64,000 bases of DNA from Candidatus Tumulicola sp. GTDB taxonomy: Bacteria; Vulcanimicrobiota; Vulcanimicrobiia; Vulcanimicrobiales; Vulcanimicrobiaceae. Each line of letters opens with the position of its first letter. The first letter of the stretch is position 1. The notes beneath the pieces were generated by a model. It worked only from the letters and a program-made list of their open reading frames with translations, had not been told where the DNA came from and made no database searches. The position numbers and the translations under genes were made by a program. This document shows, piece by piece, positions 1-64,000 of this stretch. The stretch covers positions 186,001 through 250,000 of the forward strand of contig DASXDT010000006.1 of the NCBI GenBank assembly GCA_036490475.1, written 5' to 3'.

Positions 1-513
1 GCGACCGTCGGTGTCGCGCCAGATTTCTTCGGCAGTCGTCCGGCGATGGATTTCCGGATTCGCCGGATTTTCGAACTGCTTGGGCTGAAAATACTTGGCC
101 GGCGACGCGTTAAAAATTTCTTCGGCCCTTCGAATCGCACCGGGCATGCCTTCGGATCCCGGCGTCAATACGACTTGCGCGCCGTACGCTTTCAACAAAT
201 TGCGGCGCTCGATCGTCATCGTTTCAGGCATAACCAGCACCAACGCATACCCTTTTGCAGCGGCGACAAACGCCAAAGCGATGCCGGTGTTACCGCTCGT
301 TGCTTCCAGAATGATGGAGTCGGGGCGAAGATGGCCGTCGCGCTCGGCCGCCTCGATCATTGCAACGCCGATGCGGTCTTTCACCGAACCCGCCGGATTG
401 AACGACTCCATCTTCACGAGCACCGTTCCCGGCAAGCCGCGATTCAAGCGCGGAATTTTTACCAGCGGCGTGTTGCCGAACGTGTCGGCTAAGTTTTCGT
501 AGATCCGTGCCAT
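1..513 (-). CDS. cysK: cysteine synthase A (O-acetylserine sulfhydrylase), 3' end cut by window edge
   Basis: This gene makes L-cysteine from O-acetylserine and sulfide in the cytoplasm using pyridoxal phosphate. Only the first 171 codons are in the window. The start ATG is at 511-513 on the complement, and the product begins [20 protein letters not shown], the usual beginning of the family. The PLP lysine is K45 in NPAGSVKDR and the phosphate/substrate loop TSGNTG lies at residues 72-77. The family is about 300-320 residues, so roughly half is missing off the left edge. A cystathionine beta-synthase or CysM-type relative cannot be excluded from the N-terminal half alone. Confidence 0.9.
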
Positions 514-596
514 TTCTCGTCCTATAACCTTCCCCCCGGGTGGGGCGTTTCACAGTGCACCGGGGCTTTGCGCCCTCGGGCGGCTAACCTTTTTGC

Positions 597-2342
597 ATGC
601 ATCGATACCGCGCCGGTCTCGCCAGTGTTCCCCTTTTGGTCGCGGCTTTGGCACTCTGCACGCCCGGGAACGGCCAGGCACAGGCGGCCGGCCCAACTCA
701 GGCAGATGCACTGGCTGCGATACGCGCCTTTGCTCCCGTCGCGATGGAGCGGCAGGGCACGCCCGGCCTTTCGGTCGCGATCACGACCAAGCAAGGCACG
801 GTCGATGTTATCACCCTCGGTTATGCCGATGTGGGCGCAAAGACGCCCGTCACGCCGGATACGCGCTTCGCGATCGGTTCGATCACCAAGTCGATGACGG
901 CATTGGCTTTGATGCAGATGTACGACGGCGGCTCGCTCGATCTACAGGCACCCGTTCGCCACTATCTCCCATGGTTCCGGATCGACTCGAACGGAAAACC
1001 AATCTTGATCCACCAAGTGCTGTCGCACACCGCGGGATTACCAGACGATTATTCGTCGCAGCCGGCGTATCGCTACGACGTGGTCGCGCTTGCAAAGGCG
1101 CGGCTGTTGTTCGCTCCCGGTACGTCGTGGTCGTATTCCAACGACGGGTACGCGACGGCAGGCGCGATTTTGTCGACGCTCGACCGCCGCGCCTGGGCCG
1201 ACTCGTTGCGAGCCCGCGTATTCGATCCGATCGGCATGACCGCCGCCGCCCCAGCGTTTACTCCCGAGGCGTTGCAACGCGCGGCCGTCGGGTATCAGTG
1301 GCTGTACAACGATCGTCCCGGCTCGCTGCACCCGGCATTAACACCGTCGCCGGCGATGGACTTCGTCGATCCGGCCGGTTCGGTGCTGGCGACGCCCGAG
1401 GATATGGCTCGGTACATGCGCTTCTATCTCAATGGCGGCCACACTTCGAACGGCACCGCATTGATCTCTTCGCGAGCCTTCACGCGTATGACGAACGCGG
1501 ATCGTCTCAACGACGGTAAGGTAGCCGGAGACCCCGCGGGTGAGATGGCTGAAGCGCCGCAGATGTACCGGCGCTACGGTCTCGGATTGTCGATCGAAGA
1601 CGACGGCGGCGATCGCGTGATCGGCCACACGGGCGGCGTTTCGGGTTACACCGCCTGCATGCAGATGAATACGACACGCGGTTTCGGCGTCGTCGCGATG
1701 GCCAATCTCGTCGAAGCACCGTTACACCCGTGCGCGATCGTTCTGTATGCGATGGCGGTATTGCAAGCGCAAAGCCAAGGGCGCGCGCTTCCCGCCCCGC
1801 CGCCGGCACCCGATCTGCGGCACGTCGAAAACGCCGAACGATACGCCGGCACCTACACGTCGCAGGACGGCCGCAAATTCGAAATCGCCGCGTCCGGCGG
1901 ACAGGTATCGCTGGTCGACGCGTCCGGTACATTCGCGGCCTATCCCCGCGGCGACGATACGTTTTGGGTCGACGCTCCAAACTTCGTTCAGTTCGAGGTT
2001 GCATTCGGTCGCGATCGCAATGGGCGCGTCGTCGAATGCAACTACGGTTCGCAGTGGTTTACCAACCAGCATTACGCGGGTCCGCGCACGTTCGCGCATC
2101 CCGCCGGGTGGAACGACTTGGCCGGACGCTACCAGAACGACTTTCTCGGACAACCGTACGTTTCTCGCGTCGTGATCGTAAACAACCGTCTGACGCTGGA
2201 CGGCACCGACGCGCTCACGCCGCTCGCCAATGGAACGTTTTCGTTAGGTTCGTCGATCGTGCGATTCGACGCGCGCGCGGGCACGCAACCGCAACGCATG
2301 TGGGTCGACGATACGCCAATGTATCGTATCGAACTTCCCTAA
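597..2342 (+). CDS. secreted beta-lactamase-fold serine hydrolase
   Basis: This 581-residue protein belongs to the serine beta-lactamase / class C-like family (AmpC, EstB, D-aminopeptidase relatives). A hydrophobic N-terminus (residues 8-22) followed by a GQAQA stretch looks like a cleavable signal peptide. The nucleophile motif is S95-I-T-K98, the YxN motif is Y180-S-N182, and the third motif is HTGG near residue 348. The C-terminal 190 residues form an extra beta-rich domain, as in many peptidase-like members. The substrate could be a peptide, ester or D-amino acid derivative and cannot be read from sequence. The DNA ligase begins 3 bases after its stop, so the two are probably co-transcribed. 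Confidence 0.85.
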   Translation: MHRYRAGLASVPLLVAALALCTPGNGQAQAAGPTQADALAAIRAFAPVAMERQGTPGLSVAITTKQGTVDVITLGYADVGAKTPVTPDTRFAIGSITKSMTALALMQMYDGGSLDLQAPVRHYLPWFRIDSNGKPILIHQVLSHTAGLPDDYSSQPAYRYDVVALAKARLLFAPGTSWSYSNDGYATAGAILSTLDRRAWADSLRARVFDPIGMTAAAPAFTPEALQRAAVGYQWLYNDRPGSLHPALTPSPAMDFVDPAGSVLATPEDMARYMRFYLNGGHTSNGTALISSRAFTRMTNADRLNDGKVAGDPAGEMAEAPQMYRRYGLGLSIEDDGGDRVIGHTGGVSGYTACMQMNTTRGFGVVAMANLVEAPLHPCAIVLYAMAVLQAQSQGRALPAPPPAPDLRHVENAERYAGTYTSQDGRKFEIAASGGQVSLVDASGTFAAYPRGDDTFWVDAPNFVQFEVAFGRDRNGRVVECNYGSQWFTNQHYAGPRTFAHPAGWNDLAGRYQNDFLGQPYVSRVVIVNNRLTLDGTDALTPLANGTFSLGSSIVRFDARAGTQPQRMWVDDTPMYRIELP

Positions 2343-2345
2343 CCG

Positions 2346-4031
2346 TTGGACGACTTCGCGCGCACCGCGCAGAGGATCGCGCAAACCGCCGCGACCGGCG
2401 AAAAGACGCAGTTGCTCGCGGCGTATCTCCGCGGCCTCGAGAGCGACGACGATCTCGCCGCGGCCGTTCGATTTTTCACCGGAAATCCGTTCGCGGCCAG
2501 CGACCGGCGTACGCTCTCAATCGGTGGAGCGACGATCGCGAGGGTCGCACAACGATTGTGGGGGTTCGACGATTCGGCGTTTCGCGCCGCGTACCGTGAC
2601 GCGGGCGACCTCGGCAGCGCGCTGGCGAGGTTGGTTCGGCCGCCGCAACATGCGTCGCTCTTCGCGCGGCCAGCACTTGAACCGGCAGCGCTGAGCGAAG
2701 CGTTCGCAGCCATCGCGAGTGCGTCGGGAAAGAACTCGGCGAAGCGTCGCGAGACGCTGTTGGAAGACGTCTTCCGAGCGACCAGCGATCCGGCGTCGAT
2801 CGCCTTTGTGGTTAAAATTGTCACCGGCGATCTGCGCATCGGATTGCGCGAGGGTCTGGTGCTCAACGCGATCGCCGCCGCGTTCGGAGCCGATCCGCCG
2901 GCCGTCCGCCGGGCGTTCATGGCCGCCGGCGACGCCGGCGCCGTGGCGGCTGCGGCCCGCCACCAGACACTCGCCGAAATACACGTAGCATACGGCAATC
3001 CAATCGGCTTTATGCTTGCCTCGCCGATGCCGTTCGGCGATACATACGCGCCGTTAACCGGCGCGCGCTGGGCGGTCGAGGATAAATACGACGGCATCCG
3101 CGCCCAAGCGCACGTCGACGGCGACCGCATCGCATTATTTTCGCGAACACTGAACGATGTCGCGGCGACGTATCCTGAAGTCGTCGCAGCGCTTCGTGAG
3201 TTGCCGCGGCGCGCGATCTTCGACGGCGAGATCGTCGCGATGCGCGACGGCAACGTGCTCCCATTTCGCGCGCTGCAGGCACGAATCTCTCGCAAAGACG
3301 TCGCCGACGAACTCCGCGAGGATGTTCCGGTCGCATACGTCGCGTTCGATCTTTTGGCGGATGGCGACGAGCTGTTGCTGGACGAGCCGTACGAGCGACG
3401 TCGCGAGCGGCTCGCGTCGATACTCGAGTCGTTGACGAGCGTCAAGGTCGCGCCGTGTGAGATGCTCGATGCCGCGGATGCACCACTCGTCAATCCCGCA
3501 TTCGAAGCGGCGCGAGCCCGCGGCAACGAAGGCTTGATGCTTAAGCGCGCCGATTCGCCCTACGCGCCGGGTCGTCGCGGCAAGTGGTGGATCAAGTTAA
3601 AGCGCGAGCTATCGACGCTCGATGTGGTGGTCGTGGCGGTCGAATGGGGCCACGGTAAACGCTCCAAAGTGTTGTCGGACTACACGTTTGCGGTCCGCGG
3701 CGACGATGGCCAACTGGTCGCGATCGGCAAAGCCTACTCCGGCTTGACCGATGCGGAGATCGCCGAGTTAACCCCGTGGTTTCTCGAACATCGCCTCCCA
3801 CGCGAATCGCAACGTGCGAAAGCTCGCTCAGGGGAGATTCCGGTCGAACCGGAGGTCGTGATCGAGGTCGCCTTCGACATAATTCAGGTCAGCGACTTAC
3901 ACGAGAGTGGTTTTTCACTACGCTTTCCGCGTATCGTGCGTATTCGCGACGATAAGCCGTCCTACGAAATCGACACGCTCGGACGAGTACGCGAAGTCTA
4001 CCAAGAACAGTTGCAGCGCGAACGGCTGTGA
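2346..4031 (+). CDS. lig: ATP-dependent DNA ligase (archaeal-like three-domain type)
   Basis: It seals nicks in duplex DNA through a ligase-adenylate intermediate. The order is an N-terminal DNA-binding domain (about residues 1-210), the nucleotidyltransferase core and a C-terminal OB domain. The adenylated lysine is K247 in EDKYDGIRA; later core motifs are visible as IFDGEIVA, EGLMLKR and KWWIKLK. Its 561 residues match the archaeal/eukaryotic-like ligases rather than the LigD fusion type. Translation starts at TTG 2346, just after the stop of the serine hydrolase; no better start precedes the domain. No Ku or primase gene is nearby. It is presumably a repair ligase beside an NAD-dependent LigA elsewhere. 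Confidence 0.93.
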   Translation: MDDFARTAQRIAQTAATGEKTQLLAAYLRGLESDDDLAAAVRFFTGNPFAASDRRTLSIGGATIARVAQRLWGFDDSAFRAAYRDAGDLGSALARLVRPPQHASLFARPALEPAALSEAFAAIASASGKNSAKRRETLLEDVFRATSDPASIAFVVKIVTGDLRIGLREGLVLNAIAAAFGADPPAVRRAFMAAGDAGAVAAAARHQTLAEIHVAYGNPIGFMLASPMPFGDTYAPLTGARWAVEDKYDGIRAQAHVDGDRIALFSRTLNDVAATYPEVVAALRELPRRAIFDGEIVAMRDGNVLPFRALQARISRKDVADELREDVPVAYVAFDLLADGDELLLDEPYERRRERLASILESLTSVKVAPCEMLDAADAPLVNPAFEAARARGNEGLMLKRADSPYAPGRRGKWWIKLKRELSTLDVVVVAVEWGHGKRSKVLSDYTFAVRGDDGQLVAIGKAYSGLTDAEIAELTPWFLEHRLPRESQRAKARSGEIPVEPEVVIEVAFDIIQVSDLHESGFSLRFPRIVRIRDDKPSYEIDTLGRVREVYQEQLQRERL

Positions 4032-4100
4032 GCGGAAGCGCTACGCTTTTATAACAATGAAGGCCCGCAGCGTTGCGAGCCTACATCAATACGTTGTCCC

Positions 4101-5831
4101 TTAGAGCGGTTGGCCGTCGTCGCTCTTGCCTAAAATGAACGGGCGCAGCAACGGAAGCGGGGGATCTCCGCGCGAGAGCAGTTCGTTGTGGAACTTCTCC
4201 AGCGTGTACGCCGAGCCCATCATCTTCTTATAGTCCGAACGCAGCTTAAGGATCATGAGTTTTCCGAGCGTGTAGTAGCCGTACATCGGGTCTTGCGTTC
4301 CGCGCAGCGACTCTTCGACCGCGACTTGCGGCGTCTGATAGCACTGCGAGGTAAACGTCTTCTCGGCTTGCTGCAGCGTCATGCCCTGGGTATGCAGTTT
4401 GACGCCGACGATGTACCGGCACTCGCGCAACAACGCTTCTTCGAGCTGCGACAGGCGAACCCGCGGATCGCCGTTACCCCAGCCCTCGTCGACCATCATC
4501 TGCTCGGAATAGTGCGCCCAGCCTTCGGCGAACTCGGAACTCACCGATAGCTTGCGCGTCAAGCTCAGGTCGAGATTACGGTCGATCGAGAAGTTGGTGA
4601 AGTGGCCGGGATACACTTCGTGCGCCGAGATGATCGGAAACTCGAAGTCGTTGAACTGCGCCAAATAGTCTTCGGTTTGTTTTTTGTTCCACGTCGGATC
4701 GACCGGCGTCACGTTGTAGTACGCCTGGGTCGCTACGGTCTCGAGCGGACCGGGCGAGTCTTCCGACGCGGTGCTCGTTGCGCGCTCGAACGCCGGCGTT
4801 TCCATGACCGTGATGTTGGCATTGGCCGGAAGCGTCACGATATGTTTGGCTTCGATAAACGCGCGCAGCGCCACGAGGTCGGTGCGTGCTTTGTCGAGCA
4901 ACTTATCCGGCGCGGGGTGCACCTTGGCGAGCGACAGATACACGGCCAGCGGTGTCGCCTTCGGGTTAATCTTGCGGGCGGTCTCGACGAACTGCGCTCG
5001 GGTCGCTTGCAGCGCGTTCTCACCGTACGCGAGATATTGGTCGAGCGACATGTCGACCGCGTCTTCGTAGAGCAGCTTCTTCTTGTACGCATCGGTGCCG
5101 ATCGCATACGTGCCCGACGGATGCAGATGCTTGATCCACGCCGCATAGGCGGTCATGGCTTTCATCACGCCGGCGTTGGCTTGTTTCAACTGCGATTGCA
5201 GCGCGGCGTCTTTTACGCCGTTAAACGCCAGAGGTACGCTGGACTTAAAGAAATCGACCGCGCCGGCCGCGTCTTCGTACGAAATACGTTGCGTGACGGC
5301 ATCGACCGTCGTCGTATTCCGCTCTCCATCTTTGAGCATCGCCGGAATGGCACGCTCGCGCGAGATCGCATATCCGAGGCGGGTCTTCAGCGGTGCGTAA
5401 TCGCGCGCCATGATGCCAAACACCGCGCCACTTGCCGATTGCGTGTAATCGTCGGGATCGTGTTTCCACACGGCCAACGTGTCGTTGTTCAGGATGTCGT
5501 CCTGAATCGTGTTGCCGAGGAGTGTGGCGTCGAGCGCGATCGAAGCCGAAAGCGTGCTGCGATCGATCGCTTGCAGTTTCGTCCAGGTGTCGCGATCCAG
5601 GGTCAATTCTTGCTGCACGCCGGCCGCCGAAAAGTCGCCCAGCTGTGCGTCGTAGTCGTGCACGCCCACGAACGTCGCGTTCAGCGGATTGAGTTTGAAA
5701 TACGTCGTGTAATACGTCTGTGCCAGCGACTCGTATTGACCGTCCTGGCTGCCGCCCGGCGCGGGTGAGGCGCCGAGCAATGCGAGGATGAGGGAAGCGC
5801 CCAGCACGCGCCGGATCGTAGTAACAATCAT
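4101..5831 (-). CDS. DUF885 family metallohydrolase, exported
   Basis: The protein is about 576 residues when started at the ATG at 5829-5831, which gives a clear signal peptide (MIVTTIRRVLGASLILALLG). A longer upstream reading would run into the enoyl-CoA hydratase gene and was not used. The DUF885 signature HEVYPGH begins at H404; the family is related to gluzincin-like peptidases with an HExxxxH zinc motif. Its activity is unproven, with a peptidase or amide hydrolase role likely. It lies 34 bases downstream of the hydratase on the same strand, so it may belong to the same transcript, but nothing links it chemically to the CoA pathway. It converges with the DNA ligase gene. Confidence 0.85.
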   Translation of the reverse strand: MIVTTIRRVLGASLILALLGASPAPGGSQDGQYESLAQTYYTTYFKLNPLNATFVGVHDYDAQLGDFSAAGVQQELTLDRDTWTKLQAIDRSTLSASIALDATLLGNTIQDDILNNDTLAVWKHDPDDYTQSASGAVFGIMARDYAPLKTRLGYAISRERAIPAMLKDGERNTTTVDAVTQRISYEDAAGAVDFFKSSVPLAFNGVKDAALQSQLKQANAGVMKAMTAYAAWIKHLHPSGTYAIGTDAYKKKLLYEDAVDMSLDQYLAYGENALQATRAQFVETARKINPKATPLAVYLSLAKVHPAPDKLLDKARTDLVALRAFIEAKHIVTLPANANITVMETPAFERATSTASEDSPGPLETVATQAYYNVTPVDPTWNKKQTEDYLAQFNDFEFPIISAHEVYPGHFTNFSIDRNLDLSLTRKLSVSSEFAEGWAHYSEQMMVDEGWGNGDPRVRLSQLEEALLRECRYIVGVKLHTQGMTLQQAEKTFTSQCYQTPQVAVEESLRGTQDPMYGYYTLGKLMILKLRSDYKKMMGSAYTLEKFHNELLSRGDPPLPLLRPFILGKSDDGQPL

Positions 5832-5865
5832 TGCGACTCCCGGCCGCAACGAGTGCGGCGACTTC

Positions 5866-6723
5866 TTACTTATTGGTGAACTTTGCGACGCGTTTTTCGT
5901 TGTACGCAGCCAGGCCCTCTTTGGCATCCGAGCTCTTGAAGAGTAGCGATTGCAGCTCGCGCTCGAGCGCCAACGCGTCTTGCAACGGGAGCTCGGCGCC
6001 GGTTTGCACGGCACGCTTGATGTGGCCGACGGCCATCGGTGCTTTGTTGGGCGTGCAGAACTGTTTGGCATAGTCGAGAATCTGCGCGCGGAACTCGTCG
6101 GCGCTGCCTTCATACACTTCGTTCACGATGCCCCAATCGAGGGCTTGCTCGAAACTCACCGTCTTGCCGGTAACCATCAGCTCGATCGCACGCGATTTAC
6201 CGACGAGGCGCGCCAGGCGTTGCGTTCCGCCCGTACCCGGCAACACGCCGAGCGCGACTTCGGGAAGGCCGATCTTGCCGGCATCTCGCCGAGCGATACG
6301 AATGTCGGCCGCCATGGCAATTTCGAGGCCGCCACCGACCGTATGCCCGTTGAGCGCCGCGATCACCAACTTGGGCGTTTGCTCCAGACGGCTGAGCGTT
6401 TCGTTAGCATGCAAACAAAACATGTACTTGAACTCGGGCGTGACCGCGTTCAACATTCCGATGTTGGCCCCGGCCGAGAAGAACTTTTCACCTTTGCCGG
6501 TCAGCACGATCACTTCGACGTCGGAGTCGAAGCGAGCGTCCAAGATCGCTTCGTCGAGCTGACGCATCATCTCGTGCGTGTACGTATTGGCGGGCGGATC
6601 GCACATCTCGATGACGCCCACGTGGCCGTCTTTGAAATAGTTGATGACGCGCTTGCCATCGAGCGAACGCTGTTCGCGTCCGAAGGGAGTCTGTTGGGTG
6701 GTGCCGTTGGTCGTTACGCTCAT
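5866..6723 (-). CDS. enoyl-CoA hydratase/isomerase (crotonase family)
   Basis: This is a 285-residue crotonase-fold enzyme expected to hydrate or isomerise an enoyl-CoA. The oxyanion-hole segment FSAGANI is present, and both catalytic glutamates of true hydratases are visible, one in GGGLEIAMAADIRIA and one in GLPEVALGVLPGTGG. The ATG at 6721-6723 overlaps the stop of the BoxB-like gene as ATGA, so the two are translationally coupled. That places it in ring-opened or epoxidised aromatic-CoA processing. It is much shorter than BoxC (about 550 residues), so it resembles the PaaF/PaaG or BadK type more than the benzoyl-epoxide hydrolase. Confidence 0.9.
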   Translation of the reverse strand: MSVTTNGTTQQTPFGREQRSLDGKRVINYFKDGHVGVIEMCDPPANTYTHEMMRQLDEAILDARFDSDVEVIVLTGKGEKFFSAGANIGMLNAVTPEFKYMFCLHANETLSRLEQTPKLVIAALNGHTVGGGLEIAMAADIRIARRDAGKIGLPEVALGVLPGTGGTQRLARLVGKSRAIELMVTGKTVSFEQALDWGIVNEVYEGSADEFRAQILDYAKQFCTPNKAPMAVGHIKRAVQTGAELPLQDALALERELQSLLFKSSDAKEGLAAYNEKRVAKFTNK

Positions 6724-7844
6724 GCCAATTTGCCTTTCGGGGCGATCCAGTTCGGGTTCTTGAAATATTCTGCGAGGAAGTGCTCGTCCTCCGGCGCCGG
6801 CAGAACGGTCGGCACGTACGCCGCCCATTCCGCGTCGTTCAGGCGACGGCCGTCGACTGCGTAGTGCGCGTCCGCGAATGCGCCGATTTTGCGATTGAAG
6901 CGCATGTCCGGTACGTACAGCTTGGTATCGCCCTCCACAACTTCGTTGACGCGTGCGACGGTTCCGGAGACTTCGTCGTAAAACTGTTGGCGGGCGCGTT
7001 CGTTCAGGGTTTCGCGATCGACCGCGTCGGTCGTCTTATCTTCGTCGACGCGACCTTTGATGCCCCACGTGTAGGCCCACTGCGCCGATCCGGAATGGTC
7101 CGTGCCGAACAAATCGAGCGATCCCGCGATCCATTTGTTGTAATACTTCTGCTGCATGGCAACCGGGATGACGCCGGCCTTGGCGATACGGCGCAGGCCC
7201 GTTATACCGGTGCCCATGTGAAACGACTCTTCGCGCAACATCGGGCCCATCGACGCCGCCAGCGGCGCGAAGCCCGAATGCTGCAGCATCGTTAACTGAA
7301 ACTTACCGTCGCGATCCATAAAATTCGTGTAGGCGAAAAAGTCCAGCCAGTGCGTGACGTCTTCGTTGAACGCGTTGAGCAGGCGGTTTTTCTTGCCGAA
7401 GGCACGGCGTTCGAGCATCTTCTGCGCTTCGATCTTGCCTTCGCTGCCGAAGTGCTCGACCAGCAAATGGCACATCTGATATCCGTGACGGGTTTCTTCG
7501 ACCATGATGCGCACGAGCGACGCGAGATCGTACTCGGTCGGAGCGTTGTTCACCAGAAAGCGTTGCTGCTCGTTGGAAGCAAACTCGGTATCGCCTTGAT
7601 AGACGACCATGTTCAGCACCGCGTCGCGCATGCGCTGATCGGGGATCTCACGCACCTTTTCCCAGCGCCGCTCGCCCTTGAAGTCGCCGAAGTAGATCTC
7701 CGGGGTCGCCAGGTCGCCGTACTTGGCTTCAAACGTATAACCCGGCATGAACCGCTCGATCAGTTCCCGGTCGAGGCCGATATCGTGCTGCCATTCCTGT
7801 AGCAGATCGATCCAATCGTTAAAGGTCCCTATCCGTGCCGCCAT
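6720..7844 (-). CDS. BoxB/PaaA-family di-iron aromatic acyl-CoA epoxidase
   Basis: The 374-residue protein belongs to the ferritin-like di-iron family that contains benzoyl-CoA 2,3-epoxidase BoxB and phenylacetyl-CoA epoxidase PaaA. From memory of BoxB, shared segments include YFGDFKG, QGDTEFASNEQQR, MLERR, RDGKFQL and the C-terminal RKIGAFADAH. Probable iron ligands are E87, E117 with H120 (EETRH), and E206 with H209 (EESFH). It is about 100 residues shorter than classical BoxB, mainly at the N-terminus. No reductase (BoxA or PaaE) and no PaaB/C/D partners are in the window. It is divergent from a PaaX-type repressor, and I favour a BoxB-like role over PaaA. Confidence 0.8.
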   Translation of the reverse strand: MAARIGTFNDWIDLLQEWQHDIGLDRELIERFMPGYTFEAKYGDLATPEIYFGDFKGERRWEKVREIPDQRMRDAVLNMVVYQGDTEFASNEQQRFLVNNAPTEYDLASLVRIMVEETRHGYQMCHLLVEHFGSEGKIEAQKMLERRAFGKKNRLLNAFNEDVTHWLDFFAYTNFMDRDGKFQLTMLQHSGFAPLAASMGPMLREESFHMGTGITGLRRIAKAGVIPVAMQQKYYNKWIAGSLDLFGTDHSGSAQWAYTWGIKGRVDEDKTTDAVDRETLNERARQQFYDEVSGTVARVNEVVEGDTKLYVPDMRFNRKIGAFADAHYAVDGRRLNDAEWAAYVPTVLPAPEDEHFLAEYFKNPNWIAPKGKLA

Positions 7845-7860
7845 GCCCGCTCGCTTTCTG

Positions 7861-7895
7861 TGACATATTTTTGACCAAGTGCAAGAATAATGTCA
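7861..7895. promoter_or_regulatory. candidate PaaX operator (inverted repeat)
   Basis: The 62-base gap between the divergent epoxidase and repressor genes contains TGACAT at 7861-7866 and its exact reverse complement ATGTCA at 7890-7895. The arms extend imperfectly inward (ATTTTTG against ATTCTTG with a one-base offset). Known PaaX operators are long inverted repeats between divergent or upstream promoters, so an autoregulatory and pathway-repressing site is likely here. No binding data are available. Confidence 0.55.
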
Positions 7896-7899
7896 TACT
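7871..7899 (+). promoter_or_regulatory. candidate sigma-70-like promoter of the paaX-type gene
   Basis: TTGACC at 7871-7876 and CATACT at 7894-7899 are separated by 17 bases, which fits a housekeeping promoter (the -10 matches TATAAT at four of six positions). Transcription would begin about base 7906, essentially at the ATG at 7907, so the message would be leaderless or nearly so. The -10 lies inside the right arm of the inverted repeat, which fits repression by promoter occlusion. Confidence 0.45.
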
Positions 7900-7906
7900 A
7901 GGCCTG

Positions 7907-8752
7907 ATGGGCATCGCTGTCAAGCCGGAGGAGCGTTCCGGGACCCGGCCGACCTCCTTGATCTTTAGCCTCTATGGCGATCTCGTGCATGGAGCCGTGG
8001 GTGAATCCGAACCCGCCTTATGGCTTGGAACCCTGGTCAGGCTGATGGCCGCGTTCGGGTTATCTGAAGCGGCGGTCCGCCAAGCGGTTTCGCGGATGGC
8101 TCGCCAGGGCTGGCTCACGGCGCGTCGCGACGGCAAGCGTGCCTACTATACGGTAACGCCACTTGGACGCCGTCGCATCGACGAGTTGAGCCCTCGAATC
8201 TACGGCCCGGTCATCGAGTGGGACGGACATTGGCGGCTGCTGGCCGTCACAGTGGACGTGCGGGATGCTCGCGTCCGGCTGCGTCAAGAGTTACGCGTGC
8301 TGGGGTGGGCGCCGCTGTTGCCGGCGATCTGGATTTCCCCGGCCGATTCGCTCCGTTCCGCCGCAGAAGCCGCCGAACGCTACGGCGTCGCCGGCGAAGC
8401 GCACCTGTTTCTCGGAACCTACGAGGGGCCGCTTAGCGACCGCGCGCTCGTGGAGCGTTGCTGGGATTTGCCGGCGATCGCCAGCGCGTACGAACGCTTC
8501 ATCGATCGGTACCGGCCTCGCCTCGATCGCGAGCTCGCCGCCGGCGCCGCCGGCGACCCGGAGGCGTTCGCCGAGCGTCTGTGGCTGGTGCACGATTTCC
8601 GCAAATTCGCATACATCGACCCGGGCCTGCCGAGCGAACTGGTGCCGGCACATTGGCCCGGGACAATCGCTGCCGCGATCTTTCGCGAATACTACGCCGT
8701 GTTGGCGCCAAAAGCTCAGCATTTCCTAACGCGAACCACCGCTGAGGCCTAA
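7907..8752 (+). CDS. paaX: PaaX-family transcriptional repressor
   Basis: The 281-residue protein shows the PaaX layout: an N-terminal winged helix (residues about 20-85, including SEAAVRQAVSRMARQGWL and KRAYYTVTPLGRRRI) and a C-terminal effector domain with the family-typical WDGHWRLL and VLGWAPLLPAIWISP segments. In characterised systems PaaX represses phenylacetate genes and is released by phenylacetyl-CoA; here an aryl-CoA made or used by the neighbouring epoxidase is the likely effector. The ATG at 7907 is preferred because a stop codon lies just upstream in frame and the domain begins soon after. The gene is divergent from the epoxidase-hydratase pair. Confidence 0.88.
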   Translation: MGIAVKPEERSGTRPTSLIFSLYGDLVHGAVGESEPALWLGTLVRLMAAFGLSEAAVRQAVSRMARQGWLTARRDGKRAYYTVTPLGRRRIDELSPRIYGPVIEWDGHWRLLAVTVDVRDARVRLRQELRVLGWAPLLPAIWISPADSLRSAAEAAERYGVAGEAHLFLGTYEGPLSDRALVERCWDLPAIASAYERFIDRYRPRLDRELAAGAAGDPEAFAERLWLVHDFRKFAYIDPGLPSELVPAHWPGTIAAAIFREYYAVLAPKAQHFLTRTTAEA

Positions 8753-8767
8753 CGGAGGCGCTGCCGC

Positions 8768-9193
8768 ATGCGTCGAACCGTGCGGGCCATGCCCAAAGCG
8801 TTCGCTATTTTCATTTCCATCGTCGGCTTAGCCGTGGCGTTGTCCGACTGCGGCGGCAGTTCGTCGTCCACACCGGCGCCCTCGCCATCGGTATCATTTA
8901 CGCCGAATCCGACGGTCACGAAGGCAACGGTTTTGGTCACGATCCTCGGCTCGCCGGCTCCGAACATTCCGGTCCAGGAATCGACCCCTGCAAACCCGGC
9001 GAGCCCGCGGCCGGGCACGCCATTCATTACGACGAAAACCGGCAAGGAGGGCATGGCTCGGTTTTACAAACTCGACCCGAACAAAACGTACTGTTGGGTG
9101 GCCATCCTTGGGTCCAGCCCCTCGAAAAACTCGTCGACGTGCGCCAACTGGACCGTGTGGCAGTTCGACACGATTAATCTAGGAACGCAGTAG
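8768..9193 (+). CDS. small exported protein, possible lipoprotein
   Basis: This 141-residue protein has an N-terminal hydrophobic segment (about residues 10-24) ending in LSDCGG, followed by a Ser/Pro/Thr-rich spacer and a compact C-terminal part with two further cysteines. The cysteine after the hydrophobic stretch could be a lipobox, but aspartate before it is atypical. A GGAGG at 8754-8758 supports the ATG at 8768, although an in-frame ATG at 8789 gives a tidier signal peptide. It starts 15 bases after the paaX-type gene and may be co-transcribed. I do not recognise the family, and a role in the pathway is not implied. Confidence 0.6.
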   Translation: MRRTVRAMPKAFAIFISIVGLAVALSDCGGSSSSTPAPSPSVSFTPNPTVTKATVLVTILGSPAPNIPVQESTPANPASPRPGTPFITTKTGKEGMARFYKLDPNKTYCWVAILGSSPSKNSSTCANWTVWQFDTINLGTQ

Positions 9194-9198
9194 ATTCG

Positions 9199-9528
9199 TT
9201 AGTCTTCGTCGTCTTGAAGATGCAGATGACAGCCGTCGTCGGCATCCGATAACACGTCACGGGCTTCGGTGAGCACGGTCGCGGAAAGCGGACGCTCGGG
9301 CGGTTCGACCGTCCCTTGCTCGGCCAGAAAATCCGTCTCCGACCAGTCTTCCCACGTTTCGAGCGGCTCCAGATCTTCTTCCCTGTCGGGGAACCGCACG
9401 CAGAACCCCTGATCCACATGCATGCCGACGACCATGACGCGCGTGCCCCGGGGAAAGTACGTTCCGTCTTTCCAGAGGGTCCCATACGCGGCGTCGTACG
9501 ACTCGCCGATCCGAACTGACTCTGCCAT
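9199..9528 (-). CDS. small acidic protein of unknown function, last gene of the CoA operon
   Basis: This 109-residue protein is strongly acidic, especially towards its C-terminus (ending LHLQDDED), and shows no signal peptide or membrane segment. The middle (GTYFPRGTRVMVVGMHVDQGFCVRFPDREED) reads like a small beta-barrel fold. It begins 8 bases after the aldehyde dehydrogenase stop, so it is almost certainly translated from the same message. I do not recognise the family. The coherent codon use and tight spacing argue that it is real. Confidence 0.6.
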   Translation of the reverse strand: MAESVRIGESYDAAYGTLWKDGTYFPRGTRVMVVGMHVDQGFCVRFPDREEDLEPLETWEDWSETDFLAEQGTVEPPERPLSATVLTEARDVLSDADDGCHLHLQDDED

Positions 9529-9536
9529 ATGCCAGG

Positions 9537-11024
9537 TTATACCCCAAACGGATTCATCGGTTTCTCTCCGATATAGGTCAGAACGCTTTTCGTTTCGCTA
9601 TATAAGCGCATCGTTTCCATGCCAAGTTCGCGACCGTATCCGGATTGCTTGTAGCCACCGAACGGGACGCCCGGGAAAACCGCGTAGGGCGTGTTGATCG
9701 CGACGGTACCGCTGCGAATCGCGCGCGCCACCCGATTCGCGCGCCCAATGTCGCACGTCCACACGCTCGCCGACAACCCAAAATCGCTGTCGTTTGCCAA
9801 CGCAACCGCTTGGCGTTCGTCCTTGAACCGGACGAACACAGCGACCGGCCCGAAGATCTCTTCGCGTGCGACGCGATGTTCGTGCTTGGCTTCGTAGGCC
9901 GACGGACTCCAAAACGTACCGCCGGCAAACGCCGGATCGAGATCGCTCGGCGCGCCGCCTCCCAGCAGCAGCGCGGCGCCTTCTTCTTGGGCGATCGCGT
10001 GATACCGCTGGATTTTATCGCGCTGTTCTACCGACGTAATCGCGCCGACGTGCGTCGTCGGATCCTCGGGATTGCCAACGCGCAATCCGCGCGCTTTTTC
10101 CACAAACGTCTGTACGAACCGATCGTAGATCGCTTCGTGCAGCAACACGCGCGAGCGCGCTTCGCACGTTTGTCCGGCGTTCGAATAAATTCCGTACAAT
10201 GCGCCGGCAACTGCCGCATCGATGTCGGCGTCGTCGAAGACGACCGAGGGGGATTTCCCGCCGAGTTCGAGCGTAACGCGTTTTACGGTTTCGGCAGCGC
10301 GTGCCGCGACGATCTTCCCGGTTTGCGTCGATCCTGTGAACGCAATCTTATCGATTCCCGGATGCGCGACCATCCACTCGCCGGTTTCGCGTTTCGATCC
10401 CGTAACGACGTTGAGCACGCCTTCGGGTAGTCCGGCCTCGAGCGCGATCTTCGCGAGTTCCAAAGCCGACAGCGGCGTCGACGGCGCGGGCTTCAGTACG
10501 ACCGTGCAGCCCGCAGCCAATGCGGGCGCGACCTTCCACGCCGCCAGCAACAGCGGGAAGTTCCAGGGAACGATCGCACCGACCACGCCGACCGGTTCTT
10601 GCACGGTCGCCGCCAAATACGTCGGCAGCGGCGGGGGTATCGATTCGCCGTAGTTCTTGGTCGCGGCGCCGGCATAAAATTCAAAGCAGTCGACGATCGC
10701 GCCCAGCTCGCCGCCGGCGGTCGAAATCGCCTTGCCGTTGTCGCGCACTTCGAGCATCGCAAGCTCTTTCGAGCGCTCGCCGATGAGCTGCGCCATCTTA
10801 TAGATGATTTTCGCGCGACGCGATGCAGCGGTCGACGGCCATTTGCCTTCGAACGCGCGGCGCGCTGCGGCGACGGCGTCGTCGACGTCCTGCTGCGAGG
10901 CTTCGCCAACGGCGCCGAGCGACGCGCCGGTCGCCGGATTGACGTTGTCGTAGGATCCGCCGCGCGCTTCGCGCCACGTTCCGCCGATAAAGAGTTGGGT
11001 TGTCTGCGACGCTACGGCGGTCAA
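9537..11024 (-). CDS. aldehyde dehydrogenase (NAD(P)-dependent)
   Basis: This 495-residue enzyme oxidises an aldehyde to the acid in the cytoplasm. The catalytic cysteine is C287 in NAGQTCEARS and the general base is E253 in LELGGKSP; the Rossmann segment FTGSTQTG precedes them. The length is normal for the superfamily. Translation starts at TTG 11022-11024, one base after the thiolase TAA, so re-initiation is likely. With the thiolase and hydroxyacyl-CoA dehydrogenase upstream, its substrate is probably an aldehyde or semialdehyde of the same degradative route. General betaine- or phenylacetaldehyde-type specificity cannot be excluded. Confidence 0.9.
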   Translation of the reverse strand: MTAVASQTTQLFIGGTWREARGGSYDNVNPATGASLGAVGEASQQDVDDAVAAARRAFEGKWPSTAASRRAKIIYKMAQLIGERSKELAMLEVRDNGKAISTAGGELGAIVDCFEFYAGAATKNYGESIPPPLPTYLAATVQEPVGVVGAIVPWNFPLLLAAWKVAPALAAGCTVVLKPAPSTPLSALELAKIALEAGLPEGVLNVVTGSKRETGEWMVAHPGIDKIAFTGSTQTGKIVAARAAETVKRVTLELGGKSPSVVFDDADIDAAVAGALYGIYSNAGQTCEARSRVLLHEAIYDRFVQTFVEKARGLRVGNPEDPTTHVGAITSVEQRDKIQRYHAIAQEEGAALLLGGGAPSDLDPAFAGGTFWSPSAYEAKHEHRVAREEIFGPVAVFVRFKDERQAVALANDSDFGLSASVWTCDIGRANRVARAIRSGTVAINTPYAVFPGVPFGGYKQSGYGRELGMETMRLYSETKSVLTYIGEKPMNPFGV

Positions 11025-11025
11025 C

Positions 11026-12237
11026 TTATTCCTCGCTTTCCAGGCGTTCGAAAAGAGTAGCTATACCTTGTCCCACGCCGATGCACATCGTCGCCAAGCC
11101 GTATCGTCCGCCGCGGCGCCGCAATTCGTGCAACAGCGTCGTGGCAATTCGTGCACCGCTTGCGCCGAGCGGGTGGCCGAGCGCGATGGCTCCGCCGTTC
11201 ACGTTTGTTTTCTCGGGATCGAAGTCGAGTTCGCGCATGCATGCAACCGCTTGTGCGGCGAAGGCTTCGTTCAACTCGACTACGTCGATTGCCGACGCCG
11301 GTACGCCGCTCCGTGCCAACGCCTTTCGGACGGCCGGGATAGGCCCAACGCCCATGATTGAAGGGTCGACGCCGGCACTCGCGCACCCGGCGAAACGCGC
11401 CATCGGCCGCAAACCTAGTTGCTTAGCGGTGCCGGCGTCGCACAACAACAGCGCGGCTGCGCCATCGTTGATACCGGATGAGTTGCCGGCGGTCACCGTA
11501 CCGTTTGCGCGAAATGCGGGCTTGAGCGCTGCCAGCGCTTCGGCGGTGGTTTCGGGACGCGGATGCTCGTCGACCGAAAACGCGCGCACGCTGCCTTTCA
11601 TCGCTACTTCGACCGGCACGATTTCGTCGTCGAACCGTCCGGCTCGCATCGCATCGGCGGCCCGCTGTTGCGAACGCAGGGCGAACGCATCTTGCTCTTC
11701 GCGCGACACGCCGTATCGATCGGCGACCTTCTCGGCCGTTTCGCCCAACGAGATCGTCCAATGCTCGGGCATTTTCGGATTGGTCATTCGCCAACCCAAA
11801 ACCGTATCGAAGATCTGTTGCGCGCGATCGAACGACGCTTCGGCTTTCGTTAGCACGTACGGCGCGCGCGTCATCGATTCGACGCCGCCGGCGATCACGA
11901 CATCCGACTCGCCGAAGGCGATCGATTGCGCTGCCGAGTTGATCGCCTGAAGACTCGACCCGCACAGCCGGTTGATCGTCGTCCCGGCGGTCGTCACGGG
12001 CAACTGCGCCAGCAGCGCCGCCATGCGCGCGACGTTTCGATTATCTTCACCGCTACCGTTAGCGGCCCCGAAAAAGACGTCCTCGATGCGTTCGGGTTCG
12101 ATCCCGGCTCGCCGCACGAGACCCGCGATGGCCGTGGCGGCGAGATCGTCGGGCCGTACCGTCGCCAATGCTCCCCGGTAGCGTCCGATCGGCGTTCGAA
12201 CGGCGTCGACGATCCAAACCTCGCGTTGTGCGGCCAT
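11026..12237 (-). CDS. acetyl-CoA acyltransferase (degradative thiolase; beta-ketoadipyl-CoA type possible)
   Basis: This 403-residue thiolase cleaves a 3-oxoacyl-CoA with free CoA. The nucleophile is C92 in NRLCGSS; the second-half motifs [21 protein letters not shown] and CIGVGQG are all intact. The ATG at 12235-12237 was chosen because it overlaps the TAA of the upstream dehydrogenase gene by one base and gives the family's usual N-terminus ([16 protein letters not shown]). Strong resemblance to PcaF/PaaJ-like enzymes and the operon context suggest it makes acetyl-CoA and succinyl-CoA, or the equivalent short products, in the final step. Confidence 0.9.
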
Positions 12238-13853
12238 TACCCTCCGGTGAAACCAGGAGCGACCGATTCGGCTGCGGGGGTGGGCTCGAGCGGAGCCTCG
12301 TCCTGCATGTCGAGCAACCACAGCGACCGGTGTGGAGCGAATTCTTGGCCCTCGGCCGCAGCCAGACGCTCGAGGATTCGTGCGATGCGTCGCCCACCGA
12401 TCTCGCGGCCCCACAGGACGGGCCCTTCCGGATAGTTGGCGCCCAGACGCATGGCGAGGTCGATGTCGTCGGCGTCGGCCACATCTTCTTGCACGGCGAT
12501 CATCGCCTCATTGACGATCGACCCAATCGTGCGCCCGAGATAGAGCCCGGGGACGTCTTCCACCAGCACGACGCCTTTGCCGAGCGACGTAAACACGTCT
12601 TGCGCCAGCTCGAGCGCATCGTCGGCTACGTCCTCGTTGTCGACGACCTCGATGCAACTATGGGTTTCAAGCGAGCCCAACACACCGAACGCAACGACGC
12701 GCTCCGGATGCGCGAGCGCGTTGGCTGCGGCTCCGACATCGGTAGCGTACGCATCGCTGAAAATAACCGTCGACGGTTCGAGCATCGCATCGATCGTTTG
12801 CAGCACCCGCTTACGGTCTTGTAAGCCGTCGCCAACGTCGAACACGATCGTCGAAGACGTATCCAGCTCTTCGATCATGTCGTCGTTCTCAATCCGCTGC
12901 ACGGCATTGAAACGCCGCTCGAGCGCTTCCGCAAGTTCGTCCGCGAGGCGTCCGAAACCGATCACGGCGGCCGACTCATCGTCGTTGCGCACGATCTCGG
13001 TTGCAGCCTCCGGTTCGAGCCGTTCCGGCGTGCCGTCCCGATAATCGTAAAATCCGCGACCGGTCTTTCGACCGAGCGAACCGGCACCGACGAGCTCGCG
13101 CTGCACTGCAACCGGCTCCAAACGCAACGCAGCCGTGCGCTCGTACACCGACTCTGACGTCGCAAGATTGACGTCGAGGCCGATGAGGTCCATCAACTCG
13201 AACGGCCCCATGCGAAAGCCCGCAGAACGCGCTAGCGCGTCGAGTTCGGGAGCGGTCGCGACTCCATCGGCCAGTGCCAACATCGACTGCAAGTAGTACG
13301 GGCGCGCGACCCGATTGACGATAAAGCCAGGACTGTCGGCGGCGATCACCGGCGTTTTATTCAGCCGGCGAGCGAACTCCATCGTTGCATCCACGGTTTC
13401 GTCGTCGGTTTCTTCGCACGGAACGACTTCGACCAGTTGCATCGCTTCGGGTGGGTTAAAGAAATGCAATCCGATAAAGCGCTTTTTATGCGTGACCGAT
13501 TTCGACAGTTCGTCGATCGAAAACGACGACGTATTGGTCGCCACCACGGCGTTCTCACCCAGTGCGGCGTCCAGCAACTGCACGACCGCGCGCTTCAGAT
13601 CTTCACGTTCGGGAACGGCCTCGACCGCAAGCACGGCGTCGGACCGATCCGGAATGGAAGCGGCGAATTGCACGCGTTCTATCATATCTGCCGCGCCTGC
13701 ACGCGCCGCCGCACGGGCGATCCGATCGCGCGCGGCTTCTATGGCGGCCGGGTTGGGCTCGATCACTTGCACGCGATACCCGGCACGCGCCGCGATCGTC
13801 GCAATTCCCGCGCCCATCGTCCCGCCGCCGACGATCAGTATTGGTTCGTCCAC
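12237..13853 (-). CDS. two-module 3-hydroxyacyl-CoA dehydrogenase (PaaH-like)
   Basis: The protein has about 538 residues when started at GTG 13851-13853. It begins with the NAD-binding motif [13 protein letters not shown], contains the 3HCDH signature [16 protein letters not shown], and continues with the C-terminal domain [14 protein letters not shown] second, degenerate NAD half plus second C-terminal domain ([20 protein letters not shown]) follows, the duplicated layout of PaaH/PaaC-type dehydrogenases. It oxidises a hydroxyacyl-CoA to the oxoacyl-CoA that the next gene cleaves. The GTG start is preferred because the longer version would overlap the start of the divergent Nudix gene. It heads the dehydrogenase-thiolase-aldehyde dehydrogenase operon. 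Confidence 0.88.
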
Positions 13854-13906
13854 GCTAGATTCGTTCGCGGCCGGGAGGCGTAAACGCTTCGTCGTACCTG
13901 TGGGGC

Positions 13907-14464
13907 ATGGAGAAGCCACTGTGGCGGCGCCGCGGCACGCGTCTGCTCGTCGACTCGCCGCATATGCGGCTTCGCGCCGACGAACTGGAGTTGCCCGACG
14001 GTACCGTCATCGCGAACTATTACGTTCGCGAATCCGACGGGTTCGTCGTCATCTTCGCGCTAACGGAAATCGAACGCGTCGTACTCGTTCGTCAGTACCG
14101 GTACGGCAGCGACGCGATTCACCTCGAGCTTCCGGCCGGGACCCTGGATGCCGGCGAAGATCCGCTGGATTGCGCTCGACGCGAGCTCCTCGAAGAGACG
14201 GGCTACGCGGGAGGCGATTGGGAGTTCGTCGGCGGCTACTATGCAGAGCCGGTCCGCTCGAATTCAAAGGCGTACGTCTTTCTGGCCACCGGCGTCGGGC
14301 GGACGCGCGATCCTGAATTGGACCCCACCGAAGTGATCGAAGTAGAGGAAGCCTCGCTCGACGACCTGCGCGCCATGCTGCAGGACGGCAGCATCGACGC
14401 CGGGCATGCCGTTGCAGCCGGCTACCGTGTACTGGACCGGCTCGGCCGGTTGGGAAACCCGTGA
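13907..14464 (+). CDS. Nudix hydrolase, ADP-ribose pyrophosphatase-like
   Basis: This 185-residue protein carries a complete Nudix box (residues about 78-100: GTLDAGEDPL, then RRELLEETGY), the magnesium-binding catalytic helix. The preceding strand with VVLVRQYRYG and the ELPAG segment are typical of ADP-ribose / nucleoside diphosphate sugar pyrophosphatases. It probably hydrolyses ADP-ribose or a related metabolite in the cytoplasm. Its ATG at 13907 lies 53 bases from the divergent dehydrogenase gene. Substrate choice within the superfamily cannot be determined by reading. Confidence 0.88.
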   Translation: MEKPLWRRRGTRLLVDSPHMRLRADELELPDGTVIANYYVRESDGFVVIFALTEIERVVLVRQYRYGSDAIHLELPAGTLDAGEDPLDCARRELLEETGYAGGDWEFVGGYYAEPVRSNSKAYVFLATGVGRTRDPELDPTEVIEVEEASLDDLRAMLQDGSIDAGHAVAAGYRVLDRLGRLGNP

Positions 14465-14510
14465 AACACGGCCGAGACCCGGCGGGTACTAATGATGGAG
14501 AAATGAGACG

Positions 14511-14714
14511 ATGAAACTGACGAACATCAACCCGCTACTGCTGACCTTCCTAAAGGTAACCGCCGTCGTGACGGTGGCCACCGTTTTGCTGCTGATCGGA
14601 CTAGTGCTGCTGAAGATCGTTTTGGCAGCGGCGATCGTAGCGGCCCTCGTCGTGGGCGCGCTGTTCGTCTATTCGTTGTTCCGCCGGCGTGCGCGAATGC
14701 CGGTTATTCGCTAA
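14511..14714 (+). CDS. small membrane protein (67 residues)
   Basis: The product has one or two closely spaced hydrophobic helices spanning about residues 8-55, rich in Val, Leu and Ala, and a short basic tail (FRRRARMPVIR) that would lie in the cytoplasm. A GATGGAGAAATGAGACG stretch before the ATG provides a plausible ribosome-binding site. The 3' end overlaps the convergent alpha/beta hydrolase gene by 11 bases. I do not recognise a family. A small regulator or phage-shock-like membrane peptide is possible but not supported. Confidence 0.6.
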   Translation: MKLTNINPLLLTFLKVTAVVTVATVLLLIGLVLLKIVLAAAIVAALVVGALFVYSLFRRRARMPVIR

Positions 14715-15498
14715 GCAGCTCCTGTAACGAGGCGGTCACGCGGCCGGGATCTTCCAGCATTGGCATATGGCCGCTGTGCTCGCAGACGACGAGTCGCGCG
14801 CGTGGAAATGCATCCGCCGCTACCCGCGCCTGTTCCAACGGAATAAGCGCATCGAACGCGCCGGCAACCACCAGCACGGGAATTGCTAGATCGCCCGCGA
14901 TGTCGTCGGACGGATTTCGTTCTGCCATACCGCGCAACATCGCGGCCGCCCCAGCCGGCCGCGTGCTGGAAAGTATTCGCCGCAGGTCGTTCACGATTTC
15001 GGGCCGGGCCGTCGCCGTTTCGGTTGCCGTCAGCGCACCGAGATAGGCATCCACCACCGGTTCGATCGACGCGCCGCTTTCGACGCGATCCGCCAACGCC
15101 CGTCGGCGTTGCGCCATCTCCGGTGTGTCGGCATCGATCCGGCTCGACACCAGCGCGAGCCGCGAAACGCGTTCCGAAAACATCCGCGCGAATGCCAACG
15201 AGACGTAACCGCCGAGCGAGTGTCCGACGATCGTAGCGCGTTCGATTCCGCACGCGTCCAACACGCCGGCCACGTCTGCGGCGAGCGTATCCATTAAATA
15301 GGGACCAGCCGGAGCGTCCGAATTTCCCATGCCGCGCAAGTCCGGACGGATGACGCGATGCGTTTGCGCGAGCGCGAAAATCTGCTCGTTCCAGATTTCG
15401 TGCGTCAGCGAAAATCCCGCGAGTAACACGATCGCATCGTCTCCGCGGCCGTCGACGGCGACGTCGATGCGCGTGCCGTCATCTGCTAAAACTTGCAT
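14704..15498 (-). CDS. alpha/beta hydrolase
   Basis: This 264-residue soluble alpha/beta hydrolase has the nucleophile elbow GHSLGG, an acid in AGAFDALIP and the catalytic histidine in EHSGHMPM, in the usual order. The N-terminal ADDGTRIDVAVDGRG and DLRGMGNSD segments match the family of 3-oxoadipate enol-lactonase and related carboxylic ester hydrolases. The ATG at 15496-15498 is preferred over upstream starts because homology-like sequence begins there. A PcaD-like lactonase would fit the nearby CoA-pathway thiolase, but the family is too broad to assert this. Confidence 0.82.
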   Translation of the reverse strand: MQVLADDGTRIDVAVDGRGDDAIVLLAGFSLTHEIWNEQIFALAQTHRVIRPDLRGMGNSDAPAGPYLMDTLAADVAGVLDACGIERATIVGHSLGGYVSLAFARMFSERVSRLALVSSRIDADTPEMAQRRRALADRVESGASIEPVVDAYLGALTATETATARPEIVNDLRRILSSTRPAGAAAMLRGMAERNPSDDIAGDLAIPVLVVAGAFDALIPLEQARVAADAFPRARLVVCEHSGHMPMLEDPGRVTASLQELLSE

Positions 15499-15575
15499 CC
15501 GACAACGTAATACTGTATAAGGTAGGCAACAACCCTGGTCGCTTGCCGGCCAGAGAAAGGATGACTCCACACGTA

Positions 15576-15998
15576 ATGGCAGTCAAACAAACCCGCAAGA
15601 AAGCCGCGACAACTGCGAAACGCAGCACTCGCAAGGCCGTGCGGAAAACAACCCGCAAAGCGACGCGCAAGACCGCTCGCAAGAAGACGACGCGTAAAGT
15701 AACGCGTAAGAAGGCCACTCGCAAGAAGGCCACTCGCAAGAAGGCCACTCGTAAGAAGGCCACTCGCAAGAAGGCCACTCGCAAGAAGGCCACTCGCAAG
15801 AAGGCCACTCGTAAGAAGGCCACTCGCAAGAAGGCCACTCGTAAGAAGGCCACTCGCAAGAAGGCCACCCGTAAGAAAGCGACGCGCAAGGGCGCGCGCA
15901 AGAGCGTCCGCAAAACCACAAGAAAAGCGACGCGAAAGACCGCCGGACGCAAGCGCACCGGCCGACCCGCCACCCGTAAGAAAGCCGCGGCAGCGTAA
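15576..15998 (+). CDS. histone H1-like lysine/arginine-rich DNA-binding protein with KKATR repeats
   Basis: This roughly 140-residue protein consists almost only of Lys, Arg, Ala and Thr. After a leader beginning MAVKQTRKKAATTAKR it carries twelve consecutive KKATR pentads, then a tail ending GRPATRKKAAAA. Such proteins resemble the C-terminal tail of eukaryotic H1 and bacterial Hc1/AlgP-like proteins, which bind and compact DNA non-specifically. The start is uncertain: AGAAAGG at 15554-15560 lies 15 bases before this ATG and abuts another ATG at 15561. The repeat count is likely to vary between strains by slippage. Two terminator-like hairpins follow it. Confidence 0.8.
   Translation: MAVKQTRKKAATTAKRSTRKAVRKTTRKATRKTARKKTTRKVTRKKATRKKATRKKATRKKATRKKATRKKATRKKATRKKATRKKATRKKATRKKATRKKATRKGARKSVRKTTRKATRKTAGRKRTGRPATRKKAAAA
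15708..15887 (+). repeat. tandem 15-bp repeat, 12 units, encoding KKATR
   Basis: Twelve head-to-tail 15-base units of the form AAGAAGGCCACTCGY run through the middle of the histone-like gene. Variation is mostly at the third base of the arginine codon. Bases 15721-15780 and 15781-15840 are identical over 60 bases, which points to recent duplication by slippage or unequal crossing over. The last two units have diverged (ACC for ACT, then AAAGCGACG). Confidence 0.95.
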
Positions 15999-16057
15999 GC
16001 TACAGCGGCTTTTCTTCTTCTCAAGGCGGGTCGCGAAAGCGGCCCGCCATCGTTTTT
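15981..16057 (+). terminator. double intrinsic terminator after the histone-like gene
   Basis: A first stem pairs AAAGCCGC (15981-15988) with GCGGCTTT (16005-16012) across the stop codon and runs into a T-rich stretch. A second, stronger stem pairs GGCGGGTCGC (16025-16034) with GCGGCCCGCC (16039-16048) around a GAAA loop, with one G-T pair, and is followed by T5 at 16053-16057. The second hairpin overlaps the extreme 3' end of the convergent MFS gene. Confidence 0.75.
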
Positions 16058-17378
16058 AAACGGTCCGAACTTTCGGACACAGCACCCAAATTGCGACGAA
16101 CGTGGCGGCGCACAAAATTCCCGCGAGTACGAACATCTCATGCACGCCGATCGCGGCTGCGATGGCGCCGTCGACCAGCGACCCAGCCGGAACGACGCCG
16201 ATAGCGATCATTGTATACACCGCCATGGCGCGTCCTCGAACATCGTCCGGCGACAACGTTTGTATCAGCGTATTGGTCGCGCCGAGCAGCGTCATCGTAC
16301 CAACGCCTGTTAAGAAGAGTATCGGTAGCGTCACCCACAGATTTGGCGCTACGCCGAGCGCGACGATCCCGCACGACATCAGCAATCCGGCCTGCAGCCA
16401 CAACCGCGACCGTCGCTCGCGTTGCGCAAAGTACGCGGTCACGAGCGCACCGCCGAACCCGCCCGCGCCGATCGCGGAAACCGCCAAGCCCAATCCACGC
16501 GGGCCGGCGCGCAGCACGTTTTCGACAAAGGCCGCGATCAGTTGGCTGTAGGGGCGAGCGAAGACGGCCGTGATAAAGAATGCGAGCACGATCCACTTGA
16601 GAATCGGGTCGCCGATCAAAAATGCGATCCCGCGTTGCATCGCCGCCCAAATCGGCTCGCGCCGGTTGCTCGAGGGCGGCGCCGGTCGCATCATCGCGAC
16701 CGCGACGATGACCGCCAGCGTAACGACAGCGTTCACGTAGAACGCGCCGGCGACGCCAACCCAAACGATCAACACGCCGGCGATTGCCGGACCGATCACG
16801 GCCGGCGCGTTGAACGCCACCGAGTTCAACCCAACGGCGTTACCCACGTACGGCCGATCGACGAGCAGTGGAACCCAGCTCTGTCGAGTCGGCGAATCGA
16901 AGGCATTGGCCGCCGCGTTCAAGGCCGAAGCCGCCACCAGCGTCGTGAGATCCAAGCGGTGCAGGCTCGCTAAAACGGCCAGGAGCAATGCCGCAAACGC
17001 CATGGTCGCGTTGGTCACGAATAAAACCCGCCGGCGCGGAAGGCGATCGGCCACCACGCCGGCCAGCGGCGACAGCAGCAATACCGGCACCGCGCGCGAT
17101 GCACCGAGAATGCCGAGGTCCAGCGCGGCCTTGTGCGGCGAACCGGCCATCGCCGCAACGAAGTAGCCCATCGCCGTGAACTGCATCCACGTCCCGACGT
17201 TGGAGACGAGCAGGCCGATCCACAATAAACGAAAGTCGCGAAAGCGCAGCGCCGCAAATATTTGCGACGAGCGGCGCGGCGCTAATTCTTCGTGCGTTAC
17301 GTGCGAGCCCGCAGCCGTACCGCCGTCGCGATCAGTTCTGCTGCGTGCCCCTCCTCGAACGCCGACGAGTCGATGCAC
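16056..17378 (-). CDS. major facilitator superfamily transporter, MFS_3/enterobactin-exporter-like
   Basis: This protein of about 400-440 residues has around 12 hydrophobic segments. It contains the loop motif DRLPRRRVLF after the second helix and the domain start LRFRDFRLLWIGLLVSNVG, typical of the EntS-like exporter group. It probably exports a small molecule or drug by proton antiport. The start is unclear: the only standard in-frame start is GTG 17376-17378, which makes it overlap the kinase gene by about 80 bases, while the conserved part begins near 17285. AGGAGG lies inside the overlap but no ATG follows it. Translation coupled to the upstream kinase gene is likely. Confidence 0.82.
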   Translation of the reverse strand: MHRLVGVRGGARSRTDRDGGTAAGSHVTHEELAPRRSSQIFAALRFRDFRLLWIGLLVSNVGTWMQFTAMGYFVAAMAGSPHKAALDLGILGASRAVPVLLLSPLAGVVADRLPRRRVLFVTNATMAFAALLLAVLASLHRLDLTTLVAASALNAAANAFDSPTRQSWVPLLVDRPYVGNAVGLNSVAFNAPAVIGPAIAGVLIVWVGVAGAFYVNAVVTLAVIVAVAMMRPAPPSSNRREPIWAAMQRGIAFLIGDPILKWIVLAFFITAVFARPYSQLIAAFVENVLRAGPRGLGLAVSAIGAGGFGGALVTAYFAQRERRSRLWLQAGLLMSCGIVALGVAPNLWVTLPILFLTGVGTMTLLGATNTLIQTLSPDDVRGRAMAVYTMIAIGVVPAGSLVDGAIAAAIGVHEMFVLAGILCAATFVAIWVLCPKVRTV

Positions 17379-17911
17379 AAATCGTAATTACCCGGATCGC
17401 CGAACTTCGCTCGATACCAATCGTTGACGTATGCGGCGCGCATTCGATCGACTCGATCGACCTCGGCCTCCGCCACATTGCGCTCCGCACGCGATGCGCC
17501 CGCAACGCGCTCGACGCGCCACGCGCGCGGCGCGTATACGAAGACGCGCAGCACATCGGTGCGCTCCTTCAGGACGTGGGCTCCTCCGCGTCCGACGATG
17601 ACGCAGTCGCCCGCATCCGCGAACTCCCGTAACGCTTGTCCGATCGCATCGACCAACTCTCGGTCGAAGGCCGGCGACGTCGATGCCTCGCCCAGTTCCG
17701 GCGTTCCGCGTTCGAGGCCGGTCAACAGCCGCTCGCTGAGCGAACGGCCGACGTCCTCGTTTTCTTCGACTTCCTGCTGGCTGATGTGTAAACGCGTCGC
17801 CACGACCACCGGCAGTTGGCGATCGACGTACAGATACGAGAGCGCCTCGGCTGCCCGGCGAGCGACGCCCACCGCGCCGGCGCCGTACAGGTTGGAGACC
17901 GTTATCACCAT
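17297..17911 (-). CDS. cytidylate-kinase-like protein
   Basis: This 204-residue protein belongs to the cytidylate kinase-like family (AAA_26/Cytidylate_kin2), P-loop relatives of Cmk. The N-terminal MVITVSNLYGAGAVGVARR replaces a classical Walker A with a GAGA version, and CVIVGRGGAHVL plus the later DLCIDSS are typical of the group. The ATG at 17909-17911 fits the family start. The substrate is not known for this branch; phosphorylation of a nucleotide or small molecule is likely. It is upstream of, and overlaps, the MFS exporter gene, and is divergent from the ABC transporter operon by 38 bases. Confidence 0.78.
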   Translation of the reverse strand: MVITVSNLYGAGAVGVARRAAEALSYLYVDRQLPVVVATRLHISQQEVEENEDVGRSLSERLLTGLERGTPELGEASTSPAFDRELVDAIGQALREFADAGDCVIVGRGGAHVLKERTDVLRVFVYAPRAWRVERVAGASRAERNVAEAEVDRVDRMRAAYVNDWYRAKFGDPGNYDLCIDSSAFEEGHAAELIATAVRLRART

Positions 17912-17949
17912 GGAAAGGGGTGTACGCAACGCCGAAGCATACACCCTCG

Positions 17950-18945
17950 ATGCCGATCGTCGAAACCCGGGACCTGCGCAAGGTCTTTCGCTCGGTCAAG
18001 CGCGTTCCGGGGGCGTTCGGCGCGCTCAAAACGCTCTTCTCGCGCACCTATGAAGATCGCGTCGCGGTCGAAGGCGTTTCGATGTCGCTCGAAGCCGGCG
18101 AGTTGGTCGGCTACATCGGTCCCAACGGTGCCGGTAAGTCGACGACGATCAAGATGCTCACCGGAATCTTGGTGCCGACCTCGGGCTCGGTGCAAGTGGC
18201 CGGGATCGTGCCGTGGCAGCGGCGCAAAGATAATGCCCGCAACATCGGGGTCGTGTTCGGACAGCGTAGCCAACTGTATTGGGATCTGCCGCTGGTGGAG
18301 TCGTTCGAGTTGCTGCGTGCCATTTACAGCGTTCCGCACGACCGGTATCGACGCAATCTCAACGAGTTCATCGAGATTCTCGAGATGGAGCCGTTCTTGC
18401 GTACGCCGGTGCGGCAACTGTCGCTCGGGCAGCGGATGCGCGGCGATTTTGCCGCGGCACTGCTGCACGAACCGTCGATCGTCTATTTGGACGAACCGAC
18501 GATCGGCCTCGACGTGGTCGCCAGGGACGCCATTTCGCAGTTCATCGCGCGCATCAATGCCGAGCGCGGCACCACCGTCGTGCTAACGACCCACGACTTA
18601 GCCGAAGTCGAACGACTCTGCCGGCGGATAATTTTGATCGACAAAGGCAGGATCGTCTACGATGGTAACGTCGAGCGTATCAAGGCAGAATATGGACGCT
18701 ATCGCACGCTCGTCGTGCATTTCAGCGAACCGGTCGCCGAGCCGCAGCTCGATGGAGCGGAACTCGACGGCCGCGATAAGCAAATCGCACGATTCAAATT
18801 CGATCGCAACACCCAACGCGTCGATCGCCTCGTTCGGCAAGCCAGCGAGCGCTATGGCGTCGAGGACGTCAGCATCGAAGAGCCCGATTTAGAATCGATC
18901 ATCAAACACATCTACGTTCGAGGATATGAGGAAAACGCGTCGTGA
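17950..18945 (+). CDS. ABC-2 type exporter ATP-binding subunit
   Basis: This 331-residue ATPase has Walker A GPNGAGKST, signature LSLGQ, Walker B IVYLDEPT and the switch histidine in LTTHD. An N-terminal extension before VAVEGVSMSLEAGE and a 90-residue C-terminal domain after the ATPase core match the COG4586 group, which works with two different ABC-2 permeases. Both permease types are present in the window (19646-20458 and 25463-26257). The start ATG at 17950 is preferred over an upstream in-frame ATG at 17920. Its stop overlaps the start of the hexapeptide gene. Confidence 0.9.
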   Translation: MPIVETRDLRKVFRSVKRVPGAFGALKTLFSRTYEDRVAVEGVSMSLEAGELVGYIGPNGAGKSTTIKMLTGILVPTSGSVQVAGIVPWQRRKDNARNIGVVFGQRSQLYWDLPLVESFELLRAIYSVPHDRYRRNLNEFIEILEMEPFLRTPVRQLSLGQRMRGDFAAALLHEPSIVYLDEPTIGLDVVARDAISQFIARINAERGTTVVLTTHDLAEVERLCRRIILIDKGRIVYDGNVERIKAEYGRYRTLVVHFSEPVAEPQLDGAELDGRDKQIARFKFDRNTQRVDRLVRQASERYGVEDVSIEEPDLESIIKHIYVRGYEENAS

Positions 18946-19649
18946 TCGTTTCGAGTGGCGGCAAGAAACCCAACGTGCACGCGAGCGCCTACGTCGCGCC
19001 CACCGCGGTGATTAGCGGCGACGTGACGATCGCTTCGGGCTGTGCGATCATGCACGGTGCGGTCATCGTTTCCGAGGGTGCGCCGGTGCGGATCGGCTCG
19101 GACTGCGCGATCATGGAATACGCCGTATTACGCGCCAGCGGCGGCACCGCGATGCAGTTCGCGCTCGAGCTCGGCGACCGGTGCCTCGTCGGTCCCCACG
19201 CCTACATCGCGGGCGCGACGCTGGGTGACGGTTGCTTCGTCGCGGGAACCGCCAGAATACTCAACGCCGCGATACTCGAGGACGATTGCAGCGTCGCTTC
19301 CGGAACGACCGTGCACGCGGGCGCGCACATGACCCACGGAACATCGGCGGGCGCAGATGCGGAACGTTTTGAGGCCCAACTCTTCGAACGCGTCTTCAAC
19401 GAGAAGGTCGAAGGTGACGTTCGCGGGCGCATCGCCGAATCGTATGCAAAATTTTTGCGCAAAGCGCACGCCCGCGATGGCACCGTTAACGAAACGAAAG
19501 CGCCGAAGGCGCCGGTTCGCCGGTCGGGCGAAGAACCGCCGGCCACGCAGACTACCGAAGTCGACAAGGTGGTCGATGTCATGATGCTCGAGCTGGAAGA
19601 AATGGAACACCGCCGTCAGGAGGCGATTCGTCGCCAGCGAGGCCATTGA
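18942..19649 (+). CDS. left-handed beta-helix (hexapeptide repeat) protein, gamma-carbonic-anhydrase-like
   Basis: Residues about 10-125 form hexapeptide repeats (SAYVAP, TAVISGDVTI, CAIMHGAVI, DCAIMEYAVL, HAYIAGATLGDGCFVAG) like those of gamma-carbonic anhydrases and acyltransferases. The zinc-ligand pattern of active carbonic anhydrase is not evident. The C-terminal 100 residues are charged and probably helical (ending ELEEMEHRRQEAIRRQRGH). GTG 18942 overlaps the ATPase stop and its own TGA overlaps the permease TTG, so it is translated as part of the exporter operon. A scaffold or acyltransferase acting with the exporter is possible; no function is established. Confidence 0.75.
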   Translation: MIVSSGGKKPNVHASAYVAPTAVISGDVTIASGCAIMHGAVIVSEGAPVRIGSDCAIMEYAVLRASGGTAMQFALELGDRCLVGPHAYIAGATLGDGCFVAGTARILNAAILEDDCSVASGTTVHAGAHMTHGTSAGADAERFEAQLFERVFNEKVEGDVRGRIAESYAKFLRKAHARDGTVNETKAPKAPVRRSGEEPPATQTTEVDKVVDVMMLELEEMEHRRQEAIRRQRGH

Positions 19650-20458
19650 CCGAATTCTTTAGGTGGAACGCCTGGGCGCCGTACGTCGAGTTTGCCAAGA
19701 AAGCGTTCGCGCGCGAAGCCACCTATCGAATGGAGGTGCTCACCGAGATCGGGTCGCTGGTCTTGCGCGTGTATATTCTGCGTTCGCTCTGGACCGCGCT
19801 GTACGCGCAGAACGCCGCGCCGATCAATCTGCCGCTCCACGCCATGATCACGTACGCGACGATCGCCATGCTGATGTCGCTCATTCTCGAAGTCGACGGC
19901 ACCCGGCTGATTCGCGAAAAGGTACGCGAAGGCACGATCGCGACCGATTTGATGAAGCCGATCAGTCTGCCACTGTACTTCTTTAGCGACGGAGTCGGCC
20001 AAACAGTCCTCCACGCGATCTTGGTCGTTCCGTCGATGCTGTGTGCGTTGCTGCTGGTGCACATCGACGTTCCACCGCCCGCCACTCTGGCCGCCTTCGC
20101 AGTTGCGTTTGCGATCGGCTATTGCGTCAATTTTTTCTTGAACTTCTTGATGAATTCGGTGGCGTTCTTTACGCTCGAATCCTTTGCGGTACAGTTGATC
20201 GTGCGTTGGGCATCCGATCTGTTGTCGGGACAGATTATTCCGCTGACGTTTTTCCCGGGCGTGCTCGGCCGAATCGTCTTTGGCTTACCGTTCGCGGCGA
20301 TCTACTCGACGCCGCTGCTGATCTACGTCGGCATCATTCCTCAATCGGGTTGGCTCGCCGCGTTTGCCACGCAGATCCTATGGCTAGCGCTTTTCGGAGC
20401 ACTCTCCATGACCGTCTGGCGCGCCGCCTCGCAGAAGATCGTCGTCCAGGGCGGCTAG
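19646..20458 (+). CDS. ABC-2 type exporter permease subunit 1
   Basis: This 270-residue integral membrane protein has about six hydrophobic helices and matches the ABC-2/DUF990-type permeases that pair with the preceding ATPase group. The conserved stretch LIREKVREGTIATDLMKPISLPLY, the coupling segment of this family, lies between helices 2 and 3. Translation starts at TTG 19646, overlapping the TGA of the hexapeptide gene by three bases. The exported substrate is unknown; relatives have been proposed to move drugs, lipids or polysaccharide precursors. It converges with the small gene at 20460, leaving one base between the two stop codons. Confidence 0.88.
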   Translation: MTEFFRWNAWAPYVEFAKKAFAREATYRMEVLTEIGSLVLRVYILRSLWTALYAQNAAPINLPLHAMITYATIAMLMSLILEVDGTRLIREKVREGTIATDLMKPISLPLYFFSDGVGQTVLHAILVVPSMLCALLLVHIDVPPPATLAAFAVAFAIGYCVNFFLNFLMNSVAFFTLESFAVQLIVRWASDLLSGQIIPLTFFPGVLGRIVFGLPFAAIYSTPLLIYVGIIPQSGWLAAFATQILWLALFGALSMTVWRAASQKIVVQGG

Positions 20459-20459
20459 G

Positions 20460-20714
20460 CTAGTGGCCGCGAATCTCTTTGATCGTCGCTTCGACGACGC
20501 TTGGAGCGTCCTGATACAGACCCTTCAAAAAGTTGACCGTTCGGGCCGCGCCGTCTTCGAAGCTAAAGCTGCAGTTGTTCACAAGGTTCTTGTTAAAGGC
20601 CAACTGGCCGCCGCCGTAGACGAGCTCGCAACCCTCGAACATGCAATTCTCGAAGTGGCCATCGTCCAAAACGACGCGCATGTCTTTGAAAACTTCTTTG
20701 TCATGAAGGGTCAC
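20460..20714 (-). CDS. small pentapeptide-like protein
   Basis: This 84-residue protein starts at GTG 20712-20714 and contains alternating-residue segments (HFENCMFEGCELVYGGG, LVNNCSFSFEDGAARTV) that look like short pentapeptide-repeat or beta-helix turns, followed by a C-terminal helix. An alternative internal ATG would shorten it by 11 residues. It follows the substrate-binding protein gene by 10 bases on the same strand and is the last gene of that operon. I recall similar small proteins in many bacteria without assigned function. Confidence 0.6.
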   Translation of the reverse strand: MTLHDKEVFKDMRVVLDDGHFENCMFEGCELVYGGGQLAFNKNLVNNCSFSFEDGAARTVNFLKGLYQDAPSVVEATIKEIRGH

Positions 20715-20724
20715 AATAGCATTC

Positions 20725-21531
20725 CTATCGGTACGTGATGCCGGCTTTTTCGAGAATCGTGCGGCCCGCACCGGTAAGGATGAAATCGGCGAACGCTTTT
20801 GCTTGCGCCGGATGCGGAGCGGCAGCCATCACCGCAAGCGTGTACGTGATTTTATCCGACAGCGACGCTTTGCCGGGAAGTGGATAAAACTTCAGCTTGC
20901 GGGCGATGGCTTCGGTGCGATAAAAGAACCCGACGTCGGCCTGTCCTGTCTCGATTCGCGCGAGGAGATCTTCTTCCGGAAACGTTTGCGCCGGATTCTC
21001 ATCGTCGCCGAGAATCTTTTGCTCGACCGCATCGCCGGCCAACAGTTTCATCCCGACGATCGTGTACTCGCCCTTGGGGTCGACCTTCGGGTCGGTACGC
21101 CCGATCACGAGCCCGTTGGTCTGCAACGCTTGAATTAGCGGGGTCTTTCCAGCAGCCACGGCGCCGAATAGTGCGGCGTCTTTCGAATTCGGGGACCATC
21201 CGATGCCTAAGCGCGTACTTGCGAACGTTTTTTGCGTCGCGACCTTCGAACCCAGTTTCGTCACTTGCTGTGGATCGACGCTGATGAAGTCGTCGGGACT
21301 CTTTGCGCCCGACGCGATTAAATTAGAGAGCATCTTGCTGCCGCCGCCTTGGCCTTCGAAATCGATGCCTTGCGACGCCAACGCAGACTTGATCGGACCT
21401 TCCATCGGTGTCACGAGCGAACCGGCGTACAGAACCGATACGACCGCATCGGATGCGGCGCGCCCGGAACTCGGGACGAACGATACGACTGCGATAACCG
21501 CGACGACTGCGGCGACGATCGAACGCTTCAT
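20725..21531 (-). CDS. tungstate/molybdate-type (WtpA/ModA-like) periplasmic binding protein
   Basis: This 268-residue protein has a Sec signal peptide (MKRSIVAAVVAVIAVVSFVP, then SSGRA) and the class of binding-protein fold used for oxyanions. The segments LYAGSLVTPMEGP, IGRTDPKVDPKGEYTI and ADFILTGAGRTILEKAG match WtpA/ModA-like proteins. It should bind molybdate, tungstate or a similar anion in the periplasm. No permease or ATPase gene of that system adjoins it, which is unusual. Its ATG overlaps the TGA of the transglutaminase gene as ATGA, so the two are coupled. A phosphate- or sulfate-like anion specificity is also possible. Confidence 0.8.
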   Translation of the reverse strand: MKRSIVAAVVAVIAVVSFVPSSGRAASDAVVSVLYAGSLVTPMEGPIKSALASQGIDFEGQGGGSKMLSNLIASGAKSPDDFISVDPQQVTKLGSKVATQKTFASTRLGIGWSPNSKDAALFGAVAAGKTPLIQALQTNGLVIGRTDPKVDPKGEYTIVGMKLLAGDAVEQKILGDDENPAQTFPEEDLLARIETGQADVGFFYRTEAIARKLKFYPLPGKASLSDKITYTLAVMAAAPHPAQAKAFADFILTGAGRTILEKAGITYR

Positions 21532-23435
21532 GAACGAGGCTCCCCTACAACGCGATGTGCAACGATCATCGAAGCTACGACGCGGTCGACAAGCGCTTGC
21601 ATGTGCGCCCCGGTCGCCTTTACCAGCCAGATGGTGCCGCGGTATTCTAGCAGAACCGCGCGCACGTTTCGTGCTTCGGCAATCAACACATCGTGGCCCG
21701 CAATCCGGCGTGACGCCGGAGCCGCCGAGATACCGGCCGATTTGAACAGCTGGTTGCGGTCGTTCGTTGAAGCCGGGAGCGAGACCGATTCATCGTGGAT
21801 CTCGATTTCGCGGCCGTCCGGCGCCCGCATTGCCACGACCATCGTTTGCGGCCAATGCGCGCCAAGTCCGGCGAACGCGAAACCTTCGGGTTTGCGAACC
21901 GACAAACCTAACCATCGATTATCGTACGCGTTACCGGCGATAGAATATGGCTTGGCATTGGCGGGAACCGCCGTTGTCGTACCGTCGACCGTATAATCGA
22001 GAATTCGAATATCGACGTTGCCGAGAATCTGCCCGAGACCGCCTAACCCGTCGAGGGTTCCGGAATCCAGCGAACTGGTATACACGCTGAAGCGCGCGGC
22101 ATCCGCCGGTCCGGGAGCGTAGAGTGCAGCATCGATCGGCGTCCAGCGATCGCCGATGCGCACTTCATCCCACGCATGGCCTCCCCAAATTCCGCCGGCA
22201 TACACGAGCCCGATCCGGACTCGCGACGGAATACCCGCAGCGCGCGCGAGCGAGCCGAGCAGAATGGAATAACCGAAGCACGTGCCGCGCCGATCGTTGA
22301 CGACCTCCGAAGCCGGCACGATCGATATACCAAGATCGAAGCGCATATTCGCCGCGGTCCAGCGCTGTAGCGCGAGGGTCGCCTTCCAAGGATTGCGTTC
22401 GTTTTTTACGACCGTACCGGCAATGCGGCGAACCTCGGTATCGTCGGACTGTAACAGTGCGTTGGGCGTCAGGAACGGCTGCAGAGCGGCCGCGGCTGGT
22501 TCCGGCGCTGCCGTCACTGCGCCGGGCGCGATTCGGCGTACCCGCAACACAACGTACCTCGGCGTCTTTTCGAGGACCGTTTGATTGCCGGCCGAGAAGT
22601 CGGGCCAACCCAAACTCGGATTGCGTGCGATGATCTTGAGCGTAATTGCTTGCATCATTCGTTGTTGCGGAAGGCGGATGTTCGAGGTTACGATCGAGCG
22701 CGTAAAGGTTTCAGACGGGATGTCCGCTGCCGAAATTGCCGGCGCAATGGCTGCCGCGGGCAAACGCAACGCTTCGATTTCACCGAGCGGACTTGCCATG
22801 GTTTGACGCACCATCCATCCCGACGCATCCAGCCACATCATCGATGGCGCCGGCATAGCGCTCATCCGTTGCTCGACTTTGACGGCGGACGTGCCTTCTA
22901 CGGCATCGTTTGCCGAGACGACCGTGTCGGACACCGTTAGGACGTTACCGAATTGTGGGCTGAACGTTTGGTACGCAAACATGTCGCCTGCGAGACGTAA
23001 GCGCTGCACGGCTTGCCGCTTGGCGGCGTCCGGCCCGGCCAGCGACCCTTGAAACGAGAGCCGGCGGTCGTACGAATGGCCACCTGCAATCGTCGTGACG
23101 CGAATGGACTGTCCGGCGACGACGGCGTGGACGACCGTGGGTTGTCGCGAACTCGACGACGTACTGTCGACCGCTAGCAGATCGCCCGATGGGGATTCGC
23201 AATACACATCCGTGCTCTTGAGCTCCAGCTTGGTACCGAGCCGGTTAAACACCATGTCGGAATCGATCGTCGTTATGACGTTTCCGCTCGCGTCCACGCG
23301 GCGCTTCTCACCGTAGGTTCCAATCGTCTGCCCGCCCATGCGGTAGACGGCACCGATCGCGGTTTCCACCGGCGAGGGTCGGGCGGTGCTCGCAGCGGCG
23401 ACCATATTGAGCGCGAGCAAAGCAGCGTGAATCAT
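21528..23435 (-). CDS. exported transglutaminase-like cysteine protease-fold protein
   Basis: This 635-residue protein starts at the ATG at 23433-23435 (AGGAG eight bases upstream) and has a short signal peptide (MIHAALLALNMVAAAS). A large beta-rich N-terminal part is followed by a transglutaminase-core domain whose catalytic triad is visible: C386 in RRGTCFGYS, H420 in GGHAWDEV and D435 in WTPIDAA. A further 200-residue C-terminal domain follows. Such proteins can crosslink or cleave peptides in the cell envelope. It is the first gene of a three-gene operon with an anion-binding protein and is divergent from an ECF sigma factor gene. Confidence 0.82.
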   Translation of the reverse strand: MIHAALLALNMVAAASTARPSPVETAIGAVYRMGGQTIGTYGEKRRVDASGNVITTIDSDMVFNRLGTKLELKSTDVYCESPSGDLLAVDSTSSSSRQPTVVHAVVAGQSIRVTTIAGGHSYDRRLSFQGSLAGPDAAKRQAVQRLRLAGDMFAYQTFSPQFGNVLTVSDTVVSANDAVEGTSAVKVEQRMSAMPAPSMMWLDASGWMVRQTMASPLGEIEALRLPAAAIAPAISAADIPSETFTRSIVTSNIRLPQQRMMQAITLKIIARNPSLGWPDFSAGNQTVLEKTPRYVVLRVRRIAPGAVTAAPEPAAAALQPFLTPNALLQSDDTEVRRIAGTVVKNERNPWKATLALQRWTAANMRFDLGISIVPASEVVNDRRGTCFGYSILLGSLARAAGIPSRVRIGLVYAGGIWGGHAWDEVRIGDRWTPIDAALYAPGPADAARFSVYTSSLDSGTLDGLGGLGQILGNVDIRILDYTVDGTTTAVPANAKPYSIAGNAYDNRWLGLSVRKPEGFAFAGLGAHWPQTMVVAMRAPDGREIEIHDESVSLPASTNDRNQLFKSAGISAAPASRRIAGHDVLIAEARNVRAVLLEYRGTIWLVKATGAHMQALVDRVVASMIVAHRVVGEPRS

Positions 23436-23517
23436 CGAGAGGCTCCTAACGTGGCAGTTGCGGTGTACGCTCCCAATCGTCTCGACGACGCGAGAAACGT
23501 TACGCTCGACGCGGAGA

Positions 23518-23523
23518 TATAAT
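23518..23523 (+). promoter_or_regulatory. candidate -10 element upstream of the ECF sigma gene
   Basis: A perfect TATAAT lies 49 bases before the GTG start of the sigma-factor gene in the 136-base divergent region. I could not find a convincing -35 at 16-18 bases upstream, so it may use an extended or activator-dependent promoter. A second AT-rich patch (TAATACTAT, about 23541-23549) is an alternative. Confidence 0.35.
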
Positions 23524-23571
23524 TTCTTTTGCGTACTATGTAATACTATCGCCGTTCGTGAGACAGCCGGT

Positions 23572-24090
23572 GTGAGGTACACTGTAATCGCCGAGTCAAC
23601 CGAGCAACACTTCACCGACCTCGTCGAAGAATTTCGAGGAGGTTTGACGCGCCTCGCAGCCTCGTACGAACCGCTGCCGCAAGCCCGTGAAGACCTGCTA
23701 CAGGATATCTACATGGCGCTGTGGGTTGCGTTGCCGAAGTGGCGAGGTGAGGCGTCGTTGCGAACGCTCGTCTACCGGATCGCGCACAATCGCGCGTTGA
23801 CGCACGTCTGGAAAAGAAAGCGGCGCGGGACACCAGAGACGATCGACGATGTGACCTTGCCGGACGATACGCCGGGGCCCGAACAAACGGCAATCGCCGC
23901 GGCCGATCGAGACCGGCTCGTCGACGTAGTGCGAGCGTTGCCGTTGGCGCTTCGACAACCGATGCTGCTAGCGCTCGAAGACCTTTCGCATTCCGAGATG
24001 TCTGCGGTACTCGGGATCACCGAGAACAATGTTGCAGTCCGCTTAAGCCGCGCACGCGCGTTACTGCGCGAACGCATGATGAGGAGTTAA
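23572..24090 (+). CDS. ECF-type RNA polymerase sigma factor
   Basis: This 172-residue protein has a sigma-2 region (LLQDIYMALWVALPKWRGEA and the LVYRIAHNRALTHVWK recognition segment) and a sigma-4 region ending in a helix-turn-helix (LSHSEMSAVLGITENNVAVRLSRARALL), with no sigma-3. GTG 23572 is the only standard start that fits the domain boundary. The next gene begins three bases after its stop and encodes a membrane protein that is probably its anti-sigma partner. By analogy it answers an envelope signal. The divergent transglutaminase operon is an obvious candidate target. Confidence 0.9.
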   Translation: MRYTVIAESTEQHFTDLVEEFRGGLTRLAASYEPLPQAREDLLQDIYMALWVALPKWRGEASLRTLVYRIAHNRALTHVWKRKRRGTPETIDDVTLPDDTPGPEQTAIAAADRDRLVDVVRALPLALRQPMLLALEDLSHSEMSAVLGITENNVAVRLSRARALLRERMMRS

Positions 24091-24093
24091 GCC

Positions 24094-24666
24094 GTGACCG
24101 ATCGCGAGATGCAAGCGTGGCGCGACGCATGGTCTGACGTAGATGCGCCCGATCTTGGCGAAACGACGGCCAACATCGCAAAACTACTCCAACGGCATCG
24201 GCGGCTCGCCGCGCTGCGTCTGGGCGGAAACCTTGCTTTCGCCGCCGCGCTGCTGGCGGGCAGTTTTGCGTTCGCGGAGCGAGTCCAGCAGCCGGAAATG
24301 ATTTTTTGGGCCGTCGCGGTTTGGATCGCGACGCTCGCCACGCTGGCATTGGCGTTAGAAGCGTGGCGCAAAGAACAACCGCACGACGCGGAAACGGTCG
24401 CCGGTTTCACCGGCTTCTATCGAAGTACGGCCATCGCCGATCGCTGGAAAGCGCGTAGCGGGGCGACGCTGCTGGCGGTCTTGTTTACCGTTTCGGCGGC
24501 GTGGCTCACCGTCGACCTGGTACTGGGGCGAATCGGCGGCGGCCACTACGCCGTCGTTCTCACAATCGAGGTCGTGGTCTGCGCCATTTGGGCGTTCGCA
24601 TTCGAACGCATGTGGCGGCGTGCGACCGTCGTGTTAGAGCGCTCGAGCGACGAAGCGATACCCTAG
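24094..24666 (+). CDS. membrane protein, putative anti-sigma partner of the ECF sigma factor
   Basis: This 190-residue protein has a cytoplasmic N-terminal part of about 40 residues and four predicted membrane helices (about 43-60, 70-88, 125-143 and 152-170). It starts with GTG 24094, three bases after the sigma-factor stop. The N-terminus (MTDREMQAWRDAWSDVDAPD) could bind the sigma factor, but no zinc-binding HxxxCxxC anti-sigma motif is visible. Assignment rests on the gene pairing and topology, not on a recognised domain. Confidence 0.65.
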   Translation: MTDREMQAWRDAWSDVDAPDLGETTANIAKLLQRHRRLAALRLGGNLAFAAALLAGSFAFAERVQQPEMIFWAVAVWIATLATLALALEAWRKEQPHDAETVAGFTGFYRSTAIADRWKARSGATLLAVLFTVSAAWLTVDLVLGRIGGGHYAVVLTIEVVVCAIWAFAFERMWRRATVVLERSSDEAIP

Positions 24667-24667
24667 C

Positions 24668-25390
24668 TTATGCTTCCGGCAGATCCCAGAGCAATATCTC
24701 GCCGCAGCCACGGACGTCGATCGACGGAATATCGTACATCCGCACGGCGTCTCCAGCCGCAACGTCCTTGCCGTTGACGGTCACCGCGCCCTCGGCCAGG
24801 TACAAAAAGCCGCGCCGTTTCGGGGCGAACGAAGACGTGACCGATCCATCATCGAGCCGCGCGACCGAAAACGTTGCGTCGGCGGTGATGCGAATCGGCG
24901 CATCGCTCGACGGATCGCCACTCACCGCGCGTAGCCACATATTCTCGCGAGCGGCCGCCTCGAATTGACGTTGGCCGTAGGACGGCTTGGCGCCCAGCGT
25001 TCCGGGCACGATCCACATTTGTACCAGGCGCAGCGGCCTGTCCGAACTGTGATTGAACTCGCTGTGCTTCACGCCCGTTCCGGCGCTCATATACTGCACG
25101 CCGCCGGGACCGACGACGCCGCGGCTGCCGGTGCTGTCTTGATGCAGCAGCTCCCCCGTCAGCACGTAGGTAACGATCTCCATGTCCTTGTGCGGATGCG
25201 GCGGGAAGCCCGCACCGGCTGCGATCGTATCGTCGTTGAGCACGCGCAAAGCGCCCCAGTTGACGTTATTTGGATCGAAGTACTCGGCGAAGCTGAACGA
25301 GTGGTACGTCTGCAGCCAGCCATGATCGAAGAACGCCCGTTGGTCGGAGCGTTGAATTGCAAAAACTGGTTCGGTAAGGATCGCGCTCAT
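24668..25390 (-). CDS. pirin family protein
   Basis: This 240-residue bicupin has the pirin metal site: H65 and H67 in PPHPHKDMEIV, with H109 and E111 in GTGVKHSEF. The N-terminal FFDHGWLQTYHSFSFAEYFDP is typical of the YhhW-like group, which can act as quercetin 2,3-dioxygenases or as redox-sensing regulators. It is probably cytoplasmic. The ATG at 25388-25390 fits the family N-terminus, and longer readings are spurious. It lies convergent to the sigma/anti-sigma pair, one base from it, and is divergent from the second ABC permease. Confidence 0.9.
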   Translation of the reverse strand: MSAILTEPVFAIQRSDQRAFFDHGWLQTYHSFSFAEYFDPNNVNWGALRVLNDDTIAAGAGFPPHPHKDMEIVTYVLTGELLHQDSTGSRGVVGPGGVQYMSAGTGVKHSEFNHSSDRPLRLVQMWIVPGTLGAKPSYGQRQFEAAARENMWLRAVSGDPSSDAPIRITADATFSVARLDDGSVTSSFAPKRRGFLYLAEGAVTVNGKDVAAGDAVRMYDIPSIDVRGCGEILLWDLPEA

Positions 25391-25462
25391 ATAGGCATAC
25401 AACCGGCGGGGGGCGCGCTGTGGTTGCGAGGAGCGTCGCGCCCTCCCGGCCAAGCCCGCCGC

Positions 25463-26257
25463 GTGGTCGCCGCTTACATCCAGTACTGGCGCATCAGCCT
25501 GCTGACGATTCTCGAGTACCGGGCAAACTTCGTGATGTGGTTCTTCTTCACGATCGCCTACCACGGCGTAGCGCTCGGCGCGCTCTACGTGACGATGCGG
25601 CAGTTTCCGTCCATGAACGGCTGGGACTTCAGGCAGATGTTCTTTCTCTACGCGCTCTGGATGGCCGGCCACGAGCTGCACAATCTGCTTTTTTTTACGA
25701 TCGTCAGCGTGCCCGAATATATCCGTGAGGGACGCTTCGACCGGTTTTTAATCCGGCCGCTCGACACGCTCTTTCAAGTGATTACCGTCCCGCAGCAAAT
25801 CTCACCCGACGGCATGATTCTCGGCATCGTCACGCTATGTGTCGCCACCGCGGTAGCGGGCGTGCGCGTCGACTGGCTGTTCGTGCTGTTCGTTCCGCTT
25901 ATCGTGGCCGGCGGAGCGATGATCGACCTTGGCATCTCGCTGGCGGTCGCGACGATGGCCTTCTGGTTCATACGAATCGACACGTTGCGTTGGGTCGCAA
26001 TGTCGCTCGAACAGGACTTCACGCGCTATCCAATCAGCATCTATACGCGCGGCGTGCGCATCGTGCTGACCTACCTACTCCCGTTCGCGTTTATGAACTA
26101 CTACCCGGCAACGTATTTCTTACAGAAAAGCGATCCGGGATTGCACCTCAACGCTGCGGTCGGATTGCTGACACCAGCCGTCGGCGTGGTTTGGGTGGCC
26201 GCAGCCTACGCGTTTTGGCGCGTTGGACTGCGGCATTATCAGGGCACCGGATCCTAA
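25463..26257 (+). CDS. ABC-2 type exporter permease subunit 2
   Basis: This roughly 264-residue membrane protein has about six helices and belongs to the COG3694-type permeases that pair with the ATPase at 17950 and the permease at 19646. The family segment SVPEYIREGRFDRFLIRPLDTLFQV is clear and corresponds to the KPISLPLY segment of subunit 1. The start is uncertain: GTG 25463 gives a compact N-terminus (VVAAYIQYWRISLL), while TTG 25424, behind a G-rich stretch, adds 13 residues. Its separation from the other two subunits by about 5 kb is unusual and suggests an insertion or rearrangement. Confidence 0.83.
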   Translation: MVAAYIQYWRISLLTILEYRANFVMWFFFTIAYHGVALGALYVTMRQFPSMNGWDFRQMFFLYALWMAGHELHNLLFFTIVSVPEYIREGRFDRFLIRPLDTLFQVITVPQQISPDGMILGIVTLCVATAVAGVRVDWLFVLFVPLIVAGGAMIDLGISLAVATMAFWFIRIDTLRWVAMSLEQDFTRYPISIYTRGVRIVLTYLLPFAFMNYYPATYFLQKSDPGLHLNAAVGLLTPAVGVVWVAAAYAFWRVGLRHYQGTGS

Positions 26258-26285
26258 CGAAGCCCGAAGCGCTTCGGACGGACGT

Positions 26286-27089
26286 CTACGCCGGTTCGAT
26301 CGTGACGGTTTTCATCGCGTCGCCGCGCTTGATCGCATCCAGCGCTTCGAATCCGTCGGTCATTTTTCCGAACACCGTGTATTGGCCGTCGAGAAAGCGT
26401 GCGTCGCCCAAGCAGATATAAAACTGCGATCCGGCGCTGTCGGGATCCGACGTGCGCGCCATCGCGAGCGCGCCGCGGTCATGCGATCGCTTGTTGAACT
26501 CGGCTTTGAGCCGGTAGCCCGGGCCGCCACTGCCCGAACCATCCGGATCGCCACCCTGGATGACGAATCCGGGCTCGACGCGATGAAACTTGAGACCGTC
26601 GTAAAAACCGCTCTTCGCCAGTTTTAGAAATGCAGCGACGTGCACGGGCGCGTCGTCGGGAAAAAATTCCAGCACGATATCGCCCTTGTCGGTCGCAATG
26701 CGGGCGTGCGAGTGTCGAGCTTCGTCGTCGAGGGTTTTGACTTCGTCGGGAGAGGGCGGCGTTTGCGCCATCGGTTGCATTCCTTCCATAGGTGAATAAG
26801 CGTCAACGGCCGGTGCCTTGCGCAGCGAACAGCCAAAAGCCTCGCCGCCGGCCAACAGGTCCATTTTAGCCCCGCGAGCTAGGCGTTTAAACCGCGCCTC
26901 GTGCGAGCGAGCGTCGGTGAAGGTCTCCGGATACCACCAGGCGAGCAGAGCGACCGGCCTCCGTGAACGGGTGTACTTGGCGCCCGTGCCGGCGGCGTGC
27001 GACCGGACCCTGCGGGCCAAATCGGTCGTAGCCCCGGTATACAGAGACCCGTCGGAGCAGCGGAGCACGTAGACGGCGGCTTCGGTCAC
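26286..27089 (-). CDS. GIY-YIG nuclease domain fused in frame to a cyclophilin peptidyl-prolyl isomerase
   Basis: One open frame of 267 codons starts at GTG 27087-27089. Residues 1-85 are a GIY-YIG domain of the UPF0213 type (VYVLRCSDGSLYTG, then AKYTRSRRPV and EARFKRL). Residues about 107-267 are a complete cyclophilin (FHRVEPGFVIQGGDP, GALAMART, SQFYICL). No stop codon separates them. An internal ATG at 26769-26771, preceded by GGAAGGA at good spacing, would make a free 161-residue cyclophilin, so both long and short products are possible. The nuclease half has no way to end alone unless frameshifting occurs. Confidence 0.8.
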   Translation of the reverse strand: MTEAAVYVLRCSDGSLYTGATTDLARRVRSHAAGTGAKYTRSRRPVALLAWWYPETFTDARSHEARFKRLARGAKMDLLAGGEAFGCSLRKAPAVDAYSPMEGMQPMAQTPPSPDEVKTLDDEARHSHARIATDKGDIVLEFFPDDAPVHVAAFLKLAKSGFYDGLKFHRVEPGFVIQGGDPDGSGSGGPGYRLKAEFNKRSHDRGALAMARTSDPDSAGSQFYICLGDARFLDGQYTVFGKMTDGFEALDAIKRGDAMKTVTIEPA

Positions 27090-27131
27090 GGTTTAAGCGT
27101 TTGCACCTGGGTAGAATCTCTGACGGCGCTT

Positions 27132-27584
27132 ATGAATAGACCCTTCGAAGAAGTCGGCGAAGAGACGAAACCCTTCAATCTCCAGCTTCGGCTGCCCCCG
27201 CTGCCCCGCTCCGCTCGGACGGGGCGCGACGCATTTGCGGCGCTAGCGAAGTTCCATGAGGTTTCACCGGCCGATATCGAGAGCCTGACGTTCGCGCTCG
27301 GCGAGGCGTTGGCGAATGCGATCGAGCACGCAGCCTGCGACGCTGAAATCGAAGTCTCGGTCACGATCGATACGCGGACGATCGTCGCAACCGTTCGCGA
27401 CCGTGGACGCGGCATTTGCCTACCTCCATCCGATGGCACGCTTCCGTTTCCCGATAACAGCGCCGAAGGCGGCCGCGGATTTCCAATCATGCAGCGTTGC
27501 ACGGACTTCTTTGAAGTCAGTACGACGCCCGGCGACGGTACCGTCGTTACGCTCGGCCGGCGCCGGCGCGACGCCGTCGCGTAA
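27132..27584 (+). CDS. RsbW-like anti-sigma factor serine/threonine kinase
   Basis: This 150-residue protein is a HATPase_c_2 domain with the N box EALANAIEHA, the G1 box DRGRGICLP and the G2 region GGRGFPIM. Such kinases (RsbW, SpoIIAB and many stand-alone relatives) bind sigma factors or phosphorylate STAS antagonists. No sigma-B-like gene or STAS partner is adjacent. The ATG at 27132 is the natural start and gives the family length. It is divergent from the GIY-YIG fusion by 42 bases and meets a GNAT gene tail to tail with one base between stop codons. Confidence 0.85.
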   Translation: MNRPFEEVGEETKPFNLQLRLPPLPRSARTGRDAFAALAKFHEVSPADIESLTFALGEALANAIEHAACDAEIEVSVTIDTRTIVATVRDRGRGICLPPSDGTLPFPDNSAEGGRGFPIMQRCTDFFEVSTTPGDGTVVTLGRRRRDAVA

Positions 27585-27585
27585 G

Positions 27586-28170
27586 TCACAGCAGCGGAAT
27601 GTGAGGGGCCGCATCGAGCGGCAGCAGACCCGCCGCGCGTGGATCGTCGGATATTTCGAATTGTCGTTTGTACGGCACGAATCCGCACTTGCGGTAAAAC
27701 GCGATCGCTCCAGGATGATCGAGCGTACACGTGTGCAGCCAAACGCGGTGGATCGAACGCTCCCACGCCCGTTGTAGCGCGAATCGCATAAGGTATCGTC
27801 CGAAGCCCCGGCCTTGCGCCTCTCGCACCAAACCGAAAAACGCGACTTCGCACGAACCGGCTTCACGGAAATCTAGCTCCAACATTCCATCGGGCGACTC
27901 GTCGCGTCGAAGCTCGTAATTTTCGACATCCGGATCGTCGAGAATCGCTTGTAGCGACGGGTCGGACATCGTTAATCGCGACGACCATAAATACGGCGCC
28001 CCGATGCGCCGGAACATGTTGCGGTATGCGTCGACATCCGGTCGAACCGGCGCGACCGTTGCGTCGTTGCGTGCCTCGAAACGTTCGGACGGCCGAGCGT
28101 GCATTTCGAGGAACGTGACGAGGTTTGCCAGCTTGCCGGACGGCAGGTCGTGATACCCGTCGGCGATCAT
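27586..28170 (-). CDS. GNAT family N-acetyltransferase
   Basis: This 194-residue protein has the acetyl-CoA pyrophosphate loop in VREAQGRGFGRYLM and the C-terminal HPGAIAFYRKCGFVPYKRQ typical of GNAT enzymes. The N-terminal 60 residues (GYHDLPSGKLANLVTFLEM) suggest a member acting on a small molecule. Its ATG overlaps the stop of the aminotransferase gene as ATGA, so the two are expressed together. The substrate is unknown. Confidence 0.85.
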   Translation of the reverse strand: MIADGYHDLPSGKLANLVTFLEMHARPSERFEARNDATVAPVRPDVDAYRNMFRRIGAPYLWSSRLTMSDPSLQAILDDPDVENYELRRDESPDGMLELDFREAGSCEVAFFGLVREAQGRGFGRYLMRFALQRAWERSIHRVWLHTCTLDHPGAIAFYRKCGFVPYKRQFEISDDPRAAGLLPLDAAPHIPLL

Positions 28171-29453
28171 ACCGTCGCCTCGGCCGAAACGACCGCATTG
28201 AGGCTTTCGTCTATTGCGGCAACGGTTTCGTCGATGTCGGCCTGCGTATGGGCGGTCGAAACGAACATCACTTCGTTTTGCGACGGCGGAAGCAGAATTC
28301 CGCGCTCGAACATCGCGTGATAGTAGCGTGCGTAGGCGTGCTTGTCGGCCGCTAGCGCATCGTCGAAGTTGCGGTTAGGGGCACCCGCACGAAATTTGAA
28401 GTCGACGATCGACTCGTCGCTAACGACCGCATACGGCAAGCCGTGCTTCGCGAGCGCGGTTCGAATGCCGCCGGCTAGCCGTCCGGCATTTTCGCGCATT
28501 TGCGAATAATATTCCGGATGGCGTTCGAGCAGGTCGAGAACGCGGTGCGCCATCCCGACCGAAAATGGATTGCCGCCATGCGTTCCGCCGGTAAACGCCG
28601 GGCCGTTCGGTGCCAACACGTTCATCACGTCGGCGCGGCCACCGAACGCGGCGAACGGAACGCCGCCGCCGGCGATCTTACCGATCGCAGTGAGATCCGG
28701 AGTAATGCCGGTACGGCCCTGCGCGCCGCGCAATCCGAAACGCAGCCAGGTAATGACTTCGTCGAACACGAGCAACGCACCGTAGCCCCGCGCGCGCTCG
28801 CGAAGCCCTTCCAAAAATCCAGCGTCGGGCGGCACGTAGCCCATGTTGCCGACGATCGGTTCGACCAAGATGGCGGCCAGGTCGTTTTCTCGACCGTGCA
28901 CGACGCGATCGACGTCGTCGAGATCGTTATAGCGGGCGACCATCACATCGGCCGCTACGCCGCGTGGGATGCCGCCGGCATCGGTGTCGCTCGTATTCGC
29001 CGATGCACCCGCGCCAAGCAATGCGAGATCGAAGTGACCGTGGTAGTTTCCGGCAAACCGCAGCACCTTGTCGCGCCGTGTAAACGCGCGAGCCACGCGC
29101 ACCGCGCTCATCATTGCTTCGGTGCCGGTGGTGACGAAGCGCATCGACTCCATCGACGGAAGATACGATCGAATACGTTCTGAGAGGCGTAGCTCGTTCG
29201 GATGGGTCGTGCCCCACACGAAACCGTCGCGCGCGATCTCGTCTAAGCCGGTAACCAGCGCCGGATGCGTGTGCCCGAACAATAGTGGGCCGTAGGCCAT
29301 CACGTAGTCGATATAGCGGCGTCCGTTTTCGTCGAACGCGTAGGCATCCCGGGCCGACGCTTGAACGAACATCGGGCCACCGACGGCCCAGCCGGAACGA
29401 ACCGGCGAGTCGCAGCCGCCGGCTAATGCGGCGCGTGTATACAAAGGTCTCAT
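28167..29453 (-). CDS. hemL: glutamate-1-semialdehyde 2,1-aminomutase-like aminotransferase
   Basis: This 428-residue PLP enzyme matches glutamate-1-semialdehyde aminomutase, which makes 5-aminolevulinate for tetrapyrrole synthesis. The PLP lysine is K259 in AIGKIAGGGVPFAAFGG. The segments YIDYVMAYGPLLFGHTHP, NYHGHFD and PAFTGGTHGGNPFSVGMA are family signatures. The ATG at 29451-29453 gives the normal length. No other haem gene is close, and HemL-like proteins with other amino-acid substrates exist, so the assignment to haem synthesis is probable rather than certain. Confidence 0.82.
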   Translation of the reverse strand: MRPLYTRAALAGGCDSPVRSGWAVGGPMFVQASARDAYAFDENGRRYIDYVMAYGPLLFGHTHPALVTGLDEIARDGFVWGTTHPNELRLSERIRSYLPSMESMRFVTTGTEAMMSAVRVARAFTRRDKVLRFAGNYHGHFDLALLGAGASANTSDTDAGGIPRGVAADVMVARYNDLDDVDRVVHGRENDLAAILVEPIVGNMGYVPPDAGFLEGLRERARGYGALLVFDEVITWLRFGLRGAQGRTGITPDLTAIGKIAGGGVPFAAFGGRADVMNVLAPNGPAFTGGTHGGNPFSVGMAHRVLDLLERHPEYYSQMRENAGRLAGGIRTALAKHGLPYAVVSDESIVDFKFRAGAPNRNFDDALAADKHAYARYYHAMFERGILLPPSQNEVMFVSTAHTQADIDETVAAIDESLNAVVSAEATV

Positions 29454-29513
29454 GCGTGTCGACAACGATTCGACACAAGAGATTCCGCCCATCGTCGTTT
29501 TCGGAAAGCCGTT

Positions 29514-30605
29514 ATGCCCCATATCGAAGTTATTATCGAGCCGTCCAGCAACATTCGCGAACTCGTCGAGCGCCTGCCGATCGCGGCCGAGGTGATGCAA
29601 GCGTTCGGCCTCGGATGCAGCGGCTGTGGCGTGAGCGCCGCCGAGACGATCGAGCAAGGCGCGCTGGCGCACGGGCTTCGCGTCGAACCGATCTTGGCAG
29701 CGTTGCAGCAGGCGCGCCTATCGGGATTCGTCCCGCTCATTTCCAACGAGGACCGGCGGCCGGTGCGCCGCGCGCCATCGGCCTTTCGCGGGCGCGCCGC
29801 GATCAAGCGCATCATCCCGATTATGTCCGGCAAGGGGGGCGTCGGAAAGTCGCTCGTCACGGCATTGCTGGCACTCGGATTGCGGCGACGCCACCTGCGC
29901 GTCGGCATCCTCGACGCCGATATCACGGGACCGTCGATTCCAAAAATCTTCGGTCTGCACAAGCCGATGACGATCGAAGCCGATCCGGTGCTCAAAACGC
30001 CGCAAGGTGGCCCGCAGCCGCTGATGGCGCCGGTTCTCACACGTTCGGCCATCGAAGTCGTCAGTTCGAATTTGCTGACCGAGCAAGAAGACACCGCGAT
30101 GATTTGGCGCGGACCGATCTTGAGCGGCGTCATTCGGCAGTTCTTCGAGCAAGTGACGTGGAGCGAACTCGATTATCTGTTAATCGATCTTCCGCCGGGA
30201 ACGTCGGACGCGCCGCTGACCGTACTGCAATCGCTCAAGATCGACGGTGTCGTCTTGGTCACCATGCCGCAGGCGCTGGCGACGATGATCGTACGCAAAG
30301 CCACGAACCTCGTGCACCAACTGCAAAAACCGATTTTGGGCGTTGTCGAAAACATGTCGTATTTCGTCGCGCCCGACACGGGTACGCGATACGATATTTT
30401 TGGACCGTCCTACGCCGATCAGGTCGCCGAGTTAGCGCGCGCCCCACTGCTGGCGCGGATTCCGCTGGATCCGCTGAAAGCCGCATTGGCGGATGCCGGC
30501 GATGTCGAAGCCATCGACGATCCGATCTGCGACCAACTCGCCGCGCGCCTGGTCGAGATGGCCGAAGCACGGCCGGCCGTTAAAGAAACGATTTCGCTGC
30601 TATAA
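29514..30605 (+). CDS. Mrp/NBP35-family P-loop ATPase with N-terminal DUF1858 domain, altered Fe-S motif
   Basis: This 363-residue protein joins a DUF1858 domain (residues 1-70, with C35-SG-C38) to an Mrp/ApbC ATPase. The deviant Walker A is GKGGVGKS at 106-113, and LLIDLPPGTSD and GVVENMSYF are intact. Mrp proteins carry iron-sulfur clusters using a CxxC right after the NMSYF segment; here the equivalent positions are A286 and T289 (FVAPDTGTRYDIFG). Cluster binding could instead use the N-terminal CxxC, or the protein may have a different role. It starts 60 bases from the divergent aminotransferase gene and overlaps the convergent amidohydrolase by six bases. Confidence 0.87.
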   Translation: MPHIEVIIEPSSNIRELVERLPIAAEVMQAFGLGCSGCGVSAAETIEQGALAHGLRVEPILAALQQARLSGFVPLISNEDRRPVRRAPSAFRGRAAIKRIIPIMSGKGGVGKSLVTALLALGLRRRHLRVGILDADITGPSIPKIFGLHKPMTIEADPVLKTPQGGPQPLMAPVLTRSAIEVVSSNLLTEQEDTAMIWRGPILSGVIRQFFEQVTWSELDYLLIDLPPGTSDAPLTVLQSLKIDGVVLVTMPQALATMIVRKATNLVHQLQKPILGVVENMSYFVAPDTGTRYDIFGPSYADQVAELARAPLLARIPLDPLKAALADAGDVEAIDDPICDQLAARLVEMAEARPAVKETISLL

Positions 30606-32105
30606 CACGCCTGCGTCGAAGACGCAGGCACCGCCGATCCAGGTCTGCAGAACGCGGCAATCGGTAAATGAAGCCCCGTCGAACGGATCGCGGTCGAGCA
30701 CCACGAAGTCGGCGTTCAGACCGGCGCGCAGGTCGCCCGTCACGTGTTCGGCATATCCAAAACGCGCCGCATTCACGGTATACATCGCGAGCGCGGCGTG
30801 CCGCGATAGACGTTCGGATGGTTGATGATGATCGACGGCAGCTTGCATTCCGGCGAACGGATCGAGCTCGCATACCGGGCTGTCGGATCCCCCGCACAGC
30901 ATCGCGCCGGCCCGCTCGATACGTGCCAACGCGTTCATCGAACGCGTTCGTTCGACACCCAAACGCCGTTCGTACAACTCGTCGCTACCTCCCCACGCCG
31001 CGTCGAACTGCGGCTGCATCGACAACGCGATCCCTAACCGCGCGCAGGTTTCGATGTGCTCGTCCGACGCCAGTTCGAAATGTTCGATGAAGTGACGACA
31101 GCCGTTCCTCGACGGGCGATCGTCGAGCACTCGACGCCACACGCGCAGAGCTTGATCGATCGCCTCATCGCCGATGGCATGCACGCCGGCCGCGATGCCG
31201 AGCCGGTCGGAAGATTCGAAATACTCGAACAGTCCGTCATCGTCGAAGCGTAACGCGCCGGAACCACCGCCGCAGTAGGGCGCCGACATCGCGGCCGTAC
31301 CGCTCCCGATCGACCCATCTAAGAAGACGTCGCCGCCGACGTACGGCAAACCGAAGGAACGCGCCAATTCCGGATCGGGCTCGCAAATCTTCGAATGCAC
31401 GTCGGCCGGGAGCGCGCGCATCGCGGCTACTTCGGCCGCATAGTCGTCGCGCGCAAACCCCACGAGCTGTGCGTGCAGATGCGCCACGCCGCGCGAGAGC
31501 GCGAAATCGACCGCACGACGCTCGGCTGCTCGCCGCACGTCGAGTGGCGTGCGTTTGGCAAACCGCGCTTGTGCTTGCCAGTTCGCGTCTCGCGTTAAGC
31601 GGCCGGTCGGAACACCATCATCGTTGCGTTCGATACCCTCGACACCGCTCGGCAACTCGAGCCATTGCAACGTGCGTGCGTTGACGATGCTCGAGTGCGA
31701 GTCGACCCGCGTGAGCATCGCGATTCTATCGGAATGGAACCGCTCGAGCGCGGTTGCATCGGCCGCCCCGTCGGGCCACAACGCGTCGTCGTAACGTCCT
31801 CCCACGACGATGCCACCATCGACCGGAAGTCGTTCGACCGCTTCGTGCAGGGCGCGATTGGAACGCACGCTCGAAAGGTCGCGCGTGCCGCTCAGATAGC
31901 CGGAAGCGGCGAGATGGACGTGACAATCGGCCAGCGCCGGTATGACGATCGCTCCGCCGACGTCGACGCGGAGCGCGCCTAACCCGGCCGGCTCTTCTCC
32001 GACGGCCACAATGCGATGCTGGTCGATGACGATATTGTCGCTACACGCAAAACGGCGCGACGGAGCATCGAATGAATACACGCGCGCATTATGGAAGAGC
32101 AGCAC
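30600..32105 (-). CDS. amidohydrolase family protein (YtcJ-like)
   Basis: This 501-residue amidohydrolase begins with a small beta-sandwich and the metal-binding HxH in ALADCHVHL. Later it shows VHAIGDEAIDQAL, FIEHFELA, CGGSDSPV and the C-terminal AGLNADFVVLDRDPF. These features fit the YtcJ-like imidazolone-propionase-related hydrolases with wide substrate range (N-substituted formamides, cyclic amides). It starts with GTG 32103-32105, only 14 bases from the divergent protease gene. It overlaps the end of the Mrp gene. Confidence 0.85.
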   Translation of the reverse strand: MLLFHNARVYSFDAPSRRFACSDNIVIDQHRIVAVGEEPAGLGALRVDVGGAIVIPALADCHVHLAASGYLSGTRDLSSVRSNRALHEAVERLPVDGGIVVGGRYDDALWPDGAADATALERFHSDRIAMLTRVDSHSSIVNARTLQWLELPSGVEGIERNDDGVPTGRLTRDANWQAQARFAKRTPLDVRRAAERRAVDFALSRGVAHLHAQLVGFARDDYAAEVAAMRALPADVHSKICEPDPELARSFGLPYVGGDVFLDGSIGSGTAAMSAPYCGGGSGALRFDDDGLFEYFESSDRLGIAAGVHAIGDEAIDQALRVWRRVLDDRPSRNGCRHFIEHFELASDEHIETCARLGIALSMQPQFDAAWGGSDELYERRLGVERTRSMNALARIERAGAMLCGGSDSPVCELDPFAGMQAAVDHHQPSERLSRHAALAMYTVNAARFGYAEHVTGDLRAGLNADFVVLDRDPFDGASFTDCRVLQTWIGGACVFDAGVL

Positions 32106-32119
32106 GTGGGTACGGTACG

Positions 32120-33307
32120 ATGAAAGCGTCGAAGCTACTGCTCGGCCTCTGCGCCGGAGTGACGGCAGGTTATACGCTAATGCGAACGGTGCAAGCCCTC
32201 CGCGAGTACCGTCGTCCTTCGCCCGCGGTCGAGCGCGATGCGCGAGCCTATGCCGAGTATCGACGCGCCCTCGACGTTGCTGGGACCGTTCGAGGGCTCG
32301 CCAGCGCGTATTTGTTCGCTTACGGCGCGCCCGGTCGCTTCACCGATCGTGCGACGGCGTTCGCCCCGCCGTGGCTGCGCCCGGCGTTATTCTCCTTGCC
32401 GATCGTGACCATGTCTTCGTTGCTCGATTTGCCGATCTCGTTCGTCGAAAGCTATACGCCCGAGCGGCGCTACGGTTTGAGCGATCAGTCGATCGCGGCC
32501 TGGCTCGAAGAATACTTGAAAGGCACCGCGCTGTCGGCTGCATTCTCGGCGGTGCTGCTGAGTTTATTCGGTATCGCGGTCCGGCACGCGCCTCGTACCT
32601 GGCCGCTGGTAGCCGCCGCCGGCACGCTGCCGCTGTTAGTCGTCATGAACCTGGTCGTTCCGCTCTGGATACTTCCGATGTTCAATAAATTCGTGCCGCT
32701 CGACGGACCGCTCGAAGATCGGTTGCGCAAGCTTGCCGGACGCTATGGCGCCGCCACGGCCGAAATACTGCGTATGGATATGAGCCGCCAAACGCGCAAA
32801 GCCAACGCCTTCGTTACCGGCGTCGGCGGAACGCACCGTATCGTGCTCGGCGACACCCTGATCGACGCGTTCACGCCCGACGAAGTCGAGTTCGTCGTCG
32901 CGCACGAGCTCGGCCACTACGTCACCAAAGATACGTGGCGTCTCATCGCCTTTTCGGAACTGATGGCCGCCATATTATTATTCTGGGCGCAACGCGCGAC
33001 CCCGGTTCGCGAGCGGGCGAGGATGCGCAAACGGCCGATTTTATTGGCGCGCTTCGTCGTCACGATGAGCGCAGCGTCGCAACTGTTGCGACCGCTGTTG
33101 CTGGCGTTTTCGCGTTCGCGCGAATGGGCGGCCGACGATTTCGCACTCGAGGCCACCGGTGACGCCGCGAGCGGCGCTGCCGCGTTATCGCGCTTACGCG
33201 ACCAGAATCTAGCCGACGACGCACCGCCGCACTGGTACGAGTTGCTGTTCGGGTCGCATCCCGCGCTCAAGGACCGCATCGCGAAGTTGGAGGCTGCGGA
33301 GCGTTAG
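32120..33307 (+). CDS. M48 family membrane zinc endopeptidase (Ste24/CAAX-protease-like)
   Basis: This 395-residue integral membrane protease has the zinc motif H262-E-L-G-H266 followed by EWAADDFAL, which supplies the third ligand. The N-terminal half contains several hydrophobic helices and the YGLSDQSIAAWLEEYLKG segment characteristic of the M48 N-terminal domain in Ste24-like enzymes. Together these support an inner-membrane protease that clears misfolded membrane proteins. The ATG at 32120 is preferred over an upstream one inside the divergent amidohydrolase. Its stop overlaps the convergent folate gene by four bases. Confidence 0.9.
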   Translation: MKASKLLLGLCAGVTAGYTLMRTVQALREYRRPSPAVERDARAYAEYRRALDVAGTVRGLASAYLFAYGAPGRFTDRATAFAPPWLRPALFSLPIVTMSSLLDLPISFVESYTPERRYGLSDQSIAAWLEEYLKGTALSAAFSAVLLSLFGIAVRHAPRTWPLVAAAGTLPLLVVMNLVVPLWILPMFNKFVPLDGPLEDRLRKLAGRYGAATAEILRMDMSRQTRKANAFVTGVGGTHRIVLGDTLIDAFTPDEVEFVVAHELGHYVTKDTWRLIAFSELMAAILLFWAQRATPVRERARMRKRPILLARFVVTMSAASQLLRPLLLAFSRSREWAADDFALEATGDAASGAAALSRLRDQNLADDAPPHWYELLFGSHPALKDRIAKLEAAER

Positions 33308-34698
33308 CTTCCGCGCAACCATTGCGAAGGTCGTGTGCGTTCCGCGATGGTTTCTCCGCGCAGCTCGGCTCGTAGTTCCCCGAAGGTCCCGAAGCCCTGC
33401 GCGAACGCATCGTGCTTGTGGATCGATTCGTCGTTCACTTGCCGGGCCGAAACGTATGCATCGTCGCCAAGATCGCCGTACATGTCGAGCGTCGCCGCGA
33501 GCATCGCGCGCGCCGCATCTTCCACAAATCGAGGCCGCGAGTGCGCCTTACTTACCACGAAGAACTCGTCGGGCCGCTTGAGCAGGCCATACGTTTCGCT
33601 CGACATTGCGTTCTCGACGATTTCGATGACGTCTTCGACCGCGACCGTTTGCGGTTTGGCCGGATGTCCGACGAGCAGCGATCCACGGCTACGCTGATTG
33701 TGCGTGGCTTGCGGGATCGCGTCGAGCGCACGCGCGGCTGCGCCGGCATCGAAACCGGCCTCACGCAATTTGCGTTCGGAACGCTCGCGCATCATCTCTT
33801 GCGCACACGGGCAGGCGGTCATACCGAACGCTTCGGCTCCGACGAGCGTACGGGAGCCGTTCGGCGTGGCATACGCGATCGCTAGAAACGTATAGCGTTC
33901 TTCCGTCGGCAGCGCGCTCACGGGCGTCCAACGCTCCAACCCAAAACTCGCGCGCACGCGCACTTCCGCGTGCGGTGCGTCTTGTGCGACGACGATGGCG
34001 CGCGCGATCGAGCCGGGCAAATGCGCCAGCGAACCGTTCGGGTCGTCGCGCAAGCACGTGTCGATCGTGTCGGCGAGAATTTCCGAATACCGCGACATGT
34101 GCGCGCCCGCGAGGTTCGGCCCCAACGCGTTCGACATCGAGAACTCCGCATCGTACGCTCGAAGGTTCGCATCCGATCCGCTTACGATCGTGCGCCGAAC
34201 CGAACGAACGCCGGCGCGCTCGAGCGAGATTGCAACATCCGGCGCGAGCGACTGGCGATCGATCGAGAAATGCAGACTCCGCTCGACCCTGCGAACGAAT
34301 TCGAAAGCGCGTCGTCGCACGAGATGCGGCGCAATTTCGGCTAGCGGCGCCGCATCGTACGGCCGGTCCTCAAGGTCGTCGCGAACGACCTGGCCGTCGA
34401 TCGCCAGCACGTCGATGTCGATCGGCCGAGGAGCGAGCCGAATGCTCGAGGTCGAGCGACCGACGGCAGCCTCGATCGCTCGCGCGAACGCTTCGAACGC
34501 GTCGCGATCGAGCGGGGTTCGAACGGCCACCGCGAGGTTGAGGTATTCGGGCCCGGTGGCTCCGCCGGCCGGAGGCGAGGCGTAGAACGCCGATACCGCC
34601 GTCACCTCACACCGAGCGCGCAGGCGCTGCAGAGCGGCAAGGATGTTGGCTTGACGGTCGCCCAGATTCGAACCGATCCCGGCGTACACTTCGTGCAC
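33304..34698 (-). CDS. bifunctional FolK-FolE2 fusion (HPPK plus GTP cyclohydrolase IB)
   Basis: Residues 1-145 are 6-hydroxymethyl-7,8-dihydropterin pyrophosphokinase: VYAGIGSNLGDR at the start, SAFYASPP, and the magnesium site LAPRPIDIDVLAIDG. From about residue 165 to the end the protein is FolE2/MptA, the type IV GTP cyclohydrolase: AEFSMSNAL, GAHMSRYSEIL and the catalytic cysteine region GMTACPCAQEMM with C296. The two enzymes act at different steps of folate synthesis. FolE2 works without zinc and often appears under zinc limitation. Translation starts at GTG 34696-34698. No folB or folP lies beside it. Confidence 0.88.
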   Translation of the reverse strand: MHEVYAGIGSNLGDRQANILAALQRLRARCEVTAVSAFYASPPAGGATGPEYLNLAVAVRTPLDRDAFEAFARAIEAAVGRSTSSIRLAPRPIDIDVLAIDGQVVRDDLEDRPYDAAPLAEIAPHLVRRRAFEFVRRVERSLHFSIDRQSLAPDVAISLERAGVRSVRRTIVSGSDANLRAYDAEFSMSNALGPNLAGAHMSRYSEILADTIDTCLRDDPNGSLAHLPGSIARAIVVAQDAPHAEVRVRASFGLERWTPVSALPTEERYTFLAIAYATPNGSRTLVGAEAFGMTACPCAQEMMRERSERKLREAGFDAGAAARALDAIPQATHNQRSRGSLLVGHPAKPQTVAVEDVIEIVENAMSSETYGLLKRPDEFFVVSKAHSRPRFVEDAARAMLAATLDMYGDLGDDAYVSARQVNDESIHKHDAFAQGFGTFGELRAELRGETIAERTRPSQWLRGS

Positions 34699-34741
34699 CG
34701 CGCCAGCGTGCGGGGGACGAACGCTCGCCTCCTGCGGAAAT

Positions 34742-34773
34742 CGCCGGGCGGGCCGGAGACGGGCCGCCCGGCG
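34742..34773 (+). other. strong GC-rich hairpin in the sod leader
   Basis: CGCCGGGCGG at 34742-34751 pairs perfectly with CCGCCCGGCG at 34764-34773. It ends 14 bases before the sod ATG and has no T-run after it, so it is not a normal intrinsic terminator for rightward transcription. It may stabilise the sod message or mask its ribosome-binding region, which is otherwise not recognisable. Confidence 0.5.
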
Positions 34774-34787
34774 CGAACCACCCTCTT

Positions 34788-35375
34788 ATGAAAACGTACG
34801 CTGCAAAAAAGTGGGATCTCTCGGGTCTGCAAGGCATCTCCGACGCAACGCTGGAGATGCACTTCGGACTGTACGAAGGTTACGTGAAGAACGCGAACCT
34901 GCTCAACGAAAAGCTCGACGCCTTGCGCTCTGCCGGTGAAGCCGCCGGCGCCAACCCGAGCTACGCCGAACTCGTGCGCCGCCTCGGATTCGAATACAAC
35001 GGTATGCGCTTACACGAATACTATTTCGACAACATGACCAAGTCGCCGGCCGACATCGGTAACGGCAAACTCTATACCGCGCTCGGCGAGTCGTTCGGTG
35101 GATTCGATGCGTGGAAGAAAGACTTCGTCGCCGTCGGCGGTATGCGCGGCGTCGGCTGGGCGATCGCGTATCGCGACGACACCAACGGTCAGATCAGCAA
35201 TAACTGGATCAGCGATCACGAAAACGGCCACCTCGCGGGCTTCACTCCGATCGTCGTGCTCGACGTTTGGGAGCACGCGTTCATCAAAGACTACAAACCG
35301 TCTGAACGCGGCAAGTACATCGAGGCGTTCTTCGCCAACATCGACTGGAAGCGTTGCGAATCGCGCCTCCCGTAA
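34788..35375 (+). CDS. sodB: superoxide dismutase (Fe/Mn family)
   Basis: This 195-residue enzyme converts superoxide to peroxide and oxygen. The four metal ligands are H25 (EMHFGLYEGYV), H76 (GMRLHEYYFDN), D159 and H163 (VLDVWEHAF). The unusual N-terminal HFGLYEGYVKNAN version and the short length match the Fe/cambialistic forms found in some deep-branching bacteria and archaea. There is no signal peptide, so it is cytoplasmic. It is monocistronic, bounded by a leader hairpin and a strong terminator. Iron against manganese preference cannot be fixed by eye. Confidence 0.93.
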   Translation: MKTYAAKKWDLSGLQGISDATLEMHFGLYEGYVKNANLLNEKLDALRSAGEAAGANPSYAELVRRLGFEYNGMRLHEYYFDNMTKSPADIGNGKLYTALGESFGGFDAWKKDFVAVGGMRGVGWAIAYRDDTNGQISNNWISDHENGHLAGFTPIVVLDVWEHAFIKDYKPSERGKYIEAFFANIDWKRCESRLP

Positions 35376-35401
35376 ACCGCTCTATATAGACTGCTCCGCT
35401 T

Positions 35402-35438
35402 CGGGCGGTTCCGTGCTACACGGAGCCGCCCGTTTTTT
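35402..35438 (+). terminator. intrinsic terminator after sod
   Basis: A 14-base arm CGGGCGGTTCCGTG (35402-35415) pairs with CACGGAGCCGCCCG (35419-35432) with a single G-T pair and a three-base loop, followed by T6 at 35433-35438. It ends transcription of the dismutase gene before the convergent DUF5996 gene. Confidence 0.9.
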
Positions 35439-35452
35439 GTACCGTCGTCGCC

Positions 35453-36337
35453 TTATGCCCCGGGCGGCCACTGCATGCTTTGCGCCAGCGCGTCGTAGGT
35501 GCTGCTGAAGAACTCGGCTAGCAGCGCATGCGGATCTCGAGCGGCGCGGACGTCGGAGTAGCGGAGAATAAACTCGCCCATGTTCGTGTCCCAGCCGGCC
35601 GCCGAAGGACCCACGCATGCGGTTTCGATTCCATCCGGTTTCGGATAGCCGTAGCTCCAGAATGCGGGTTCGGGAAAACGCGCATCCCCCGGCCAAAAGC
35701 CGGTGCAAATCTCTTGTGCGTTCATGCCAAGGCGCATGATGATGTCTTGCGACGGCGGCTCGGCCGGACGCCCCGAATAGCGCGCGTACGCGATGTCGAA
35801 CGAACCGAAGAAAAACTGTACCAGCGTATGTCGCAAGCGATACGGTGCGCGGTGCCGCTCGAGCGCCGTGTTGGCCTGCAGCAAAACTTGTGAGAAGCGC
35901 CGTGCGTACGCCGGATCGTACGAACGATGCTCGGTGTCTTCGTGAAACGGAAGCTTGTCGGGAAGCTCTACTGGAACGTCCCAGATTCGGACGTCGAGGC
36001 CTAGCTCGTCCAGCAGCCGCATCGTTTCACGATAGAAATCGGCCACGGTACGGGGAACCAGCGGAATCGAACGATCGGTTCCGTCGCTGACGAGCACGCG
36101 CATACCGTGATCGATCAGGTCGAACTCGACCGAGAACGAACGTTCTCCATACGGAATCGCACCCGTCCACATGCCGCGCGGCGTTACATACAGCGCAACG
36201 TGCGCCCACTGCGGCTCGGGCGGCGACAACGCCAAGCGAATCTTGCCGATTACTTGCACGTAGCGGTGCAGCGTCTCGCAGGTCTCGCGCCAGGCTTCAA
36301 GAGGCAGTTCCGGCCAGGCTTCCACGCGATCGCTCAT
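35453..36337 (-). CDS. DUF5996 family protein
   Basis: The 294-residue protein begins WPELPLEAWRETCETLHRYVQVIGKIRLAL and contains PYGERSFSVEFDLIDH, VQFFFGSFDIAYARYSGRPAEPP and AGWDTNMGEFILRYSDVR, the conserved blocks I recall for DUF5996. No signal peptide or catalytic motif is recognisable, and the biochemical role is unknown. The ATG at 36335-36337 overlaps the stop of the cyclopropane synthase gene as ATGA. This coupling suggests a link to lipid modification, although that is inference. Confidence 0.8.
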   Translation of the reverse strand: MSDRVEAWPELPLEAWRETCETLHRYVQVIGKIRLALSPPEPQWAHVALYVTPRGMWTGAIPYGERSFSVEFDLIDHGMRVLVSDGTDRSIPLVPRTVADFYRETMRLLDELGLDVRIWDVPVELPDKLPFHEDTEHRSYDPAYARRFSQVLLQANTALERHRAPYRLRHTLVQFFFGSFDIAYARYSGRPAEPPSQDIIMRLGMNAQEICTGFWPGDARFPEPAFWSYGYPKPDGIETACVGPSAAGWDTNMGEFILRYSDVRAARDPHALLAEFFSSTYDALAQSMQWPPGA

Positions 36338-37596
36338 CGTACGTACAAATCCCTTCGGGTCGCCGGAATGCGGCTCGTGCCGTCGGGCAGCGGCTTGGCC
36401 AGCAGCGTCTGGACCAACCCCATTCGCCCGAGCGTAAAGTTGCGCGCACTTCCCGTCATATACAGCCGCCAGACCCGCTCCGTTCGCTCGTCGGTTGCAT
36501 CGATCGCCGCGACGCGGTTCTTCCCGAGGTTCTCGACCCACGCACGCAACGTTCGTGCGTAGTGTTCGCGCAGATTCTCGACGTCGCGCACTTCAAAACC
36601 GGCCAACTCGGCCGAACGCAACACCGTTGCGATCGCTAGCAAATCGCCGTCCGGAAAGACGTACCGGCCAACAAAGTCGTTGGCGAGGCGGATCCCCTTG
36701 CCATCCCGCGATTGCCCCGTGATTCCGTGATTGAGAAACAGGCCGCCGGGTCTGAGCGCGCGGTAGGCGACGGCGAAATATTCGTCGAGACGCTCGCGAC
36801 CGACGTGCTCGACCATCCCGATCGATGCGACGGCGTCGAATTGCCGGTCGCCGAGATCGCGATAATCCAGTCGTTCGATTCGAGCCAGGCCGCCGAGTCC
36901 CAGTGCCGCGATGCGGCGGCGCGCCTCTTCGTACTGCCGTTGCGAAAGCGTGATCCCGAGCGCTCGAATGCCACGCTGCGCGGCGGCGATGACCAACGCT
37001 CCCCAGCCGCAACCGATGTCCAGCAGTTCCGAACCCGGCGCCAAACGGAGCTTATCGAGCGAATATGCGAGTTTGGCGCGCTGTGCCGCTTCGAGGGTGG
37101 TGACGCCGTCGTCCCAGTACGCGCACGAATACACGAGTTGCGGGTCGAGAAAGCTGGCGTATAACTCGACCGGCTGATCGTAGTGAAAACCGATCGCCGC
37201 GGCATCGCGCGTCTTCGAATGGATCGCACCCGTTAGGTGGGCCGACCCCGACGCGCGCGGCGGTCGCGGCAGCCTAGCCATTGCCGCCGCCATGCGCGCC
37301 AGGTCGATCGGCGACAACCGCTCGGTGCTGCGCTCGAGGACGTCGATTGCGGTTTCGAGATCGCCGTCGACGTCGATCCAAGCCTCGACGAATGCTTCAC
37401 CCGGTCGCAAGCTCAAAGGCGGAGAAAACGCCGCGCGCAATGCGGACGGCCCGTTAACGCGCAGTTCGAAGCGCGATCCCGGGGCAGCGATGACGGTTCC
37501 GTCCCAAAGGCGAATGGCGACGTCGTGTCCGAGCCGGTCGCCAAATAGCATCGCGAGAATTTCCATCGATCGCTCGAGCACGCTGTTCCCGGACAT
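36334..37596 (-). CDS. cfa: cyclopropane-fatty-acyl-phospholipid synthase family SAM methyltransferase
   Basis: This 420-residue enzyme adds a methylene or methyl group from S-adenosylmethionine to unsaturated acyl chains of membrane lipids. The SAM motif LLDIGCGWG is at 191-199, with YDQPVELYASFLDPQLVYSCAYW before it and FVGRYVFPDGDL after it, as in Cfa-type enzymes. The N-terminal 120 residues form the SCP2-like lipid-handling domain. A fatty-acid desaturase elsewhere in the window (50168) could supply the unsaturated chains. It is the first gene of a two-gene operon. Confidence 0.9.
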   Translation of the reverse strand: MSGNSVLERSMEILAMLFGDRLGHDVAIRLWDGTVIAAPGSRFELRVNGPSALRAAFSPPLSLRPGEAFVEAWIDVDGDLETAIDVLERSTERLSPIDLARMAAAMARLPRPPRASGSAHLTGAIHSKTRDAAAIGFHYDQPVELYASFLDPQLVYSCAYWDDGVTTLEAAQRAKLAYSLDKLRLAPGSELLDIGCGWGALVIAAAQRGIRALGITLSQRQYEEARRRIAALGLGGLARIERLDYRDLGDRQFDAVASIGMVEHVGRERLDEYFAVAYRALRPGGLFLNHGITGQSRDGKGIRLANDFVGRYVFPDGDLLAIATVLRSAELAGFEVRDVENLREHYARTLRAWVENLGKNRVAAIDATDERTERVWRLYMTGSARNFTLGRMGLVQTLLAKPLPDGTSRIPATRRDLYVR

Positions 37597-37671
37597 GCAT
37601 TTTTCTTAGCGCTACGAAAGAAGCGGCCCTCTGCCCGGGGACGCCGACCGGCGACTGCGAAGACCCTCGCA

Positions 37672-38748
37672 ATGAGCGACGCGGCAGTATATCCGTATAT
37701 TTTGGATCCGAAGTTGGCGCCGGCAATATGGGGCGGCGACGAACTCGTGAAGCAATACGGCAAACACGGCGACCCGTCGGCGAAGATCGGCGAGTCGTGG
37801 GAGTGCTGGGACACGGACACGGTTATAAACGGACCTCTGAAAGGCGATTCGGTCGCGACCCTGCGGCAATCGCAAGGAAAAAGCTTTCTCGGCGACATCG
37901 ACCCGACTCGCATCTTTCCGGTTCTTACGAAGATCATCACCGCGCACGATTGGCTCTCGGTACAGGTGCATCCGAACGACGCGTACGCAAAACGGGTCGA
38001 GCATCAAGCAAACGGCAAGACCGAGTGTTGGTACGTGTTTTCGGCCGACCCCGGCGCTGAGTTAGTGCTTGGGTGGACGCGCGACACATCGCGTGAAGAA
38101 TACGAACGTCGCGTCGCCGATGGGACGCTCGGCGAGATTCTGCGCCGCATTCCAGTCAAGGCAGGCGATACGGTATATATTCCGGCCGGCATGGTGCATG
38201 CGATCGGAGCGGGTGTCACCCTCTTCGAAACGCAGCAAGCTAGCGATTTAACGTACCGGATGTTCGATTGGAACCGTATCGGAGCCGATGGAAAACCGCG
38301 CGAACTGCACATTCAAAAAGCCGCCGACGTTTTAGATTATAAGGCGACGGGCGCCGGCACGCTGGATCAAATCGCCTACACGTTCGACGGCTTACAGCGT
38401 TTGGCGTTGATCGCCGACAATCACTTCGTAGTCGAACGGATCGTCGCGACGAGCGAACCGGCAACGATGAAAACCGGCGGACGGCCGTTGATCGTGATGT
38501 CGCTAGATTGCCCGATGAACGTCGGCTGCAACGACGTCGAAGTGTCGCTTACCCCATACCAAACGGCCTTGATTCCGGCGAGCGCCGAAAGCTGCACGGT
38601 TCGTTCCGAGGGCGACGGCGACGCACCGTTCATGTTCGTTACGCCGCCCGAACATCGCGACGACCTTGCGGTGCAAATGGTAGCCGCCGGTATCGAGCAG
38701 TCGCGCATCGACCGCTTTATGGAACAGTTCGCGTCGCTGCACGTGTAG
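37672..38748 (+). CDS. manA: mannose-6-phosphate isomerase, class I
   Basis: This 358-residue cupin enzyme interconverts fructose-6-phosphate and mannose-6-phosphate, feeding GDP-mannose synthesis and sugar use. The zinc ligands are visible in LSVQVHPND, GKTECWYV and PAGMVHAIGAG. The opening PKLAPAIWGGDELVKQYGK and the IGESWE motif match the short Bacillus-type enzymes. The ATG at 37672 gives the family N-terminus. The PBP4 gene follows immediately, with its coding region starting at or before the manA stop. Confidence 0.92.
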   Translation: MSDAAVYPYILDPKLAPAIWGGDELVKQYGKHGDPSAKIGESWECWDTDTVINGPLKGDSVATLRQSQGKSFLGDIDPTRIFPVLTKIITAHDWLSVQVHPNDAYAKRVEHQANGKTECWYVFSADPGAELVLGWTRDTSREEYERRVADGTLGEILRRIPVKAGDTVYIPAGMVHAIGAGVTLFETQQASDLTYRMFDWNRIGADGKPRELHIQKAADVLDYKATGAGTLDQIAYTFDGLQRLALIADNHFVVERIVATSEPATMKTGGRPLIVMSLDCPMNVGCNDVEVSLTPYQTALIPASAESCTVRSEGDGDAPFMFVTPPEHRDDLAVQMVAAGIEQSRIDRFMEQFASLHV

Positions 38749-40175
38749 GATTTGCGTCGTTCGCGCTCGCGCTAGTTGTAGCGACGAGCCCGGCGGCGGT
38801 TACCGCGTCATCCGCGCAGCAACGCGCGATCGACGTTGCATTGTCTTCGACGGAATTGCGCGGCGCCCACGTAGGGCTGCTGGCCGTGGATACATCGGGT
38901 GCCACGGTGTACGCGCGCGATCCGGACGACGACTTCGTCCCGGCCTCTACGTTCAAACTAATCGTCGGATCGGCGGCGCTCTCAAAATTGGGACCCGCAT
39001 TTACATTCGGCACCAGCGTGGATGCGATCGGACCGGTAACGAGCGGAACGCTCAACGGCGATCTGGTACTGCGCGGCGGCGGCGACGCACAACTCTCGGT
39101 CGCCGATCTACAGAGCGCTGCGACCGCCGTTCGTGCGGCCGGTATCGTGCACGTAACCGGCGACGTCGTTGCCGATGCATCCTATTTTTCGGCACCTCGT
39201 TTTCCCGGCGGATGGATGATCGACGATCTGCCGTACGAATACGCGGCCGTTCCGTCGGCGCTGTCGCTCGAACGCAACATCGCACACGTTCGCGTGCGTC
39301 CTGGCTCGGCCACCGGAGACCCCGCGCAGCTTTCGATCGCTCCGGCCGTTAACGCGTTCACGATCGTCAATCGCGCGGTGACGGGCGCACGCGGCAGCGA
39401 CGATACCACCGATCTCGACCGGCCCTGGAACGTGCCGTCCGAGATCGACGTCACCGGTAGTTACCCGTTGGGAGCGCCGCTTTCCGACGACCTCGAGCCG
39501 GCCGTTCCAGATCCGCCGTCATACGCGGCCGCGGTCTTTCGCGATGCACTGGTCGCGCGCGGCATCGCCATCGACGGCGCCGTCCGCTTCACATCTGCGC
39601 CTGGCGGAACGCATCTCTGGCAACATCGTTCCGAGCCGCTGCGAACGATGCTCGGCGATTTCTGGCGCCCCAGCGTCAACCTGATCGGCGAACAGCTGCT
39701 CGAGGCGCTCGGCGTGGCGTCGCCGGCAACTGCTCACCTCGACGATCGGGCCGCCGGCATAGCGGTCGAAACGGCATGGCTGCGCTCGATCGGCATCGAC
39801 CCGCGCACGCTGACGATCGCCGACGGTTCCGGGCTGTCGGCATACGACCGCATTACCCCGCGCGCGCTGGTCGCGATTCTGAGCGCCGGTTGGCACGGAC
39901 GCTACCGGACGACGATCTTGGCCGCGCTGCCGGTTTCCGGCCGAAGCGGCACCCTGGTAAACGACTTCACGTCGGCGCCGCTGGCCGGTGCCATCGTCGC
40001 CAAGACAGGCACGACCAATCACGCCCGGCTGTTGGCCGGATACGCCAGGCGGCCGGATGGCAGCACCACCATCTTTGCCTTGATGATCGAGAACTGGATG
40101 GACGACCGCCCCGATGCGAACGCGCTCCTCAATCGAGTCCGCCAGACGGTGTTGCGCGCTCTCACCGGCGGTTGA
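38745..40175 (+). CDS. dacB: D-alanyl-D-alanine carboxypeptidase/endopeptidase PBP4, start codon unresolved
   Basis: The protein is a secreted class C penicillin-binding protein of about 476 residues that trims peptidoglycan peptides. A signal peptide ([17 protein letters not shown]) is followed by SxxK in PASTFKL (serine near residue 68), SVN in [14 protein letters not shown] and KTG in [10 protein letters not shown]. No ATG, GTG or TTG occurs in frame between 38508 and the signal peptide. The far TTG at 38508 would add 80 residues of manA out-of-frame sequence. The coordinate given begins at a GTA codon inside the manA stop region and marks only the probable N-terminus. A base error or a rare start codon is likely. 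Confidence 0.78.
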
Positions 40176-40213
40176 CGCATCCGCCGGCGCGCGACAAACG
40201 TTATAGAATATGT

Positions 40214-40702
40214 ATGAACGCAACTACGCAAACCGCGACCTTCGCCGCCGGCTGTTTTTGGGGCGTCGAGGCCGCGTTTCGCCAGATCCCCGGCGTGCTT
40301 GACGCCGTCTCGGGCTACATCGGCGGAAGAACGCAAGACCCGACCTATCGCGAGGTCTGCGGACATGGAACCGGACACGCCGAGGCGGTCGAAGTTACTT
40401 TCGATCCGTCACGGGTGACCTACGAACAACTATTGCAGGCGTTTTGGAATCTGCACGATCCGACGCAGGTCAACCGGCAAGGTCCGGATGTCGGCGATCA
40501 ATATCGCTCGGCCATCTTCACCTATTCGGACGAGCAGATGCGCACTGCAACCGCGTCGCGCGATGCGGAACAGGCAAATCATCGCCGGCCGATCGCAACG
40601 CAGATTCTTGCGGCCCCCACGTTTTATAGAGCCGAAGAATATCATCAACGCTACTTCGAAAAGAATGGTGGAGCGGCGTGTCACATTCCGACCGCACGAT
40701 GA
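40214..40702 (+). CDS. msrA: peptide-methionine (S)-S-oxide reductase MsrA
   Basis: This 162-residue enzyme repairs the S-epimer of methionine sulfoxide. The catalytic cysteine lies in AAGCFWGVE near residue 14, and [20 protein letters not shown] and [10 protein letters not shown] are family signatures. No signal peptide is present, so it is cytoplasmic, unlike the next gene's product. Its TGA overlaps the msrB ATG as ATGA. It starts 38 bases after the PBP4 gene. Confidence 0.93.
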
Positions 40703-41178
40703 ATCGCGTCGCTTTTCTCGGCGGATTGCTCGTTCTCGGTGGAGCGACGGCGTCGCGCGCTTTCGCCTCGCCATCGCAACAATACGCGGTGACGCACAGC
40801 GACTCGCAGTGGCGTGAGCTCCTCGGTGGCGAGCGCTACGACGTCATGCGCCAGAAAGGAACGGAACCGGCAAACTCCAGCCCGCTGCTAACCGAGACTC
40901 GAGCGGGCCTCTATCGCTGTTACGGTTGTAATCTGGCGTTGTTTTCGTCGAAGACGAAATACGACAGCGGAGAAGGCTGGCCGTCGTTCTACGACGTGTT
41001 GCCGAACGCGATCCGCGAACAATCCGACTACGGGCTGGTCGAAGCGCGCACCGAAGTGCACTGCCGTCAATGCGGGAGCCACCTCGGCCACGTGTTCGAT
41101 GACGGTCCCGCGCCGACGCACCTACGCTACTGTATCGACGGCGTCGCGCTCAAGTTCGTCCCCGGCGCTAGCGCCTAG
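40699..41178 (+). CDS. msrB: peptide-methionine (R)-S-oxide reductase MsrB, exported form
   Basis: This 159-residue protein repairs the R-epimer of methionine sulfoxide. The zinc CxxC pairs are CYGCN and CRQCG, and the catalytic cysteine is in [12 protein letters not shown]. An N-terminal hydrophobic segment ([21 protein letters not shown]) is a signal peptide, so it probably acts outside the cytoplasm while MsrA acts inside. ATG 40699 overlaps the msrA stop. The pair forms one transcript after PBP4. Confidence 0.92.
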
Positions 41179-41185
41179 ACTTCTC

Positions 41186-41587
41186 TTAGCTTCGTTTTTC
41201 GAATACGCGCTGGTCTTTGACCGGCGCGTATTCTTCTCGTTCATAGAAACGGTGCGCGTCCTTGCGAATCACGTTGGAGCGCACGCGGACACGCCGTGCG
41301 CCCTGTTCGCGCGCCCATTCTTCGGCGGTACGCAGCAACGCGGCGCCGATTCCGTTACTTCGATTATTCTCGTCGACCGAGAGGGCGAGAATCTCCGCAC
41401 CCTCGCAATCTGCAAGTTCGTCGCGCATTTCGACGGCGATAAATCCAACGACGTTCGACTGGATTTCTCCGACGTAGATTTTCCGTCGATCCGAACATCG
41501 AAGCACCATGCGCTCGATCGTTGCCGCATCGTTCGGATATCCGAGCTGTGCGAACAACGGAACGAGCGCCGAAGCATCGGCCGGCAA
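41186..41587 (-). CDS. GNAT family N-acetyltransferase, N-terminus uncertain
   Basis: The product of about 133-139 residues has the acetyl-CoA loop in NNRSNGIGAALL and a C-terminal HRFYEREEYAPVKDQRVFEK, typical of GNAT enzymes. The only standard start is TTG 41585-41587. However, the in-frame codons just upstream read VRIRPALPADA, the usual beginning of this family, with GTC where a start would be expected. It follows the TlpA-TPR gene on the same strand, with 19 bases between that stop and the TTG. Substrate unknown. Confidence 0.72.
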   Translation of the reverse strand: MPADASALVPLFAQLGYPNDAATIERMVLRCSDRRKIYVGEIQSNVVGFIAVEMRDELADCEGAEILALSVDENNRSNGIGAALLRTAEEWAREQGARRVRVRSNVIRKDAHRFYEREEYAPVKDQRVFEKRS

Positions 41588-41606
41588 AGCCGGCCGTATG
41601 CGGACG

Positions 41607-43244
41607 CTAGCGGGCGGGGACGGCTGCCGTGACGCCGTTGGAAGCTACCGTGATGTTATTGCCCGGTTTAGCACCCGGGGTCGGCGGAACGAGTTGGAAC
41701 TCGTACGTTTTCACGCCGCTTTCCGGAGGCGTGAACGTCACCTTACCCGGCGAGCAGAGACGATCGGCGCAGAACGACGCGACCCAGCCGGGTGCGAGGT
41801 TCTCTGCGGTCAACGTCACCGGCTGGCCGGTCTTGGCGACGACGATCAAGCGATACTTGTACGTCGAACTCACGCTGCCGGGAAGATCGGCGCCGGTCCA
41901 TTTTGTCACCGAAATCGCCATGTTCGAATTTTGCTTGACGGCAACGGCTACTGTGCCTTCGGCCGCGCGTTCCGTCACGCGATCACGGATTTCGGCCGCC
42001 GGGCTCTTCGGATCGACCATGTCGGCGTAATGCTTGGCGGAATCGTACGCCTGTTGTGCTTGCGGTCCGTCACCGAGCGTCACGTATGCATCGCCCAGCG
42101 ACAGCAACTCATCGGCGGCGTTGGCGGCGTTATCGCTGCGATCTTTGGGCGCCGAGGTTTTGACTGCAGCCTCCAACAACGCCGTGCTCTTTTGGAACGG
42201 CGCGATCGCTTGTTGCGGCTGACCGGAACGCTTGTAGAAAATCGCGAGCCAGCTAAAGCCGTCGGGATCTTGCGGACGCCTGTTGGTGTACTTCGTCGCG
42301 TACGGAATCGCCGCGGCGTAATCGCCCGCGGCGCCCAGGGCGCGCGCCATACGGAAGATCGTCGTCGGATCGCTCGGCTTCAACGCCAGCGCGTTGCGCG
42401 TGGCGCGCACCGCACCCGCCGAGTCGCCGAGGTTCGCGAGACCTTTTGCCTGCAACAGATACGCGTCGAACTTCTGTTGCGGAGTATTTTGCAGGCGCAA
42501 TACCGCGGTTGCAGCGGCGTATTGCAGCGCGCCCTCTTCACGGCTGGTACGGGCGTAGTCGTACGAGTCGGATTGCGACGACGGCAGCCCGTTCAAGTAG
42601 GCTTCGGCGTCCGCGACTTGCTTGACGGCGGCGGCCGCTCCCGCGCGAACTTGCGTGGGCGAGCCGGTCAGCGTGAACTGCCCGGTGGCCAGCATCGAAT
42701 CGAGTTTCTTCTGCACGGGCGACAGGTAGTACACGTTGTGGCCTTGGCGCGCGCCATTGATAAACTCGGCGAGTTGCGCGGGCGTCACGCCGCCGGTCCA
42801 ACGGGCGCGTACGATGCCGTTCTTGTCGACGACGATCGTCGTCGGAATCGCTTCGACGCTGATCAGCTGCCGAAGGTGCGGGCTGACCAAAATCGTTTGG
42901 TACGGAACGCCCCGCGTGGATATGAAGCTTTTAACGACCGGAACCGTTTCGTTGTCGTCGAGTCCCAGAAAGACGACGTCGGGCGCGTGCAATTTGTGGT
43001 AGGCCGTTATCATGTCGGCCGTTTCGTGACGGCACGGCGGGCACCACGTCGCCCAATCGTTCAGAACGACGACCTTGCCGCGTAGTTGAGACGACGTTAC
43101 CGTCTTGCCGTCGAGCGATTGCCCTTCGAACGCCGGGAGGGCGGTCCCGACCGATGCGGGCGCCGTCGGGGTCGCGGCCTGGGATTGGCCGTAGGTCGCG
43201 ACAAGGGCGAACAATGCGGCGAACGTTGCGATCGTGCTTTTCAT
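41607..43244 (-). CDS. exported TlpA-like thioredoxin-fold protein with TPR repeats
   Basis: This 545-residue protein has a signal peptide (MKSTIATFAALFALVATYG), then a TlpA/ResA-type thioredoxin domain with the redox pair in WATWCPPCRHE and the cis-proline segment VEAIPTTIVVDKNG. Residues about 220-430 hold TPR-like helical repeats (YAAATAVLRLQN, TRNALALKPSDP, WLAIFYKRSGQPQQAI). A C-terminal beta domain follows. It probably reduces or oxidises envelope cysteines and binds partners through the TPRs. The ATG at 43242-43244 has GGAGAG five bases upstream. The neighbouring MsrA/MsrB genes suggest an envelope redox-repair theme. Confidence 0.85.
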   Translation of the reverse strand: MKSTIATFAALFALVATYGQSQAATPTAPASVGTALPAFEGQSLDGKTVTSSQLRGKVVVLNDWATWCPPCRHETADMITAYHKLHAPDVVFLGLDDNETVPVVKSFISTRGVPYQTILVSPHLRQLISVEAIPTTIVVDKNGIVRARWTGGVTPAQLAEFINGARQGHNVYYLSPVQKKLDSMLATGQFTLTGSPTQVRAGAAAAVKQVADAEAYLNGLPSSQSDSYDYARTSREEGALQYAAATAVLRLQNTPQQKFDAYLLQAKGLANLGDSAGAVRATRNALALKPSDPTTIFRMARALGAAGDYAAAIPYATKYTNRRPQDPDGFSWLAIFYKRSGQPQQAIAPFQKSTALLEAAVKTSAPKDRSDNAANAADELLSLGDAYVTLGDGPQAQQAYDSAKHYADMVDPKSPAAEIRDRVTERAAEGTVAVAVKQNSNMAISVTKWTGADLPGSVSSTYKYRLIVVAKTGQPVTLTAENLAPGWVASFCADRLCSPGKVTFTPPESGVKTYEFQLVPPTPGAKPGNNITVASNGVTAAVPAR

Positions 43245-43265
43245 GCTTCTCTCCAAAAGGTACTC

Positions 43266-43337
43266 AGCCGACGGTCAGGATTGAACTGACGACCTGCTAT
43301 TTACGAAACAGCTGCTCTACCACTGAGCTACGTCGGC
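43266..43337 (-). tRNA. tRNA-Thr (anticodon CGU)
   Basis: The complement folds as a complete cloverleaf: acceptor stem GCCGACG/CGTCGGC, D arm GCTC/GAGC, anticodon stem GCTGT/ATAGC around the loop TTCGTAA with anticodon CGT, and a T arm GTCAG/CTGAC with TTCAATC. The anticodon reads ACG (threonine). No CCA is encoded after the discriminator base. The rest of 43338-43464 holds nothing I can identify. Confidence 0.95.
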
Positions 43338-43464
43338 GAAAATGCGGCCCCGCGCCGCGGCCTCCTGGCTTTGGCCCGCTCGGCAGCGCGCCCCTGCCGC
43401 GCCCAGCGACCGGTTTGACGCTACTCTGATAGGCGGTCGCCTCCCCAGCCCGTACAATCCAACG

Positions 43465-44118
43465 ATGAGCAAGCATCTCGTTTCGCTACTCCTGGCCGCA
43501 GTCGTCCTGGCCGTGCCGCTTCGGACCCTGGCCGATCAAAACGCGACCTATCACGGTCCCGTTGGCGCTTCGGAAAAAGCGTTCGTCGCAGCCGTCCAGG
43601 CCGATCTTATGAAACGGTATCCGACCGCAGCCGACGCCGAAAAGGCCGGCTACATCCGCTATACCAACGAAGACGAAACCGGCGCAATCAGCTATGCGAA
43701 CCTGCACTGGCAATCGATGGATGCCAAGCACCCGAGCCAACTATGGTACGGCAAGGACGGAAACTTGCTAGGCGCCGATTACTCGGTGCTGGTGAGCGCA
43801 AATTCCGGACGGCCGACTCTGTGGGGCATCAATCCCGGACGATGGGTAGAGTTCGACGGACACGTTCACTACGTCGAGCGCGATCCTACTACCGGAAAGC
43901 TGACGTACGATCATTGGATCATGAATCCGAAGTTTGCCGCAGCCGGCGGTAGCACCACGCAACCTAGCGCGGCGACGCTCGTCGCGTTAAAAAAAGTGCC
44001 CAACGCGTCTGCAGTGGCGACGATCTTCGAGTTCCCGTCGATCTGGGATCTGATCGTTTGGGTCAAGCCGAATCCGAGCGGCGCGTTCGCCGATAAAAAC
44101 CCAGCGGTTACGCCGTAG
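43465..44118 (+). CDS. exported protein of unknown function
   Basis: This 217-residue protein has a signal peptide (MSKHLVSLLLAAVVLAVPLRTLA) and a compact mature domain. Residues such as FVAAVQADLMKRYPTAADAEKAGYIRYTNEDETGAISYAN and LWGINPGRWVEFDGHVHYV suggest a globular periplasmic protein; no catalytic motif is recognisable. It starts 127 bases downstream of the tRNA gene region on the opposite strand. Its last 11 bases overlap the convergent small gene. Confidence 0.75.
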   Translation: MSKHLVSLLLAAVVLAVPLRTLADQNATYHGPVGASEKAFVAAVQADLMKRYPTAADAEKAGYIRYTNEDETGAISYANLHWQSMDAKHPSQLWYGKDGNLLGADYSVLVSANSGRPTLWGINPGRWVEFDGHVHYVERDPTTGKLTYDHWIMNPKFAAAGGSTTQPSAATLVALKKVPNASAVATIFEFPSIWDLIVWVKPNPSGAFADKNPAVTP

Positions 44119-44425
44119 GAGCCACTTCCCCACCGGGGTCCGCGTCGTGGAACGTGCCACGTTTGGCGCGATCGTCGAGTTCGAGATCGTCGAGCAAGTA
44201 GTACACGATCTTGCGGTCCGCAAAGCCGACCTTGGCGAGCGATCGACCGCCGATCTCGACGACCTCGTGAATGTGGCCTTCGCGCCCGGCGTACTCGTAG
44301 TTGACCGCCGTGTAGTTGGCGTCGCCGGCCTTCGGATGCGGGATCGCGCGGACGCCGCGCAGCGGCGTTCGATGCCTATGCATGCGTTCGAGGTTCGCCG
44401 CGGTGCGGTGCGAAGCATCGCACAT
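44108..44425 (-). CDS. small protein of unknown function
   Basis: This roughly 105-residue (or 91-residue, if begun at the internal ATG 44381-44383) soluble protein has an N-terminal basic part and an ordered C-terminal part (YTAVNYEYAGREGHIHEVVEIGG, RKIVYYLLDDLELDDRAKRG). I do not recognise it. With the ATG at 44423-44425 its start codon shares a CATG with the start of the divergent gamma-carbonic-anhydrase gene. Coding looks genuine because the amino-acid composition is balanced and acidic near the end. Confidence 0.55.
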   Translation of the reverse strand: MCDASHRTAANLERMHRHRTPLRGVRAIPHPKAGDANYTAVNYEYAGREGHIHEVVEIGGRSLAKVGFADRKIVYYLLDDLELDDRAKRGTFHDADPGGEVAPTA

Positions 44426-44966
44426 GCTGATTCCCTTTAACGGCAAGCGGCCGCAGATCGATCCTTCGGCGTTTATCGCCCCAACCGCGGTCCTCATCGG
44501 CGACGTCGTCGTCGGCCCGCAGGCAAGCATCTGGTTCGGCGCCGTGCTGCGCGGCGACAACGGTCCGATTCGTATCGGCGCCCGCACGTCGGTTCAAGAT
44601 AACGCGGTCGTGCACGTCAGCGAGCACGGTGGCACGTACGTCGGCGACGACGTCACCGTCGGACACGCCGTGGTAATGGAAGATTGCACGATCGGGCAAC
44701 ACGCCTTGATTGGCAGCAACGCGACGCTATTGAACGGCTGCCGGATCGGCGAAGGCGCCTTGATCGCTGCCGGCAGTGTGGTCGGCGAACGCGCAGAGAT
44801 TCCCGATGCCATGCTGGCGGCCGGCGCGCCGGCCGTCGTCAAGAAACGCATCGAAGGCGAAGCCGCGCATTGGATCGAGATTTCGGCCGGCGAATACGTC
44901 AAACTCTCGCGCACGTACTTGGCGCAGAATATCGGTACGCTCGAGGATCAGGAAACGCGGCTGTAA
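44424..44966 (+). CDS. gamma-carbonic anhydrase family protein (YrdA-like)
   Basis: The 180-residue left-handed beta-helix protein carries the family segments WFGAVLRGDNGPIRIG, QDNAVVHVS, VTVGHAVVMEDCTIG and PAVVKKRIEGE. Zinc in this family is held by three histidines, one after NAVV/SVLH, one in TVGH, and one in the LHGC motif. Here the third position reads MEDC, so the usual metal site is incomplete, although two histidines remain. It may be an acyltransferase-like or structural homologue, not an active carbonic anhydrase. A C-terminal helix (ISAGEYVKLSRTYLAQN) is normal. Confidence 0.85.
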   Translation: MLIPFNGKRPQIDPSAFIAPTAVLIGDVVVGPQASIWFGAVLRGDNGPIRIGARTSVQDNAVVHVSEHGGTYVGDDVTVGHAVVMEDCTIGQHALIGSNATLLNGCRIGEGALIAAGSVVGERAEIPDAMLAAGAPAVVKKRIEGEAAHWIEISAGEYVKLSRTYLAQNIGTLEDQETRL

Positions 44967-44980
44967 ACTCGGCCGGCGGT

Positions 44981-46360
44981 TTATGCGGCGGGGTAGTGCG
45001 AATCGTCGCCGTACGGAACGAACAGCGTGAACTCGCGCTGGAAACGCAGCTTGACGGTGCCGGTCGGGCCGTTGCGGTGTTTGGCGATGATAAACTCAGT
45101 TAGCTCGGGATCCGGGCACTCGGGCTTGTAATAGCCTTCGCGGAACAAGAACGCGACGACGTCGGACTCTTGTTCGATCGATCCCGAATCGCGAAGGTCC
45201 GATAGCATCGGGCGTTTGCCGGTATCGGAGCGGCTTTCGACCGCACGGTTCAGCTGCGCCAGCGCCACGATTGGAACTTTCAGTTCTTTGGCGGTCACTT
45301 TGAGCGTGCGGCAGATATCCGACAGTTCTTCGTTACGATTGACGTTGCGCGATGTCACCGCCGGACGCATCAACTGCAGATAGTCGACGAAGATCGCCCC
45401 TAAAGCTCCTTCGGCCGACTTCTTGAGGACGCGGCACCTATTGCGTAAATCCGATACGCTGAGCGCACCCATGTCGTCGAGGTAGATCGGCAACTGGTCG
45501 AGGCCTTCCATCGCCCGCGAGATCGACTCCCACTGATGCGGTTTGATATTCCCGCGCCGCATATCGTTCATCGAAATGCGCGCTTCCGAACAGATCAGTC
45601 GTTGGATCAGCTCGTTGTTCGACATCTCGAGCGAGAAAAACGCGACCGGCTGGTTCGAGTCGCGAGCCGCCGCCACCGCCATATTGAGCGCGAACGACGT
45701 CTTGCCCATGCCCGGGCGGGCTGCGACGATAACGAAGTTCCCCGGCTGAAAACCGGTCGTCATCGCATCGATGTCCGGAAACCCGGACGTCAAACCGATA
45801 CGGTCGCCGCGCTGGTGATACAGGTGATCGATGCTGTCGAAGGCTTCTTTCAGGAGATCGCGGACCGGCTTGAAATCCTTCGTGCCGCGCTCTTCGCCGA
45901 TCGCATAGATCAGTTGCTGCGCGCGATCCAGCGACGCCGCAACGTCCTCTTCGCCTTCGTAACCGAGTTTGGTGACTTGCGTGCCGGCCCCGATCAACGC
46001 GCGCAGTGCGGCTTTCTCGTGCACGATCGTGGCGTAATAGCGCGCCGATGCCGCCGACTGAACCGTGTCCATCAGCGAACTGATATACGGCACCCCACCG
46101 ACGCGTTCGAGCGTGCCGCGCTGGCGCAGTTCTTCGCTGACGGTAATCTTGTCGATCGGTTCGTCGCGCTCGAACAAGTACACGAGCACGGCAAAAATCG
46201 ATTCGTGCACGTGTGCGTAGAAATCGCCCGGACGTACGAGTTGCCCGACTTCACCCAGCATCTCTTTGTCGACGAGAATCGAACCCAACACTGCCATCTC
46301 CGCCTCAATGTTGTGCGGCGGAATGCGGTCGATCGGAGTGGGCGACGGTTGTGCGGTCAT
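44981..46360 (-). CDS. dnaB: replicative DNA helicase DnaB
   Basis: This 459-residue hexameric helicase unwinds DNA at the replication fork. The N-terminal primase-binding domain starts RIPPHNIEAEMAVLGSIL; the RecA-like domain has Walker A ARPGMGKTS with K220, Walker B IFVDYLQLM and the LSDLRDSGSIEQESDVV segment. No intein interrupts it. The ATG at 46358-46360 overlaps the Lon stop as ATGA, which places a protease gene between the L9 gene and dnaB in one operon. Confidence 0.96.
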   Translation of the reverse strand: MTAQPSPTPIDRIPPHNIEAEMAVLGSILVDKEMLGEVGQLVRPGDFYAHVHESIFAVLVYLFERDEPIDKITVSEELRQRGTLERVGGVPYISSLMDTVQSAASARYYATIVHEKAALRALIGAGTQVTKLGYEGEEDVAASLDRAQQLIYAIGEERGTKDFKPVRDLLKEAFDSIDHLYHQRGDRIGLTSGFPDIDAMTTGFQPGNFVIVAARPGMGKTSFALNMAVAAARDSNQPVAFFSLEMSNNELIQRLICSEARISMNDMRRGNIKPHQWESISRAMEGLDQLPIYLDDMGALSVSDLRNRCRVLKKSAEGALGAIFVDYLQLMRPAVTSRNVNRNEELSDICRTLKVTAKELKVPIVALAQLNRAVESRSDTGKRPMLSDLRDSGSIEQESDVVAFLFREGYYKPECPDPELTEFIIAKHRNGPTGTVKLRFQREFTLFVPYGDDSHYPAA

Positions 46361-48333
46361 GGACGACGTGCGATCTTCCGGCGGGTCGCCGGTGAATGCC
46401 TTGTGGAACGCTTGTTCATATTCAGTTCGCGCAAGACGTATTCCACATCGGGCACGGGTACGACGTCGAGACCGGCCATCGTTGCATCGACCTCGCGCGC
46501 GTTTTCACGTGGAATCACGACTCGTCGCATCCCGGCTTGTCGAGCCGCGTATAATTTTTCGACGATACCTCCGACGCCCCGAACCTTTCCTTGAATCGAC
46601 AACTCGCCGGTGACCGCGACGTCTTGCGGCATAGGCGCTTTCAGGATTGCGGAATACAGCGCCAGAAAGATCGCCAACCCGGCCGACGGCCCGTCGATAT
46701 TACCGCCGCCCACGATGTTGATGTGCAGATCGAAGTTCGCCGTGTCGATTCCGACGAACGTTCGCAATACGCTGGTCGCATTAAACACCGAGTCTTTGGC
46801 CATCGAACCGGCGGTGTCGTTAAAACGCACCGTGCCCTTGCCGGGAGCGCTCGCGGTAAACGCGACGGCTTCGATCTCGATGAGGCTTCCGAGATAGTGC
46901 AACACACCCAGACCGAACGTCTTGCCGATTTCGCGCACGGCTCGCGCCTTGACCGGCGTGTGCTGCAGCAAACGGCTCGTCTGCGCCACAGATGTCACGT
47001 CGTCTTCGGTAATCGCCGGCGCCGCCGGCTTTGCGCCCTCGGCGGCTTTCGCCGGTCGCGAACGATAGAGTGCTTGGCCGTACGCATCGGCCACGAGCTG
47101 CACGGCTTTGCGGCCCTCGATCGTATACGACGCGATCGCGCGGGGCACGCCCCGAGTCGCGCGCGCGCCCAAGCGCTTGACCGCGCCTTGCACGATCGAA
47201 ACGACTTGGTGCTGCGTGAGCGGCGAGAAAAATACTTCTGCGCAGCGCGACCGTATGGCCGGGTCGATGTCGTCGGGCTCGCGGGTCGTAGCCCCGATCA
47301 AAATGAAGTCGGCCGGAGCACCGTCGCGGAACAGGCGTTTGACGTACTCCGGGACGTTGGTGGCGCTCTCGTCGTAGTACGACGACTCGAACATCACGCG
47401 ACGATCTTCGAGTACTTTGAGCAGACGCAGTTGCAGCGCGGCATCCATCTCGCCGATCTCGTCGATGAACAGCACGCCGCCGTGGGCGCGGGTCACCAGG
47501 CCGAGCTTGGGTTCGGGAATGCCGCCCTCGGCAAACTCGCGCCGGCTGCCTTGATAGATCGGGTCGTGGACGCTGCCCAGCAACGGATTCACCGTTTCGC
47601 GCGGATCCCAACGCAGCGTCGTACCGCTGGCCTCCACGAACGGCGCGTTCTTACCGAACGGCGTTTGCGGACGGGCTTTGGCGGCTTCCAACGCCAGCCG
47701 CGCGACCGTGGTCTTTCCGACGCCGGGCGGGCCGTAGAGCAATACGTGCTGGGGAAACGGCGAGCTGATCTTTGCAAGCAGCGCGCGCACCGCGGCTTCT
47801 TGTCCAACGATGTCGCGCAAATTCTGCGGGCGTAACTGGCGCAATGCCGACGCTGCGAGCGGTCGCTGGGACAACGCGTCGAGCTCGGCGAGTTTGGCTT
47901 GCGTCGCGGGCGTTTCCGGACCGCCGCTTTCCCGCAACGCTTCGAGCTTGAGGTCTTTGACGTACTCTTCGTGCCGTTGCGCCAACTTTTCGGTGACGCG
48001 TTTTTCCAACGCGTCCTCGGCGTTGCGCTGCGCCATCGTGTCCGCCATCGCGTCTTCGATTTCCGCGATGGCTTTGCGCTGTTGGGCGCGCGTGGTTGCA
48101 CGCTCCAGCGTCGGGTCTTCAAAGACCAGGCGCTGCAGCGCGCACAGGCGATCGGGGAGGTTGGCGGAGCGCATCATGCGCAAAGCGTTCACTTTGCCGG
48201 CGCGCAGGACGACCTTATCCTGTCCCAACACCGACGCGAGCATGTCGTATAGGGCCGTTACGTAACGGCCCAGCTCGTCTTCAACGCCGAATTTCCGGCG
48301 GAAGCGCGACGCGTAATGCGATGCGTCCGGCAC
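46357..48333 (-). CDS. lon: Lon-family ATP-dependent protease (LonB/LonC-like)
   Basis: This 658-residue soluble protein has an N-terminal helical region, an AAA+ domain with Walker A YGPPGVGKTT (K207) and Walker B GVLFIDEIGEM, and a C-terminal Lon protease domain. The catalytic dyad is S550 in GGGNIDGPSAGLA and K593 in GIVEKLYAARQ, spaced by 43 residues as in Lon. It lacks the large N-terminal substrate domain of LonA and no membrane segment is obvious, so it resembles bacterial LonB (YsxF-like) or LonC. It starts with GTG 48331-48333 and is coupled to dnaB. Confidence 0.9.
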   Translation of the reverse strand: MPDASHYASRFRRKFGVEDELGRYVTALYDMLASVLGQDKVVLRAGKVNALRMMRSANLPDRLCALQRLVFEDPTLERATTRAQQRKAIAEIEDAMADTMAQRNAEDALEKRVTEKLAQRHEEYVKDLKLEALRESGGPETPATQAKLAELDALSQRPLAASALRQLRPQNLRDIVGQEAAVRALLAKISSPFPQHVLLYGPPGVGKTTVARLALEAAKARPQTPFGKNAPFVEASGTTLRWDPRETVNPLLGSVHDPIYQGSRREFAEGGIPEPKLGLVTRAHGGVLFIDEIGEMDAALQLRLLKVLEDRRVMFESSYYDESATNVPEYVKRLFRDGAPADFILIGATTREPDDIDPAIRSRCAEVFFSPLTQHQVVSIVQGAVKRLGARATRGVPRAIASYTIEGRKAVQLVADAYGQALYRSRPAKAAEGAKPAAPAITEDDVTSVAQTSRLLQHTPVKARAVREIGKTFGLGVLHYLGSLIEIEAVAFTASAPGKGTVRFNDTAGSMAKDSVFNATSVLRTFVGIDTANFDLHINIVGGGNIDGPSAGLAIFLALYSAILKAPMPQDVAVTGELSIQGKVRGVGGIVEKLYAARQAGMRRVVIPRENAREVDATMAGLDVVPVPDVEYVLRELNMNKRSTRHSPATRRKIARRP

Positions 48334-48342
48334 GGCCTTCGA

Positions 48343-48789
48343 TTACATCGAGACGACGTCGACCGTCGCTTTGGCGGTTACGTTCTTGTGCAAACGAATC
48401 TCGACCGGGTACGAACCCAACGCCTTAATGGACGTGATCAGCTCGATCTTATGCTTATCGATTGCGACGTCGAGGGACTCTGCGATCGCGGTCGCGACGT
48501 CGGCGTTCGTTACCGTGCCGAACAAACGGCCGTTGCCGCCCGCCTTGGCTTTGACGGCGACTTTAGCGGTCTCGAGGCGCTTTGCGAGCTCCTTGGCATC
48601 GGATAATGCCATCTCGTCGCGACGCCGCTGCGCCTGCTGCTGCGAACCCAGCTTTGCCAATGCGCCCTTATCGGCTTCGATGCCGAGCTTGCGTGGTACC
48701 AAGTAGTTGCGTGCGTACCCCTCGGCGACATCGACGATAGCGCCTTTTTTGCCGAGCGCCGATACGTCGGCCAATAAAATGAGCTTCAC
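48343..48789 (-). CDS. rplI: 50S ribosomal protein L9
   Basis: This 148-residue protein starts at GTG 48787-48789 (KLILLADVSALGKKGAIVDVAEGYARNYLVPR) and shows the typical long central helix and C-terminal domain ending VDVVSM. It binds 23S rRNA near the L1 stalk region. It lies directly after rpsR with six bases between, matching the conserved S18-L9 order, but rpsF and ssb are not upstream. Confidence 0.97.
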   Translation of the reverse strand: MKLILLADVSALGKKGAIVDVAEGYARNYLVPRKLGIEADKGALAKLGSQQQAQRRRDEMALSDAKELAKRLETAKVAVKAKAGGNGRLFGTVTNADVATAIAESLDVAIDKHKIELITSIKALGSYPVEIRLHKNVTAKATVDVVSM

Positions 48790-48795
48790 TCGCCG

Positions 48796-49044
48796 CTACT
48801 CCGAAACGTAGGGAAGGAACGCGATGATCCGAGCGCGCTTGATTGCGACGGTCAACAAGCGTTGGTGCTTGGCACAGTTTCCGGATATGCGTCGCGGCAC
48901 GATCTTGCCGCGCTCGGAAACGTATTTTTTAAGGCGGTTGATTTCGCGATATCCGATATCGATTACGCGGTCCGCGCAAAATTGGCACGGCTTGCGCTTG
49001 GGGCGCCGGTCTTTGACGGCGCGTTTCGTCCTGCTGGTAGCCAT
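48796..49044 (-). CDS. rpsR: 30S ribosomal protein S18, zinc-binding (C+) form
   Basis: This 82-residue protein has the S18 core ([48 protein letters not shown]). It keeps cysteines at 20, 23 and 57 (PCQFCA, GNCAKH), the zinc-ribbon remnants of C+ type S18. The ATG follows GAAAGGACGAACG, a good ribosome-binding site. It is the first gene of the rpsR-rplI-lon-dnaB run. Confidence 0.97.
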
Positions 49045-49264
49045 CGTTCGTCCTTTCGACTAGGTGGTTTTTGGTCGCCGGCGCTCGTTTCGAGCGTTGC
49101 AACCCTAGCCAGGTGACGCATCCTCGCGCCACCACCGGCCGCGGCCGGATTGGGAGGTTGCCCGCGGGCAACAGCGCTCATCCTATCATGTCGGTCACGC
49201 GCGCGCTAGTCGCCGCTATAGCGAACGTGTGTTCGAGCGGCGAGCGGCGGATTCCCGTACGGAG
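49045..49264 (-). other. leader/intergenic region of the S18 operon with nested palindromes
   Basis: The 220 bases between infA and rpsR contain no gene that I can see. They hold CGCTCG-TTT-CGAGCG (49082-49096), CCGGCCGCGGCCGG (49135-49148), the 16-base palindrome GTTGCCCGCGGGCAAC (49157-49172) and CGCTATAGCG (49214-49223). No T-run follows any of them. They may be part of an autoregulated ribosomal-protein leader or a spacer holding the operon promoter. Confidence 0.4.
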
Positions 49265-49582
49265 CTAGTGAGCGCGGCGGGCCTCGCCCGCACGGTAGCG
49301 GTAGACGATGCGCGCTTTTGTGAGGTCATAGGGCGACATTTCGAGCTCTACTCGATCGCCCAGTAGCAGCTTGATCCGATGGCGGCGCAGACGGCCGGCA
49401 ATGTGAGCCAGCACGGTGTGCCCGTTCTCGAGCTCGACAGCAAAGGTTGTGCTCGGAAACACTTGTTTGATGGTCCCGAAAAGCTCCAGCGGAGCTTCTT
49501 TCGAGGTGTCTGGGGCCTGCGGTGTCGATCCGTTATCGGAAGTGCGCCGCGGCCGATTTCTGTTACGCGATGGACGGGCCAA
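49265..49582 (-). CDS. infA: translation initiation factor IF-1 with N-terminal extension
   Basis: Residues about 30-98 are a complete IF-1 OB fold (LELFGTIKQVFPSTTFAVELENGHTVLAHIAGRLRRHRIKLLLGDRVELEMSPYDLTKARIVYRYR). Before it lie about 29 basic, Ser/Pro-rich residues (MARPSRNRNRPRRTSDNGS), which ordinary IF-1 (about 72 residues) lacks. The TTG at 49580-49582 is strongly supported by AGGAG five bases upstream. An internal start at the usual position is not available as ATG. It binds the 30S A site during initiation. Confidence 0.93.
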   Translation of the reverse strand: MARPSRNRNRPRRTSDNGSTPQAPDTSKEAPLELFGTIKQVFPSTTFAVELENGHTVLAHIAGRLRRHRIKLLLGDRVELEMSPYDLTKARIVYRYRAGEARRAH

Positions 49583-49713
49583 ACGTTCTCCTTCTGCTTG
49601 GCAGGAAGCGCCCGTAGTATCTCACAGCGGAGAGCTAGGAACAAGGAGTCGGCCTGGTCGCCGCCTAGGAAAAAATGTTCAGGGTCACTGGAACTATTTC
49701 GAGCGGGATAGTG

Positions 49714-49719
49714 TATAGT
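49714..49719 (+). promoter_or_regulatory. candidate -10 element upstream of the zinc-ribbon gene
   Basis: TATAGT lies about 100 bases before the ATG at 49822 in the 239-base divergent region between infA and this gene. GGAACT about 18 bases upstream (49690-49695) could serve as a -35 of the ECF type, but the match is not strong. GAGGAG at 49804-49809 is the likely ribosome-binding site. Confidence 0.3.
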
Positions 49720-49821
49720 GTTCTGGTTACCAGGTTTCGAAGTCCGCAAAGGTCACGTTCCACGTACTAGCGAGTCGGATCCGGAAAACACAATCACTAC
49801 CCTGAGGAGACTCGTTAGTTA

Positions 49822-50142
49822 ATGTATACCAATGAAATGCTGACCTGCATGGATTGCGGCCGTCAGTTCCCCTTCACCGCCGGCGAGCAAGAGTTCTACG
49901 CCATGAAGGGCTTTACCAATAAGCCGAATCGCTGCACCGACTGCCGCACCGCCCGTAAGGCCGGTCGCTCGCAGAGTGGTGGCGGCGCTGGTGGCTCCGG
50001 CGGCGGCGGCGGAAATCGCGAGATGTTCAAGGCGACCTGCAGCCAATGCGGCGGCGTTGCCGAAGTGCCGTTCCAACCGCGTGGGGATAAGCCGGTTTAC
50101 TGCCGCGACTGTTTCTCGTCGCGTAGCAGCAGCTACCGGTAA
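49822..50142 (+). CDS. zinc-ribbon protein with two CxxC pairs per domain
   Basis: This 106-residue protein has a first zinc ribbon with cysteines at 9, 12, 38 and 41 and a second with 73, 76, 94 and 97, the latter in the CxxC-x17-CxxC arrangement followed by FSSRSSS. A glycine-rich linker (GGGAGGSGGGGG) joins them. The family is known only by signature; its members are assumed to bind nucleic acid or protein partners. The ATG at 49822 is preceded by GAGGAG with a 12-base spacing. Function is not established. Confidence 0.85.
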   Translation: MYTNEMLTCMDCGRQFPFTAGEQEFYAMKGFTNKPNRCTDCRTARKAGRSQSGGGAGGSGGGGGNREMFKATCSQCGGVAEVPFQPRGDKPVYCRDCFSSRSSSYR

Positions 50143-50167
50143 ATAGCTAACCGCTATTAGAGCATCG

Positions 50168-51052
50168 ATGAACGCAGAGGGTCAGCAACCCGCCGGCTCT
50201 CTGTCTCGTCGGCTCACGGGCGGCGCGCTGTTCGGAATCCACCTGGGAGCCCTGGCTATTTTTTGGCCAGGCTTTTTTTGTTGGCCGGCAGTTGCGACGG
50301 GCGCACTCATCGCTTATTGCACCGGCGCACTCGGAATCACGCTGTGCTTCCACCGAACCTTGACGCATCGCAGTCTGCGCTTGCGCAAGCCACTGGAGTA
50401 CCTTCTCGCCGTGTTTGGGACGCTGTCTCTGCAGGGCGATCCCATCCGTTGGGTGGCAGTGCATCGCAAACATCACGCGCATGCCGACCACGATGGAGAT
50501 CCGCACACCATTCAGCGCGGCTTTTGGTGGGCACACTTCGATTGGCTGTACCGCAACAACGTTGCGATGCCGAGCGATGAAGAAATCCGACGCTACGCAC
50601 CCGACCTCGAGGCCGATCCATTTTATCGTGCGCTCGCGTGGTTGGCTCTGCCGTTGCAGCTCGCTTTAGCAGTCGGGCTCTTCTTCATCGGTGGCTGGCC
50701 GTTTGTGGTGTGGGGCGTGTTCGGACGCCTGGTCTTCGCCTATCATTCGACGTGGTTCGTGAACAGCGCGGCCCATATGCTTGGCTATCGCACGTTCCGC
50801 ACGAACGACGAGTCGACCAACTGCTGGTGGGTCGCGCTGCTGTCGTTCGGCGAGGGCTGGCACAACAATCACCACGCGTTTCCGTTTTCGGCGCGTCACG
50901 GATTGCAGTGGTATGAGATCGACATGACGTGGTGGCAAGTGCGCTTTTTGCAGCTCTTGCGATTGGCCGACCGGATCAAAGTTCCAACCGCGGCGATGCA
51001 ACGCAAGCTGTACGTGACACCAGTACAGCGCGACTTGCAAAATGTCGGCTGA
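50168..51052 (+). CDS. acyl-CoA/acyl-lipid delta-9-type fatty acid desaturase
   Basis: This 294-residue membrane di-iron enzyme inserts a cis double bond in fatty acyl chains. The three histidine boxes are HRTLTH, HRKHH and HNNHH in the right order, embedded between hydrophobic helices (residues 20-55 and 155-190). The WFVNSAAHMLG segment also matches the stearoyl-CoA desaturase group. It requires electrons from ferredoxin or cytochrome b5-like partners, none of which is adjacent. Its last bases overlap the small 62-codon gene. Confidence 0.92.
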   Translation: MNAEGQQPAGSLSRRLTGGALFGIHLGALAIFWPGFFCWPAVATGALIAYCTGALGITLCFHRTLTHRSLRLRKPLEYLLAVFGTLSLQGDPIRWVAVHRKHHAHADHDGDPHTIQRGFWWAHFDWLYRNNVAMPSDEEIRRYAPDLEADPFYRALAWLALPLQLALAVGLFFIGGWPFVVWGVFGRLVFAYHSTWFVNSAAHMLGYRTFRTNDESTNCWWVALLSFGEGWHNNHHAFPFSARHGLQWYEIDMTWWQVRFLQLLRLADRIKVPTAAMQRKLYVTPVQRDLQNVG

Positions 51053-51230
51053 CGATTCGAAAGGCGCCCCCCGAAAATCCGGTGGGGCGCGTTCGTGTTA
51101 CAACAAAACCGGCTCCCCGAAGGCCGCGTTCGCGACCAAGAAACTTGCAGAACGTGCGATCCCCGCGAAGAGCGCCGGTTTACGGCCGTACCTGTGCGAA
51201 GATCACGGCTGGCATCTCGGCCACCGCTGA
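51042..51230 (+). CDS. small Cys/His protein (62 residues)
   Basis: The ATG at 51042 overlaps the end of the desaturase gene by 11 bases. The product has an N-terminal Lys/Ser-rich part and a C-terminal LRPYLCEDHGWHLGHR. The pattern of a cysteine, an alanine-rich helix (AFATKKLAERAIPAKSAG) and a terminal WHLGH reminds me of small zinc-binding proteins in actinobacteria and phages. Real expression is likely given the coherent motif, but no function is known. Confidence 0.5.
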   Translation: MSADDSKGAPRKSGGARSCYNKTGSPKAAFATKKLAERAIPAKSAGLRPYLCEDHGWHLGHR

Positions 51231-51241
51231 GGAACTGCTAC

Positions 51242-52699
51242 CTAAAACAAGCTCCAGAGATATTGGTTGTAGACCTCGTGATGCAGTTGCACTTCCTGCG
51301 CTTTCACAACGGTTCCCAATAGTCGTGGGCAACGATCTGCGCCGGCTTGTTTGAGCTCCGCGTATTTCTCTTTGATTTCGGCGCCTAGCATCGCGTCCGG
51401 CCATCGCGACTCGCGAAACGCCGCAAGCGCATCGTAGATATTGTCCGGCAGATAACGTTCGGCCGAAGCGACGGTGCCTTCGACATCCGCTCCCAACCCG
51501 GTCGCGAACACCGCCAACAACACCAGATACGGATTCGCATCGGGCCCCACGGATCGCACCTCCACGCGCGCGCTTCGTTCGTTGCCGATGGGCACTCGAA
51601 CCATCGAGCCGCGGTCGATCGCCGATGCTTTAATTTGATTCGGCGCTTCAAAGTGCGGATCGAGCCGGCGATATGCGTTGACCGAGGCGTTGAACATCAA
51701 GCACAACGCAGGCGCGTGCGCCAGAATACGCTCGATGAATTCCCATCCGAATGCGCTGAGCCGTTCCTTGCCTTGTGGATCCCAGAAAATATTTTTCCCG
51801 TCGCGGCTCACCGAGACGTTGGTATGCATGCCGCTGCCGTTCACGCCGACGACGGGCTTGGGCAAGAAGCTGGCCGTCATGCCCATCCGCGTGGCAACTT
51901 GGCGGCAGATGAGTTTGTACAGTTGGATCTGATCCGCGGCGGCGACGACTTCGCCGTAACTGTAGTTGATCTCGAACTGCGACGGCGCTACCTCCGGATG
52001 GTCTTTCTCGTTCTGAAATCCCATCGCACGCTGCACTTCTGCGACAGAATCGATAAACGTCCGTAACGGGTCGCCGGGAAGCGAGTGAAAATATCCGCCG
52101 ATGCTGACGTACTCGAAAGCGCCGGTTTCGTGATAACGCCGTTCTGCGTCTAACCCTTGGAAGAGAAAGCCCTCGATCTCGTTGGCCGCGTTGAGCGTGT
52201 ATCCGTGCTCGGCATAGCATTTGTTCGAAAGCTGTTTGAGCACGCCGCGGATGTCGCCGGCAAATGGGCGGCCTTCGCGATCGAGCACGTCGGCAAAGAC
52301 CAGCACCTTGCCCGCACCAAAGACGTCGGCCGGCGCCCAATAAAATGCGCTCCAATCCAACGCCAAGCGTAAGTCGCTCTCGCGCTGGGCGGTGAACCCG
52401 CGAATCGACGAACCGTCGAAGGTGAGATTGTCATGCGAGTCCAGCAAAAACTTCTTGTCATAGTCGAGCATGTGCAGACGGCCTTCGAGATCGCTGAACA
52501 ACACCGTGACGGCTTTGATCCGTTTTTCGGCGCTGAGATACTCGAGCCGTTCGGCGGCGAGTTGATGCGCCGCAGCGCGATCCTTCCGCTGCTGCTTTGC
52601 AGCCAGGTTGCGTTCTTCGAGTTCGCTGTAGGTCAGTGTCAAATGGTCGCGGAGGGCGATCGGATCGGGCGTGCGTTCGTGGGCGGACATCGTGCTCAT
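51242..52699 (-). CDS. glnA: glutamine synthetase family protein
   Basis: This 485-residue enzyme joins ammonia to glutamate using ATP. Visible family features are the N-terminal beta-grasp segment ending FDGSSIRGF, NEIEGFLFQ, QFEINYSYGEVVAAADQIQLYK, the nucleotide-site NGSGMHTNVS and IDRGSMVRVPIGNERSARVEVRS. The N-terminus is about 50 residues longer than in GSI-alpha and probably helical (EERNLAAKQQRKDRAAAHQLAAERLEYL). No adenylylation tyrosine motif is visible. The ATG at 52697-52699 has AAGGAG seven bases upstream, which overlaps the stop of a 28-codon ORF. Confidence 0.9.
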   Translation of the reverse strand: MSTMSAHERTPDPIALRDHLTLTYSELEERNLAAKQQRKDRAAAHQLAAERLEYLSAEKRIKAVTVLFSDLEGRLHMLDYDKKFLLDSHDNLTFDGSSIRGFTAQRESDLRLALDWSAFYWAPADVFGAGKVLVFADVLDREGRPFAGDIRGVLKQLSNKCYAEHGYTLNAANEIEGFLFQGLDAERRYHETGAFEYVSIGGYFHSLPGDPLRTFIDSVAEVQRAMGFQNEKDHPEVAPSQFEINYSYGEVVAAADQIQLYKLICRQVATRMGMTASFLPKPVVGVNGSGMHTNVSVSRDGKNIFWDPQGKERLSAFGWEFIERILAHAPALCLMFNASVNAYRRLDPHFEAPNQIKASAIDRGSMVRVPIGNERSARVEVRSVGPDANPYLVLLAVFATGLGADVEGTVASAERYLPDNIYDALAAFRESRWPDAMLGAEIKEKYAELKQAGADRCPRLLGTVVKAQEVQLHHEVYNQYLWSLF

Positions 52700-52701
52700 G
52701 T

Positions 52702-52788
52702 TCACTCCTTTGCGCGGCGGCGTCGCTTCGATGCTTTGCTCGTCTGGAGCTGGTCGCCTTTGGACAAGTGGAGTAGTCCGGCGCTCAT
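52702..52788 (-). CDS. 28-codon ORF immediately upstream of glutamine synthetase
   Basis: The ATG at 52786-52788 has GGGGAG nine bases upstream, and the TGA lies two bases before the glutamine synthetase ATG (TGAACATG). The product is MSAGLLHLSKGDQLQTSKAS followed by a basic KRRRRAKE end. The ribosome-binding site of the synthetase is inside its last codons, so translation of the small ORF would probably couple to glnA. It may be a leader peptide or a small basic protein. Support is positional only. Confidence 0.45.
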   Translation of the reverse strand: MSAGLLHLSKGDQLQTSKASKRRRRAKE

Positions 52789-52836
52789 TATGTCGAGCTC
52801 CCCGGAGGTGCCGAGCGAGTCCCCGAAGACGGCAGC

Positions 52837-53874
52837 ATGTGGAAGGCAGCTCTGCTCGCGCTCGCGACCGTCGCGGCGCTCGAAACGCCACAGCCGGATA
52901 ATGCCGGACGCTTAGCGGACCGGCAGTTCGTCGTGAACGCCCCTCGCGGAAGCGGCATCGCGCGCTACTTCGGCAGCGGGTCGCTGGAAGGCGATCCCGG
53001 CACGACGCGCGCGTTGATCGTCGTGCACGGGGTTCTGCGCGACGCGGATTACTATTACGACACCGGAACGCGTGCGGTCGCTCGCGCCGGAGTTTCGAAC
53101 GTGCTCGTGATCGCGCCACAGTTCGTCGAATCGTCGGAGTTGGCCGGCCACCACGTCTCGGCCTCGACGCTCTACTGGACCAGCACGTGGCCGGGCGGTT
53201 CGGATGCGCGCAACGCACCGGTCAGCACGTACGACGTCTTCGACGCGATGATCGCGCGTCTCAGCGACGCTCGACGCTTTCCGCGAATGCGCGACATCGT
53301 TCTGATCGGACACTCTGCCGGCGGCCAAATCGTTCAGCGGTATGCGGTGGTGGGACACGCGCCGCAACTCGACGCACGCGGACGCATCCCAGTGCATCTC
53401 GTGGTCGCCAATCCGTCGTCGTATTTTTATTTCAACGATTGGCGTCCGGTGCCACAAACCGCTTGCAGCGATTTCAACCAGTGGCGTTACGGGTTGGCCG
53501 GCGCGCCGCCGTACGTGCGAGGTTCGCCCGCATCGTTAGAGCGACGCTACGCGTTGCGCCGCGTAACCTATTTGCTCGGTACCGCCGACACTAATCCGAA
53601 GGAAGACGATCTCGATCGCAGCTGCGGCGGCGAAGCGCAAGGCGCATATCGCTTCGAACGCGGCCGCTTCTACGTCGGTTATATCCGCAAGCTCTTTCCG
53701 GACGGAACGAATCAGGATTATGCATTCGTTCGCGGCGTGCCGCACGATAACCGCCGAATGTTCGATTCAGAGTGCGGACTGGGCGTTCTTTTCGGACGTT
53801 CGGAAGCGACTTGCGCGGAGCACGGCTGGATCGGGCCGCGGCTCACAGCCCGAACTTCGGATACACTCCCTTAA
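52837..53874 (+). CDS. exported alpha/beta-fold hydrolase
   Basis: This 345-residue protein has a short signal peptide (MWKAALLALATVAALETP) and an alpha/beta hydrolase core with LIVVHGVLRDADYYYDTG (oxyanion region) and the nucleophile motif GHSAGGQIVQR. Later cysteine-containing loops (TACSDFNQW, DRSCGG, DSECGLGV, EATCAEHG) suggest disulfides in an extracytoplasmic enzyme. It is probably an esterase or poly-ester hydrolase; the substrate is not readable. The last 32 bases overlap the convergent MarC gene. Confidence 0.8.
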   Translation: MWKAALLALATVAALETPQPDNAGRLADRQFVVNAPRGSGIARYFGSGSLEGDPGTTRALIVVHGVLRDADYYYDTGTRAVARAGVSNVLVIAPQFVESSELAGHHVSASTLYWTSTWPGGSDARNAPVSTYDVFDAMIARLSDARRFPRMRDIVLIGHSAGGQIVQRYAVVGHAPQLDARGRIPVHLVVANPSSYFYFNDWRPVPQTACSDFNQWRYGLAGAPPYVRGSPASLERRYALRRVTYLLGTADTNPKEDDLDRSCGGEAQGAYRFERGRFYVGYIRKLFPDGTNQDYAFVRGVPHDNRRMFDSECGLGVLFGRSEATCAEHGWIGPRLTARTSDTLP

Positions 53875-54472
53875 AGCCGGTAATTATGAGTTCGATCGCG
53901 ATCGCGAGAATCAGAAATCCAAGAATGCGATCGAACGCGCTCAGCGTTCCGGCGCTCAATCGCTTCACCAGCGGTCCGCCCAGACGTAAGAGCGCATAGA
54001 CGAGGACTCCCATCAACACGACCGCGATCGCTATGCCCGTCAGCCACACTCGCGGATCGGGGCGCGCTGCCAGCGCCATTACAACGCCGATCGATCCGGG
54101 GCCGGCGAGCAACGGCATCGCCATCGGCGAGAACGCGATATCGTCTTTCGTTTGTGCTTCCGAGCTTTCGGTCGGCGTCATGCGGCTGGATGCCGTCACC
54201 ATCGTCCATGCGGTGTGCGCGACGATCATTCCACCCGCGATCCGTAATGCCGCAAGCGATATGCCGAAAAACTCGAGCAAGTACGAACCGCCCAGCTCGA
54301 ACGCAAGCAAAATCAGCACCACGAACATGGCGATACGAGCGGCGGTCGAGTTGCGTTCGGCGGGCGTGTCCGAACTGGTCAATGCAAAGAACACGGCAAC
54401 GCCGCCGATCGGATTGACGATCGGAAACAGCGCCACGAATGCCGTCACTGCGGCCCCGATCAAAGCGTTCAT
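53843..54472 (-). CDS. MarC family integral membrane protein
   Basis: This 209-residue protein has six membrane helices and the MarC/UPF0056 signatures FPIVNPIGGVAVFFALT, LEFFGISLAALRIAGGMIVA and AMPLLAGPGSIGVVMALA. The family was once linked to multiple antibiotic resistance, but the transport function is unproven. Its ATG at 54470-54472 fits the family start. The gene overlaps the convergent hydrolase gene tail. Confidence 0.9.
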   Translation of the reverse strand: MNALIGAAVTAFVALFPIVNPIGGVAVFFALTSSDTPAERNSTAARIAMFVVLILLAFELGGSYLLEFFGISLAALRIAGGMIVAHTAWTMVTASSRMTPTESSEAQTKDDIAFSPMAMPLLAGPGSIGVVMALAARPDPRVWLTGIAIAVVLMGVLVYALLRLGGPLVKRLSAGTLSAFDRILGFLILAIAIELIITGFKGVYPKFGL

Positions 54473-54589
54473 TCGTCGAACGCTCCGCTACGATTGCATG
54501 CGAGCCCGAACCTGCCTCGAGTGTCGAGCGAGGACAGGGGGCGACGGCCATTCGGCGGAAAAGCCCTCGTCGCCAACGGAGGATAGCCG

Positions 54590-55261
54590 ATGCTTGTGAT
54601 TCGTCGATTTCGTTTGGGAGCCGCCGCGATCGTTGCGGTCGTCGCGCTGCTGGCTTCCACTGCAGCCACCCCGGCAGCAGTCCAGCTTTCGGTCGGAATT
54701 CGACTCGTGATTCCCAACGGAGCCATCGAAACGTGTAGCAGCAAAGCCAAGGCCGCGCTCAGCTCCGAGTTATCGACGGTCGGTGAAACATCGCCCGGAA
54801 CCGCGATCTGGTTCGGTTACGGCGCGACCGACAGTGAAGGTCACGCGACATCCGCCGCCGCCATCCACTGTTTTCCGGTCGATAAAGGGTACGAAGTCAC
54901 GTTCACGTGCTCGGTCGAGCAACCGGGAAGTCCGTTCAATGCCGACCAGTTGTGCAAAGGTCTCGACGATAAGTTTCAGGGCCGCACGGGCACGCCGCTC
55001 ACGCTTCCTGCCACGCCGACGCCGGTTCCAACCGGTTGCGCCATGACCAATCTCGTGGGAACGTGGTTGATGAATAATTCGCAAAGTCAGAAGTTCGTGT
55101 TCTCGGCGGACGGAGACGTTACGGATCCACAAGGCGTATCGGGCAACTGGAATCTCGACGGAAACACGGTAACGCTGACGTACTACGGAACCTCCACGCT
55201 CAAACTTTCGCCCGACGGCAAACAGATCACCGGGTCGAAAAATTTCACGCGTCAATGCTGA
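54590..55261 (+). CDS. exported protein of unknown function
   Basis: This 223-residue protein has a signal peptide (LGAAAIVAVVALLASTAATPA), an N-terminal part containing several cysteines and a Pro/Thr linker (TLPATPTPVPTG). The C-terminal 70 residues (NLVGTWLMNNSQSQKFVFSADGDVTDPQGVSGNW) resemble small lipocalin-like domains that begin with GxW. It ends 20 bases before the first propeller lipoprotein gene on the same strand. Confidence 0.7.
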   Translation: MLVIRRFRLGAAAIVAVVALLASTAATPAAVQLSVGIRLVIPNGAIETCSSKAKAALSSELSTVGETSPGTAIWFGYGATDSEGHATSAAAIHCFPVDKGYEVTFTCSVEQPGSPFNADQLCKGLDDKFQGRTGTPLTLPATPTPVPTGCAMTNLVGTWLMNNSQSQKFVFSADGDVTDPQGVSGNWNLDGNTVTLTYYGTSTLKLSPDGKQITGSKNFTRQC

Positions 55262-55281
55262 AAAAATAGAGGGGCTTTTTT

Positions 55282-56280
55282 ATGCGTACCGTTTCTACGA
55301 TTGCAAGCGCCGGCCTAATAACCGGCGCTTTGCTGCTTTCGGCCTGCTCGACCTCGGGTTCGAGCGCCGGATCCGTGCCGCAAGCGGCCTCGCAAGGCCG
55401 CGCTTCGTCTTCCATCGCGAATAAAAATGGCATCGACCTGCGTTATGGCGGTTCGTATCAAACCGTTCAAGCTCGGCTGTCGCCGGCCAAAGCAAAGGCC
55501 GACAAGGATGTGTTCGTTTCGGACTCCGGAGCGACCGTGTTTCTGTTCAAGAACAAAACCTACAAACCGAACGGCTCAATTACGGGATTCAACAGTAACG
55601 ACGGAATCGCCGTCGATACGGCCGGCAACTTATACGTCACAAATGTCGATTCGAAAAACGTCGAAGAGTTTGCGCCCGGTTCGTCTACGCCCAAATGCAC
55701 CTACGACAGCGGCCTCGTCGATCCGATCAACGTGACCACCGATGCCAAGGGCGATGTGTTCGTCGTAGATTTCAACGACTTACATAATCCTGGTTACATC
55801 GACGAATTCAAACAATGCAGCGACACGGTCACCACGCAATACTCCGTTTCCAGTGGACCCGAGGGTGCCGTGCTCGATAGGAAAGGCGATCTGTTCGTAA
55901 CGTTCTTCAATAGCGGCTTCACCGGCGGATTTGAAGAGTTCGTCAAGGGCAAGACGCCGGGCGAAATTTTATCGGTAACCGTGGATTCGCCCGGCGGACT
56001 GACCATCGATAAGGATGGCGACCTGATCGCCGACGACCAGGCGGGCTCGATCGACGTGATTCCGGAGCCCTACACGACCGCGATTCCGCTGGTTTCGGGT
56101 CTCTCAGACCCGTTCCACGCCGCCTTGAGCAAGAACGGAAAAGTTCTGTTCAATGCCAACTTCGGCTCCGGCACGGTCACGATCTATAAGTATCCCGCCG
56201 GTACGCTAACCCACACGCTCGGCTCCAGCGATGGTCTCGATGGCGCGGAAGGCGTTGCCGATTCACCGAGTTCGCTCTAA
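55282..56280 (+). CDS. propeller lipoprotein 1 (NHL/virginiamycin-B-lyase-like repeats)
   Basis: This 332-residue protein carries a lipoprotein signal (GALLLSACSTSGS, cysteine at 22). It then shows repeated four-strand units: DKDVFVSDSGATVFLFKNK, DGIAVDTAGNLYVTN, INVTTDAKGDVFVVDFN, EGAVLDRKGDLFVTF, GGLTIDKDGDLIADDQ. Such propellers usually bind ligands or act as lyases; no catalytic residues are recognised. A weak A6/T6 stem surrounds the ribosome-binding site GAGGGG (55269-55274). The next gene is a close paralogue. Confidence 0.82.
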   Translation: MRTVSTIASAGLITGALLLSACSTSGSSAGSVPQAASQGRASSSIANKNGIDLRYGGSYQTVQARLSPAKAKADKDVFVSDSGATVFLFKNKTYKPNGSITGFNSNDGIAVDTAGNLYVTNVDSKNVEEFAPGSSTPKCTYDSGLVDPINVTTDAKGDVFVVDFNDLHNPGYIDEFKQCSDTVTTQYSVSSGPEGAVLDRKGDLFVTFFNSGFTGGFEEFVKGKTPGEILSVTVDSPGGLTIDKDGDLIADDQAGSIDVIPEPYTTAIPLVSGLSDPFHAALSKNGKVLFNANFGSGTVTIYKYPAGTLTHTLGSSDGLDGAEGVADSPSSL

Positions 56281-56287
56281 CCATCGC

Positions 56288-57247
56288 ATGCGGGTAACGC
56301 GTTTTCTCGTAGCGATAGGCGCGTTATCGCTTGCTGCTTGTGCGACAGCGGGGCCGCCGGACGGCGGCTCCGCGATCGCCGGTCCGAACGGCATCGACAA
56401 GCGCTATGCGGTCGGCTACGAGCCGATCGAAGCTCGACTCCACCCGGCGGCCTCGAAAGCCGGTAGGGATTTGTACGTTGCCGACGATGCCTCGTCGGTA
56501 TTTCTTTTCAAGAATAAGAGCTATCGGCCCGATGGTGCGATTACCAACGGAGTATCGGACACGAATAGCGTGTGGGTCGACCACTCGGGTAACGTTTACG
56601 TTGCCAACCTGGAGACGGTCAATATCACGGAGTTCGCGCCCGGCGCGAAGTCGCCGTCGTGTACGTACGCTTCCGGTTTGATCGATCCGGTCAACGTGAC
56701 GACCGATTCGAAGGGGAACGTGTACGTTGCAGACTTTAACTTCTATGCAAAAATTGGGTATATCGACGTGTTTCCGCAATGCACCGACTCGATCGCACGG
56801 CAGTACGTGATCAAGCATGGACCGGAAGGCGTCGCGGTCGACGCTCGCGGCGATATTTTCGTATCGTTTTTCAACAAGCAAAAGCGTGGCGCGTTCGAAG
56901 AGTTCGTGCGCGGCGATTCGACCCCGACGCTCCTCGCGGCGAGCGTCGCATCGCCCGGTGGCATCATCCTCGACAAACAGCGCGATATCATCGCCGACGA
57001 CCAGCGCGGAGCGATCCTTAAAATTCCACCACCGTATACCACGGATATGGGCATCGTCTCCGGAATGTTCGATCCGTTTCGGGTAGCGTTGAGCAAGGAC
57101 GAAAAGACCTTATACAGCGCCAACAGCGGGTCGGGAACGGTAACGATCTATTCGTATCCGTCCGGCACGTTAACGAGAACCCTTGGCCCCGCCGACGGTT
57201 TGGACGGAGCAGATGGCGTGAGCCAAAATCCCAACGACACGCCGTAG
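56288..57247 (+). CDS. propeller lipoprotein 2, tandem paralogue
   Basis: This 319-residue lipoprotein (LSLAAC, cysteine near residue 18) is co-linear with its upstream neighbour: NGIDKRYAVGYEPIEARL, VFLFKNKSYRPDGAITNG, VNVTTDSKGNVYVADFN, GPEGVAVDARGDIFVSFFNK, YTTDMGIVSGMFDPFRVALSKD, SGSGTVTIYSYPSGTLTRTLG. The matching blocks show duplication followed by substantial divergence. The ATG at 56288 follows the first gene's stop by seven bases, so both are in one operon. Confidence 0.82.
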   Translation: MRVTRFLVAIGALSLAACATAGPPDGGSAIAGPNGIDKRYAVGYEPIEARLHPAASKAGRDLYVADDASSVFLFKNKSYRPDGAITNGVSDTNSVWVDHSGNVYVANLETVNITEFAPGAKSPSCTYASGLIDPVNVTTDSKGNVYVADFNFYAKIGYIDVFPQCTDSIARQYVIKHGPEGVAVDARGDIFVSFFNKQKRGAFEEFVRGDSTPTLLAASVASPGGIILDKQRDIIADDQRGAILKIPPPYTTDMGIVSGMFDPFRVALSKDEKTLYSANSGSGTVTIYSYPSGTLTRTLGPADGLDGADGVSQNPNDTP

Positions 57248-57248
57248 C

Positions 57249-58673
57249 TTACTGCAACAGCGAGCCGGCGATTTTCCCGTTCGAATCGACCATAATGGAC
57301 CAGATATGCGGCTGTCCGCCGAGGAGCACGCGGTACCGGTAGGTCGTCACGTCTCCATGGGGCTGCGACCCGAGGTATGTCCAGCCGGTAAACTCACCCA
57401 TCGCGGTGAGTGACGCGCTCACTTGTGCGAGCATATCGCCGGTGATGTGCTGTGAGAATTCCGGCGTGAGTTTCGATCGATCGATCGTTCCCGTCCGCAA
57501 ACTCAACAGCCAACTGCGCGCTAACGCGGTGATCGCGGGATCTTCCTGAACGATTCCGGTCTGCGGCACCGATGACACGGGTGCGGGGAATAGTTGTGGG
57601 TACATGATGTGCAGCGCCAGCGAATCGACGTTGGCGTCGGCAACGTTGGCGAGCACGACGATCCCGCTCGCGGCCGTCCGATTGAATCCCATGAACGAGT
57701 GGTAGCCGCCGGTCTCGCCGTTCACGAACGTGTTACCGTTGTTCACGTTGACGATCCACGCCAGCCCGGTCTTGGTTTGACTCTGCGACGCATCGCCGGG
57801 TGCGCGCGGCATTTGCGCCATCGCCATTGCCGGTCCGAGCGGGCCGGACGGTGCTGTAAGATTCGCGCGCAGGAATACCAGCATATCGTGCATGTCGGAA
57901 TACAGACCGCCTGCGGCCGCCAGTTCGCCGAAACTCCACGTCGGCGCGGATACGCCCGCCTGCGTGAGTCCGGGCGCTAAGCGCACGCGCTGATCGGGCG
58001 TCAGCGACAGCGTCGTATCCGCAAGCGACAGCGGTTGCAGCACACGCGCCTGCAAGAGCTGGTCGTACGACGTTCCCGCGCTCCAACCCAACGCGTCGCC
58101 TAACAACCCCACGCCGGCATTCGAATACTCGAATCGATCGCCCGGGGCGCGCGTCAAAGTATACGCCGACAAAAACTGCTCGAACAGCGCCGGCGTGTAC
58201 GTCGCATATGGGTCGGGCGAATTGGTGGGCAGATTCGTGGGGAGTCGCGGCAACCCGGAGTTGTGCTCTGCCAGGTTAGCCAAGGTGATCTGCTGTCCGT
58301 GATACGACGGAATCGTGACACCGGATGGCGCGACGGTTTGCACCGCTTGTTCGAGACGCACGCGTCCGTCGACGACCATCGATGCCAGCAACGTCGCGGT
58401 GAACGTTTTGGTGAGCGACCCGATCTGAAACATCGTGCGGTCGTCGAGCGGCGGTTGCGCCGGTCCGAAGTCACCCGAACGATAGACGGTCACCGTCGAA
58501 CCGTCGACGATACCGACAATCACTCCGGCGCCGCGTATGGCACTCGTATATGCATCGAGCGTGTGCTGGGTCTCCGCCGGCGGAGCAAACGACGGCGTCT
58601 GGCCGTTAACCGGCATAGCCGTCCCCAAGGCCGCCACCGCGAGCGCGACAAAGCGCATCATCCAACGATTCAT
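57249..58673 (-). CDS. exported beta-lactamase-fold serine hydrolase
   Basis: This 474-residue protein has a signal peptide (MNRWMMRFVALAVAALGTAM) and the serine beta-lactamase motifs S86-L-T-K89 and Y183-S-N185. The third motif, usually HTGG or KTG, reads ETGG in NGETGGYHSFMGF. A C-terminal domain of about 100 residues follows. The ATG at 58671-58673 is preferred; longer readings run into the operator region. It probably hydrolyses a peptide, ester or D-amino acid compound. It is divergent from the AHSA1-ArsR operon. Confidence 0.84.
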   Translation of the reverse strand: MNRWMMRFVALAVAALGTAMPVNGQTPSFAPPAETQHTLDAYTSAIRGAGVIVGIVDGSTVTVYRSGDFGPAQPPLDDRTMFQIGSLTKTFTATLLASMVVDGRVRLEQAVQTVAPSGVTIPSYHGQQITLANLAEHNSGLPRLPTNLPTNSPDPYATYTPALFEQFLSAYTLTRAPGDRFEYSNAGVGLLGDALGWSAGTSYDQLLQARVLQPLSLADTTLSLTPDQRVRLAPGLTQAGVSAPTWSFGELAAAGGLYSDMHDMLVFLRANLTAPSGPLGPAMAMAQMPRAPGDASQSQTKTGLAWIVNVNNGNTFVNGETGGYHSFMGFNRTAASGIVVLANVADANVDSLALHIMYPQLFPAPVSSVPQTGIVQEDPAITALARSWLLSLRTGTIDRSKLTPEFSQHITGDMLAQVSASLTAMGEFTGWTYLGSQPHGDVTTYRYRVLLGGQPHIWSIMVDSNGKIAGSLLQ

Positions 58674-58708
58674 TCGTCGGCCATTCGCGACGTCCGCGGG
58701 CAAAATCT

Positions 58709-58726
58709 TGCAACCAAATGGTTGCA
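58709..58726. promoter_or_regulatory. operator-like inverted repeat, site 1
   Basis: TGCAAC and GTTGCA flank six bases (CAAATG); the pairing extends two bases further on each side of the centre to 8-base perfect arms (TGCAACCA/TGGTTGCA). The same six-base arms and spacing recur at site 2, 46 bases away. It lies nearer the serine hydrolase gene, in its probable promoter. Confidence 0.65.
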
Positions 58727-58753
58727 TTTCGAAGCAGAGGGTGATATCGTGAT

Positions 58754-58773
58754 ATGCAACTAGGAGGTTGCAT
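58754..58773. promoter_or_regulatory. operator-like inverted repeat, site 2, overlapping the AHSA1 ribosome-binding site
   Basis: ATGCAAC and GTTGCAT are separated by TAGGAG, making a 20-base perfect-arm inverted repeat. AGGAGG at 58762-58767 is the ribosome-binding site of the AHSA1 gene (ATG 58775). Binding of the downstream ArsR-type repressor here would block transcription or initiation. Identical arms in site 1 support a real recognition sequence. Confidence 0.65.
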
Positions 58774-58774
58774 A

Positions 58775-59275
58775 ATGACATCGTCCACTACCGACAGGGT
58801 TGAAAAGAAAACGCTGTTGCGCGCGCCGATCCATCGCGTTTGGAACGCGATCGCCGACGCCACCGCATTCGGCGACTGGTTCGGGATGGAGTTCGCCGAG
58901 CCGTTCGCTGCAGGTAGCATAGCCCGCGGGTTGATCCGCGGCACGAAATGCGATCCGAGCGTGGCTGCAATACAAGAAAAATATGCCGGCATGCCGCTGG
59001 AGATGCACGTCGAGCACATCGAACCCATGCGGCTGTTTTCGTATCGTTGGCATCCGTTCGCGATCGACGCATCGATCGACTATTCGGACGAACCCATGAC
59101 GCTCGTTACGTTCGAACTCGAATCGGTCGAAGGCGGAACGATGCTCACGCTCACCGAGTCGGGTTTCGATGCGTTACCGATGGGTCGCCGAACCGACGCC
59201 TTCGAAGCCAATGGAGAAGGTTGGGATACGATGGTACACATGATCGAGAATTATCTCGACGCACGTTTGGCATGA
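58775..59275 (+). CDS. SRPBCC/AHSA1-domain protein
   Basis: This 166-residue START-like protein has the AHSA1 features APIHRVWNAIADATAFGDWFG and MLTLTESGFDALP, ending YLDARLA. Such proteins bind hydrophobic ligands and very often sit beside ArsR-type regulators, as here. AGGAGG seven bases before the ATG is strong, and lies inside an operator-like repeat. Its stop overlaps the ArsR ATG as ATGA. The ligand is unknown. Confidence 0.88.
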   Translation: MTSSTTDRVEKKTLLRAPIHRVWNAIADATAFGDWFGMEFAEPFAAGSIARGLIRGTKCDPSVAAIQEKYAGMPLEMHVEHIEPMRLFSYRWHPFAIDASIDYSDEPMTLVTFELESVEGGTMLTLTESGFDALPMGRRTDAFEANGEGWDTMVHMIENYLDARLA

Positions 59276-59580
59276 GCGTCGCACCGGTCCTCGCTGCCCT
59301 GGGCGACGAATCGCGTCTTCGCATCGTCGCCAAGCTCTGCAACGGCGGACCGCTCTCGATCGCGAAATTGGCCGAAGGCTCGGGCATTTCGCGTCAAGCC
59401 GTCACCAAACACTTATACGCGCTGCACGCCGCCGGAATCGTGCAAAGCCGGCGAAAGAGTCGCGAGCGCATTTGGACGCTCGAGCCCCGCCGTCTCGAAG
59501 AAGTTCGCCGGTATCTCGAACAGATTTCGCAACAGTGGGACGTCGCGCTACAGCGGTTACGCGCTACGGTCGAAGAGTAG
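59272..59580 (+). CDS. ArsR-family winged-helix repressor (non-metal type)
   Basis: This 102-residue regulator has the ArsR winged helix (LAALGDESRLRIVAKLCNGGPLSIAKLAEGSGISRQAVTKHLYALHAAGIV). The ELCVCDL metal motif is absent, so it probably senses something other than arsenite or zinc, like the SdpR/AHSA1-paired subgroup. It is co-translated with the AHSA1 protein and probably represses its own operon through the twin inverted repeats upstream. The last 17 bases overlap the convergent beta-lactamase gene. Confidence 0.88.
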   Translation: MSVAPVLAALGDESRLRIVAKLCNGGPLSIAKLAEGSGISRQAVTKHLYALHAAGIVQSRRKSRERIWTLEPRRLEEVRRYLEQISQQWDVALQRLRATVEE

Positions 59581-60463
59581 ACGAAACGATTCTGCCGACG
59601 GAAGCTAATGCAGCATCGCGCGTGGTCGCGCGGACCGTCACCCCGGTCAGATAAGCCGTAACGACGATCGGAGCTCCGGACGCGGCCCAGCCGATCGCGA
59701 TGTCGTTGCGCGTGTCGCTGTCGCCGTACGCGGTATGGCCGCCACCCATGCCCGTTTTATCGCCCGCAGTCCAAGACTTCGGAAAGCCCGCACGAAGCAG
59801 CGTCAAACCGGTCTCGCATTGGATCAGCCAGCGCTGCAAAAGCCCGCGCGTCTTCTCTTGCAAATACTTGTCGCCGACGACCATGTCGCGGGCATCGTAC
59901 GCCATGGCCGATGGCGTCGTCGTGTCGCCCGTCTGGCCGGGGCGCAGCGGGTCGTTCAGCGCCGGTTCGCCGTGCGCGAGGATCGTCTCGGTATCGCCGA
60001 GCTGGCGAATGCCCTTCGTGAATCCCGACGGGCCGCCGACCGACGCTAAGAGCAAGTTGGCCGCCGTGTTGTCGCTGACGCGCACTGCTGCGGCAAGCGC
60101 CTCGCGCACGGTCATATAACCGCGGGCGACGTTCTGTTGCGCCACGGGTGCGTTTTCTAGCAAATCGGTTGTGCTATATGGGATCCGGCGAGCGAACGAC
60201 TCCACGCCAAGGTCGATTTTTCGCAACACCATCGCGGCTAACGGCAACTTGAACGTACTACACATCAAGAAGCGTTCGTGCGCGCGGTATGCTAGGGTTT
60301 TTCCCGAGTTGGTGTCGATCGCGAAGACGCCCAAGCGTCCACCGGTCGAACGTTCGACCGTTGCCAGCTCCTCGGAGTAGGTCGTCGCGGAGGCCGCGCG
60401 CACCGGTGTCGACACCGCAAGCGCAAGGGCAGAAACACCGCCAAAAAACTCGCCTCGTCGCAT
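59564..60463 (-). CDS. bla: class A beta-lactamase
   Basis: This 299-residue protein has a signal sequence and every catalytic element of class A enzymes: S69-T-F-K72, S130-D-N132, E166 in EPALND and K236-T-G238. The natural numbering is close to Ambler positions by chance. Hydrolysis of penicillins or cephalosporins is expected; the spectrum cannot be predicted. It converges with the ArsR gene and is followed by a TonB receptor gene on the other strand. No mobile element or integron feature surrounds it, so it is probably intrinsic. Confidence 0.9.
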   Translation of the reverse strand: MRRGEFFGGVSALALAVSTPVRAASATTYSEELATVERSTGGRLGVFAIDTNSGKTLAYRAHERFLMCSTFKLPLAAMVLRKIDLGVESFARRIPYSTTDLLENAPVAQQNVARGYMTVREALAAAVRVSDNTAANLLLASVGGPSGFTKGIRQLGDTETILAHGEPALNDPLRPGQTGDTTTPSAMAYDARDMVVGDKYLQEKTRGLLQRWLIQCETGLTLLRAGFPKSWTAGDKTGMGGGHTAYGDSDTRNDIAIGWAASGAPIVVTAYLTGVTVRATTRDAALASVGRIVSSTLRP

Positions 60464-60515
60464 CGACGGATCGATTCACAATCGCCGCTGAGGAAACCTC
60501 GCTTTCGAGCCGAAC

Positions 60516-62966
60516 GTGCGCCGCATGCACGGAATTCTGCTCGCACTTTGCTGCCTCGTATCGGGCAACGTACACTCGCCGTCGGGGGCTCCGATCGTCC
60601 AAGCGCAGATCGTCCTGTCGGGCCCGGTCACCGTTCGAGCGGCGACCGATGCGAGAGGCGCGTTCTCCGTGCAAGTATCTCCCGGACGCTACACCGTGGG
60701 GGCGAACGCAGGCGGCTTCATCGCGATTCAAGCCGACATCGGCGAGATCGACCGCGATTCGACCGTCGACGTCGCGTTGGAGCCGGCCGACTCCCCGAAA
60801 CTTCGGACGATCGGCGAGGTGCGCGTAAACGGCGGATACGGATTGGTGCGCAGCGCCATCCCGGAGATGAGCGTTTCGCGCTCGGAGATGGACGCGCTCG
60901 GTTACAGCACCGTGTTGCAAGGTCTGCAGCAGATTCCGTCCGTCGTCATCCAGCATCCCGATTCGGGTGCTCCGACCGCTCCAGCCGTCGTGTCGCTGCG
61001 TGGACCGGACCCATCCGAATCGCTGGTAACGCTCGACGGACAAGTACTCAACGACGGTAACACCGGCGATCTCGACCTCTCGCAGTTCGCCGTGCCGGCT
61101 TTTAACAGCGTCAACGTAACCGAGGGGCTCGGGCCGGCCGATAGTGAGGGCAGCAACACGTTTGGCGGCGCCGTCAACCTCGTATCGCTCCAGCCGACCC
61201 AGCAAGATCACGTTGCGGTATCGGGCTCGGCCGGCTCGTACGGCACGACGCAGACGTGGATGAACGCCACCGGCAGCATCGGGAAACTCGGTTACGCAGT
61301 GGCAGGCAACGTGTATCAGTCGGCCGGCCAAGTCGACCAATATACCCCGGTCTATCCATCCAACAATGCGCCGTCGAAACATTGCAACTTGGTGGGTAGC
61401 GGGATCGTCACGCCGGCCGCACAACCGCAGAACTGTGCGCTGCTCACGCATCTCGGTTCGTCGATCAACGCCAAGCTCGGCCTGGTGAACCTGGATTACA
61501 ACTTTTCGCAACGCGCCGATGCCGGCGTGCGCATCTTCACGCTCGGTGACTTTCGCGACGAAAGCAGCGCGGTGAACGGCATCGCCGGTAATTCATTCGA
61601 ACCATGCGACCCGACCGACTCGAGCGCGCCGGTATGTCCTAGCGGCTTTACGAGCACGCCCAACCCCCGGTACGGCGACAACGTCGGTACGGGCAACGCA
61701 ATCTTTACGCAAAACATCCGCGCCTACGACGCATACTCGCGTTCGGTGCTCGGGTCGGGAACGCTGCTAGCCGAATTCTACGCCAATGATAACGACGTCG
61801 ACCTTTCCGGCGGATCGGGCGCGACGTCGCCGTACGATGTGTCGCATCAAGATAAGCGCTACAACGAAGCCCTATCGTGGGGACGCACGTTCGAAACCGG
61901 CGAGTTCACCTTCGGCGGATACGCGCGCCAAGAATCGCTGACCGCCAACGGCATCGACGGAACGCTATCGCAAAGCGTTAACGCCTACTTCGCGCGCGGC
62001 GCCCAGCAATTCGGCCGGCTGCGCCTTTCGGGCGGCCTCTACGAAGCCGACTACACGACGTTCGGCAGCACGCTGGATTGGCGGCTCGGACTCAGCTACG
62101 ACCTCAACGCGTCGAACGTGATCCATGCCTCCGCAGGCACGGGATTTCGCGCTCCGCTGTTGATCGAACGCTACTATTTTCCTCCGGTGCTGGTGAACGG
62201 CAAGCCGCAACCCAATCCGGGGCTACCGCCCCCCGATCAGAATTGCGTGGTCGCAGGACAAGGAAATCCGGACGAGCGTCCGGAGCACGCGACTGAATAC
62301 GAGCTCGGATATTCGCATCTCTTTTCCACCCAATCCGATCTCGACGTGTCGTTGTACCGTTCCAATTTGCGCGACACGATCGAGAACTATTATCCCTTCG
62401 GAGCGTGCAATTCGAAGCTGGAATATGCATACGAGATTCCGATCAACATCGGGAACGCGGTCTACGAGGGCGCCGAAGTGCGTTATCGCCAAGGATTTCC
62501 AAGGCAGCACCTGACGATGGTGCTATCGTACGGCCTCAACGTCGCGTATCCGTACTCACTCGGACCGAATGTGTCGAATCCGACCTCGGGCGGCAGCTTG
62601 GTCGACGACGAGCAGTTCCTCGGCGTTCCGCAGCAACAAGGGTCGGCAACACTGACATGGGCGCAAAACGGCTGGCACGCATCGACGGCAGCAACCTTCA
62701 GCGGGAACAACAATCCGTTGAGCCAGCAGCCGTACACGATCGTCGACGGCGCGATCGGTCACGATTTCGGACGCCTCGACGTCACCCTAGCCGCATCGAA
62801 CATGTTCAACGCAGTTTCCGGTCCGTTCACGCAGTATCTGGCCGGCGTTCCGTATCGAGGACTGTACGCGGGTCCAAACGGCTCGCAATACCAAGCCAAC
62901 CTGCCCACCGACCAACTCAACGTGCAGCCGGCTTCAATTCGCTTCATCGTAACATTTCACGAGTGA
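60516..62966 (+). CDS. TonB-dependent outer-membrane receptor with carboxypeptidase-regulatory-like N-terminus
   Basis: The 816-residue protein begins with a signal peptide, a CarboxypepD_reg-like beta domain (GNVHSPSGAPIVQAQIVLSG), then a plug (VLQGLQQIPSVVIQ, SLRGPDPSESLVTLDGQ, GSNTFGGAVNLVS) and a beta-barrel. It ends PASIRFIVTFHE, with the terminal aromatic signature of outer-membrane proteins. It imports siderophores, vitamins or large substrates using TonB energy, and proves an outer membrane. The start is GTG 60516 or the ATG three codons later. No TonB, ExbB or ABC importer gene is adjacent. Confidence 0.9.
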   Translation: MRRMHGILLALCCLVSGNVHSPSGAPIVQAQIVLSGPVTVRAATDARGAFSVQVSPGRYTVGANAGGFIAIQADIGEIDRDSTVDVALEPADSPKLRTIGEVRVNGGYGLVRSAIPEMSVSRSEMDALGYSTVLQGLQQIPSVVIQHPDSGAPTAPAVVSLRGPDPSESLVTLDGQVLNDGNTGDLDLSQFAVPAFNSVNVTEGLGPADSEGSNTFGGAVNLVSLQPTQQDHVAVSGSAGSYGTTQTWMNATGSIGKLGYAVAGNVYQSAGQVDQYTPVYPSNNAPSKHCNLVGSGIVTPAAQPQNCALLTHLGSSINAKLGLVNLDYNFSQRADAGVRIFTLGDFRDESSAVNGIAGNSFEPCDPTDSSAPVCPSGFTSTPNPRYGDNVGTGNAIFTQNIRAYDAYSRSVLGSGTLLAEFYANDNDVDLSGGSGATSPYDVSHQDKRYNEALSWGRTFETGEFTFGGYARQESLTANGIDGTLSQSVNAYFARGAQQFGRLRLSGGLYEADYTTFGSTLDWRLGLSYDLNASNVIHASAGTGFRAPLLIERYYFPPVLVNGKPQPNPGLPPPDQNCVVAGQGNPDERPEHATEYELGYSHLFSTQSDLDVSLYRSNLRDTIENYYPFGACNSKLEYAYEIPINIGNAVYEGAEVRYRQGFPRQHLTMVLSYGLNVAYPYSLGPNVSNPTSGGSLVDDEQFLGVPQQQGSATLTWAQNGWHASTAATFSGNNNPLSQQPYTIVDGAIGHDFGRLDVTLAASNMFNAVSGPFTQYLAGVPYRGLYAGPNGSQYQANLPTDQLNVQPASIRFIVTFHE

Positions 62967-62987
62967 TCCGCTAGTAAGGGTGTAATC

Positions 62988-64000
62988 GTGCATCGATTTC
63001 TCATCGTACCGTTCGCAATCGTTCTGGCTCTTGGGCTCGTTTCGTCGAGCGCACGCGCCGCCGCTCAAGATCCGCAACAGCAATTGATGAGCCGGCTATC
63101 GTGGCGCACTATCGGTCCGTATATCGGCGGTCGCGTTGTGGCCGTTTCAGGCGTTCCGAGCAATCCCGACTTGTTCTACATGGGCGGCGTCCAAGGCGGC
63201 ATTTGGAAGAGCACCGACTACGGGCAAAACTGGTCGAACATTTCCGACGGAGAGCTGCCGGGCATCGCCAGCCCGATCGGCGCGTTGGCCGTCGCCGGAT
63301 CGAACCCAAAGGTGATCTACGCCGGGACCGGCGAGTCGGATATTCGCAACGATTTCGATACCGGCGACGGCATCTACAAATCGACCGATGCCGGCAAGAC
63401 GTGGCGATACGCCGGATTACGCGATACGCATATGACCACGAACCTGACGATCGATCCTCGCAACGCGAATATCGTCTACGCCGCTTCGATGGGGCACGTG
63501 TTCGCGCCAAACCCCGAGCGTGGAATTTTCAAAACGACCGATGGCGGAAAATCCTGGAAGCGAATTCTCTATGTGAATGCCGATACCGGCGGCGTCGACC
63601 TGTCGATGGACCAGCATCACCCGAACGTTCTCTACGCATCGATGTGGCAAGCGCGTCGCTTTCCGTGGAAACTCATCTCGGGCGGCCCGGGCAGTGGACT
63701 GTATAAAACGACCGACGGCGGTGCCCACTGGACGAACCTGTCGCGCAATCCCGGCTTTGCGACCGGCACGCTTGGAAAGATCGGCGTTTCGATCGCGCAG
63801 TCGGACCCGCGCAGAGTCTACGCCATCGTACAAGCAAAGGACGGAGGCGTGTTTCGATCGGACGACGGCGGGCGTACGTGGAAGCATCTCAACAATCAGT
63901 GGAAGCTGCGACAACGCGCGTTTTACTATATGGCGATCTTCGCGGACCCCACCGATCCGAATCGCGTGTACGCGCCCAACGTCGATGCGATGTATGTGTC
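62988..64000 (+). CDS. exported BNR/sortilin-type beta-propeller protein, 3' end cut by window edge
   Basis: The open frame begins at GTG 62988, 21 bases after the TonB receptor stop, and is cut by the right edge after 337 codons. A signal peptide (LIVPFAIVLALGLVSSSARA) leads to repeated SxDxGxxW Asp-box units: STDYGQNWS, STDAGKTWR, TTDGGKSWK, TTDGGAHWT, SDDGGRTWK. The family (VPS10/sortilin-like, often annotated as glycosyl hydrolase or photosystem assembly-like) is extracytoplasmic and binds peptides or glycans. Full-length relatives are about 900-1100 residues. Confidence 0.88.
   Translation, partial: MHRFLIVPFAIVLALGLVSSSARAAAQDPQQQLMSRLSWRTIGPYIGGRVVAVSGVPSNPDLFYMGGVQGGIWKSTDYGQNWSNISDGELPGIASPIGALAVAGSNPKVIYAGTGESDIRNDFDTGDGIYKSTDAGKTWRYAGLRDTHMTTNLTIDPRNANIVYAASMGHVFAPNPERGIFKTTDGGKSWKRILYVNADTGGVDLSMDQHHPNVLYASMWQARRFPWKLISGGPGSGLYKTTDGGAHWTNLSRNPGFATGTLGKIGVSIAQSDPRRVYAIVQAKDGGVFRSDDGGRTWKHLNNQWKLRQRAFYYMAIFADPTDPNRVYAPNVDAMYV

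Follow-up and report, generated by a model that had tools for sequence, protein, structure and literature searches.

A transglutaminase-linked ECF sigma module, probably horizontally acquired, with two genes added to its predicted operon

The window analyzed here, a 64-kb stretch of DNA (G000:C6:186001-250000), holds a locus that is two things joined: a module of three genes, encoding an ECF sigma factor, a four-helix membrane protein, and a transglutaminase-like protein (TG), and, behind the TG gene, a resident binding protein gene and a small gene (Table 1). We favor, with a probability of roughly 0.7, the reading that the three genes form a self-regulated ECF sigma module that was probably acquired horizontally and that serves envelope maintenance, with the other two genes added to it. 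As proposed, the membrane protein would probably use its short cytoplasmic N terminus to keep the sigma factor at the inner membrane until an envelope signal freed it; the freed sigma factor would then transcribe both the operon that encodes it and, starting at the second site of this intergenic gap, the TG operon. TG would act in the periplasm through a papain-like triad, and a lipid or lipoprotein may be bound in its EipB-like barrel, so that envelope maintenance would be the likely output. The TG operon would here be extended by the resident binding protein, so that one component of an ABC uptake system would be controlled along with it, and by the small protein. The sigma/membrane/TG set looks like a traveling, self-regulated cell envelope module.

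Table 1. Genes and predicted promoter sites of the locus (positions within the window)
Feature	Position	Strand	Remarks
ECF sigma factor	23572..24090	+	172 aa, GTG start; Sigma70_r2 and Sigma70_r4_2
Four-helix membrane protein, proposed anti-sigma	24094..24666	+	190 aa; from hydrophobic peaks and model
Predicted sigma-type site facing sigma gene	23539..23568	+	best score in window, 12.76; matrix built without the window
Predicted sigma-type site facing TG operon	23475..23504	-	second-best score in window, 12.41; same matrix
Transglutaminase-like protein (TG)	21528..23435	-	635 aa; Transglut_core; barrel, core, and PsbP-like domain
Anion-binding protein (SBP_bac_11)	20725..21531	-	ATGA-coupled behind TG; outside conserved module
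Small protein	20460..20714	-	84 aa, last in predicted operon; outside conserved module

An earlier, sequence-only reading had placed five reading frames in 20460-24666, all of which are present, as is the ATGA overlap that it described between TG and the binding protein. The TG and sigma genes are divergent, with a gap of 136 bp between them. The small gene begins 10 bases beyond the binding protein gene on the minus strand, and the GTG at 20714 is its likely start as judged from sequence. For TG, a longer frame starting at 23615 was disfavored, as the predicted promoter falls inside it, and the ATG at 23435, with a purine-rich AGGAG just upstream, was preferred. In GC content, the module genes are unremarkable. 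An ABC-2 exporter ATPase gene and one permease gene occupy 17920-20458 on one side of the five-gene block, and on the other side, beyond a pirin gene, a second ABC-2-like permease frame was recognized from its translation at about 25400-26257; it is as if the block sat inside an exporter locus.

The identities proposed earlier for the sigma factor and the transglutaminase held. The sigma factor matched Pfam Sigma70_r2 (E 7.5e-12) and Sigma70_r4_2 (E 6.8e-11) over the cut-offs, scored 81.3 bits with TIGR02937 (cut-off, 42.9), and contains regions 2 and 4 only, as ECF sigma factors require. TG matched Transglut_core with E 5.5e-18 and 65.7 bits (cut-off, 23).

Next, the conservation of the locus was examined in 60 genomes (the window genome and 59 related ones) and in 66 TG loci, the latter obtained by scanning a named genome collection with TG alignment A1. 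Conserved linkage of all five genes found no support in either set, and the five-gene conserved unit was rejected: among the 60 genomes, the membrane protein matched its own genome only and the small gene was found in 2, the window genome included. Neither TG nor the membrane protein had a close homologue in the 59 related genomes, although TG had weak or distant matches in 8 of them (the best, 30%, in G058). Scanning genome contigs with TG as the only query gave no match, and a plasmid search gave no match for TG or for the membrane protein. What stood of the proposed circuit is that the sigma factor, the membrane protein, and TG belong together; the binding protein, for which no match was seen in the 66 loci, is not part of the conserved module.

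The three nearest TG homologues (loci L110 to L112; 46 to 56% identical) are all from Acidobacteriota, and in each an ECF sigma gene, 54 to 67% identical in product to that of the window, is divergent from TG. A four-helix gene follows the sigma gene in L111 and L112, while the L110 contig ends inside its sigma gene. The order TG-sigma-membrane occurs in L124 and L144 (Bacteroidota) and in L190 (from the sample of the L112 phylum), and the order sigma-membrane-TG occurs in L117 (Bacteroidota). The three genes thus occur jointly in three phyla, arranged in three different orders, and the membrane protein accompanies the sigma-TG pair wherever the contig lets it be seen. Since the order is shuffled and the membership kept, function rather than a shared inherited block probably accounts for the linkage. 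The Bacteroidota TG at L144:6091-7604 is split into two reading frames in the assembly.

Sigma-like ORFs were concentrated near TG, with 12 within 1.2 kb (146 kb searched) versus 1 beyond (439 kb searched), or 6 versus 1 when the six ORFs used to build the profile were set aside. No sigma gene lay within 1.2 kb of TG in 56 of the 66 loci, only 52 of which have 1.2 kb available on both sides, and in the L112 phylum sample 18 of 20 TG matches had no sigma gene in flanks of about 1.5 kb (the exceptions being G062 and G072); therefore, TG also lives without a sigma factor. The distribution of TG is patchy: counting the query genome each time, it was found in 20 of 396 genomes of the L112 phylum (E 1e-60), 2 of 399 of the L112 class (E 1e-100), and 1 of 395 of the L124 class (E 1e-100). 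In four further loci (L128, L129, L140, and L174, two of them in Planctomycetota), a sigma gene that looks unrelated lies within 1.2 kb of the TG homologue, and ECF control of such proteins may have arisen more than once.

In a sigma factor tree, the window sigma grouped with those of L111, L112, and L190 (100/99) and, inside that group, with L111 and L112 (98/64), so that it is nested among Acidobacteriota module sigmas. The Bacteroidota module sigmas formed their own group, adjoining window-family sigmas that have no TG beside them. The seven module sigmas are not one clade, and the tree needs two changes. The module was probably acquired horizontally; acquisition from Acidobacteriota would be the simplest reading of its direction. 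Sigma genes of the same family, followed by a membrane protein gene and without TG, are also present in L072, L078, and L088:6417-7615 (G000:C6 near 445 kb). The membrane proteins of these three loci look alike by eye and gave no profile match at E up to 1; the pairs are possibly a wider sigma/membrane protein class.

The gap between the divergent genes was compared with those of the other loci. By eye, TGTAA-spacer-GAGACTACC precedes both TG and the sigma gene in the Acidobacteriota loci, and the bipartite motif can be written TGTAA-spacer-GAGAC. The pattern scanned, [TC]GTAA-N15-18-[GC]AGAC, took its letters from the Acidobacteriota sites, but the window sites had already been seen beforehand. 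It matched twice in the 64-kb window, both times in the sigma/TG gap and facing opposite genes. Elsewhere, L110 and L112 each gave two matches, as did the L111 gap, with a third L111 match outside the gap; L190 has a single match, located before TG. The other loci, which amount to 1.6 Mb and in part overlap one another, gave 15. Shuffled gaps contained any match in 185 of 20,000 cases and a match on both strands in 0 of 20,000, and across 200 shuffled windows the matches averaged 1.09 per window and never exceeded 5. A matrix built from seven Acidobacteriota sites, with the window excluded, gave the two gap sites the top two scores of the window, the next score being 11.24. The window sites (12.4 to 12.8) score much lower than the Acidobacteriota sites (23 to 28), and 465 kb of the same genome contains 11 sites at 12.4 or above, reaching 16.5 and lying mostly inside genes as called; it is therefore the placing of the sites, not their score, that carries the promoter argument.

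Upstream of TG in the 66 loci, the pattern was seen only with a divergent module sigma (L110, L111, and L112); for L110 the stretch examined there shows the sigma-facing site only, and the TG-facing site came from the pattern scan. The Bacteroidota loci L117 and L144 have a TGTAAG half with different downstream boxes, and neither motif half was found in L124. The link between the sigma factor and the TG operon that the earlier reading had suggested is thus backed by predicted sigma-type sites facing both. The site facing the sigma gene, predicted from sequence, would also fit autoregulation, and about 55% of ECFs are given as having an autoregulated promoter (PMC8103513). The GTG of the sigma gene is only 12 bases downstream of the start of GAGAC; hence, its message may be leaderless.

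The membrane protein has four hydrophobic peaks and, as had been noted earlier, no zinc anti-sigma motif; HxxxCxxC is absent from all seven four-helix proteins checked, the one in the window included. The motif is reported for about half of the members of the class I anti-sigma (ASDI) group (PMC7406223). Members of this group have an N-terminal cytoplasmic four-helix domain; here, roughly 40 residues precede the first membrane helix. The membrane protein matched no Pfam family over cut-off, and even a limit of E 1 brought up no anti-sigma domain. Its single-chain model (pLDDT 78) is helical, with five helices, including modeled helices at residues 3 to 13 and 25 to 64, and only short segments between the paired helices. 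A fold search with the model gave no match at E 0.001 or below, the top rows being designed helical bundles. The four-helix proteins of the other loci are only 12 to 25% identical to that of the window, and together these sigma partners point to a family without any Pfam model among those scanned.

We infer that the membrane protein is an anti-sigma factor, because anti-sigma genes are usually neighbors of their sigma genes (PMC8103513) and because CarR provides a multihelix precedent. The gene might instead encode another product of the sigma operon, with the sigma factor controlled at transcription only; the missing zinc motif, family assignment, and informative structural match, together with the weak conservation, would fit this. 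It is improbable, though, given that the gene directly follows the sigma gene both here and in the trios of six other loci (L111, L112, L117, L124, L144, and L190), with the sigma and membrane frames overlapping in those six, and that anti-sigma factors with many helices exist, CarR being described with six (PMC8156234).

TG was modeled with a pLDDT of 89 as three domains. Residues 23 to 228 form a barrel that resembles EipB (6NTR; Z 17.9, rmsd 3.0, 200 aligned), residues 261 to 484 form a transglutaminase core (3ISR; Z 19.2, rmsd 3.3, 209 aligned), and residues 500 to 626 resemble Tsi3 and PsbP (Z about 10 to 11). The papain-like triad, Cys386, His420, and Asp435, is intact in 26 of 26 aligned TG rows. 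The N terminus is a short hydrophobic stretch, from which export is likely, with no peak over the hydrophobicity threshold of 1.3. The core fold and Cys-His-Asp triad are shared with transglutaminase-like proteases, namely, 3ISR, TgpA, and LapG (Z 19.2, 10.1, and 9.8); the set of barrel, core, and PsbP-like domain sets the window protein apart. The barrel is only 8% identical to EipB of Brucella, shows no match to DUF1849 at E values up to 1, and unlike EipB is fused to the two other domains. EipB is described as a periplasmic envelope integrity factor whose loss leaves Brucella sensitive to envelope-disrupting compounds (PMC10787603). On the modeled folds, an envelope function for TG is plausible and the domain set suggests envelope upkeep; with EipB as analogue, envelope care would be the output.

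These features also bear on where TG stands in the circuit. TG could lie in the signaling path itself, its barrel binding an envelope signal and TG acting on or docking to the four-helix protein, so that it would be both sensor and product of the sigma factor. TG and the sigma gene do stay together through changes of gene order, the triad is intact, and the barrel, besides its likeness to EipB, weakly matches RseB (Foldseek E 0.032), which is described as a periplasmic regulator of sigma-E release (PMC4598750). The short inter-helix segments of the membrane protein make a separate sensor plausible, yet the same short loops leave little to cleave, and the many TG homologues without a nearby sigma gene speak for a job of its own. 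A sensor role for TG is considered unlikely. We regard as similarly doubtful the extended version in which the module is mobile, the barrel is a periplasmic sensor that frees the sigma factor from a new kind of membrane-embedded anti-sigma factor, and the resident genes were captured behind the module's own promoter in a new phylum.

The binding protein has a different history. It matched SBP_bac_11 (Pfam; E 4.8e-28), and its best PDB sequence relatives are molybdate-binding proteins, but its scores with the WtpA and ModA models are below the curated cut-offs (PRK04168, 48.2 versus 355; TIGR01256, 36.7 versus 62.5; TIGR03730, 33.9 versus 242.75); the suggested metal-oxyanion sensing thus found no support. 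It was matched in 44 of the 60 genomes, the window genome included. In a genome of the same genus (L049), its gene overlaps the end of a TonB-dependent receptor gene, whose 74% relative is at 60516-62966 of the window; a pirin gene is upstream in both genomes. In other relatives the neighbors differ, a SelR/MsrB-like gene among them.

The earlier description of this protein as an orphan without a permease is right locally. Across genomes, a BPD_transp_1 permease (P0007; G000:C5:768006-768764, another contig of the same genome) co-occurs with it. Of the 60 genomes, 25 carry P0007 with at least 53% identity, G016 and G023 in two pieces. Counted by hand, 24 of the 29 genomes in which the binding protein matched at or below E 2e-27 have a P0007-like permease on another contig, which gives no distance, as most of these genomes are drafts. 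In the other 5 of the 29, which are more distant relatives, the permease adjoins the binding protein, and a truly orphan protein was rejected. One genome, G032 (63% complete), has the permease without the binding protein. Among the 4 of 5 permease-like matches listed for the window genome, none is within the window. The binding protein and permease probably make up a split ABC importer in this family, the protein having the look of an ancestral part of a transporter whose permease is encoded elsewhere. It is an old resident gene, now ATGA-coupled behind TG.

The small protein matched no family over cut-off; its description as beta-helix-like was not borne out, with Pentapeptide_4 reaching only E 0.079 and 13.5 bits (cut-off, 38). 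Its second match among the 60 genomes is in G004, where the gene is 92 kb from the binding protein gene. The proposal of a single metal-oxyanion or envelope sensing circuit made up of the five genes could draw on their arrangement, since TG, the binding protein, and the small gene form one predicted operon with closely spaced frames and a sigma-type site is predicted before TG. The changing neighbors and unlinked permease of the binding protein, the missed WtpA and ModA cut-offs, and the rarity and separate position of the small gene make this very improbable.

Among known systems, we rate the module as being of the ECF sigma/membrane anti-sigma kind, with the exported TG as an addition. In CarQ-CarR of Myxococcus xanthus, as in the window, an ECF sigma gene is followed by that of an almost all-helix membrane protein, and the operon is described as autoregulated (PMC8156234). 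CarR (DUF1109) has six helices rather than four, however, the window protein shows no match to DUF1109 at E values up to 1, and an exported TG belongs to the window module. RpoE-RseA-RseB of E. coli is likewise an envelope-facing ECF sigma circuit, with RseB weakly resembling the TG barrel, but the module lacks a single-helix anti-sigma factor like RseA, and the barrel here is fused to a transglutaminase core. CnrY, described as embracing its sigma factor with two helices and as a second structural class of anti-sigma factor (PMC4598750), may be likened to the window protein, which is modeled with a short cytoplasmic segment before its first membrane helix; the window protein differs from that of CnrH-CnrY in its four membrane helices. 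In the literature covered, no sigma-TG module or such four-helix family was found; the main ECF reclassification may list the grouping. The predicted sigma factor, promoter, and target set can be tested in one strain, and the locus illustrates how a regulatory module common to other phyla may subject a resident transporter gene to new control. In another locus (L107:6331-7335), a helix-turn-helix domain is fused to PBP_like beside an ABC importer permease gene, and the product is probably a transcriptional regulator.
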